A stretch of 64,000 bases of DNA from the NCBI RefSeq assembly GCF_947623445.1, contig NC_135244.1, positions 16,120,860 to 16,184,859 on the forward strand, written 5' to 3'. The notes under the pieces are model-generated. The model searched no databases. It was not told where the DNA came from and saw only the letters and a program-made list of their open reading frames with translations. The position numbers were made by a program, and so were the translations under genes. Source of the DNA: Clavelina lepadiformis. Its lineage: Eukaryota; Chordata; Ascidiacea; Aplousobranchia; Clavelinidae. Of this stretch, positions 1 to 64,000 are shown one piece after another; the first letter of the stretch is position 1; the number at the start of each line of letters is the position of its first letter.

Positions 1-567
1 CACCCCCTTGTTAAAGCTTCTTTGTTGAGAACTATTCATTGAAATGTATGGCTCTTTTCAGCTATTGCATTTTATGAGAACAACATTACTGAAAGAAACT
101 TACTGCGCCAAGGAGCTTATGTTGTTAGAATCTGCTTTGAATGCAAATGTGGATTCTATTCTTTTATTTATTTGTTCCAACTTATTTACTGTTAAATTAA
201 TTTTGTATTTTAAGTTACTGATGTGATAATGGAATAACAACAACAGTGCCCTCACATATTGCACTAAAACGTTCGATTCCAATATGCCACAGCCTTAATG
301 AGTTTTTAAGTGCACATAGATGAAAGCAATCATAATAGCATAAGCAATCATCACAGCTACTAAAATGTACAGATTTTACAAATATTTGCCCAGTCCCCTA
401 TATCAGGATCGAGTATCTGGCGGAAATATCGTATCATAACTTCTTTTTGGGCAGGCCTTCTTATTCAGATGACAGGTCAAGTATATGTGTGGTTGTATAC
501 TTCACCCGTTATCGGAAAGTAAGTCCACTTCAGTAAAGTAAATTCTTGTAAAATTTAACTTCTGCAG

Positions 568-3532
568 GTGGTTGCTCATGAAATTGCACACAGTTGGACC
601 GGCAACCTTGTTACTAATCACACTTGGGAAGATTTTTGGTAGGTTTTTTTATATTTATTTTGTCCAACACAAATCAGCGTATCGTATTTTGCAATTACTA
701 GCAAGTTCTGTTGCAGGTTAAATGAGGGCCACACAGTATTTTTGGAAAGAAAAATTATCTGTGAACTCTTTGATGATAAGTTCAGGCAATTTCAAGCCTT
801 CAGTACGTGAACCTTTTTTGGATTATATGCATCATAGTATATTCTGTGTATTGTTCATGATTTTTCTGATGTTGTTGCAGATGGTTTAAAGAGACTGAAA
901 TATGCAGTAAGTTTTGTTTTGCATTGGCTATACTATTTGTTTATTTTTGTAGATGGCCTTAAGGACCTGCATCAGTATGTGAGTAATGGTTTCTGGAAAT
1001 ACGCATAATTTTTTCCATATCGTTTCTTCAGAGATGACATGGGCAATGGGCATACCAGATTCCATGGCCCTTGAAAATTTTTCTTTATTCCACTTCATTT
1101 GTGTAAAAAGGGACTTGTTTTGCCTTTTATTTACAATGCCATCAAAATCCCTTTGTAGCAATATATGCAAACTCATGACATCTTTTTGATATAATTGAAA
1201 AATGATCCCATCGAAGCAAAGGGTTTTGGCTCATGGCAAGAGTTGCCAACCAAAATTTTCCATGCTTTGCAAATACAAAAATTGGATTGTTAAAGTTAGA
1301 AAGTTAAAGAATGCTTCCCTACTTCATGAAATAATGATCTGTCTGAGTCATGACAAAAGTTGCATATCCTTCTCAGATAGTATGAGGTACAATGCAAGAA
1401 AGTAGCGTCTGATCATAACACGTGCAGGGTAAAACTGATTACAAATATTTAAAAAAATATTGAACGGTCATGCAGTTAAAAGGGAGTGTCCAACAGGACC
1501 ATAGCAATCAACTAATTCCTGGGGCACTGGGAAATAATTTACCAAAAAATATAAAAGTTGCAAAAAATGACCTCACAAAAAGGTAATCGGAATGCGAACG
1601 GCTGTAAAGTTAGAAAAGCATGCGTTCACAAAGTGATTGCCCATTGCAGCTCTAGAGTCATCAAGCATCACCATAATTAATGCAATAACGGCTTTCAATA
1701 CAGTTGATGTGTGGGGTGTATGTTACGTCTATACATAAATAGAAATGAAAATGAATTTGTATAATACATATCACATGTCATATCTATTTGATATTGCAAA
1801 TAGGCATGCCATAATAATGACGTAATATATTCTCGTAAACCTAAACTTAAAGAGCAATGAGGTTATTTTGAAGTATATTTTGTAAATGTGCTAGAACAAA
1901 GATAGATAATAATATATCACTCTCCATTTTAATCTGAAGATAGAAACATTTGGAAAAGACAGTCCATTCACGCATCTTGTTGTGAACTTGGATGGAGTTG
2001 ACCCAGATGATGCATTCTCCCCAATACCTTACGAGAAAGGTCATACCCTTCTGTTTCATCTGGAAACACTGCTTGGAGGACCAAGTAAGAAATTGAATAG
2101 TGATCAACTGATCATCATCAAGTCCATTAGTTGCAGAGTAGTTTTTGTTAGTGCAGGAATTTCTATTAAATTCAAAGATTTGTTTTTTATAAATGTTTAT
2201 GCTGATCTTGCATTTAACTGTTCATATTTTTTTTGTTCATATTGTATGCCATAAAAACTTTTTTGAGCGCTAAAAGATTTTTTGTATTCTTTTGTTTATT
2301 TAAGGTGAGTTTGAGCCATTTTTAAGAAGCTACATTGATAAATATAAGTTTGAATCGGTCTCCACCAGCCAATGGAAGGATCACTTGTATGAATTTTTTT
2401 CAAGCAAGGTGTCTGACTGAAGTAACAGTTGTTCAGTGATGTTCACTGCAATTTTTATTACAGGTTAAATTTTACCTTACTTACGTTTACAATTAACTTA
2501 CTTGGTATATACCATTAAAATCAGAAAGCTGTACTGGATAGTCTCGATTGGAATGCTTGGTTTCATACACCTGGAATGCCACCTGTGATACCAGAATATG
2601 ATCAGACTTTGTCAACGGAATGCACTGCGTTAGCTGAAAAGTGGGCCAAGGTGAGTCCTTAGGTGTTGTGGGCGTTGTAATTACTGTAATACTATTGCCC
2701 TATTTACCATTAATGTTATTTTGTAGGGTTTTAGAAACTGTTTTATCTGCATTTAGCTTCTTGAATATTATGAGAAACTGTGTCAATCTTTTTTTGTTTG
2801 TTTATCTGACTGTGATGCATTACCCGTACTTGTTATTAGACAGCAACAAATGACCTGGGTGTCTTTAAAGCAAAGGACATTAAGCATTTCTCATCATGGC
2901 AAAAGATTGAATTTCTCGGCCAGCTTCTATTAAAAGTTAGTTTTTGTGCACTGATGCGAGTCAATATTGTAGGTGGTATCATAGCATTTTCTATTGAAAG
3001 CAGATGTCTACTTGCAAAATTTGTTTTTAAGTTTGTGGTGGTGATCAATCTGTTATGCTTTCAGGATCCCTTCACATCAAGTCATATATCTACCATGGAC
3101 TCATGTTACCGATTCTCAAAGATTAACAACAGTGAGATTAAGTTCAGATGGCTCAGACTGGGAATTCGAGCCAGGTATGAACCTTCAATCAGACCTGCCT
3201 TACAGATGGCAACAGACCAGGGAAGAATGAAATTCACGAGGCCTCTTTTCAGGTAGAAAAGTTTTTCTTGTAAAGAGTTGAATAACTTAAATTTCATGTT
3301 TGTGTGAAGTTTATTAAACATATACATTTATACAACAGTTTTTAATGCTATTACATATATAATTAAAAGTAGACTCTGCTGTAATATATTGTATATATCA
3401 AGCTTTGTTCACAACAGAGATTTGGGAGGGTGGGATAAAAGCAGAGATGTGGCCATAGATCATTTTAAGAAGAACAAAGCGAAGATGCACAATACCACTG
3501 CTCAACATATCGAAAAGGACTTAAAACTATGA
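568..3532 (+). CDS. LTA4H: Leukotriene A4 hydrolase / aminopeptidase (3' part; 5' exons lie left of the window)
   Basis: Bifunctional zinc enzyme of the M1 family, cytosolic, hydrolysing LTA4 to LTB4 and trimming N-terminal residues from peptides. Exons read: 568-638, 717-802, one of 881-906 or 953-978, 1940-2084, 2305-2408, 2525-2650, 2840-2935, 3065-3252, 3418-3532 (TGA). All junction phases agree. The first exon carries the zinc motif HEIAHSW and the second the third zinc ligand in [12 protein letters not shown]. The human Tyr383 context PYEKG and the Asp375 equivalent (DPDDAF) are present. The C-terminal helical domain ends with [12 protein letters not shown], holding the human Arg563/Lys565 equivalents. 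The residue matching human Tyr378 is Phe. The N-terminal beta domain and the GGMEN-type exopeptidase motif are outside the window. Family assignment is very secure; LTB4 production rather than peptidase activity alone is inferred from the conserved Asp and Arg. Confidence 0.95.
881..906 (+). other. LTA4H: LTA4H alternative micro-exon a (26 nt)
   Basis: This 26-nt exon is bounded by ttgttgcag and gtaagt. It enters in phase 1 (the A left by the 717-802 exon completes Asn) and leaves in phase 0. It encodes NGLKRLKYA, followed by IETFG from the 1940-2084 exon. It fills the same slot as the neighbouring exon 953-978 and matches human LTA4H residues about 344-352 without gaps. Alternative to 953-978. 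Confidence 0.75.
953..978 (+). other. LTA4H: LTA4H alternative micro-exon b (26 nt)
   Basis: This 26-nt exon is bounded by atttttgtag and gtgagt and has the same length, same phases and same first four bases (ATGG) as exon 881-906. It encodes NGLKDLHQY. The acidic-Leu pattern is closer to the vertebrate G-W-G/K-E-L-Q helix than exon a, so this is probably the ancestral form. Only 46 nt (907-952) separate it from exon a, short for an intron to be excised between them. Confidence 0.75.
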
Positions 3533-4189
3533 TCAAATTATTTTGCAATTTTTTGATAAAAAACTGTTTTACTGTGTAATTTTGTGAAATGTGAAATAAT
3601 TTATTAAAAATTTGTCTTTGAATGCCCTCCTGTAGGAGTATCGTTTCTTCACATTCCTTAGTTGTGATGTTTACGCTTACGAGAAGTTTCTGGTATGGTA
3701 TTAACCAATTTTGGTAAATAATCACAACATAATGTTATTATTTGCAATTTAGTGTACTGTTATATACCTGTAATATGTTGCTTTTGATGTCAGTCGGTTG
3801 TGCTATTAATTACATTGTTAACTGAACAAATTCAAGAAATGTTGAATAGTCTGTTTGTTTTTGACTTGTAAAACCATCTCAGTGACCAAGCTAGTACCAC
3901 GTTCGTTCTTATTCTTTCTATAAGTATTTGCAGACGAAAGCTAATCACCTGGACTGCAGAAGTGAAACAGTTATCAAACCTTCAATTTTGTTGCCTAATG
4001 GTACTATTGGTAACATTCAACCTAGTCACTTTCAACCATAACTACTGAAACAATTCATCAACGTCCATTGTTCTACCATTAAGACAAGCAAGACTGTAGA
4101 ATTTTGAAGCAAACGTCAATGAAATAATAACTCAATTCTTTGTGTGATTATAAAAATTATTTCAGTCCTTCTGTAAGAAAAAACATGTT

Positions 4190-4345
4190 CACTATTGAGT
4201 TCAATTAAGCACTAAACTTGCTCTATTGATTTCCAGAAACCGGGTTTAAATCTACAAAACAGCTTGCGTCGCAGAACTTGGAGCAGATTGCTTGAACCCA
4301 GAACTGTCAACTTTGGCAGTTACTGAGCTAACCGTTGTGCTTATT
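4190..4345 (-). mobile_element. tRNA-derived SINE-like sequence
   Basis: Read on the minus strand, 4320-4334 gives an A-box-like GGTTAGCTCAGTAA and 4290-4298 gives a B-box-like GGTTCAAGC, spaced as in a tRNA-type pol III promoter. No full tRNA cloverleaf was folded, so it looks like a diverged SINE head rather than a functional tRNA gene. Confidence 0.4.
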
Positions 4346-4429
4346 CTGACGGACATACACATTTTACTTGTTTTTTGTTTGTTTTTTACATTGAATTGCC
4401 TGAGCTTGGAACTGTTCATCAGGACCACT

Positions 4430-4590
4430 TAATAGTGAACAGAAGCAAGCGTCGTTAATGCCTTGCCCTGGAGGTCCCAAGGGCCAGGACAGGACAGATA
4501 GCAGCGCCCTTGGGCATCAAACACAGGCCGCATTATTGCGAGCCCATGCTTTAACCGCTCGTCTACCGAATTGACTGCAATTTGCTTATT
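4430..4590 (-). mobile_element. Second tRNA-derived SINE-like sequence
   Basis: On the minus strand 4549-4563 reads GACGAGCGGTTAAAG, like the A-box/D-loop of a long-arm tRNA, and 4512-4524 reads GTGTTTGATGCCC, a degenerate B-box. GC content is well above the flanks. A GC-rich tail with CCTTGGGACC / GGTCCCAAGG-type complementarity follows at about 4470-4490. Probably a SINE relic. Confidence 0.4.
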
Positions 4591-5586
4591 TGTTGGTTTC
4601 TTGCATTGGAATTGCTCCAATGCGAAACTTACATATTCTTTTGATAAACTTTTAAGTTTAATAGTAAATCATAATCAGCTTTTTAAGATTAAAGAGAATA
4701 ACAGACATTGTTCGCCAGACACTGTTCGCTAGATTAACTCAGGTTCCGTATCAGGATCGGGAAGTATGACATCATAACATTTTGTGTGTTCCCCTTATAT
4801 ATTCAGGCCTTTCAGTTCCGCAGGACTTTTCATTCGGTTCCTGATGTGAAATTGATAAAGTGAAGGAGACATATGATTATGACTTCATGTAGCCTGCCCT
4901 ATAGGCCAAGTCTAACTCTAAGTTGTATTAGTATGAAAAAAGTGATGAATATCACAATAATATATACAGTACAACAGATAGCCTAGCTTATAGAAAGTAG
5001 CCTAAAAAACTGAAGAACTATAAGTATTTAGAATTTCTGAGTTTGGACCAGAAAGCTACGCGTACTAGCAATAGGCCTAATCTATAACGGACGTTCGGAA
5101 GTAACAAACTTCACTAATCTTATTCTTTATAAGTGATAAAGTAGGTTAGCCTAAATCGAAAATATGTTTTCTTGTTTTTTTACGAATTGACTATTTCACG
5201 GTAAGTATTTCACGCAGCCGCAACCTGTTGTTAAAGATATAGCCTAGACAGTTATGTTTGGAAAATGAGAATGCATAAAGTTGATTTTAGCTATTTAAAG
5301 TTTTATTGGAGTTAGATTTATATTGGAAGGTAGATTTACGTTAGGTTTAGTTTATTATGTTATAACATTTAAGTTAAGTCAACTAAAAACTCTGAAAAAT
5401 AGCTTTGAATGAACGATTTTTTTCTGGGAAAATAGTGGCAAGCTGAAGTAGAAACTTGATCTGATGTCATCAATTTATTCTGCGTTGTCATTGTTATTAA
5501 ATATCTGCCGATTATTTAAAAAAGGATAAGCCATATTTAAGTCTTGTTGAAGATGTTGATGTAGTGATATCATTAGCCAAATCAAG

Positions 5587-18947
<13,361 letters not shown>

Positions 18948-21900
18948 GAACAGATGAAAGCGTGATTTTGTGCTTCGTTGGATGCCCACCGGCGCGTGAC
19001 TCAAAAGCAGTTTGGTTTTCTGTTCCGTCGCGAAATTGTATTGTAGCCGAAATTTTAGAACATTCCTACCAAGTGTATTTTACTGCCAAACTTGACGTTT
19101 TTAAAACATTGACCAATCTGTAAATTGAATGCATGGTAATACATAAGGTAAAGGAATACGTTTATGAGAAAAACAATTAAATCTTTGAAGAGTACCAACG
19201 TTACATGGTTGTTCCAAACGTGCTGTAAATGGTGTTCCAGTTTGTTTTACTTCTGTGTACGTGGTTAAAACGAATCCACGAGCTGATGGAGATTATAACC
19301 AGAAGTGTGTAGATTCCGCGTTTCAGTCGGTCACATAATATTGTGCTCGTTGTTTAAGTGTTTGTAAAGTTGATATTATATCGTAAGCTTTGATTTTTTT
19401 ACTAATAACATATTAATTGTTTTCGTGTTTAATGTTTGAAATATCACTGATTTATTGAAATAAGCCAAGCGTAATTAATGTTGACCCGGTATAAGCAATA
19501 AGATGCACTTCCGTTTTGGTACGCGTGTCCTATGCAAGTCAAAACTCTAGTCGTGACTTAGCACTTAGCAGCGCTAAAAACGAGCACTTAATCATTTTAT
19601 TTTGATTTACTGACCAAGCAATGCCTTATCCATGTATATACGCATTGATTTTTTTCATTACGGTATGAGAGATAATTCCAGTTATAAGAAAGTTCGGGTA
19701 CTTCTTACCACCGTTCTTCATCGTACATTTATCCTGTATCTTCATTGTACGTGTGAAATCGATTTTAGAAGAGAGCTTTGTTCATATTTTTTTAACGCTG
19801 AAACGCCTTTATTGGTGTTTTCGATTTTGGTTGTTCTTTAAATAGATGAATTTCCACTAAACGATGCTTTATAAGAAGCAACACTCTTTGCCTCATTGAA
19901 ATTTTGTTGTTTTACGCCCTGTTCTTCATGTTTGTTATAGTTAATGTGTTGGAAATCTATTAGCATTCTTATTAGTAGGCACGCGCAAGGTAGAATGTTA
20001 GATGTCTTTATGTAAGTTATACCAAATTAATTGCTGCCAATATGGAAGTAACTCGTTCAAACATTTTCCACTTCCATTTGAAATATCTTGGCAAACTCTC
20101 ATGATTCGAGATATTTAAAATTTCATTTTTACAATTATTCTAAGATTATGTTTTACACATCTCTTCCTGTAACGCTTCTGTGTTTCAGTGCGGATTATAT
20201 CTTTGTTAACTTGATGACCAACGGTAATTTGTTTTCTATTTAATATTAATATTTGGACTTTTTTCACACAATTTTAAATATAGTCATTTTTAATATGTAT
20301 GATTTGTGTCATTGTTTCAGAAAGTGATATTTTATAACAAATCTAGTCGTTCTGTCATAAATCATGTGCTATTATTATTGAAGTCGACAACGTTTTTAAC
20401 AGGTATATTGTTTTAAGCCTGCTAGAGTGATCGTGTTAAGCTGAGGTGCGTGCAGAACAAACTGAGGTATATGTACGTGGAAGATAAGATACGGGCCCAG
20501 CTGACTGAGATAGCCTAGTGACCTAGTCCTTTTGCGATATGGTCACTTAAATTGGTTTTACATCGTGATGTCGAAATAACCGCTAGCTGCTCATTATTTG
20601 GAAATTTCCCATTGATTTTGGCAATAGTTACTTAACTATGAAGTTTTACTGGGAAGTTTCTTATCCGGTACAAATACTGACAACTTTTTTTTGGGTTTGT
20701 TGACTTGTCTTAGCACTTGCCCATTAATTTTGTTGGAAACCAGGGTTAGATGTACCAATTTTCATGTTTCGGCGAATTAAAGTCAAGGTACTAAACTTTT
20801 TGATGGTTCTCCTAAAAGTAGGACTATCCTGCCTTTCCAAGGGCTTTGTTTTATCATTTTTCTGGCTTTTTTGATATAATTTACTGGGATTAAAAAAAGC
20901 TTTCTCCAGTTTGAAAACCTACTCCATTGTTGTCCCGGTTGTCATACATTGTGGGGGAAACAGTCACAGAGGCATCGTTATAACCAAGGGCGCCCACAGT
21001 GTGAAAAAGTTTTAGCCAAGGCAATTGCTGTCCAGTGTGGACACTTGATAACGCTGTGTAGAAAACAGTCATCGCAATACTTGATAAAATAGTTTATTTC
21101 ACAAACTTTGCAGAAAATGAGAGCAATGACATTTGCATGTTAAATATTTCAAAATGAACGATGAATTACCAAAAAACATAACAATAAATTGAATATCAAT
21201 GTTGTACATGTCATGAATGTTAATCAAGAAATATCCAAAACTCCTGGCGAAACGCATTATGTTCCAAAGGTTTAAAAAATACGTTAACCTTAGTACCAGA
21301 TGTTTTCGCTACTTGCACAGTGACATACGTAAAAGCAGACATAATGCTTACCCTTTGCAACATATTTTGGCAATATCGATGCAACATCATGTTGTGGCTT
21401 GAAGAAATATTGGAAATAGTACTTGAAAGATTTCCATTATTGTCAGATTGACCTAAGACCACAGTAAGTACGAGTAAACACTTTCTCATTGGTTATTGGT
21501 TCATAGAAAACTTGACAAAACTTATAGGCACAAACGGAACTGGAAGAAAATCGACAAAAGTAGAAAGTCCAATGGTAGAAAAGCATAAACGAGATCGCTT
21601 TAGTTCGTTCAAGTCTTGCTTGCACAAGTTTGTGCTACATACCGTTCATTCGTAATGGGGCTCACATTCTGTGCAGTAAAAATAAAACAACAATACTATC
21701 AAAAAGTCACACAAACCTACCATTTCAACATATTCTATACTCATCTGATAAGAAAATACAATAATAGAAATCTACAAAAGCAAACGGCGACACTGCATCT
21801 GAGATGTTAGAAAGCTCTGATAAAATCATCTATGCTCCAGAGAAACTTGTCCAAAGCGTTTATTTTCTCAAAAATTCACAAAACGAAGATTCATCTCCAT

Positions 21901-22179
21901 GCCCGCCTTGAACTGATGCCTGTTGCAACCGAACTCGCTTTACTCGTATTTGTATGACGGGACGTGTTGGTTAACCTGCTCAGTCGACCTACAGAGATAA
22001 AATAAAACTCATTATTTGCTACGTATCACTCTGGATTTTACCCATTGCTATAGCTCCTTGTTCTAGATGGCATGCACGTACGGTTAAAAGTGAAGGTCTA
22101 TTGAATTTGCTAATTCATTTGTCACAGTAATTTTTACCAGAAAATTCCGCTACTAATTATAACTATAATCAAAACCGTG
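18948..22179. other. Convergent intergenic stretch, PKC 3' end to CEP41 3' end
   Basis: PKC (+) and CEP41 (-) converge here. The stretch holds both 3' UTRs. On the minus strand, TTTATT at about 21860-21865 gives an AATAAA signal suitable for CEP41. Minus-strand open frames at 20890-21072 and 21220-21489 were examined and not accepted as genes. Confidence 0.4.
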
Positions 22180-25100
22180 TTAAGTGTGACGTGTACTGAC
22201 TCTTCTGATCTTACTTCCGGTATCTTGAGGAACGAGGCTTTCATCGAGGTAATGGTTGATTTTGTCCAAATCTTCCGAAGAGAACCTCAGTTTCCGAGGA
22301 TCGGCCGGCAAACCTAGAGAAGCACTCTGCTGGTAGTCACGAGGCTTACGTGTTGAGGCTGCAATGCAGCAATTGACAGGGTATGTCCCTGTGACGATAC
22401 CATCGGGAAACTTCTGACCCAATACTTTCAAACCTGTCATCAACACAATTAATTTATTTGGGGGTTATGAGAACATAGAAAGCGTGTAGAGAACATGTAG
22501 GTATTCAAAGGCAGCGCTGTATGTACCTCCAGAAAGAATAAAGATGTTGTCAAATCCACGTTCCACCATTGTTGTAGCTGCAACCGTTGCCAATCTTTCA
22601 TCTTCATCGTATAATATAATAATTCGGCCAACTACATTTTTCTGATAAAAGTTCAGTTAAGGATAGCACAAACCTAACATTGGTCCGTTTAATATTATGT
22701 CAAGTCGTTTAAGAGTAGTATTTGGCCAGCAATAAAAATATGCACTTAAATAAATACTTTGCAATAACTTAGGATACATATTCAAGAATTTCTTTAGTGA
22801 AGTTGTTCATTGTTCTTGACAGCATCGCAATGGGAAAGTTTTTGGCTACAAATAAATGTTAATAAATTTACTAACAATCTTTTGACAAATTACAGTATAT
22901 GGTGTTCATTGACAAAATAAGTTGACGAAGCTTTGTACATTTTGCAAACATAGACATAATATAATAGATTTCATGATTCATTTTACCTCCAACTATGTGA
23001 CAAGCTTCAAATTCATACTGATCTCGAACATCAAGAAGAATATAAGGACAATCCGGATATGGTTTCTCTAGGAATGGAGTCTCAGGACGAAAATCTCTTG
23101 GTTTATTTTTGTCAATCACGTCGACTTCACCCATGCCCCGAATGACACTGAAAGTGATTATAACGTTACCATTACATCGTTAATGAAGGAAATGTTTGAA
23201 TGTTTGTGTGACTATTTGTTTTAACTATCAACCAGCAGACAAATTGAAGAATAAGTTGAATAGAAAGTGAAGGTGAGATCACTACCTCTGAAGAGATGAT
23301 CGAGGAGAAGATAACTCCATGTCATCATGCAAACCATTCCTGGTGTCGGGAATTGAGCCCCTATCATCTCCGTTAAGTGAAGCAGTTGTGGCTTGAGACC
23401 GAGCTGATGCTAGAATATGTAATAACATTTAGAAAGGAAAGCTTTACTTTAAAATTTTCTGGTATTTATGATGGATCCAGCTGCTCAGCACAATTAATGT
23501 TATTATGTTTTCAAAGATTCTTCAATTGCAAAAAGCTGGGTTTTACTTGGTACTAACACTATCAGTGATAGCATTGAAATAACACAAAGCCACCTAAGCC
23601 TCACAAAATACCTAAGTCTGATATGGAAGCATCCTCTTCTTGCATTGAAACATTTGCAACTTGAAGAATCTACATGAAAAAACAGAAATTTGGCAATTTA
23701 AAACATTTACATTGTACATTTAATGTAAGAAATGTAATAATGTAATTGTACAATGTACATTTAAACCTAGCCATATACAGCTACTGTTCTATTGTCAAAT
23801 TCTATAAAGTTTGGGGAAGTTTAAATGTGGAATCAATATAAAGCTTAATAAATAAAACAACATGTGCTCTGATAAGTTCAAATAATGTATGGCCTCTATT
23901 ATGCTAAACATAGCTTAAATTTAAAGGATCATTAGCAGTACCAACCAATCACATTGCCATTTGTACTTACATGTGCTTGATGGATTAAGCACTGCTACAA
24001 GTGGTAAAACAAATTGAACAGCGTGCTGTGCTACTTGAGGCTACCGCCTATATTTGTTTAGCCCTGATTCAAACAACAACTTGAAACCAGTCTAGGGCTA
24101 TTAAACTCCATGATTTACAAAGCATGGTAAAAGAAAGGTAACTTCATATACCACACCAGAGAAGGACGAAATATTATTTATAATAAAGGGTGAACAAATA
24201 GACCAGAACCAGAAAACTTTCCAATATATTTTACAGCAAATTAAACTAGATGAGTAATTGTGTGATATCTACATTAATAATTGCAAATTAAACTAGAATT
24301 CATACTAATCAGAAACTTCTACGAGTGACTTATCAATCCCATATATAATAACAGTGGGAAAGGATAATAATCAAACAATCATGATGTTTACAATCATAAC
24401 ACAGTTACTTAAATACAATCACATCCTTGTGCTGTATTTAAGGTTACTTAAATCCTTAGATTTCATTCATCTGATCTACACAAGCCATTATATGACATTT
24501 TCAAACATGGACAATAGCAGTTCACAAGACAAAGGGTTTTTCAAAATGAAAGTTGAATATGGCATAGAGTGGCCTTGAGCAGCTTGCGGAACTCAAGAGC
24601 CACCCTTTCTTTGAAAGCAGTCATGGTTTACAGTCTTACAGCTTTCCAAGTCTCCATAAAAGCAAAAATTTTAATACAAAAAATTAAGTTGTTTTCATTA
24701 CGGGTTAACTTTCTTACTTTGCCAAACATAGGAATTTTCTTGTAAGGCCTCTGTTACACAACTTCAAATGTTTCTTTATCAACTATAAGTTTTGTAATTG
24801 TTTTATACTGGTATATTATGAAATATGAAAAATGCATACCAGTTGAGCTAGTGTGGTAGATTTTAACCTCCGAAACAGTTCATCTTTCTTGAATCTGTAA
24901 TCTGAAAACAAACAAGAGAAATTGTTTTCCTGGTGTAACAAGTCATGTGGAATAATTATTTCTGGCAGTTACCTAATGTTAAGATATTGATCTATTTTCA
25001 AACAACCAATTGTGCTGTTGTTAATTAAATATAAATCGTAAAATGCATACAATAAGAACAGCAACGGAACATCTAGATTTTAGATAACAATGTAATAAAA

Positions 25101-28100
25101 ATCAATATTTTAATTTTAAAAAATAAATAAAAACATCTCCTAAAATATGAATTAAGTGGGAATACTCAAATTTGAAAATTATAGCCAACAAAACAGGACT
25201 GAAAGAAAGGCAGGTGGTTGAAGATAATGTCAAGTAAATATTATGGTTAAAAAAACTCACCAAAGTGCTCAGACCAATTTACCCTAAATATAGCTTTTGT
25301 CTTAATTAAATGCTTTTCTTTTGCCATCTAAATTACTGTCATATAAATATTTATCCACTTTTCGGCATATAGTTGAAGTATTCAAGGCTTCTTTTATGGA
25401 CTTTATTTATGAAAAATTCCTGAAAAACTTTTCTGCACAAATGACATAATCTGTTGAACATAATATAAAACATTGTTGTCAGAGAAAATGCAAGTTATTA
25501 AACCGATTTAGGCCTTTATACTAAGTATAAAGCCCAAAGCTCGATGATCCTACATATTTTGCTAGTCCAATACAGTGTGTGTATGACACCACTGTAACAC
25601 AACTAGACTACAGAACAGTAAACTACTTTTGAAAAAACTTTTATCAGTCATACACTGCTTGGTCCGTGAATTGAAAGTTATCATAACCTCACAATGAGCA
25701 CTTCTACCTATCTCTCATCAGACATCGTTATTCACTTATAATCCAGCTTCTCAATGTAACAACAATAACCTTTTAAATTGACCATGTTCACAACCGCAAC
25801 TGTGCTTAAAACAACAATGAATGCCAACTATATAATGTAAATTTATAGGGCAAATAGCTTTACATTTCGTTTATTGAAAGAAAATAGCTTATATCTGATT
25901 TGGAGATTTAACTTACATTATGTGGTTATATCAAAAGATTCAGCAAACTTGATTGACAATCTCGCATCAGATATTTTCTCAGGAAAAATTCCAAATATGA
26001 TAAGTCAAGATATATACGAAAAAGCAATTTTAGAATACATCATATTATAGATTCACATGTCTTTAATCTGTCAAACTGTCAGTAATTAACAGTTCTTCTA
26101 AATAATTCAGAAGAATCATTGTCAGGTTTCAGCTTCAACAACCTTAATTTATAATTTGTGTCTCTACCTTGACCCAGTGTCAGATTTTAGTGGGCGTCTC
26201 GGTGCGGTGGCAACCAAATTTGAATTGGGCATCCAACATTGAGCTGAATGGATGCCAAATGGACACACATTGTTTTTTAACGTTTGGCCTTCACTGCACA
26301 ATGACACTGCCAATGTAACTTATATCACGATAATGCCATTCTTTAAGGAGTGATATGTGACAGACTATGCTATGCACACAGCATGAACAGATTGTATTAA
26401 GAGATGTATTTGCAAGAAATAACTCTGGCACTTGTGACCAGACCATTGGGGAGAAAAAGAGCAGAGCTTTTATGAAATCTTAGATCTAAAAAAACTGCAT
26501 GGTTGATTGTGTCTGTTGGCGAATTAAGCTTAGTTTGCCAGAGTTGGGCATCCAACATTTTCGTGGGGCACCCATTGCGCCAGGATTTCCAAGGGCATCC
26601 AGTAAAAACAGTTAAGGGTATTCAGTGCTTGACGACATGGGCATGCTAACAGTGAAAAAGTATTAATAACCTAGTTGAAAAAATGATTTGTTAGTAACTA
26701 AACCAAAAATTTTAAAAATCAGGTAAAATTTTAATGAAAAGTTTTTCACAAGTCACAATGCACGAGAAGTGGTATAAGTGGCCACCTAAAGCACTGCCTA
26801 CTTAACAATACAAGATCAAACATGGTACCATAACCTTTAAAGCCAGTTTAGTTTGTGCAAACCGAAAGTTTAACTGGTCATTATGATATAAGTTACATAT
26901 AACATACCTACATATGTAAATTAAAATGCTTATGTAGCAAAAACTCATTAACTCAAAACTAAAGATATTCATTAAAATGGCTATTTCACCGGAAAACATT
27001 GCGCATTCAAAGCTAGTTTTCACAGTTTATGTTAATATAACTTAAATGTTATAACATACCAACCTATACTTAACCTAAATCTACCTTCTAATATGAATCT
27101 AACTTTAATTATACCCTAAATAACTAAAATCCACTTTTTGCATTTCCATTTTCCTAACCTAACGGCCTATCTTTAATAACGGACTGTTTGACCTACTTAT
27201 GGTGAATAGTAGTTACTCTCCATTAAAATACTACCATTAAGATATTACCATCCTATTCGAAAAATTGAAAGCAGTTATCAGTGAAAATGGAACCAGACAT
27301 TGTGTTGTGGTTTGCAGTATGAAAAAAACAATTAAATATCAAAACCTATCCATATTCACACCAGTATAACTTTGGAGACTTTGTTATAACATAATGAGTT
27401 ATTGTTCTGCTAAGTTCAAGATACCGGTAGTTAGTGGTGTTTGCACCCTGGTGTAGACCAAGGTACGAGTTAACCAAATTTTCCTGCTGAGCTTTACGTA
27501 AAGAATATCATCAGTTGTTTATTTGAATTCAACAGAAATTTTGCTGAGACCACTTAAATTACCAATACTTTAACTTATCTAAGATTTTAGACTAAAAAGG
27601 GGAGAGTTAACAGGCAAACAAAATGTCACAAATGTTAGATTCAATTTATTTAAACTTTGCCAACATTACTACAAAAATTATATGTAGTGATAATAAAAAG
27701 GAGTACAATTACTTGTTTGCATATCTTCTATTCTCTTTTGATACCGAGTCATGCTTGAACCTAAAATAATACCAAGAAATTTCTTTTATTGCAGATACAT
27801 AGATACATAAAGTGTATCTGTAATATTGTAATATTTGTAACATTTTCACCTTGAACTATATTCCACGATTAAAGCCAAAAAAAATTATATATGCTGTATT
27901 TGAGTTTAAATTAGTATAAACATCATAAATCAAAATCTTACATTAGAACCTACAACATATAACAAACTTTTAAGTCAAAATTTTAATTTCAATAGAAATT
28001 TTATGTGGCCATATGCAGCTAAAATAACTGAAAAATAAACTGATACAATCTAGTACTTAGGCAAACCTGTGTCAACACGTGGTCTTATGTCGTTGTATCT

Positions 28101-29972
28101 TGTTGTTCTTGCTGGTATTTTTCTTTGTAAAATCTACGAAGAAATTAGTTCAAATGACTAAATATATATATACATAGATGAATGTTGTGTAACATGTCCA
28201 GTTATTTGTTTTACTCACAGTAATATAAACTTATTATCTACTAATTATTTATATATCTCATCTAATCTTCTATGGTAATGATATTGAAATGATTTCAGAT
28301 TTATGGTTATGGGTGTTGTGACCAATATGAATTGCATATATCATAATATTTAAGATCTTTGTAGGAGAGCATTTCTATTAAGCACTCACAAAAAAGTAAT
28401 GTGTAGAAAATTTTCATGTGCGTTTCATAAATTTCTGTTTAAAGAATATACATTTAATATTTATTAATTAATCAATCAAAGTTTAGTGGAGCTTGATGTT
28501 AAAGGTTATTGTAATAGATTTGTTGGAAATAGTGCTGCAAAATTGTCAATATGCACTTTGCACAGTGCTATGATTACAGTACCGGAGTACTCTGTACTGT
28601 TACTATTGATATCCAACAGTGCAATATTACGATAATGCACATAGCAAGTATGGTTAACATCTCATGCATTAACGCACAGGCATTTCTGAGCCTAATTCTG
28701 AGAAGACGTTTTTCAAGAGATTGCTAGGCGTAGATGTATTCATAGGGTACAGCCTTTATACAGCATCAATTGTTTTTAACATCTCAACAGTTTTCTGAAT
28801 GAATAATAATAATAACGTGAGATGAAAATAAATCCTACTCAAATTAAAAAAGCAGTGCCTATACTGCCTACTTTACTGCCAAAGTGTGACACCTGCACGA
28901 GGGAAGCTCATTAACGTGCACGCCGGAATTTTTTATCATCATGCCGGTTTATAACAAAGAAACAAGGCCAGTTGGCACATTTGAATGCTAAGTTATAATA
29001 AATAAAACTTCATTGCATGGTGTCATGCCAAACTTTGTTTCTTCGCACGCTGAATTTCATGTGAAAAGCTGCCGTACATTCCACTGGTTGCTGCATACCA
29101 GACTTGGATATAAAAAAAACACACAAGTTTCTTACTAGGTATCTAAACGAACATATACATACAACTAGTTTGTGGTTAGGCTACCATGTACCTTTTTATC
29201 TTTAACTTTTAGTGGACAGAGGCCGATGAAATAGTCACTTTGAATTAAAAGTGGCCAAATTGGGGGCCAAACTGCAGAGTATGGAAGTTTTCGCCAAGAC
29301 CTCGGGTGTACAGAAGTAAAATTCCGGTGTGCAAGGAAGCAGCTGACATGCAACTCGTGGCCCAAGGGTGCCCAGCGTTTGTGATAAGCAAGGTGCGGCC
29401 ACTTATGATAGAATTTGGGGCAGAAATTAGTGTTTCTCATTGATTTTTTTATAGAGACAGCACTTTTCAATACTACTTTTACAGCACAAAACAAAGCAAA
29501 AGTTAGTGTCTTCCTTTTTTGGAGACACCGATTTGTCTTGGTGAGTAATGCCGTTTTGCTAAAAAATATCGGGTGTGCTCTTGCCATACTATGCACTCTG
29601 GATTGGAGAGATGATTTTTTTCCTTTTTACCATTTACCAGTTTGGCTATTAAGTATTACCAGAACTTTATTTTATTCAGCCATAGGCTCATAGCCAACTG
29701 TAGTACTGTGCCATGCCGAGTAAAGCACATCGGCCTTTTACACAATTTAAGAAAAAATCGGGTCTAGTACAGAAGTGCACAGCCACAAGATGCCCAAGTA
29801 TAGGCCTATACATACACCACTTGTACATAAGTTAGTCTAAATTACAGTTTATACCGTGCAGGTCTAAACATCGGAAACGCCTATCGGTCAATGGTCTGTA
29901 CTCTATAGGCTTATAGTCTCTTAAAACTCTTACCTTTGAATCTCCAATCATTCCACGATTGTGATGAGACAT
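22180..29972 (-). CDS. CEP41: Centrosomal protein of 41 kDa (rhodanese-like domain)
   Basis: Ciliary/centrosomal protein needed for tubulin glutamylation in cilia. Ten coding exons on the minus strand: 29972-29934, 28133-28067, 27760-27713, 24901-24840, 23669-23612, 23409-23286, 23147-22987, 22845-22778, 22641-22527, 22433-22180, all phase-consistent, giving 331 aa (human 373). The N-terminus reads [13 protein letters not shown], then [20 protein letters not shown] and a helical [12 protein letters not shown], matching the human start region. The rhodanese domain contains [27 protein letters not shown] and [12 protein letters not shown]. The active-site Cys of true sulfurtransferases is Asp here, as in human CEP41, so it is presumably catalytically dead. 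The C-terminal tail is short. Introns are much larger than elsewhere, especially 24902-27712. Confidence 0.93.
24902..27712 (-). other. Large CEP41 intron
   Basis: This 2.8-kb intron lies between two CEP41 exons. No coding exon was found. Stretch 26180-26640 is more GC-rich and holds two related GGGCATCCAACATT-type pieces (about 26225 and 26545), possibly an old repeat. Confidence 0.35.
29165..29596 (-). other. Unassigned 143-codon open frame in the first CEP41 intron
   Basis: An uninterrupted minus-strand frame with locally raised GC content (about 29240-29410), lying inside the CEP41 intron. No domain, signal peptide or family motif was recognised. It contains GTGGCC/GGCCAC pieces at both ends (about 29251 and 29397), hinting at a repeat rather than a gene. 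Confidence 0.15.
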
Positions 29973-30690
29973 CTCGTATTTTTGCTTCCACAAAGCGGTG
30001 TAACTGAATTTCCAAATAAATCTGTTTTATGCCAGCAAAGAATTCGTAAAAATTTGTTCGTCGAAAAGGTTTCTAAGCGTAGCCTATCGCAAAGAACAAC
30101 AGCACACAATTTAAGTTTGCCGGTGTTTGAAACGTTGTTAAGAAACAAACGACTCTCACTTTTTCTTGGCTCTACCACTTGCGGCGTAAGTGCATATGGA
30201 TTGTTCATTTTGTTGGGTTTTTCTTTCGAGTTACTGTATTCCAATTCAAACAAGAAGTAAAATAAATTTCACCGCTCTTTGAAACAACGCTCCAGTTTAG
30301 GAAAAATCTTTTGAAAAACTTTCTGATCTTCTGAGAGTGCATGAAGAAGATAAAGAAAAATATTGCTTTATGTTGTAGTTTGAGACCTAGACTTGTAGGC
30401 TAATAGCCTACTGCAAGCTGCGCTCGATTACGAGGTATTGTGCTGTTGCATATTGCTTCTGGGTTGCTTTTGGGGGAACGTTTAATTTCACATACAGTAT
30501 GAGTTACATTTTTTGAAGGTAAGCTAGACAACGACGCCGAAAAATGTATAAACCACCCTTAAATTAACGGTCACTCTATTTCAGGTCAGTGACTATTTCA
30601 CCGTAGGTACAGCTGTACTAGTCTAGCTGTGTACAGATCTACTAGTAGATCACGCAGCGTGTTTTTAGTGATATTAAGTGATATAGTGAT

Positions 30691-30976
30691 GTTAAACTTG
30701 GGGACACTGTCTTACTTAAAAACATGTGCATGATAAATTATCTACTACATTCCATAAAAAACGTTTTGTTGTGATAGAAAAACATGGAAACATTGTTGTA
30801 GTTGATAATGCCGGAGTGCAGTATAAACGCAATGTGTCGCATGTAAAGCAATTTAATGCTGATAATGATGCAATTGATTGTGATAACGTGGAAACACCGG
30901 AAACTCAAACCAGTGTCGAGTTGACATTTGCAAATAAAGTCATTCTTTTTGGAACGTGTAAGCAAAGGAATGTTAC
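30691..30976 (+). pseudogene. Ty3/gypsy-type integrase C-terminal fragment
   Basis: GDTVLLKN at about 30700, then after a frame change DKLSTTF...FVVIEKHGNIVVVD and YKRNVSHVKQF, match the integrase C-terminal region of Ty3/gypsy polyproteins. The piece is isolated: no reverse transcriptase, RNase H or LTR was seen nearby. It is cut off by the hAT-like insertion at 30985. A decayed retrotransposon relic. Confidence 0.5.
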
Positions 30977-30984
30977 AGGTTTAG

Positions 30985-31732
30985 TAGGCTTACCATACGT
31001 CCCGTTTTAGCCGGGACAGTCCCGCTTTTAAAGGCTTTGTCCCGGCGTCCCGGTCAGTCAACTAAAAGTCCCGCTTTGGCATTTACTGAGCCAGCATTGC
31101 CCTACACTACACGAATATTAGCATGATGTGATTGGTTTGTTTAGCCAATTTGCTGAAAAGCAATACTCGATGCGTGTTCTTGTTTCTTTGTGTTAAATGT
31201 GAAAGTAGTTGTTACATCATTGTAGCGGGTAATTGGTCCAGTAGTGAGTTGATTGTTAGCGCATTCGCTTGTTTACTGTTCAGTAATAGTAGGCTAGGAG
31301 GAGGAGATGATCTTTTTGCAGTTAGGTCATTGAAAGAACTTATTTCGTACGGTTCCGGTACTTGTTTGCATTTTCTTCTGCAAAAACCATTTGAATGTGA
31401 AAGCCCTTATCACCTGCAAAATTAAAACTGACTTTTCCTGCTGTGATTTTTATGAGAAAATAAAGTCGAATATAGACTTCTGGAAGAAAGTATTGTCTAC
31501 AGAAAAGTATGATTGGACGATTATGTAAATTTACAAATGCTTGAACATTGTTTCGTTTCCTAGTAAAATCCATTATTTTAGTTTTTCTTGTTGTCTTACT
31601 ACTTCAGTTGTCCCTGACGATAGGAATCCAAAATAGTCTCATACTTCTAGTAAAATATGAACCACATTTATCTGATAGGGCTCGTTGTTCTGAAGCGTCC
31701 CGCTTTTCAATCACAAAAATATGGTAAGCCTA
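30985..31732. mobile_element. hAT-like MITE with perfect 8-bp target duplication
   Basis: The termini are TAGGCTTACCATA and TATGGTAAGCCTA. AGGTTTAG flanks it at 30977-30984 and 31733-31740. The left end continues into ACGTCCCGTTTTAGCCGGG and the right end carries the complementary CCCGCTTTT. The 748-bp body has no transposase. It landed in the gypsy-like fragment. Confidence 0.85.
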
Positions 31733-33289
31733 AGGTTTAGCTTATTATGTAACAAAATTAAAGCTAGGTTAAAGGGAAACTGTGAAAACTAGCTCTAAAA
31801 TTACGTTTTTTTTTGTTGAAATAGCTGCAGCTCTCTATTTTAAGCTTGTGAAAATTAGGACTAAGTTTTTTTCCATGAAGTTTTGTGTTTTATCCAATTG
31901 GTCCATGCATTTCAAAGCAATGTAGCTGTTGTTAGATTTCTATGAAATAAGTGACAACTGGTGGAGACTTAGAGAATCTGTTTGTTCTTGTTTGTCCTTG
32001 AATGACATGGACATTGCTGGTGCATGCTTGCCATTCGTATTAGGTAGGCTGCCTATCGCTAGCTTCGACTAAAATTGCATAATTTGAAACTTGATCATTA
32101 CATAGTAGCCTACTGCTGTAGCTTACCGGTATGGCAGCTCGTCTAGGATCGGGTAGCCTCCCCGTAGCCCTATAGCTCCCTGATTGCAGATGGTGATGCG
32201 TGATGGTGTGAACTGGAGCCTCAATTATTTATTTATTTATTATAAATTGGCGATCAGACGACCATTTTTTCTTTAATTATTATAGGGTGGAGTAGCCAGC
32301 AGGCTATGTGTCCGAAAGTAGCCTACCGGTACCCAGTGTACAGATTTTACCAAAAATCAGTAATTTTGTCCCAATTTTATAGAGTTTTGCATGTAGTAAC
32401 GACGATTCTTCTTACTGTATACTAAATTTCAAGTCCCTAAGTATAATCTTTTTCAAGTTGCATCACATTAAACTCACTAATCTTAGAAAGACTAATTTTC
32501 AAGCCTAAAATAAAATTGATGCTTAATACGAAAAATGTAATATCTCACGAAAGAAACAAGAGAGCCCCTTTTTTGCACAATTGCATATTAGTTCCTATTA
32601 TAAGACTCTGCGTTTCTTTCAAATTTTCGTGGCGCTACCTTTTCTGTAATTTAACTTTGTAACCAATTTTCTCTACATAGGGTCCAATTTGTGTGGCAAA
32701 ATCAGTTTACGAAAAAAGTCTGCTATTGCAAAATGCCTTGGTATTGATAGCAGAATTTATGTTACTCAATGTCTTTGCAAAAGTTGGCTATGATAAAGTA
32801 CTGGTATACATTTAAAAATATATTTGTATATTACTTTACATTGCAAATATTCTTGGCTCAAATAAACATTTTATGCTTCTATTGAAATCAAGTTGAATTC
32901 TAGAAGCTACATAATAACTGTATTTTCTGAGTTATTCTAAATATCCTAGCTAAGCTTATTAGGTAGACGCATGTGATGTGCTGCACTTTGCAACATCCAA
33001 ATTTTTTGTATATATACATGATTGTTGATTTTACATACATAAACCTGTTTTGATGTGATGTTTGAATGCAGGACCATTGTCTACTTGTAATAAAGATTTA
33101 ATCAGAATCTTTATAGTTTACCTATTATGGGATCTGCACACAAGTTTTCATTAAAACTTCTTATACTTCCCAATTTTTAGAAAATTTTTTAGTTATATTT
33201 ATATACCCTGCATCCATGTTTCTGTTTCACTATCCACCGAAAAATTTGTCTAGATTTGAAGTTATTTTTACCAGTTCCTTGTTCACTTT

Positions 33290-33410
33290 ACATGAATTTT
33301 ATAATGTAGTGACCTAAATGTTTTGTCAATCTATTTTTTAAACTTAAATCCATACTTAATTTATCCTTAACAATAATCAGACACTTTTGCATGTGTGCCC
33401 CCTTTTTATA
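33290..33410 (+). repeat. Diverged direct repeat, copy 1
   Basis: About 120 bp sharing ACATGAAT, AATCCATACT, TTTATCCTTAACAA and ATGTGTGCCCCCTTTTT in order with 33645-33768. Confidence 0.8.
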
Positions 33411-33644
33411 TGGAGTTATATCAATTGACAGAGTTATATGTATGGAGCTTGTATCAGTTTTTTTATGGATAACCTTTAATATAAAGCTGCTGGTGGCTGA
33501 ACCGTGTTAATCTAGTGTATAGTAAAATATAATTAAAAAGGTGAATAGTATGTTGTTCCTCAATTCTGCGGTTTGCATAAGTTAAGAAGCAGATGTCAGA
33601 TCGTATTTGAGCCAACTTCTTCTTTAAATGTGCATGTTAACCTA

Positions 33645-33768
33645 ACATGAATGTTATAACTCAGTGACTTAAATGTTATGTCAGTCTATTTTTTAAATGT
33701 AAATCCATACTCAATTTATCCTTAACAAAAATCATATATATACTTTTTCATGTGTGCCCCCTTTTTCC
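33645..33768 (+). repeat. Diverged direct repeat, copy 2
   Basis: Second copy of the 33290-33410 repeat in the same orientation, about 355 bp downstream. Confidence 0.8.
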
Positions 33769-33962
33769 AACATAATCAACCAAAATTAACAACAAGCTGC
33801 AAGTCCTTCTTATGGTAAAATACTCACTTCTGTTCGTTCATTGAGTTTCAGTTTTCTACATAATAAGGCTGACATAGCATTTTATGCACTGTATTGTGCT
33901 TTCATATCCAGCAAATATAGGTCTTCAAATACGTAATTTCGTGTATAAACAAAATCCTGATC

Positions 33963-34358
33963 ATGGGTGGTGATGTTGAAGCTCCTTTTCCATTGACTGG
34001 CTGGAAGAAGCATTTTAATTCATATACAATCCTTGGTCGAAGAAATGTATAATTATGTTTTTACTAATTAATGAGAGATTTATTGTCTGATGGTGTTGGG
34101 CATGCTGTACCTTTCAAAGTACAGTAGTTAAAAGTAACTCTTGTAATCAGCTGCCTTATATAGATTTTTTACTATTTTAAGAATAATACCTTTGCAATAT
34201 GCTTATATATGAAATTGCTAGTTTATAGCTTTTAACATATCATATAATTTTATTTTTTTGATTAGTTGGTCCTGTTGTGTTGGGGAATCGGTGGTGGTTT
34301 GATGTTTTGGGCAACAAGAGGAAAGAAAAAAGAACAACCCGCCATTAAATCGGAATAA
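33963..34358 (+). CDS. ATP5MK: ATP synthase membrane subunit DAPIT (58 aa)
   Basis: Small subunit of the mitochondrial F-type ATP synthase Fo sector, helping dimer formation. Two exons, 33963-34046 and 34266-34358, joined in phase 0 (AAT then TTG), with donor gtataa and acceptor gattag. The product is 58 residues, exactly the human length. It contains LTGWKKHFNSYTILGRRN, matching human FTGIKKYFNSYTLTGRMN, then one membrane helix (about residues 29-42) and a Lys-rich tail KKKEQPAIKSE matching the human KKTPAVKAT end. It is shorter than usual ORF cut-offs and easily missed. Poly(A) signal at 34422-34427. Confidence 0.93.
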
Positions 34359-34421
34359 ATTATTTATTTTCAATGTCTTCTTGGAACCAGTTTGATGTAG
34401 ATAAAATACATTTTCAAATAG

Positions 34422-34427
34422 AATAAA
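34422..34427 (+). terminator. Poly(A) signal AATAAA of ATP5MK
   Basis: AATAAA 64 nt after the stop codon. Another AATAAA overlaps the stop (34354-34359) but would leave almost no 3' UTR. Confidence 0.55.
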
Positions 34428-37400
34428 TTCAAATTTGCCTGATTTCGCTTGCCTGGTGATCTTTGGATTATGTAAATAGCTTTTATAGTGTAAATAATCT
34501 TTTGACAAATGAGATAATATGAGCATGCAAGATTAATGCATTGTTGGTTTCTCGTTAAAGGGTTTAACTAGTCACCACTCTCACAGTAAAGGCCAGTATT
34601 TGGCAAATGACATCAGTGTAGCTTCATGTCATGGAAACTTGTTGCGCAAAACTTCCTGACGTTTTTTGGTTTGTATCGTCTTAGTAAAAGGCTAGGTGGC
34701 GCTGCTGGTACGCAAGTCGGTGTTTTCCAACTAGCTCACTACATTCCAAGTCCAAATTTAGATTTAACCCAGCAACAGATGCAACTTTGCGAGTTTAAAT
34801 CTCGTCAAAGTCATTACGGTTGCAGTTTTAATCCCTGCAAAATATGGCGAAAAAGATGCCAAACCATGTAGTCGGCTCGGTTCAGTTTGTTGTGCAGAGG
34901 CTAGATCGCTGGGCGACCAGTTATGAAAATCAGGTTTGGCGCTACGCTATCATTGTAATGCACTTGAGAAAGTTGTAGGCCTACTAGTGTTTGTGAAAGA
35001 TCTACAGAATTCTTTCGTTTTCAACTTTCACGATAAACGCTGTTTGAACTACAGTAGCATAATGACAACTAAACGTTTTCTTTAATAACTGTGAAAAGAG
35101 TAGACTTTGTTTTGACTAAAGTGAATAATTATTTATAACTAAGAAGAGACTGCAAGAAACCTTTGCCATTTTGAGTGCTGCAAGAAAAAAATTTCGAGTG
35201 TATATTGTTCGGTACGGCATTCAAATAATGCTCCTGCTGTTGTATGAAACCGTTTTTACATATTTCTTCTTAAGGAAAGTTTAAAGGTTAAGCTTAGGGG
35301 CGACTGTCGTGTGAGGTTGTCGGTGACATTCGATGAACTGTTGATAACTTTTGGTCTGCCAAAAACCTCTCTCGAGCAGATGAAAGCAAGTGGCTTTGGA
35401 GAAAAGCACTACACTTTTCGCTTTTAAATTGTTGGGGACGAAAAGTGTGTTGCATGTAAAAACACCATGACAAACATTTCCAATTTTAAGGTTTAAACCT
35501 AAAACATTTTAGTCACGACTGGGGACAAAACATTAACAATGGTTGCATAACGTGACTTGAATAACCCCTTTCATATGTTTGTCGAAACAACAGTAAAAAA
35601 GTTTAATATCGCTTAGATTTTGTATGAGATGCCAATATTTGCAAATTTTACCAATACTCACCATTCCTTATATGTGCTAATTAGCCAGTATACGATTTTA
35701 TCTTCCATAAGATACGTTCAAGCTATATAAATACACTAATAAAAAATTCGAATTGAAACGTCCTTGCCCTTAAATGTATTTTTATTATTCCTAGGTTTTA
35801 TTAAAGTTTCTTGCCACCGCTCAAGATAGGCTACACCACATTATATGTAGCTTTCAGAAACTTCAATTGGGCAACAGACTACCGTATCTTACTAGCATCC
35901 TCGTAATCATCGACCTCATCGTGGTTTAAATGCACTTCGTTGTAAAGGGCGAATAATGGATAGCCTTATTTCGCTGCATGAACCATGTTAGGGCAAATGT
36001 TTAAAAGCAAAGAAAATTATGGATGTCGATCTTTCGAACCTAATCTTCGCAAGTGGTTTGTTTTGACTGGGTGCCAACAAGCAATCATGTATGTTTAACC
36101 GAGACAATGAGGGCAAAGAGCAGTTTTATCTTCTAAACCAAATTCTCTTCAATGCAACATACTTTTATAACATCGCGTTGCACTACTGTATATCACTTCG
36201 AAAATTGAATTGATGTTATCGAAAACCTGAATTGCAATGTGCTTTTCTCCAATGATTTTCAACAAAGTGGTTCCGGCAACAAGGATTACAGCATGTTTAC
36301 GCAACAGCGCTGAAATAAAAATTTTGTTCTCGATATTGGAGACAATTTACCCTAAATACGTTTGAAAAACAAGGCAAGCTGTTTAAAAGCAAATTTATTC
36401 ACATACTTTCACCAGTGAAACAAAAACTTTAATGCATCTTGCCGTGTTTAAAACACATCATTATATAGATGGACCATTATTTAAAGGCTTTTCCCTTTTT
36501 ATCATTCATTATGTGGGTTAGCCGCTTGCATGCCATTTCTATCGGGAATACAACCTACCTCGAGCTTCACTATGCAGCTTGCGTATAGTAAAATGATTTA
36601 AAAATTAAATGAGGATTATTTATACGGCGATAAAAATTGGCGCCTTTACTAATTTACCTGCTGAGGTATTAGCTTAAGTAAAAACAACGGTCAATAACTT
36701 ATTTTAAAAATTGAAGAGTTTTAGTTTTTTTGTGCTTTTACTTATTTTAACAACAAATATGGCTAATTGGCTATACCTGCAGCTCTTGATCTATTTAAAT
36801 CTTGACCCATATATTCAAATACAATCAACGATACACGTAGTCTACCTTTTAGCCACACATTTATTTCAATTTTTCAAGGGCTAACCTACTATCAATTCTA
36901 GCTTGCCTCGCCTACTTTAGAAATGCTGTATAAAGTAATATGCTGTATATAACTGTCACAGACAAAGCAAAATGCTTAGGTGAAAAGTGCTTAAAGCAGC
37001 AAATATATTTTACTTGTAGTAAAAGCAAAGCAAAAGACGCGTTCAGAAAAATAAATAATTAGTTGAATTAAAAATGTGGAACAAAAAATTTATGGAAATA
37101 AAACGTACAAATAACAAGCATAGAAAGGTCCAACACCGCCAAATCTACCTGCTGGCATTAGTGCTCGCCATTCGCATTAGAAAGCAGATTAGTGCACAAT
37201 ACGGCAAGCATTATGGCTTCTTTTATAAAAGTATGCGATCGGCGAACAACAGCTTTATATTGTTAAAAGATTTGATATATTTTTTATAGTGACACAAAAT
37301 CTGTCAGTCACGAAAGTTACATTGGACCATAGCAAGAAAAAGCGTTCCACATTAAACTAAATATAAAATCATGCAGATTGTTTAACAAAACAGAACATTC

Positions 37401-37652
37401 AAAAATATAAGTGCAAATCAGAAAAACAACGCAATATGGCGGCTTAAACGTGAGTAATATCTGTATAACATATACAATACACCTTCGAATTATGTGAACT
37501 AGTTATAATTATTTAGATGTAATTGGAAAAGCAATACATGTTGCTAGTTTCAAGAAAAAGAATTTTTACGAACGCTCGAAGTCAGTTTCACGTCCGTTCT
37601 CGTCGAACTGACAAATTTTAACGCTGAAAGACACCTCCGCATTGTGTAAAAG
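34428..37652. other. Intergenic stretch, no gene recognised
   Basis: A frame of about 45 codons at 35295-35430 is open without a recognisable product. Otherwise AT-rich sequence without transposon ends that I could identify. Confidence 0.35.
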
Positions 37653-38381
37653 TTAAAGCAGGGTACAGGTTTTGACTTTAACACCCAAAGAAACATCGCC
37701 AACCTTATTGTTAACTTTGTGGCAAAGATCTAAAACCCCTTTTAGCAAAAGCATATTTCGTCTAGCCTCCTGTTGATCTGTCAAATTAAGGCTGTGCTGA
37801 ACGCGCATCTGAAAGCCATTTCCCAAGTCAATCGTGCTTTGTCTTCCCGGTAAGCCGTTTTGTTGCTCCTCACTAAGTCTTTCGATGCTGCTGCTGAAGT
37901 CAACTGGAGTTTTCATTCTCCTTCGATTGTGATACGGTGAGCCGTCCTTTCTGACATTGACATTCCAACTGCCTTCTTTATTGCGAAGTCTTCGCATTAC
38001 GTTTCGGACAACGTCTGTTTCTGGATTGTTGAAGTGGATTTGCACTGGTGCCATAGACTCAGGATTTTCCTGTAAATTTATGAACTGGTATATTGCCAAT
38101 AATTCGTCATACATTCGCTGTAAGTATCTTCGTCTTCTGTGCAATTGAATGTGTGGTGAAGATTGACGTTTTCTGAAAACAAAAATTAATTAAGTAAATT
38201 TATAAAACGAAAACCGATGATTGTGGAAGGTAGAACATGTTACAACTTTAACTTGACAATGATTATGGTGTTCAAACGTCGTATTATCTCACCTGATACT
38301 CCGAGCCTCGGTGGTAGACAAATACAAGCAAGTGAGTGCCAAGGTAAAAAGTAGAAGACTTATTTTTGTAAAAGTCGTCAT
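37653..38381 (-). CDS. Secreted prohormone, candidate PTH/PTHrP-like peptide precursor
   Basis: Two coding exons, 38381-38293 and 38172-37653, encode 202 aa. Residues 1-26 form a signal peptide (MTTFTKISLLLFTLALTCLY..., ending STTEA), then a short pro-segment RSIRKR and a candidate mature peptide starting QSSPHIQLHRRRRYLQ and continuing RMYDELLAIYQFIN. Aligned without gaps after the KR site it shares Ser3, His5, Leu8, His9, a basic 13 and Gln16 with PTHrP, and Ser3, His9, Leu15 and Met18 with PTH. Gene layout matches vertebrate PTH: one intron directly before ATG (acceptor ttgcag|ATG) and one splitting the pro-segment. The rest contains several basic sites (MRRLR, NRRRMK) and only two Cys near the C-terminus. 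An internal RRRR could be cleaved, so other peptides are possible. Secretion is well supported; the PTH link is a hypothesis. Confidence 0.75.
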
Positions 38382-38556
38382 CTGCAAAGAAATTGTTTCA
38401 TTACTTTAGTTGAAAAAGAGTTCTGCCGGCACAAACTAATTTATGTTTTTAATTAAAATCAACGAAATGTATAAGAGCCTATTTATGACATTCAATTTCA
38501 ATGGAAAAATGTTATAGTCTTCTTAATTTAAAATCTAAATTTTTTAGAATTCTTAC

Positions 38557-38690
38557 CTTAACCTTGTGAATCTGCTTCCTCTCAAAATTATGTTTAAAAT
38601 TGCCTATGGGTTATATGAGCTTAGAAATCGAAGCACTGGATGTCCTTCTTCGGTTGATGTTGATGATCCAAACACCGACGATGACTGAGT
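38557..38690 (-). other. Probable 5' non-coding exon of the PTH-like gene
   Basis: On the minus strand a donor TTAAG|gtaaga ends at 38557, pairing with the acceptor at 38382-38383 just before ATG. The upper limit is set about 25-30 nt below the TATA box and is approximate. Confidence 0.45.
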
Positions 38691-38710
38691 GAAGACAAAT
38701 GAAGTTCTCA

Positions 38711-38717
38711 ATTTATA
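38711..38717 (-). promoter_or_regulatory. TATA box of the PTH-like gene
   Basis: TATAAAT on the minus strand, in CTCCCTATAAATTGAG, placed suitably upstream of the inferred 5' exon. Confidence 0.55.
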
Positions 38718-38793
38718 GGGAGTAGAAGAAAAAAGATCTCTTGTCTATATTCTGACATTTTGTTCATTACGGTTTTACCTTAAAACGTTGCTG

Positions 38794-38829
38794 TGACGTT
38801 ATTGGCTGGCCGAGTCGTGAATGACGTAA
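38794..38829 (-). promoter_or_regulatory. CCAAT box and CRE-like sites upstream of the PTH-like gene
   Basis: On the minus strand: TTACGTCA at 38829-38822, CCAAT at 38805-38801, and AACGTCA at 38800-38794, all within 120 bp of the TATA box. TGACGT half-sites suggest cAMP/CREB-type control; this is inference from motif only. Confidence 0.4.
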
Positions 38830-41800
38830 ACGACTGACTGTGACAGACCTGTCTGTGTCTGCTCATAAATTCAAATGCATAATTTTTAAACGTACAAACG
38901 GCCAGAAAGTGACGACTTGTGCAAGTTGAAAGACACGTTTGTTAAACAGATTAGGGAAGGGTCGCAGGCCATGCATGGCGAAAAGTTACTTCCTTGTTAG
39001 ATGTTCACGTAATCACCTATATCTTTGTTGGTGTTTGCGTGTGTGATTTAGAAAGCGGAGGTTACACCCTATGATGTCGTTGATGCTAAGGCACAACATC
39101 CCTTATATGGAATTTTTATTTTTCTTCTTTCTTTACTTTTTAATGTTTCCAATGTGACAAGTTCTCTTATCTTTTAAAAAACATAATCGTCTTTCATTTT
39201 TGCACAAATCAGCCGTTAGTCATCCTTTTCTTTCCAGCCCAATTTGATTAGAGTTGCGATTTTGAAGTTTGGTCATTCTAGTCTCTTTTCCACTTCACGA
39301 ATCGCTTACTTCTGACTAACAGATGTATCGGTAACCTTCTTCCTGTTGTTTATCTACAAAATTCTTTCATACACATGTTGCTGCCTTTTCTCAAGTGTTT
39401 GAACATAGCGTTCTACATGCACAACATCACATACGTGACGTGTAGACAGTTTTAATCAACTTAATGTGTTGTTTTGATTTTTTTTTTCGTCAACGGCAAT
39501 CAAATCACGATAATTGAAACGTGATAAAACTGTATTCTAATCTTCCGACATACAATAAAGTAATCTTAAATGTCATCTGCAGGAATCATATATGACGTAC
39601 CTCATTCCCGGACACGTCAATAAGCTTTTGATGACGTATGTCACAACAGAAGACCACCAGTCAAAAAACGTATCTGCAGTATATTTTTTCACGCACGACA
39701 TGCCCGCTAGTACACTTTATCCTTTTCTTGGAGCTTTTGTAACAGGAAAATATTCGTATTTCGGAAAGGAGAAAAGGTTTTTGTGAAAACAAAGACTTAT
39801 TCGCCGGAAATGTTGATTGTGTTAATCTCAAAGAAAATGCTTTTTCGGCGAAAATTGTTTGATAGTTAATGGCAGTGCCATCCGCTATTGCGTCCGCCTT
39901 ATAAGTTTCAAATTAGCTGGATTCTGGTTAAAGTGACCGCTTGTGACCACAAAAAAGTGAATTGAATGAACTGCTTTATTGGGCAAGAACTGACGGGTTC
40001 TAATCAATCACTAAAAATCATAAATAATTACTAATTAGCAATCATAGTATACCCTACTTGAAGTTTGAAGTGCAATGAATAGAAAGCTTTAATCGTTGCT
40101 TAACAAAAACTAACAGTATTGCTTTATTTCAGTAAAATAAAAAAAAAAAAACAGAAAATAGTCTGGCAGAACTAATTTTTCGACACGAAAGCTCGTGTCG
40201 AAAAATATAAAGTTAACCTTAAGAGTGCCAAACTATATCATTTTCCTTATTTTACTTTCAAATTTGGTTAACATGGTTTAGATTACATATGCTTTATTTC
40301 AATGAAAGTATTTAAGGTTTACGTTTATGAACCAACTATGCAGCTATTTGTTTTTGTTTAGACTAGAAAATGACTCACACGATCGAGATGAGCTAAATAA
40401 AGTACAAAATTAATGATGAACTTACGATCAACATAAATGTTTGAGTTTTCCTAAGTATGCCTAGACTTTGTTGGGAGAATGGTGCTTCATTATGCTGCCA
40501 TATCACGACGGAAGGACTTTTAAACAATTTCTGATATTACTAGGAAAACTCTCAATGTGTTTATCTGTTTCAATTACAATCTCATTGTCAGGATGACCGA
40601 ACGAATTTTAAATTTTCTAACATGAAACACTATCCGGTTTGTTGGGTGTTAACCGATAGCGTTATCAGTTTATTTTTGCTCCATGACCCTTGCGTGCGAA
40701 CCAAGATTACCAAATATGTCAGGTAAGTGAGATTCAGACTTAAAAGTTCCTAGAATTTCCAACTGAAATCATCCTCGATTAAACAGAGAATGAAAATGCG
40801 GTAAGCCTTCTGGGATTGGATTTAGTTCTTACATTGAGAAAAATAGCAGTCAATGTTGTGAAAACCATTTAATTACAACAGGAATAAAAGCAAAACTGTG
40901 ATAACGTCTAAATCTAATCTAAATCAGCCATTTATGATATGGAAACGAAATTTGGCCGAACGTATACATTTTTTTGTCAAAAAGTCTTTCTTACCAACAA
41001 TGACCGTTTTATCGTGGTTTGATGAAGTACCGGATGTAACATACCCAAGCGATTTAAAGTAGTTTTGGCAACAAATAGCACTCAAAAAATGCGCGACCGA
41101 TTACGGCTTCCACTGCAGACCGAAGGTCTGCCGCAAACTGTGAGTTATATTATCTATTGGATTATCTTTATCCCCTCAACTAACGACAAGCTCAATTTTT
41201 TTCCAATTTGTTTAATGTTGCCTTCCGTTTGATGGAGGTTGGGCATATGATTATCTTGAAAGTAATTCAAAGGTTTCACGCTTTTACTTAGAAAATTTCG
41301 ATTTTAATCCGGTTTTAACAGACGGTTGGTATTTATCTTTTCTCGGCATAACATATGTATACGAAGCGCTTGGGTTTCTAATTATAGTGCTAGTCTTAAG
41401 GTTAAAACTGGTTGTAAATCGTCGTTGATAAACAACCGGATCAAAGCCCAGGCTTACGTGTAAGCGGCCATCAAATTTGCACGCTGTTTATATTAGACCT
41501 CTGTGTTTGACGCTGCTTTTACTTTTTAGACCTTGTTGAACTGTTATTACTTATTTCGCTGGGTTAAGGATCTTCTCGTGTTGTGATAATAAGGGAAATC
41601 TACAATTTTTTATTCCGGGAAGTTTTCTGAGTAATGGCAGACATCTCAGTGACAATTGTTTCAAAAATTTGTAGAGGATATCGAGGTACAAAATTATATA
41701 GGGTCAACTGATAACGGATAATATCCATTTTCCACACGAATAACAAGCTATTATACGCAGATCAAGTCATATTAAATTTGGCATTATGCGTAAGCAAATT

Positions 41801-43751
41801 TATCATCTGGCCGCCAGTGGTACACATAAAATAAGTTAGTAATTTCTTGAACAATGTGTGACTCAAAGAGTTTTCACAAACTTTTCACGTGAATCACCAA
41901 TTTCTGTTACACACCTTTATCGTAGTCCGGACCATGCCGCTGGTATTGTTATGCAACTGCCGCTACGTTTTATCAAGGCAGCGATTTTGAGACGATTAGC
42001 GAAAGATCATATTCATACATGCGCGATAGCATATGACTACGATAGATAGTAACTATATATACGGTGTGATAAACTCGATAGCAATGTTGAAAATTGCGCG
42101 TTTCGAAAAGTGTATAAAATAAAACATGTTCTGTAGCAATATAATATTAGATTTTCTCTAACAAAACATGCTATTATTTGCATCATAAAATTTTTGGTAT
42201 TATATTTTACACATAACGTTGAGTATAATTGTATTTGTCGATTATGTAATTATATTAATATATTATCGACCGAATTAAACGATATTTTTACGTTTGTAAA
42301 CAGAAGTTTCGCATGACGTAAGAAGCTGAAAATATATAGTTTATCACCCAACCTGAAACAAGTAATACAATATAGAGAAGTTGAATTTAAAACGACGACC
42401 GTTTTCCGTCTGCAAATCACAACACCACTAATATAATACAAGAATAATATCGTATAAACAATAGGAGATTATTGAGCTTAGCGTTGCACACATGACAACA
42501 ATTATATTTTTATCCTATAATAGGAGTATCGCGAGTGCAGTTTATCTTTGGTAAATGTCTTGTGTGACTCATCTCCATTCAAATAGAACGAAAATTTTCT
42601 TCTGAAGTTAAAAATTGGTCCAAAAATAGAGCAAAGCTTATTTCTGGTTAACATAAGCTTGCAAAATTATCCCGCTGTCCTCTTATTACAAGTTCAAATT
42701 TCGTTAACCGCTCTGCTAACGCGGCCAGCCAAGCGGTTGGAGAACAATGATTTCCTTTTAAAGGCCAGCACCGTAGGCTGGTTAGTATGGGCGACGCAAA
42801 AGCTGCTACCGCCAGCATTCAGAGCCGTCGCGCAAAGCCTTAGTTTTTTGCTAATTTGTCATATTTCGTCAATGCTTTTGCTTGGCTTTGATGCGGCCAG
42901 TAAAGGCTTTAATACAAAATTAATTTGAGCTTTCTTTCCAATTGGGCATTATCCACTAGTTGACAAGACAACCTGTGAGCCCATAGGCAACAAAGAAAGA
43001 CGTTGGTGGTCCTTAAAGAATGAGATCAAACGGTCTTAAAAATTTGTTCTTTCATCGTAACTTTGTGTGGTTGTCACGTGCACCTCTTAATTTGGAGTTT
43101 TCGGCCGCGAGAATCTTCCGCAGTTTGCAACGAAAAGCGCGATCTTATCTTAAGCGACATTTTTGCATCGATTTTAACAGAAAATCATGATTCCAAGAAC
43201 TGCAGCTTTATTTTTTTATTAAGCTTTAATTATTTTCAAGTCATGGCCTTTCGCGGTAGTTTCTGTAACATGACCTGGTACGATCCGGCGTTTGCATTGC
43301 AGCAGCTACGAATTTAAGTCAAGCATGCAGTGGGTACAAAAATGGGGCATGACCCAGTTTTCAGACAGGTAGCACTACAATGCAGCTGCAAAAACCTGCA
43401 TTGCAACATCAGGGAATGTTGATAAGCACAATACAATATTTTCGGTGAACTTTCTCCAATTAAACGTCGCATTTTCGAAGATAAAAACGGTGTCTCTATA
43501 GTCTATATGAACAAACGGATTTTGCTATGTTTGTTTAATCTAAAATATATCTAACGCATTTTTAATGTGAATGCACGGAAACCGAAAATTGCTTGAAAGG
43601 AAATTACGTATAAGTGTTCACATTTAAAGACGGCGATAGCGGATGCCGCCCAATGTAATCATCAAAAATCTACAACCACGACAGGTTTGCTAAAAACCGT
43701 TTTCAAATGAGTCCCACAGCACTGGTTAAAAACACACAATTGGCAAAAACA
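38830..43751. other. Long intergenic stretch without recognised genes
   Basis: I see no family-level coding sequence. It contains a poly-A run (about 40137-40151), a perfect 13-bp hairpin at 40176-40205, and a GC-richer patch at 42690-42900 whose minus strand has a tRNA-like TTAGCAGAGCGGTTAACG. Confidence 0.4.
40176..40205. repeat. Perfect inverted repeat, 13-bp arms, 4-nt loop
   Basis: TTTTTCGACACGA, loop AAGC, TCGTGTCGAAAAA. It is not the histone 3' stem-loop sequence and no adjacent gene was found. Confidence 0.85.
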
Positions 43752-46700
43752 TCAGCTACTTAGAACGTGTGGATGTTTTTTCCAAAATTCGTCTCCGATA
43801 ATATCGGTATTTAGTGCTGTTATTGGCTTGCAGAGTTTTCTTTTTTTCGAGTCGTTGAGATCTGCATCCATTGCTTCACTGATTGGCTCTTCGTCGTCAT
43901 TTCCAGATGAATTGACATCGGCCTAAAATAATTAATTAGCTATGTTACGTCAAAACGAACTGAAATTTTCGGCCGATGCATAGTGCACATTGCATCACAT
44001 GAAGCTACTACCTAATACTACATACGAAAATGTCGACAGGCGTTATCACAAGATTTAAATACTGTATAATCATGTACAGTCATCTCCCGGTTAAGTAACG
44101 CACCCGTTTAAGTTCGCATCCCAGATAAGTAAGCAAAAATTCTTCACAAATTCTGGGTTCAACTTTTTCAACAATTTATTTATTTTAAACAGCAAGCACA
44201 TTAACTGGATGTCAGGAAAAGTTAAACGTCAACTTAACAATACTTCACTGCTTAAACATGTCGTGCAAAGTCATCTGATGCATATTTTGCATTCTTTTTT
44301 GCTTGGCTTCCAACGTCACCTGTCTCAGTTTTCGCTGAAAGCATTCAAAAGTGCTTTTGAGATTATCGTAAGCACCTCCTGCTTGATCTTGTAAGGCAGG
44401 ACACAGCAACTGATCCTCAACTTCAAGCACTTTGTTGTAAAGTTGTTCAAAGCCATGAAAAACGATGCTGTTTTCGACAGGTGCACAATCGTTGCTTGAG
44501 CCAGCCTCATCGTCAGTGTCATCATTTTCAGTCTGCATCGTTTCCAACACCTCATTCACGTCACCCAAAATCGCCTGTGAAGCCAAAAGCTTTGGGTCTT
44601 CCTTGTCCACTTCAGCTCCTTCACCATGAAGAAGAACTTTCTGCAATCCTCGACGTGCTCTGAATCGGCTAAGCCACTGCCACGACGCTTGAAAATCATC
44701 TTCTGATATCGATAATTGTTGAGCGATTTGTTTTGCTTTTGCAATGACCAGTGAGGGGGGAACGGGAAGACTTGTACGGCGCATGCTATCAATCTAAAGA
44801 TATCGAATATCTTCCAGCTCAGAAAACCGACCAACGGATGCTCGAAACGTTTTTGTCTTTGTCTCCTCACACATCACAGCAGAACGCTTTCGAATAACTT
44901 CCCGGTTTTTCAAAATCTTTCGGATAGCAGCTTCACTCACACCATACTCTCTTGCGAGACTTCTTTTACTCGGAGCGGACGGCACACACAACTTGGCGAT
45001 GACTTCCAATCTTTGGGATTCACTTAAACGCTTCCCTTTACCTGACATCATGCGAACGAGAAAACTGTACCCAACAAATTACTTGTGCTGTACTGTACAC
45101 TAGCAGAAAAGAATGGCATACAAAATCACACAACAGAAAACTTTTTACGAATGAATGAACATGGGCAACGCATCGTGAATGACGTAATGAATGCAAAACT
45201 TGTGTATTGGGTACACGCATTCACACACGCGTTGGCCACGCATGCAGGGTGCAAGGCTGTACGCATACCTTCACTAGGTGGCTGCATAACTGCTAAGTAC
45301 GCACCTACCACATAAGTTCGCACAAACTACTCAGGATCAAGTTGCGTACTTAACCGGGAGATAACTGCACAAGAGTTAATTTGAACGGAAAAAGTCCAAT
45401 GTGACATCACAATGTAAAGACAACAAGCTTGATGGTTGGCAATTAGTTGGCAGTGATGTTATTTCCAGCAAAAAAATGACCAGGACTGTACATGGACGGG
45501 CAATGCATTTGCGTCTGTACGGTAATTATGGATGACGTACAACGCTTGCACCAACAGACAAGACCGAACTCACTGAATAAAATATTATAGAAAAATTCTT
45601 TGTAAGCTATGCTTAATGACAATACTTTTTTGATGAAAAATCAACTTGTATTCGGACTTGCCCTCCACTTTTAGAAAATGTGGAAACCCTAAACCGAATT
45701 TATTCTTATACATTGTTCACGCAGCAACAGATGGTGGCCATGAAAAAAGCATAAAATTAATGAAAACAAATTTTTGGTATCTATACGTAAGATCCATATA
45801 CATACACCAATACATGCAAAAACGTGTGCGTTCAACTAAGTTAATTCTGCAAACCGTGCAATAACTTTACGTACGAAGAACCGATGTAACAAAATGCGAA
45901 CAAGACGTCGGTTCATACGTGAGCTGTTGGACTAATATACAACAACGCATAAGGAACAAATGTAACCGTAAGAAATAGGAAGTAAAACTTTGACTGAATA
46001 GTCCCATTTTCCGACCCCTAATCTAGCGATATTATCCAACTTTGAGAGGTTGTTGGCACAATATCGAGTCACAAACATTAGCCGCCTACGCCGTGCACGA
46101 TAGTTTGTGGACAAAATGATTTATTTAGGGCAGGATGCAGCAAAAATCGTGACCAAAATTGCGATTTTCGTTTCCGTATAACACAAAACAATGGGCCATT
46201 GACGACCTGCGTTGAGCCCAAAAAAAGACAGCTAAACACTATATGGTCGACCTTACATAACCCGTTTGCTCTGATGTGGCTCCAAATCGGCTCGTGCATC
46301 GACCAAAATCAGATTAAAGCAATTATTGGTGAAGTTTGGGATTAATTCTCAACAAACCTTTTCTCGTATTAGGACTGTTCCTTTTCGATAAAGTTGCGGC
46401 AAGTTGTTGTAGTTGATGCCAAATTTGGAAAAAAGAATTTCGTTCTTATCCGAAGCAAGTGTGCCCTGGGCAAGAAAAAAGAACATTGTTTAACATTTCA
46501 AAAACTTTAAACTGGATGTTTTACAAAAGCACAGCGATTAAAGAAAACACACAAAAGAACTAATATGCGTTCTATTTGTATTTTTGTAACCAACCAGCCA
46601 TAACGAGAAGCACATAAATCTGATGCAATAATTCGCCGCAAGCCGATTTATTTCAACCTTATATATCCTTCCAAAAAAAAATTCTTTTGAATGTGCACAC

Positions 46701-48568
46701 AAATATTTTATTACCATCCGCCGCTAGCGGGTCTAGGGGAAATAAAGTCGCTATTGTTCTTTTGGGGTGATGAGAACTGTTTATGATGAAAAAATTGATA
46801 CCGGTTGCAAAATGCAAACATGTTGCATCGTTTACATCCCGTTAATGGCATACACCAATGTATTTGTTCTCGACGACATGCTACGTACATATCAGATGCA
46901 GATAATACGACCCTTTATGCAAATTTACGAAATAAAACGAAAATCGTCACGCATAGACCAAGAATAATTACATACAAATACCGGAGTGTCAATAACCACG
47001 AGTAATAGTTTTTAAGAGTTATATGCACACCGAATTCGTCTTGACTGCCAAACCATTCTACAACCTTCGCGATTATTTGGCATCATCTAGCGACAACCAA
47101 ACCACCGTTATTTATCGACGCAGCAATGCAAACAGATACCGATAGGTGCAAAAACGAAAAACTCGACATACTTTTAATTCATCTTGTGCAGTGAAAGGCG
47201 TCATTCCGGAATGAACCAACGACCAAAAGCAAGTATTGTAAAGATTGTTGATGTGACCTGTAGGCAATAATCAGATGTTCAACAAATTGAACACCAATTC
47301 ACAGGTTAATAAATATGTTAGTTTGGATAACTAAAACCGTTACCATGGCATAATATTGGTAGTTAGTAACAGCTATATAATTTGTAAGTCTATATTCATT
47401 ACTCAATACATGCCACATTAGGTTTCCTTGAACTTGATACCTACTGTACGGTGTACCTATACTAAAATAATCCCACAGCACAAAGGATAGCATATAGCAA
47501 AATTTGTAAAAAAATCCAATATTCAGAATAATTTAGGTTGGGTTAGTTTTGACAATAATATTAAACAGAATTCAGCAAAATGTGCAATTACAATTTTTAT
47601 TGTCACGATTAGGGTATTTCCGAACTTCGTATAAACAGTGAATGGACATAATTTCTAATGAACTAATGAACCAATTTATGAAGTTATGTCTTAAAAGTTT
47701 GACTAATTCATACGTTAAAAGAATAATGTTTGGGGACTTACAATCAACTTGCCTCCAACTTAAATAGTCGCGCATATTTTTATCAGATGGATACAGAATC
47801 ACACGACTGTCAAAGGCAGGAGGATAAAGCAGCTCCTGGTCTGGAAAAAAATCTTTCCAATGGAACACATATGCAGAAGAGAATTGTGAAACAACAACTG
47901 AAGATAATTTGCTGTAAATAACAATGTTGTAAATAAAGTATTTTATGTTAACTCCCATATATTTGGGTTTTGCAAACTATAATGGAAATCAGTTAACTTC
48001 CTCTTTAATGTGGATAATTTGCAATGGTTCCCTTGGTGTTGCACACACACGAAATTGCACCCATGTAAAATTTAAGTCATGTATACTCACTTGATAAACC
48101 ATAATAATTCATAATCAGACTTATAAGATAATATTTATGACTAAACCAGTAAAAAAGAGTTACCTCACTGACAACAAATTATGCCCATGGGTGCAATACC
48201 GCGGTTATCATCACCTTCAATGTTGAGTTAATAACTTTGAACTCCAGTCTCCAGATATATACAAAATAGCATATATACCTTAACTACCTTGCCCGACGAT
48301 TGTAAGTTGCAGTAGACTTTTTAAACACAAATGAGTATTCATCACTTTGACCATATGAGACGACAATGTCATGGCACATGTTCATGACACTTTCTGCCGA
48401 TTTTGTCATCAAGTTCAAAGCACGGTCATCATTGGGCTTCTTAAATTTATGAAGTTTTGAAAATTTGTGAAAGTTTTTACCATCAATTCTGACAATAGGC
48501 CAACAGTTTAATAGGCACGGATCAGAAATTTCAAATTTCTTGACATACTCATAGTGGCTGTTTGCCAT
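43752..48568 (-). CDS. THG1L: tRNA-His guanylyltransferase
   Basis: Adds the G-1 residue to the 5' end of tRNA-His, required for histidyl-tRNA synthetase recognition. Five exons on the minus strand: 48568-48288, 47911-47742, 47257-47172, 46465-46358, 43922-43752, all in phase, giving 271 aa (human 298). Seen: [13 protein letters not shown] start, metal-binding [10 protein letters not shown] and [10 protein letters not shown] (the two catalytic acidic sites), [20 protein letters not shown] with the HINN motif, [28 protein letters not shown], and the tail [12 protein letters not shown]. Start 48568 matches the human internal Met before K/NxxYEYV. An in-frame ATG at 48643 could add a mitochondrial-like leader as in human. 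The last intron hosts the Tigger-like element. Confidence 0.93.
44077..45367 (-). mobile_element. Tigger/pogo-like element in the last THG1 intron
   Basis: The terminal inverted repeats are CAGTCATCTCCCGGTTAAGT at 44077 and the complement of CAGTTATCTCCCGGTTAAGT ending at 45367. The left flank is TA, the expected pogo target; the right flank is CA. The internal reading frame on the minus strand has pogo-type DNA-binding domains but no DDE nuclease, so the 1291-bp element is an internally deleted, non-autonomous derivative. Confidence 0.85.
44245..45051 (-). pseudogene. CENP-B/Tigger-type DNA-binding protein remnant, DDE domain absent
   Basis: 45051-44797 encodes a psq-type helix-turn-helix ([12 protein letters not shown]...[20 protein letters not shown]), the N-terminal domain of CENP-B/Tigger proteins. 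A single in-frame TAG at 44796-44794 interrupts it. The same frame resumes and encodes a Tc5/CENPB-type second HTH ([21 protein letters not shown]) and an acidic linker, then a C-terminal coiled region, ending at 44245. The DDE catalytic domain between linker and tail is missing. Apart from the one stop the frame is clean over 800 nt, suggesting recent origin or read-through use. Confidence 0.8.
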
Positions 48569-48670
48569 GTTTCGATAAAGTCTGTGTAGTGCTTGATCCA
48601 ATTTGAGTATTTTTAAAGTAACACAACAATGAAAACTAAACATAACCAGATCTCTTCTGAAAGTAGACAA

Positions 48671-49839
48671 ATGTAATATTTTTAACTAATGTCAAAACTT
48701 TCAGATTTTTATAAACTTTACTTTACATGTTGCGATGTATGAGTGCATGCAAAAAACTAGCAAGTGAAGTCTTATAAGCGAATTAAAAGAAGGAACCAAG
48801 GTAACACTTCCATGCCCAACAACAATGGTTTAACCACTAAAAACTAGTATAAATGTGAGAATTACTGTAATGCAAACACCTGATCAATAACAAACAGAAA
48901 TGTGCCAAATTGAAAGAGACTGGGGTACATGATAATGTAAATTCCTGACTTTGAAATTTGTACGAATCCAAATTTGCAAATTACGCTTTAAAACTTTATT
49001 AACATATCTGACGAGCAAATGAATCATAATTAAACTTTGTCATATTGTTGATGAATAACAGAAATCAATTTGTTGTTTGCTCATAGTATACAAAAAATCT
49101 TTGCAACTATTTTGCTGTCTACTGTCCATTTCCTTGATCATTACCTGAGCAATTAATCATAAAATGATAAACTTGATTGTTTTGGGTATTGTTCCATTAC
49201 TGTTCAAAGCAAAACAAGGATTTGGCATGCATCTGCCCACAAGATGTATCATCTTATGAATCACAAAATTTTTCAACATTGGCAGGTTACAAGTACAAAT
49301 TTTATACTTATTTTATACTTTTGTACTTATTCAAATTTGTGCTCGATTTGGCACATCCCTACTAACTACTACATGTACATACATACATGTACTGTATGTG
49401 TTCACCGTTAAAAACACACAGAAACAGAAGTAGGTGAATGCATAAACCAGACACAATGCAATAACAACTGAGTGCGAAAAAACTTTTTAAGCTACCAAGA
49501 AATTTTTTGCATTATTTTACAACTAGCAATGGTCAAAGAAGTCCAACATTTTGTGGCACATGCGAATGCAATGAATATGAAAAATATGATCTCAAATAAA
49601 AATAAATACAGCTACTATAATTGAACTAACGGCAGATATTGACAGCTGTCATGTACCATGTACAGGTCAAGTGATGGCAGTGAATGGATATAAAAAATTA
49701 TTTAGTATATAGAAAAACTATCACCAAGGCTCTACAAGTCTATAACGGCCTCTATTTCAGTTTTAACATATCCACCAGTTGCACAGTCACATAAAATTGG
49801 TATCTTTCTAACCTGACGCACCAACAGTACAAAAGTGGT
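48671..49839. other. Spacer between THG1 and ELP3
   Basis: AT-rich, no gene recognised. A near-palindromic ACATGTACATACATACATGT occurs at 49371-49390. Confidence 0.45.
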
Positions 49840-51572
49840 TTACACAAGATCTTTAGACATGTAAGGACCATCGAGTTCATAACCAAGTTTGCGATAATAG
49901 TTTCTGGTACCTACACCAGAGATCACTGTAATTTTTTTGGAGCCGTGTTCTTCCCTTGCGATACGCTCGGCTTCTTCCATAAGCAGGGTTCCAAACCCTT
50001 GATGTTGGAATTTTCCTGGATCACGGGAACTAATAGGAACAACACTACCATAAACATGAAGTTCTCGGACGATTGATACACCCATGTTTTTCAATTCAGG
50101 CCTAAAAGCTTCTTGTGAACATTTTCTTAAACGCAACAAGCCAACAAGGATGTCTTGTTCTGGGTCTTCGTAAGACAGAAATGTCTCCCACCCTCCGTTA
50201 GCTGTATAATCCCTTCTAATCAGCTCAATTTCGAAAGGCCGCACTTTGTTATGGATCTGCTGTATACCAGCTTCACGTGTACGAACATCGCGACAAGTTG
50301 TGCCAAAATCCTTCATTCTTGCTAAGGCTAACTCTCTTAGATTACCATGCTCCACACCAGATGTTACCAGCGGCATTGGGATGTCTCTTTGAACTCTACA
50401 AAAGTAGTTAAAATGTATATATTTAAAAAAACCTGCTGTTGTCTTGCACAATTCATACAGAAAATACTACTAAATAGCTACCTGTACACCCTGGTCCAAG
50501 GTGGAACAAGAGCCAAAATCCTAGCCACCAAGTCAATTAAAGTAGAAGGAGGGTAACTTTTGTATCGACCAGTTTTCCAAAGCTCATACAGGCCAGTACC
50601 ACGGATTACCAGAGTCGGATAAAGTTTCAAGCCATCAGCTCTGAATGCAGGATTTTCAAAAAACTCAACGAACTGATCGATGTCTCTTTCCAATGGCACA
50701 TTTGGTAAGTTGGGCATCATGTGAACGACCACTTTGAAGCCTGAGTCCTTTGAGAGTTGGAATGACTCTGTAACTGCTCGAACAGTATGCCCCCTGTTTG
50801 TATCTCTGGCGACGTCCTCATAAACACTTTGGACACCTATTTCTAGGCGTGTGCATCCATAGCTGAGCATCTCACTGAGATGCTTTTTCAAGCAATAGTC
50901 TGGTCGAGTTTCAATTGTAATTCCAATACATTTTGTTCGACTTCTTTCTGAATATCTCACAGCTTCTTGCACACTATTACTGGTGTGTCCTGAAAGTGCA
51001 TCATGCAAATTTCGAATAAAGTAATCTTTGTAAGAGTCTGGCAATGACATGAATGTCCCACCCATTACAATAAATTCCACCTTGTCCACAGAATGTCCAA
51101 GCTGTTTTAACTGTTCAACTCGATGACGTGTTTGCAGCAGTGGGTCGTATCGCGCTCTTATTGCCCTCATAGAAGTTGGTTCATAACCCGTATATGATTG
51201 TGTTGAATATTCAAAGTCAGAATCTGGTCCACCAGGACAATAAACACAAATGTTTCCAGTCATGTTTATGTGAGGACATCGATGTGGCTTACACATCACA
51301 GCAACCACAGCGATGCCACTTGCTGTACGCACTGGTTTTGCTTTAAGTTTAGGCAATAGTGCTTTCTTGTATTGGTGAGGAACTGCAGCTATGATGTCAG
51401 TGAGACGTGGCTGGGACTTTAAACCATGCTTGGATGAAATTTGGCCTTTAAGCTTGTTTAAGTTGATGTCTTTTCCACTGTCATGGGCTTCAATCAGTAC
51501 ACGGACTATTTCAGCAGTTGAAATTGCCAGAAGTTCTTGCTGGCTTACAAGCGGACCTGAACCTTTCCCCAT
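49840..51572 (-). CDS. ELP3: Elongator complex catalytic subunit ELP3
   Basis: Catalytic subunit of Elongator, making the cm5/mcm5-type modification of wobble uridine in tRNA from acetyl-CoA by radical SAM chemistry. Two exons, 51572-50482 and 50395-49840, join within Arg (AG|A), giving 548 aa (human 547). The radical-SAM cysteines are in [17 protein letters not shown] (C-x9-C-x2-C). The conserved stretches [18 protein letters not shown] and [13 protein letters not shown] are present. The GNAT-type C-terminal domain holds the acetyl-CoA loop [16 protein letters not shown] and ends [17 protein letters not shown]. The start MGKGSG agrees with family length. One intron only, unlike the intron-rich neighbours. 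Confidence 0.97.
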
Positions 51573-52269
51573 TTTGCTCCAAGATAATTTTGAAAGCAGA
51601 TTCTGAGATCCTCCAACTGAGAATAAAAATCACAAAACTAGCCTATGAAATGCCTCAGAAGTATATCCTAACAAAATCAGAAACTACAGATCTGTCAAAT
51701 ATATACAGCCTACCATAAAACTAACTGAGTACAGTTGCCCTAAGCCAGTTCAATTTTAGCAAGCAATATCTGCTCTAAAGTATTCCAATTAAGTTGCCTT
51801 AATGTGAAATAAAAGCAGATGTCGATGAATCTCACGCACACAAGTGCCACACTTTCAACTATGACTCACAAAAGCATAGAAGATATATGACAATGCAGGA
51901 ACTATTTAGGAAAATGATGCTTTTCCAACCAGGAAGTTTTGAATTACAAAACATGATTTACCGGGAAAAGAGATTATTTTTGTCTAAATTAAACTGTTTA
52001 CGCGAACACGAATTGGTATGATTTAAATCGATTTATTTCAAGTATAAATAAAGATAAGAGTTGGTAAACTGAGCGATTTCTATTTTCACTGTATTGCAAC
52101 ACAAACCGTCAAACCAAAAACTATACATAACATTAACATATACAGAATCTATGGTCAACTAATAGAGTGTTTTCTCCACTGGCTTCCAATCCTCCATCAA
52201 TAAGATCGTGGGATGTCACATTTTATAATGTCATGATTGATTGGTGGTAGTGTGCTTTGTGTGGTCTAA

Positions 52270-52313
52270 CCATAGATATGCTATAAAACACGTGTTTTAT
52301 AGCATATCTATGG
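52270..52313. repeat. Perfect 44-bp palindrome
   Basis: Each 22-nt arm runs CCATAGATATGCTATAAAAC + AC; the centre is ACACGTGT, containing CACGTG. No loop and no mismatches. It lies about 0.7 kb upstream of the ELP3 start. Confidence 0.95.
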
Positions 52314-52625
52314 ATCTAGCGCCAACATCCATATCAACTTAGTAGAAAGAAAACACGTGTATATTTTGTAACAAGATATGTATAACTGTAAGTAAGAATT
52401 TTCCCACTGTTTAACTTCCAGGTTATATCCAACCCTAAAAAACTCGGTACTTTATTGCAGATAAAAATGACCAGTTGAAGACAACATAAGAATCCAAGAT
52501 ATTGAAAACAAATCATGTACTGTAAAAACGACGCTTTAAAAATAATTTCTAACCCAATAGCCCACACTTCATATTGGTATAAAGTGCGAATGAAACATTA
52601 AGGAATTTCTTTAAAAGTAGTCCGT

Positions 52626-52710
52626 TTAATGAGGTTTCTGCACAACTGTTCTTAATGGATAATGGGAAGATCCATGCACGTCCTGTCGTCCAAAGAGATG
52701 TCGCAGTGAA
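52626..52710 (-). other. Candidate terminal coding exon
   Basis: After an acceptor tttttcccag the minus strand can encode SLRHLFGRQDVHGSSHYPLR plus TVVQKPH and a TAA stop. The composition looks protein-like, but no upstream exon was identified and the family was not recognised. Confidence 0.2.
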
Positions 52711-53040
52711 CTGGGAAAAATAAAACAAATAACTTAGATCAGCAAATGTCAAAGGTTGAACATACGTATAGACATAGCAACGGTTACAGTATAAAATAAT
52801 GACCTTGGCCCAGTAAACACATAGGCTACCTTGACAAAACGCTATTTTCCTGTAATCCTAAAGTGAAAAGTAACATAAACTATTGGATCGTCCGGGAAAT
52901 ATACTAACGGTAGTGTAGTAGTGTTATAACATAAACCTTATTATTTCTTGCAAACCATCTCAATATGCTGTGAAACAAAACCATCAAACAAAACTAAAAA
53001 GACAGAACCGCGCACCAAATGATAAAGCGTTCGTATAGAC

Positions 53041-53457
53041 CAGACGTGGGCAAACTGCGGCTCGCGAGCCGCATGCGGTTCTCCGACATGTTTTTTGTGG
53101 CTCTTCTAGTCGAATCGTAAAATTCCAAAAAATGTAAAGGCTACCAAGAGTACCGTTTATGAAAGTTTCTGTGTAGTTTTTCTTTATTTAGGCCAGCATT
53201 TCGTTTATGACGTAACACTAGACATCGATTCCGACATTGTTTTCAGGTATAGATTCTATACTCTATGGCAAAGGTTGTCAAAATGCACCTCACCAACATG
53301 TTTTTATGGGTCTTTTAGTTAAAAAGTAATATCCCAAAATGACTACTAATAGTATAATAACCAAATTGACAATCATTAGGCTACTGATTTTGCGGCTCGC
53401 TGGTGTTTATATTTTTCCGCAAGTGACTCTTTCATTGAACAAATTTGCCCACCCCTG
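53041..53457 (+). mobile_element. hAT MITE copy 1
   Basis: It begins CAGACGTGGGCAAACTGCGG (with the common hAT motif GCGGCTCGCGAGCCGC just inside) and ends TTTGCCCACCCCTG. The 8-bp duplication GTATAGAC flanks it exactly (53033-53040 and 53458-53465). 417 bp, non-coding. Confidence 0.92.
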
Positions 53458-53480
53458 GTATAGACGATATAAAGTTTGTA

Positions 53481-53641
53481 GGCTATTAGCGCCCATAACA
53501 CGCAAGAAAGACAGGGGCTACAGTAGAAAAATTTTTGAACGCCGATTTGTTTTTATTTAGCGATTTGGCTATTAGCGCCCATAACACGCAAGAAAGACAG
53601 GGGCTACAGTAGAAAAATTTTTGAACGCCGATTTGTTTTTT
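53481..53641 (+). repeat. Local tandem duplication, 86-bp period
   Basis: GGCTATTAGCGCCCATAACA starts at 53481 and again at 53567, followed by about 55 further identical bases in both copies. It begins just beyond the right end of hAT MITE copy 1. Confidence 0.95.
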
Positions 53642-54921
53642 ATGAACGTTATTAAACCATAGTTCATTTGTATTGTCTTTGCATCTTCAAAGCAATGGCT
53701 TTCACAAAAACCACACAAGAGATATTTTTAAACAGAGGAACAAAATCTGCTCAGCATCAGCGTATAATAATGGAATACCACTGTGTATATTATACCTGTA
53801 TGCATAATGGATTTATAAATAAGATATTTTGCGGTTGTAAACATTTCCTTTCGAGAACGTTTCCAATCGATAACATTTCTTTATGGTATAGCCAATTCTG
53901 TATATAGTGTGTCGTAGATGGCATTAGCGTGCAACACTAGAAGTTTAAAAAATAGGATTTAGCTACTTAGGCAAAACTGTCTTGTTTTCAAGCTGCTGTA
54001 TTGTACTTAACTTTTCTTTTTTAATTTATTGTCCGTTAAGAAACTTTTAAGGAGCTCTTTCTACGAGTTTCGTTTTATGGCTACACTGTCTCTCGCTATT
54101 TTTGAAACACACTTTTTCCTCTCAGGAGAATTTTGGGAGCAGCAGCTCTAGGAGGTCCAGGAACAGTTCGCAATCTTTAGCCACGTCTGTCAGCTCGGTT
54201 AAAAGATACCCATAGGTTATGACCAGACTAGCTCGGTGATGTAATCGTACAACCTGGATCTTGTTTCCAAGTGTTAGTATTTGACAGATTCGTGACCGAA
54301 TATGCGTAGGATCTCGAGGAGTACATGTATTTTGCGCTGTCCACAGTCGCCTCCCCAATCACGTAGCGAATGCATTGGTGGGTTTTCGTTTCCGGGAGAC
54401 TTTTGGGGTAGAATATCGCTTACTTTTCAAACGAACCCTTCTGCCCAAAACTCGAATGTGTTTCTTATTAATCCGCGCTACAAAGGATTCGATATGACCG
54501 AGATTCTTGTGCTTATTCATGCTTTTTGTTTTGGACCACCTAGTTACCAAGGTAGTAGTCTGTAGAAGAGATGACTAAGCTTTAAAGACTCCAACCAAGT
54601 TGTAACTAAAACACCAAATATGAGTCACAGGTCGAATGAAATTGTTGTACTTTCCAATAGGAAGCAAAATCAGGTTCCTGATAAACGTGGCTAACATGCG
54701 CCTACAATATGCAACAAAAAGTTATGCCTTTGTACATACAAGTTTTATGCTATGTTCGTACAGTTGTTTTTCAGTTATTGCAATATATGGCGTTAGAACA
54801 GATCCTACCAAAACTAATATGCTGTTCCGAAATATTATTTTAACCTTTACCAGATTACTGAGATTACTTACAACTGTTATATATTTATTTCATTATAGTT
54901 TTGTTATAACCGTAGGCAAAT
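53642..54921. other. Spacer with possible SINE-like segment
   Basis: No gene was recognised. 54120-54400 is GC-richer than its flanks and includes AGCTCGGT pieces that resemble tRNA A-boxes, perhaps an old SINE. Confidence 0.3.
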
Positions 54922-55410
54922 ATGAATCAAAAAACTTTTAGAATCTGTTGCAAAGCCACACATAAACAACAAGTTATTGCGTTAATGGAAAACAGGAACA
55001 TCAACTGCAAGGTTCTAAAATCAGTAAAGGAGAAATGTTTAACTTATTCGAATTTTGAATTTGCGCTTCCTGAAGAGTCGATGGAAAGTTGACGGGCAGG
55101 TGATTGCAAAACCTTTTTGCCCGAAAACTGTAATAGGCTAAATTATACCGAAAAGATATTTCTCAGATCATTAATAAAAAATAACAAGCTAGTTTGTTTA
55201 AAAATAAGTTAGAAAATTACGATAATAATTAATCATTATGATTTCATTGTTACTTGCATTTGTCTTCTTGTGATCGGCTTCACTGCTATTTTAGGAAATG
55301 TTAAAGTATATATATTTAAAAATGCAGAACATTACATAACAGTTGCTGATTTTTATCTTAAGATGAGAGAACACATACGAGCATGGTTTTAAGTTTAATC
55401 TCTAAATCAA
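54922..55410 (+). pseudogene. Decayed third copy of the LGR-like GPCR family
   Basis: From ATG 54922 the frame encodes an ectodomain like those of the two intact neighbours (TFRICCKATHKQQV, then NINCKVLKSVKEKC), stopping at TGA 55090-55092. The same frame continues with NHYDFIVTCICLLVIGFTAI and LGNV, matching TM1 of the intact copies (HYNFNNICTILFLMGLIAII GNV). A further frame-shifted piece ending GAGCATGGTTTTAAGTTTAA at about 55382-55401 matches the TM2 start. Stops, a frameshift and loss of TM3-TM7 make it non-functional. Confidence 0.85.
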
Positions 55411-55676
55411 AATGAAAAGCTAACAAAAACTTGGGAACAAAAAATAAAAACAAGAAACACTTTAGCTGTGCAATGTCCATATACCTATATCAAATACTTT
55501 TTAAAGATGTAAATTGTATTTCATACTTGAGATTAGGGCTTTCTCTGTTTGCCTTTAAAATCACATACCCCAATCTACAGATATTTCTGCTTGTATATAG
55601 ATATAGTAGGCCTATGTTCTAGTCCATAGTGCATATATTTATAGGTTTATGCATAACTCATTTGTATAGTATACAA

Positions 55677-56070
55677 CAGGGGTGGGCAAATTTGTTCAAT
55701 GAAAGAGTCACTTGCGGAAAAATATAAACACCAGCGAGCCGCAAAATCAGTAATGATTGTCAATTTGGTTATTATACTATTAGTAGTCATTTTGGGATAT
55801 TACTTTTTAACTAAAAGACCCATAAAAACATGTTGGTGAGGTGCATTTTGACAACCTTTGCCATAGAGTATAGAATCTATACCTGAAAACAATGTCGGAA
55901 TCGATGTCTAGTGTTACGTCATAAACGAAATGCTGGCCTAAATAAAGAAAAACTACACAGAAACTTTCATAAACGGTACTCTTGGTAGCCTTTACATTTT
56001 TTGGAATTTTACGATTCGACTAGAAGAGCCACAAAAAACATGTCGGAGAGCCGCAGTTTGCCCACGTCTG
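55677..56070 (-). mobile_element. hAT MITE copy 2 (inverted relative to copy 1)
   Basis: Starts CAGGGGTGGGCAAATTTG and ends AGTTTGCCCACGTCTG, so it is the reverse complement of copy 1. Flanked by its own 8-bp duplication GTATACAA (55669-55676 and 56071-56078). 394 bp; it lacks part of the GC-rich end of copy 1. Confidence 0.92.
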
Positions 56071-56078
56071 GTATACAA

Positions 56079-57214
56079 TCTGACTTGGAGAGATAAAATA
56101 ATAGACCTTGCTGTTGATGGCTTTTTTCCAGAGGGAGCTGCAATGCGCGGGATGATCTTTTCATTACGGTTTTCTGTACTGTTCATAAATACTCAACATG
56201 TCAAGCTAATTGTAGGAAGTATATTTAATTACACAATAATGCAATGGCCAATATGGACTTCACGTAGGTAGGCACTGTGCCCGTAATTTTGTAGAGAGCA
56301 GTTATCTAAAGTGTGAGGATGAAATGAATGAAATTTTGGATAACTGCTTTTCATACGAGAAACCTTTGGTTTAGTCAAGCAGCCTGTTCACTACTTTTGT
56401 TTTGAAATTAAGTAAACTAAAAACGATCAATAGTGTTTTCATGAAAGATATGGCTACTTGTGTATAATCGCCTATTGAACTCATGGTGGTGTAATTATTG
56501 TCTATTCAGGGTTTCTTTAAAGTGTGATAATAATGTCAAACATAATAAAAAATCTTCTTAACTGTAACGGTAATGTTACAGAATGTATTGTTTCTAAAAA
56601 AATGATTGTTTCGCAGAAATTATGTAGGTCATGCAACCCGTTGTTGAAGACCGGCAGTTTGGTTAGGAGAAAGGGTATGCAAAAATTTGGTTTAAGTTGT
56701 TTAGAGTTTAATTGAAGTTAGATTTAGATTGAAAACTAAATTTTAGGCGAAAGGATTACTGCGTTAAAACATTGAAGTTATAGGTTACCAATGAACTGAG
56801 AAAAACAGCTTTGAATATAAGATTTCTTCCGTTGGAATAGTGACAGCCTTTTTAAATTTGGAGTCGTGTAAACTTACTTTACTGTAGTTTAATAAATTGA
56901 AATACTTCCGTACAATTACGTCGCAATTCTAAGAAATACTGACATGCGCAAACGTCAAATTCAAACAAAAACATTGTTAAAGGAAGTATCGCTTTAACAT
57001 CAGTCCTATAAAGATTAGCATCATAATGCAGTTATAAATATGTTTGTTATATTGATGTGTTGGGTATATTTGCAAATATTTGTGGTATATGTATGACTTC
57101 ACCGCGGCAGTTTGGTTGCATATCTCTAAATCGTAACTATGTCTATACCATATGTCTAACTGCCAAGTTTTAATTCTAGAAGTAGATCTACAGTTATATT
57201 GGTATACTGATTAA
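56079..57214. other. Spacer upstream of the first intact GPCR
   Basis: No gene was recognised. It should contain the promoter of the GPCR at 57215; no convincing TATA box was chosen. Confidence 0.35.
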
Positions 57215-58663
57215 ATGCTGGACATGGATAGGCAAAATTACGAGACTTGTTGCAGTTGCAACTTACAAAATGGCAACATTTCTGTTGTGATAAAGGATGT
57301 TGTGAACCTCAATTGCGTTATTCTAAAATCGCTGATGAAGAAATGTCCGAATCATTTATATCGCAAATTTTCATCTTGTGAGAAAACAGGGGTAGTTTGG
57401 ATACAAAATGCCACAAACAGATTCAAAGACTTTTCCTATCGTCTTAATGACTGTTGGAAAAACTATAATGAAACCACTTCTGCCAAATTACCAACAGAGA
57501 GGAACGAGTGTCTTTGTTCGCATCTAACCTTCATGGAAGAAAAAGATGCCAAATATGAAATAGAACATTACAACTTCAATAATATTTGCACGATTCTGTT
57601 CTTGATGGGTTTGATTGCTATAATAGGAAATGTTATAGTTATTGTTTCAAAATGTAAAAGTTTATTTAACAGTGGCCGAACTATGTCTAAAGTTGAGAAG
57701 ATATATGCAAGCATGGTTTTAAGTTTGTCCATGGCAGATCTTTTAATGGGAGTTTATTGTTTTGCTTTAGGAATTGCGGGCATGTATAAAGTGTTTGACA
57801 GCAATGAAGACAAATGTGTTTGGAAATCAAGCTCCATTTGCACCGCTCTTGGTATAATTAATTTTATTTCCAGTCAGATATCGGTAACAACTCTTGTCAT
57901 AATCAGTTCAGTCCGAGTTGTTAGTGTCTGGAATCCTTTTAAAATGATAAAAATAAAAACGGTTTATGCCGCCATCATTAACTCTTGGATTATATGGATA
58001 TTTATATCACTTTTACCTGTTTTTCAAAACACAGGGAGCGGTTTAATAGGGTTTTACAAACACCAAATTGTATGTACCATGTCCTACATTGCTTTCAGAA
58101 ATAATGATTCCATGCCATTAACAGTATTTGTATTGGTTTATAACTTAACTGCATTTCTTTTAATATTTTTGTTTCAACTTGCCATTTATTACAAAACACT
58201 GCCCGATATTTCCTCATTCCCGTGTAATTGCTGTGGATCTCAACCTGCTGTGGCGATGCACCCCCGTAGACGAAATGAAGATGTAAAAATGCATCGTAGA
58301 TTGTTCTTCATCGTTGTATCAGACTTTCTATGTTGGGTTCCAGTCATAACAATATCTCTTTATGTATGGACAGAAAGCTATGTTAAATCAAAGTGTGAAT
58401 GGCATGAAGAGGTGCGCGGAATGATGGATTGGTTTTCTTATGTGTTAGTCATCTTTATCCCTATTAACAGTGCATTGAATCCAGTGCTGTATTCATCACG
58501 TTTGTTTGGCCTAATGTTTCGTAACTTATGCAAGTTACCATGCACTAAGCAAAAGCGTACAGTAAAGGTACCTGAGATTTACGCCGTTTCCAACCAGAAG
58601 GCCACTTGTTCAACAGCTGACGCATTAGATGCTAATTTTGATGAAGAGTCAACCACCTTTTAA
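57215..58663 (+). CDS. Rhodopsin-class GPCR, LGR/relaxin-receptor-like, with GPS-like motif (482 aa)
   Basis: Plasma-membrane receptor encoded by one exon. The extracellular region (residues 1-123) is Cys-rich, with Asn glycosylation sites and no leucine-rich repeats. Seven helices follow: TM1 124-146, TM2 from about 164 (SMADLLMG), TM3 after Cys209, TM4 about 250-269, TM5 about 301-325, TM6 363-386 (SDFLCWVP), TM7 about 406-427 with NSALNPVLY. The ECL2 Cys is at 287 (VCTM). The DRY motif is replaced by SVR, so signalling may be atypical. TM6 and TM7 wording is closest to LGR/RXFP receptors. Residues 80-105 resemble a GPCR proteolysis site (C80-W81...C99-L-C101-S-H103-L-T). Ligand unknown. 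First intact member of a tandem array. Confidence 0.85.
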   Translation: MLDMDRQNYETCCSCNLQNGNISVVIKDVVNLNCVILKSLMKKCPNHLYRKFSSCEKTGVVWIQNATNRFKDFSYRLNDCWKNYNETTSAKLPTERNECLCSHLTFMEEKDAKYEIEHYNFNNICTILFLMGLIAIIGNVIVIVSKCKSLFNSGRTMSKVEKIYASMVLSLSMADLLMGVYCFALGIAGMYKVFDSNEDKCVWKSSSICTALGIINFISSQISVTTLVIISSVRVVSVWNPFKMIKIKTVYAAIINSWIIWIFISLLPVFQNTGSGLIGFYKHQIVCTMSYIAFRNNDSMPLTVFVLVYNLTAFLLIFLFQLAIYYKTLPDISSFPCNCCGSQPAVAMHPRRRNEDVKMHRRLFFIVVSDFLCWVPVITISLYVWTESYVKSKCEWHEEVRGMMDWFSYVLVIFIPINSALNPVLYSSRLFGLMFRNLCKLPCTKQKRTVKVPEIYAVSNQKATCSTADALDANFDEESTTF

Positions 58664-58830
58664 AGATAGAAATAGAGTTACTTTTGAAGAACTGATGTTG
58701 ATTAACTTCACATCTGTGGCTTCTCGAATTTGCATGATGGGGCTGTTTTTGCTCTATTTCTTATGGTTGTTTTGCGTTTTGTCATTTTTGCGTTTGCTTA
58801 ATTTTAAAAAGTTGTGAAAGGTCTGAAAAA

Positions 58831-58836
58831 AATAAA
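58831..58836 (+). terminator. Poly(A) signal AATAAA of the first GPCR
   Basis: AATAAA about 170 nt after the stop codon of the GPCR gene. Confidence 0.6.
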
Positions 58837-61053
58837 TCCCTCCAAAATTTTGTACATTGCAAATTCTTTCGTAGTTTTACTTTTCAATCTTTTTGCCCTA
58901 CCTTGATATTTTGAAAATAATGATCATCTAACAGAAAATAGCGCAGCGAATATTGTAGGATTGTAGACAAGTCTTGATAATACGGTCAATGTAAAAAAAA
59001 GGCCTGTGAACTAACAAGGAGAGGGTAGGATCGACGCGTCATTGACGTCAAAGAAATTCGCATTAGACCATGATGAAATTAACTAACTTAACTTCAGCAT
59101 ATATTGAATGGATTAGAAATGTTTGTAATTCAAGTGTGGTAAGCTTTATCTCTGTAGAATTAATGTTTTTGGTCAAACGCAAACGCGTGCAAAAACTATT
59201 GTAAAAGCCCGAATGAAACTTATTTTACAGAACAAAACGGAAGTACGTGCAAACAATCATGCCATAGTGGCGCAATAAAGTTAAGCACAGTTGCATTGTT
59301 ATAGAGTATAGACTATTCTTATACAAACAGGTAGGCTATAGCAGTTAATGTATAAAGAAGATTGATTTGTAATCTACTTTGCCAAAAGTTTTGAGCTTAT
59401 ATTTACTTACTACTTGCGCACCATATGTTGCAAAGAGAATAAAGAGAACAAAGAGAATAGGTTTACGAAACGATGGAGCATGCAAGAGCTACAAGCACTT
59501 ATCTATAAGCCTAATAACTTCTAATATTTCCAATCCAAATTATAAAATTTCTTCATAAGTATACACCTCTGCTCAGATTCTTGTTTTTGTGGTTCATTAC
59601 TCCTGAGCTCATAGAATTGTCTGACCAGAGAGTTTACCGGGATTAGTTAATTTGTGCTGTGTAGTTTTTCAAAAATTATCTGTAATAGTGATTATTTTGC
59701 TGATAACTGTTTCACAGCAGCATGTACAATAATGATGAAAAGATCCTGTGGTTACAAATTCCGGTGGTGGAATGTGTAAATGTTTGAAACATTCCTGAAA
59801 ATGTTCTGCATGCATAGCCTATAACCACTAGGCCCTATGTTTTCAATTAGGCTTATATTAAATGTTTGTGGAAAATATTTGTACATACAACAGTATATCA
59901 AAATTATGTTCATGAAAATAATGTCAGCCATCTATTAAGTTATTTTTTATGTTGTAACTCTTTTTTATTCACTATCCTCTATTCAGTTGCTTCGATTTTG
60001 AACCTATTTTTTCGGAGTGATACAAATTTTAAAAACTAAAATCCTTGGAGATCCTTCCAATCATAAAACCCTTCAAAAATTTATTCACAAGGTTTAAAGT
60101 GGACTCTAATTGGAATTTAATTAAACTCTTCATGGTTTAATTAAATTAAACTGCTGCATAAAAGTGCAAATCTGCTTGTTATATTTAAATATGCGTTGTT
60201 AAAAATTTTGGTTGATAATAATCCATGGCTTACAACTTTGAAATGGTGTATACATTAGTATCGTAACGACGTGTACAACCGTCGTATGACCCATCGTGTG
60301 ATCTATTTGTGCAATTTTACGTGACTTGAGTTCTGCAGTGTTGGTTCGTTAACCACTCCGCTGATATGTAGTCAGTTTGCGTATGCTTATTATACAGTAC
60401 ATGGTTTGCAAGGATCAGTTAAGTTTTCTGTTAAGTAAAACCTCTACGGTACAGTATTATGATCACGTAATCTAGTTTCATTGTAGAATGTTAACGGCTT
60501 TGTAGTAGCATGTGGTAAAACAAGTTAGCGCCTACTAAAATACCATAAGAGAAGCTTACTACGGTTCTTGTTATTTTATTGATAACAACCTGCTCTAGAT
60601 GCCATTGCACATATTCTTATAGCTTCATGAATAATGGATTTTTGCATAATACAATGCGACAATTAAATACGAAAGTATATATCAGTTCTGCGGTTTGGAA
60701 GATTCAATTTAGAAACAGGAAAAATAAGTCAGCCATATCTAGGAATTTCAGGGGCTATATTTCATACAGAGGTTATAGCATATTGGAGGTCCAATATATT
60801 GGAAGTGACTTTGTTACAAACAAAAATTTATCTGATTAAGAAACGGAGGAAATGTGTAACTGCAGGATATTTATTCTGGGCTTTGATAAAGTGCTGAACA
60901 GGCTGTATCTAACATATATTTTATGTATGATGGATGTGGATGTTAACCCAACTTGTTGATTTTACGTAATACAGGTCACGAGTTAGCTATAGGCTTTAGT
61001 ACTGAGTATAAAATCTTACAGATTTATTTTTGCAGCTATACCTTTTAAATATC
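58837..61053. other. Spacer between the two intact GPCR genes
   Basis: No gene was recognised. A pyrimidine-rich tttatttttgcag ends at 61034, 19 nt before the next ATG, and may be a cis- or trans-splice acceptor for a 5' UTR. Confidence 0.4.
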
Positions 61054-62406
61054 ATGAAGAAAACCAAAGAACAAGCGTTTATAAGTTGTTGTGACTCTAA
61101 AAATGGTAGGTCTGCTGTTGTGTTGAATAAACCAATAGAAAATATTACTTGCGGTATCCTAAACTCGCTCAAAGACACATGTTCAAATCAGTCGGATGTG
61201 GATTTTTTACCTTTGGAAAGTTCATGGTTATTTAGGCCAGGAAATGTTACTTATAATTGCGACTCGACATGTACTCCGATATGTTGCCAACCAAACTCAA
61301 CAAGAATTGATGTGTTTAAGTATGACGGAAGAATCTGGAACAAAAGTCCTTTTTGTTTGGAGCTCCACGGCACGGAAGGAGATGAAGATGACCTAAACAA
61401 CAAAAAATATATTGGTATAATTATCTTTGTGGTGGGCCTAATTGCTTTCATAGGGAATGTTGTAGTACTTGTTTCGAAAAGCAAAGTTTTGAATCGCAGT
61501 CGTCGAACCATGTCTAAAGTTGAGAAGATATATGCAAGCATGGTTTTAAGTTTGTCGATGGCTGATCTTTTGATGGGAGTTTATTGTATTATTTTGGAAA
61601 CCGCGCGAATGAGTAAAGATTTCAAAAATTATTGCGACAAACTTGAATGGAAATTAAGTTCTATTTGTACTGCTCTTGGTGTAATCAATTTTATTTCCAG
61701 TCAAGTATCGGTAACTACTCTCGTCATAATCAGTTCAGTTCGAATCATCAGTTTTGCTGAACCTTTCAAAAGGATAAAATTGAAAGTGATTTTGTACACT
61801 CTAATTTTTACGTGGATTGTATGGGTAGTTATATCGTTCTTACCCGTGTTAACTGCTAACGAAGAAAAGAAAAATCCATTTTACGGTAGCCAAACGGTCT
61901 GTACAATGGCATATATTGTCGGCAAGAATGACGATCACATGCCTTTAACATTATTTGTACTATTTTATAACTTAATTGCGTTTCTTTTCATACTTCTACT
62001 CCAGCTTGGAATTTATTACAAAACATTGTCAGGACCTTCGTCTTTTCTATGTAATTGCTGTACTGCTCATCACCTTGCTGTACCAGCAGCACAAAGTCAT
62101 AGACAGAAAGAAGATGCCAACATGCACCGCCGATTGTTCTTTATTGTTTTGACGGATTTTCTCTGTTGGATTCCACTCACTGCAATATCTCTTTATATTT
62201 GGAGCCAAAGCTATGTCCAATTAGGCTATGAATGGCGTAAAAGGGCGAAGGAAATGAAGCATTGGTTTTCCGACCTCTTAATAATCTTTATTCCTATAAA
62301 CAGCGCATTGAATCCAGTGTTATATTCATCAAAATTTTTCTGTAAAAACTGTCATCATGTGTGCAAGATACCAACATGCAGACATCTGAAACCTTCTAAA
62401 AACTGA
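61054..62406 (+). CDS. Rhodopsin-class GPCR, tandem paralogue of 57215-58663 (450 aa)
   Basis: Single coding exon. I chose ATG 61054 (MKKTKEQAFISCC); the frame is open further upstream only from a TTG. The helical region is closely similar to the first gene: RRTMSKVEKIYASMVLSLSM at the ICL1/TM2 boundary, SSICTALGVINFISSQ in TM3, VCTMAYIV in ECL2, TDFLCWIPLTAISLY in TM6, INSALNPVLYSS in TM7. DRY is again replaced (SVR). The ectodomain (about 120 residues) keeps the early CC and NITCGILNSLKDTC pattern but diverges afterwards and lacks the Cys-x-Cys-x-His-Leu-Thr motif. The cytoplasmic tail is shorter. Conserved 7TM with a divergent ectodomain suggests different ligands. Confidence 0.85.
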   Translation: MKKTKEQAFISCCDSKNGRSAVVLNKPIENITCGILNSLKDTCSNQSDVDFLPLESSWLFRPGNVTYNCDSTCTPICCQPNSTRIDVFKYDGRIWNKSPFCLELHGTEGDEDDLNNKKYIGIIIFVVGLIAFIGNVVVLVSKSKVLNRSRRTMSKVEKIYASMVLSLSMADLLMGVYCIILETARMSKDFKNYCDKLEWKLSSICTALGVINFISSQVSVTTLVIISSVRIISFAEPFKRIKLKVILYTLIFTWIVWVVISFLPVLTANEEKKNPFYGSQTVCTMAYIVGKNDDHMPLTLFVLFYNLIAFLFILLLQLGIYYKTLSGPSSFLCNCCTAHHLAVPAAQSHRQKEDANMHRRLFFIVLTDFLCWIPLTAISLYIWSQSYVQLGYEWRKRAKEMKHWFSDLLIIFIPINSALNPVLYSSKFFCKNCHHVCKIPTCRHLKPSKN

Positions 62407-63816
62407 AAGATTCATCCATCACAAACTATAAAGCCTCAACTAGAGCAAATCCAGTGGGGGGGCAGAGACGACCATGCTTCGACAAGAAAAATGACTGCTG
62501 ACAAAATTTATTAATTACTGTTTGCTAAGCACATGTATTACGGTGGTTCTTAACAGAGAGCCCGTAAAGCATTTGGAGGGATCCGAAAAAGTAATTTCTC
62601 CAAGGGTATCGGCTGATATTTACCAAGCGAAACATGATTTTCGCCCTCTTACATTCCATTGCAAGTGCCAAGCAAGCACACAGCGTGATTTTATTCTATG
62701 ACGTCACAATTTTGTTTGTAGGCTATTTGTTAGAATGACCGTTAAATTTGCATTATACTTCTATAAAAACCTGCATAACCGCAAAGAGTTTTTTTTCAAT
62801 TTTTCCATTTGTTTGTTCAGTTTGTTGTGGTCCTTGACTTGACCCCCTATTGTACTAGATGCTCTTTTTTTGCTTTATAAAAAGCTGTAAAACAACTTGT
62901 AGATCAGAAAACTGCAGTAATTTTGCTAACATATGAAAACTGCAGCCGTCCATGAATACGTTGTTGGTACTATAAACGGTCTGCCAAGACAAAAAGGTGA
63001 AGTGAGAACCACTGTTAGACCAATCACGTATTCATTGTTCTCGTAATAATACAAAACGTGACAAATGTAATTTTATTAAATAAAATGTTGTGTGACTCGG
63101 CAGTTGTTTGGCGGAGCATGAGACAAACAATACCATCGTGGGAGTCTGAGCTCTGAGGCTAGGGAAACGTTTTGCATTGCAGCAAGAAAACGGAGTAAAA
63201 ATATAAAGACTATCAGATATGAAGAACGTACTCAGCAAACGTGCGTTGATAAATTGTATGGAAATAATAAAAGAACCTTTTCCTGCTGCTACCGACTTAC
63301 TGCAGTCGGTAGCCTGTATAGTATAGAATTTGAATAATGAATATTGTGGGTGGTAAAAATGACAAACCTTATACCTCACAGGGGCGCCCGTAGAATATTT
63401 TCAAGCGATACGCTCTAATTAATTAATTTATGCCAGCAATGATAGCCTACAATAGCTTTATATATATCAACTTTGTATTCTTCAGGATCGTATCTAGGAT
63501 TGCGTTTGAGGGGGTTGGGCATGCGGATGTTACAATTTTTTGAAAGCTTGTTCTGAAATTCAAGCGTTTGCTAATGTCAACCCCGCCGAAAAAACGCAAA
63601 CATTTTACCCCTTTATACGCCTAAAAAAACACCTTGAAATGACTTGTGTTTTCAAATTCATAAGAACGGGAACTGGCACTTTATTGCGGACAACTTCAAA
63701 GCGCCGCATACAATAATTTTGTAACGCCAATAACACATCTACTTTACGTTTCGCAAGGATTACCCAAGTATTTTAATGGACAATCTATCCGTTAAGTTTA
63801 AATAATGACTTGCTAA
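62407..63816. other. 3' spacer, no gene recognised
   Basis: Includes a 10-bp inverted repeat GCTACCGACT/AGTCGGTAGC at about 63288-63313. CAGGGGCGCCCGTAGAA at about 63379 looks like a transposon end; its partner was not found. Confidence 0.35.
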
Positions 63817-63891
63817 ATGACCATTTTGCTTAATCAACTTCCTTGCTTGCATCGTTTACCGACATCTTATTTCTCAGCTGCTGCAGTTGCT
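63817..63891 (+). CDS. Candidate first exon of a gene running off the window
   Basis: ATG 63817 opens 25 codons, MTILLNQLPCLHRLPTSYFS then AAAVA, ending at a strong donor GCT|gtaagt in phase 0. The Arg/Ser/Leu/Ala-rich, acid-free start resembles a mitochondrial presequence. There is no downstream exon in the window to test it. Confidence 0.3.
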
Positions 63892-64000
63892 GTAAGTATT
63901 GTAATCGCGAATACACGACGCAAAATAGTTATGACTGGGTTTTGTGTTCTTAATATTATTCAACACAAACACTAATTTTGTTTGATAAAAAGTGTTTACT

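Follow-up and report, generated by a model that had tools for sequence, protein, structure and literature searches.

A candidate PTH-like peptide precursor and a PTH-type receptor in the genome of the ascidian Clavelina lepadiformis

A gene on chromosome 5 of the ascidian Clavelina lepadiformis encodes a small precursor for which the best reading, and in our judgement a somewhat better than even one, is a parathyroid hormone (PTH)-like ligand of the PTH-type receptor of the same animal. We show the structure of the gene, the anatomy of the precursor and the presence of the receptor. The link to parathyroid hormone itself, judged from sequence, is likely and not proven, and the peptide is only faintly similar. 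Since the precursor matches no PTH family profile that was tried and lacks residues common to the human paralogues, we use the term PTH-like rather than PTH and do not claim membership of the vertebrate PTH/PTHrP/TIP39 family, although such membership is plausible. The stretch of DNA analysed, here called the window, comprises 64 kb (C5:16120860-16184859), and the genome that was searched comprises 209,060,895 bases in 95 contigs.

The candidate gene lies on the minus strand, and the gene drawn earlier in a sequence-only reading of the window was confirmed. Its parts, together with the elements upstream of it, are given below in window positions.

38794..38801 and 38822..38829, plus strand: two CRE-like sites, TGACGTTA and TGACGTAA respectively, upstream of the presumed promoter, seen in the sequence
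38710..38717, minus strand: TATA-like box TATAAATT, a consensus match only, lying 31 nt upstream of the A of a TCAGTC initiator that is presumed to be the start
38557..38686, minus strand: presumed non-coding first exon of 130 nt without ATG, placed by its donor GTAAGA and the TATA/initiator spacing, with a putative start
38382..38556, minus strand: intron 1, 175 nt, whose acceptor TTTCTTTGCAG directly adjoins the ATG
38293..38381, minus strand: coding exon with the signal peptide (residues 1-26, by inspection) and the start of the pro-segment
38173..38292, minus strand: intron 2, 120 nt, GTGAGA...TTTTCAG, phase 2, within the pro-segment RSI(R)KR
37653..38172, minus strand: last coding exon, with the remainder of the pro-segment (KR), the mature N-terminus, the C-terminal extension and TAA, read from the sequence
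38064..38165, minus strand: presumed hormone region, mature residues 1-34, QSSPHIQLHRRRRYLQRMYDELLAIYQFINLQEN, read from the sequence, with a predicted helix at about residues 4-31

The second of these introns, of the GT-AG type, joins the exons 38381-38293 and 38172-37653 of the minus strand into a frame of 202 codons, or 202 amino acids, which has no internal stop and ends with TAA at 37655-37653; the intron splits the codon of residue -3 (AG/A). The gene contains a stop-to-stop run of 178 codons, for which the chance expectation in 64 kb of the same base composition is about 0.018, and the window holds seven frames of at least 178 amino acids, several of them within clear genes. Codon usage does not set the coding frame apart from the other frames at the candidate gene, and the 353 nt 3' of its stop contain no A[AT]TAAA signal. 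The two CRE-like sites are located some 110-140 bases upstream of where the gene presumably starts.

The window also carries other elements. Two adjacent receptors of the rhodopsin type, each contained in a single open frame, occupy positions 57215-58663 and 61012-62406 of the plus strand. The only PDB match of the former at E up to 1e-8 is relaxin receptor 1 (8.3e-16), and Pfam finds no leucine-rich repeats in that frame. Two transposase remnants lie on the minus strand, one at 6922-7636 with a DDE_Tnp_1_7 domain, which we take to be piggyBac-type, and the other at 44245-44793 with a Tc5-type DNA-binding domain.

The precursor is ordered as a signal peptide (MTTFTKISLLLFTLALTCLYLSTTEA, called by inspection), a six-residue basic pro-segment, the hormone region and a C-terminal extension. 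The earlier description of a signal peptide, a very short pro-segment ending in KR and a mature N-terminus is borne out (MTT...TEA / RSIRKR / QSSPH). The counterpart of the pro-segment RSIRKR in human PTH is KSVKKR (PMC9974466). The mature peptide, QSSPHIQLHRRRRYLQRM, begins QSSPHIQLH, and its first residue is Q33 of the precursor; RSIRKR is followed by QSSPHIQLHRRRRYLQRMYDELLAIYQFINLQ and then by about 140 further residues. This C-terminal part carries basic clusters at precursor residues 90, 104, 113 and 167, and two cysteines near its end. An amidation site, that is, G followed by a basic pair, is absent from the precursor, in which a basic residue follows G only once, in GRQ at residue 139. 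Mature residues 10-13 are RRRR, which, from its sequence, may itself be a cleavage site.

Searched at E up to 10, the precursor matched no family in either Pfam or NCBIfam, and its first 69 residues alone gave one Pfam match, GLV1-2, far below the cut-off (E 0.2). Two matches were obtained in the PDB, and both were judged to be due to chance: k-cTRP5 (E 0.001), whose repeats match the signal peptide weakly five times, and a protein-glutaminase-domain protein that matches over a 56-residue stretch (E 0.0065). The genome searched with the whole precursor returned its own gene and one match on C4 (E 0.10), which was rejected as a paralogue because its DNA resembles an exon of a different gene, presumably a UBE2O-like one. 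The AlphaFold single-sequence model of the exon-3 product is of low confidence (mean pLDDT 41), too poor to be taken as anything other than a hint of a helix, and the helical-moment test of the candidate peptide was not distinctive (shuffle p 0.12 and 0.29).

Regarding the gene layout, vertebrate PTH genes are described in a passage of PMC4354418 as having three exons, of which the last two encode the precursor, and a figure legend (PMC9974466) assigns residues -6 to -3 plus one nucleotide of K-2 to exon 2 of human PTH. The candidate had been said to have this two-intron layout, which stands as far as one intron ends at the ATG and another interrupts the pro-segment before KR, and does not stand for the exact base and phase. 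Compared with that legend (PMC9974466), the pro-segment intron lies about 2 nt earlier than that of human PTH and in a different phase; thus, it occupies the same place in the gene, and is not at the same base or an identical intron. The three features that the sequence-only reading had counted as independent are all present, but each is weak and they are not strictly independent. In vertebrates, TEA-domain and BTB_3 genes are linked to the PTH paralogon. Synteny with the vertebrate PTH loci found no support from these two markers, both being on other chromosomes (the TEA-domain gene on C1, BTB_3 genes on C2 and C3, none on C5). Ascidian gene order is strongly rearranged.

Since KR fixes the register of the mature peptide in advance, its similarity to the PTH-family peptides can be tested without gaps. 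The matches that had been claimed to human PTHrP and/or PTH, at positions 3, 5, 8, 9, 13, 15, 16 and 18, are all identities in this gap-free comparison except for position 13, which is conservative only (R for K). As a null set we used every peptide that follows a dibasic pair when the window and other loci are translated in six frames, excluding the three loci that carry the candidate gene. Over 18 KR-anchored residues, the BLOSUM62 score against PTHrP is 20, a value reached by none of the 2,943 distinct peptides; the PTH score is reached by seven of them and the TIP39 score, with TIP39 taken two residues in, by 27. The sum over PTH, PTHrP and TIP39 at this length is reached by none of the 2,943 peptides and by three of 20,000 shuffles, and a single shuffle in 20,000 scores as high on all three together. 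Ranked among 17 class B1 ligands over the same 18 residues, PTHrP comes first, followed by PTH, CRH and TIP39 and then, after a gap, VIP. With the null set restricted to KR/RR sites, the PTHrP score is reached by 0 of 1,469 peptides at 18 residues and by 2 of 843 at 30 residues.

The resemblance fades after residue 18: at 24 residues 3 of 2,225 peptides reach the three-peptide sum, and at 28 residues 6 of 1,837 do so. CRH ranks first at 24 residues (1/2,225) with PTHrP behind it (3/2,225), and PTHrP is first again at 28 residues (2/1,837). In a shuffle panel of 216 peptide/register/length rows the best was PTHrP with p 0.0005, which becomes about 0.1 after Bonferroni correction. Without gaps, the p value over 34 residues is 0.006 for PTHrP and 0.13 for PTH. 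Gapped local alignment of residues 1-34 is significant for none of the three peptides (p 0.48 for PTH, 0.08 for PTHrP and 0.19 for TIP39); the same gapped test between PTH and TIP39 gives a p of only 0.08. A register shifted by one residue (SxxxIQL) was tried at four lengths and set aside as no better than shuffles (p 0.06-0.12 for PTH, 0.19-0.60 for PTHrP and 0.09-0.22 for both). At individual positions, R20 and L24 are columns invariant in human PTH, PTHrP and TIP39, and the candidate has D20 and A24; its residue 4 is a proline, where PTH-family peptides have an acidic residue.

The search with profiles of the PTH/PTHrP/TIP39 family, proposed earlier as a check, did not back the assignment, since the Pfam PTH profiles PF01279 and PF14980 match neither the precursor nor two N-terminal fragments of it at E up to 10. 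Against the genome, PF01279 gave no match, the candidate gene included, and neither did PF00123 or a PTHrP fragment; no control gave a signal in the two profile searches, and the blank from the fragment is equally uninformative. The reach of such searches can be seen from known members. TIP39, an accepted member of the family, misses PF01279 at E up to 10 but matches PF14980, and human PTH(1-34), searched by phmmer against the PDB, retrieves PTHrP chains no better than E 0.09-1, with engineered analogues appearing from 0.0056, and lists no TIP39 chain at E up to 10. Thus, absent profile matches are to be expected at such a distance.

The receptor provides the other side of the proposed pair. 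HRM domains are found at 11 places in the genome at E up to 0.05, ten of them over the cut-off, and the PTH-type receptor locus is at C5 20.745-20.751 Mb on the minus strand. Its TM3-TM4 exon scores 68.9 bits with PTH2R, 65.7 with PTH1R and 50.5 with the secretin receptor. The receptor exons joined by hand, with approximate junctions, score 457 bits with PTH1R, 452 with PTH2R and 327 with the secretin receptor, which is the next family; other families score below 327 bits among the best 60 of 79 matches. The receptor was assembled from one of 18 stretches, so that the number of PTH-type receptors in the genome is at least one. Judged by these scores, the genome holds a clear PTH-type class B1 receptor, about 125 bits over the next family, and the objection that the genome might have none, by which the sequence-only reading could have fallen, is removed. 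The receptor retains the segment ILRAAVIFVK, the arginine of which in human PTH1R presumably pairs with E4 of the ligand. The candidate is without E4 while the receptor keeps the arginine, which counts against the pairing. Two PTH-type receptors are reported for Ciona in passages of PMC3483286 and PMC2396169.

At the receptor locus, the exon that encodes the second half of the hormone-binding domain also appears to be present twice, as RICSPQGEWATTNNGTQTWTDYHDC and, next to it, RICTEDGTWQKLASDPNHTWSDYSRC.

About 3207..3350 of the reverse complement of C5:20744000-20752000, minus strand: apparent second exon copy, read from the sequence

The two copies are possibly mutually exclusive, which would give two receptor ectodomains. 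Other class B matches in the genome include a large class B (7tm_2) receptor array at C4:0.49-3.24 Mb, with dozens of similar exon matches and perhaps of the adhesion type, and a cluster at C1:12.20-12.25 Mb with four HRM-domain matches close together.

The main alternative is that the gene encodes a tunicate-specific secreted product, a neuropeptide or a small protein, that has no relation to PTH, in which case the resemblance would have arisen by chance in a basic, helix-forming N-terminus and the intron position would reflect a common habit; secreted-peptide genes are commonly interrupted near the end of the signal peptide. The lack of any family match for the precursor is in keeping with this explanation, as are a PTH similarity that loses significance once corrected for the number of comparisons, the missing key PTH residues, and a C-terminal part of about 140 residues with two late cysteines that resembles nothing found. 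It is harder to reconcile with PTH, PTHrP and TIP39 all scoring high in one register preset by KR, and a PTH-type receptor needs a ligand. We therefore regard an unrelated peptide as a doubtful explanation, yet one of real weight.

The same register brings CRH close to the candidate (P4, I6, L8 and L15 are common to both) as the nearest other family, which outranks PTHrP at 24 residues. CRH peptides are C-terminal in their precursor and amidated, and their coding region is in one exon. The candidate, unlike CRH, sits at the N-terminal side of its precursor, has GRQ as its only G-basic site and is without the amidation pair, and the precursor has no match to PF00473 (CRF family) at E up to 10. 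Elsewhere in the genome, at C2:21560539-21560640, there is a match to the CRF family that exceeds the curated cut-off (E 1.8e-5) and is itself a candidate tunicate CRH-type hormone; judged by this profile match, the CRF slot appears to be filled by that other locus, and a divergent CRH/urocortin-type peptide is an improbable identity for the candidate. As for processing, RRRR at 10-13 is by sequence a strong furin-type site, to which the rule for such cleavage sites fits, and a cut there would leave YLQRMYDELLAIYQFINLQ... as the active product, without the PTH-type activation domain. However, the PTH resemblance sits before RRRR, and the active form of PTHrP carries RRR too, at 19-21, so that we give this product very little credence. 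Taken as a PTH-family precursor, as first proposed, the candidate is favored by the receptor, by the ranks of PTHrP, PTH and TIP39 (first, second and fourth of 17) and by the layout, and disfavored by the profiles, the gapped alignment, the conserved residues and synteny, with CRH a close second.

In the reading that we prefer, a PTH-like ligand of the animal's own receptor, the candidate gene would give rise to a secreted prohormone from which the signal peptide is removed, and a furin-type convertase would cut after RSIRKR, yielding a peptide that starts QSSPHIQLH. The released peptide would form a single long helix, whose C-terminal half would, on the model of vertebrate PTH/PTHrP, dock in the extracellular domain of the PTH-type receptor, and the N-terminus would enter the transmembrane core, leading to Gs/cAMP signalling. 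Tentatively, and with less conviction than for the pairing itself, we suggest that the tunicate ligand may have kept the precursor and intron layout of PTH and yet have lost the acidic residue at position 4 together with R20 and L24, and that RRRR may be a switch that inactivates or converts the peptide. Class B1 receptors are conserved across animals and their peptide ligands drift beyond the reach of sequence search; thus, many class B1 receptors outside vertebrates are without a known ligand. If the pairing is true, it shows the extent to which a hormone can drift while the receptor and the gene architecture stay. The value of the finding lies in a testable ligand-receptor pair, as a ligand candidate and a receptor from one genome would allow PTH signalling to be put directly to the test in the boneless sister group of vertebrates.

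No literature on this Clavelina gene was found, as judged by titles and abstracts. Passages of two reviews citing Mirabeau and Joly 2013 (PMC4354418, PMC5640766) state that PTH-like genes are already known in tunicates/urochordates and amphioxus, so that, on their account, the candidate is not the first non-vertebrate member. Those peptides are like the candidate in the kind of animal and the claimed function, a likeness drawn from the description in the reviews and not from sequence; the passages state that the tunicate peptides exist, and no printed sequence was found in them. In the passage concerned, an earlier study (PMC3483286) reports that neither Ciona nor amphioxus yielded a TIP39 gene. 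An insect PTH-receptor ligand without sequence similarity to PTH has been published (PMC7224569). The candidate resembles this iPTH/PXXXamide, as excerpts of that paper describe it (PMC7224569), in being an invertebrate ligand, here predicted, for a PTH-type class B1 receptor and in having KR before the mature peptide. In the same excerpts (PMC7224569), iPTH is amidated (strict GXX), has a conserved SD near the N-terminus and shares less than 12% identity with human PTH, PTHrP and TIP39; the candidate, in contrast, is without the amidation-cleavage site of G plus two basic residues defined there.

Compared with vertebrate PTHrP, PTH and TIP39, the candidate lacks V/L2, E/D4, R20, W/F23 and L24, and differs in its N-terminal Gln and in RRRR at 10-13. 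It is like these hormones in its signal peptide, its basic pro-segment ending in KR and the one long helix that is expected, and in the pattern of S3, H5, L8, H9, L/I15, Q16 and M/L18. Finally, the presumed non-coding first exon and the pro-segment intron are shared with vertebrate PTH, and the C-terminal extension carrying basic clusters is shared with PTHrP.
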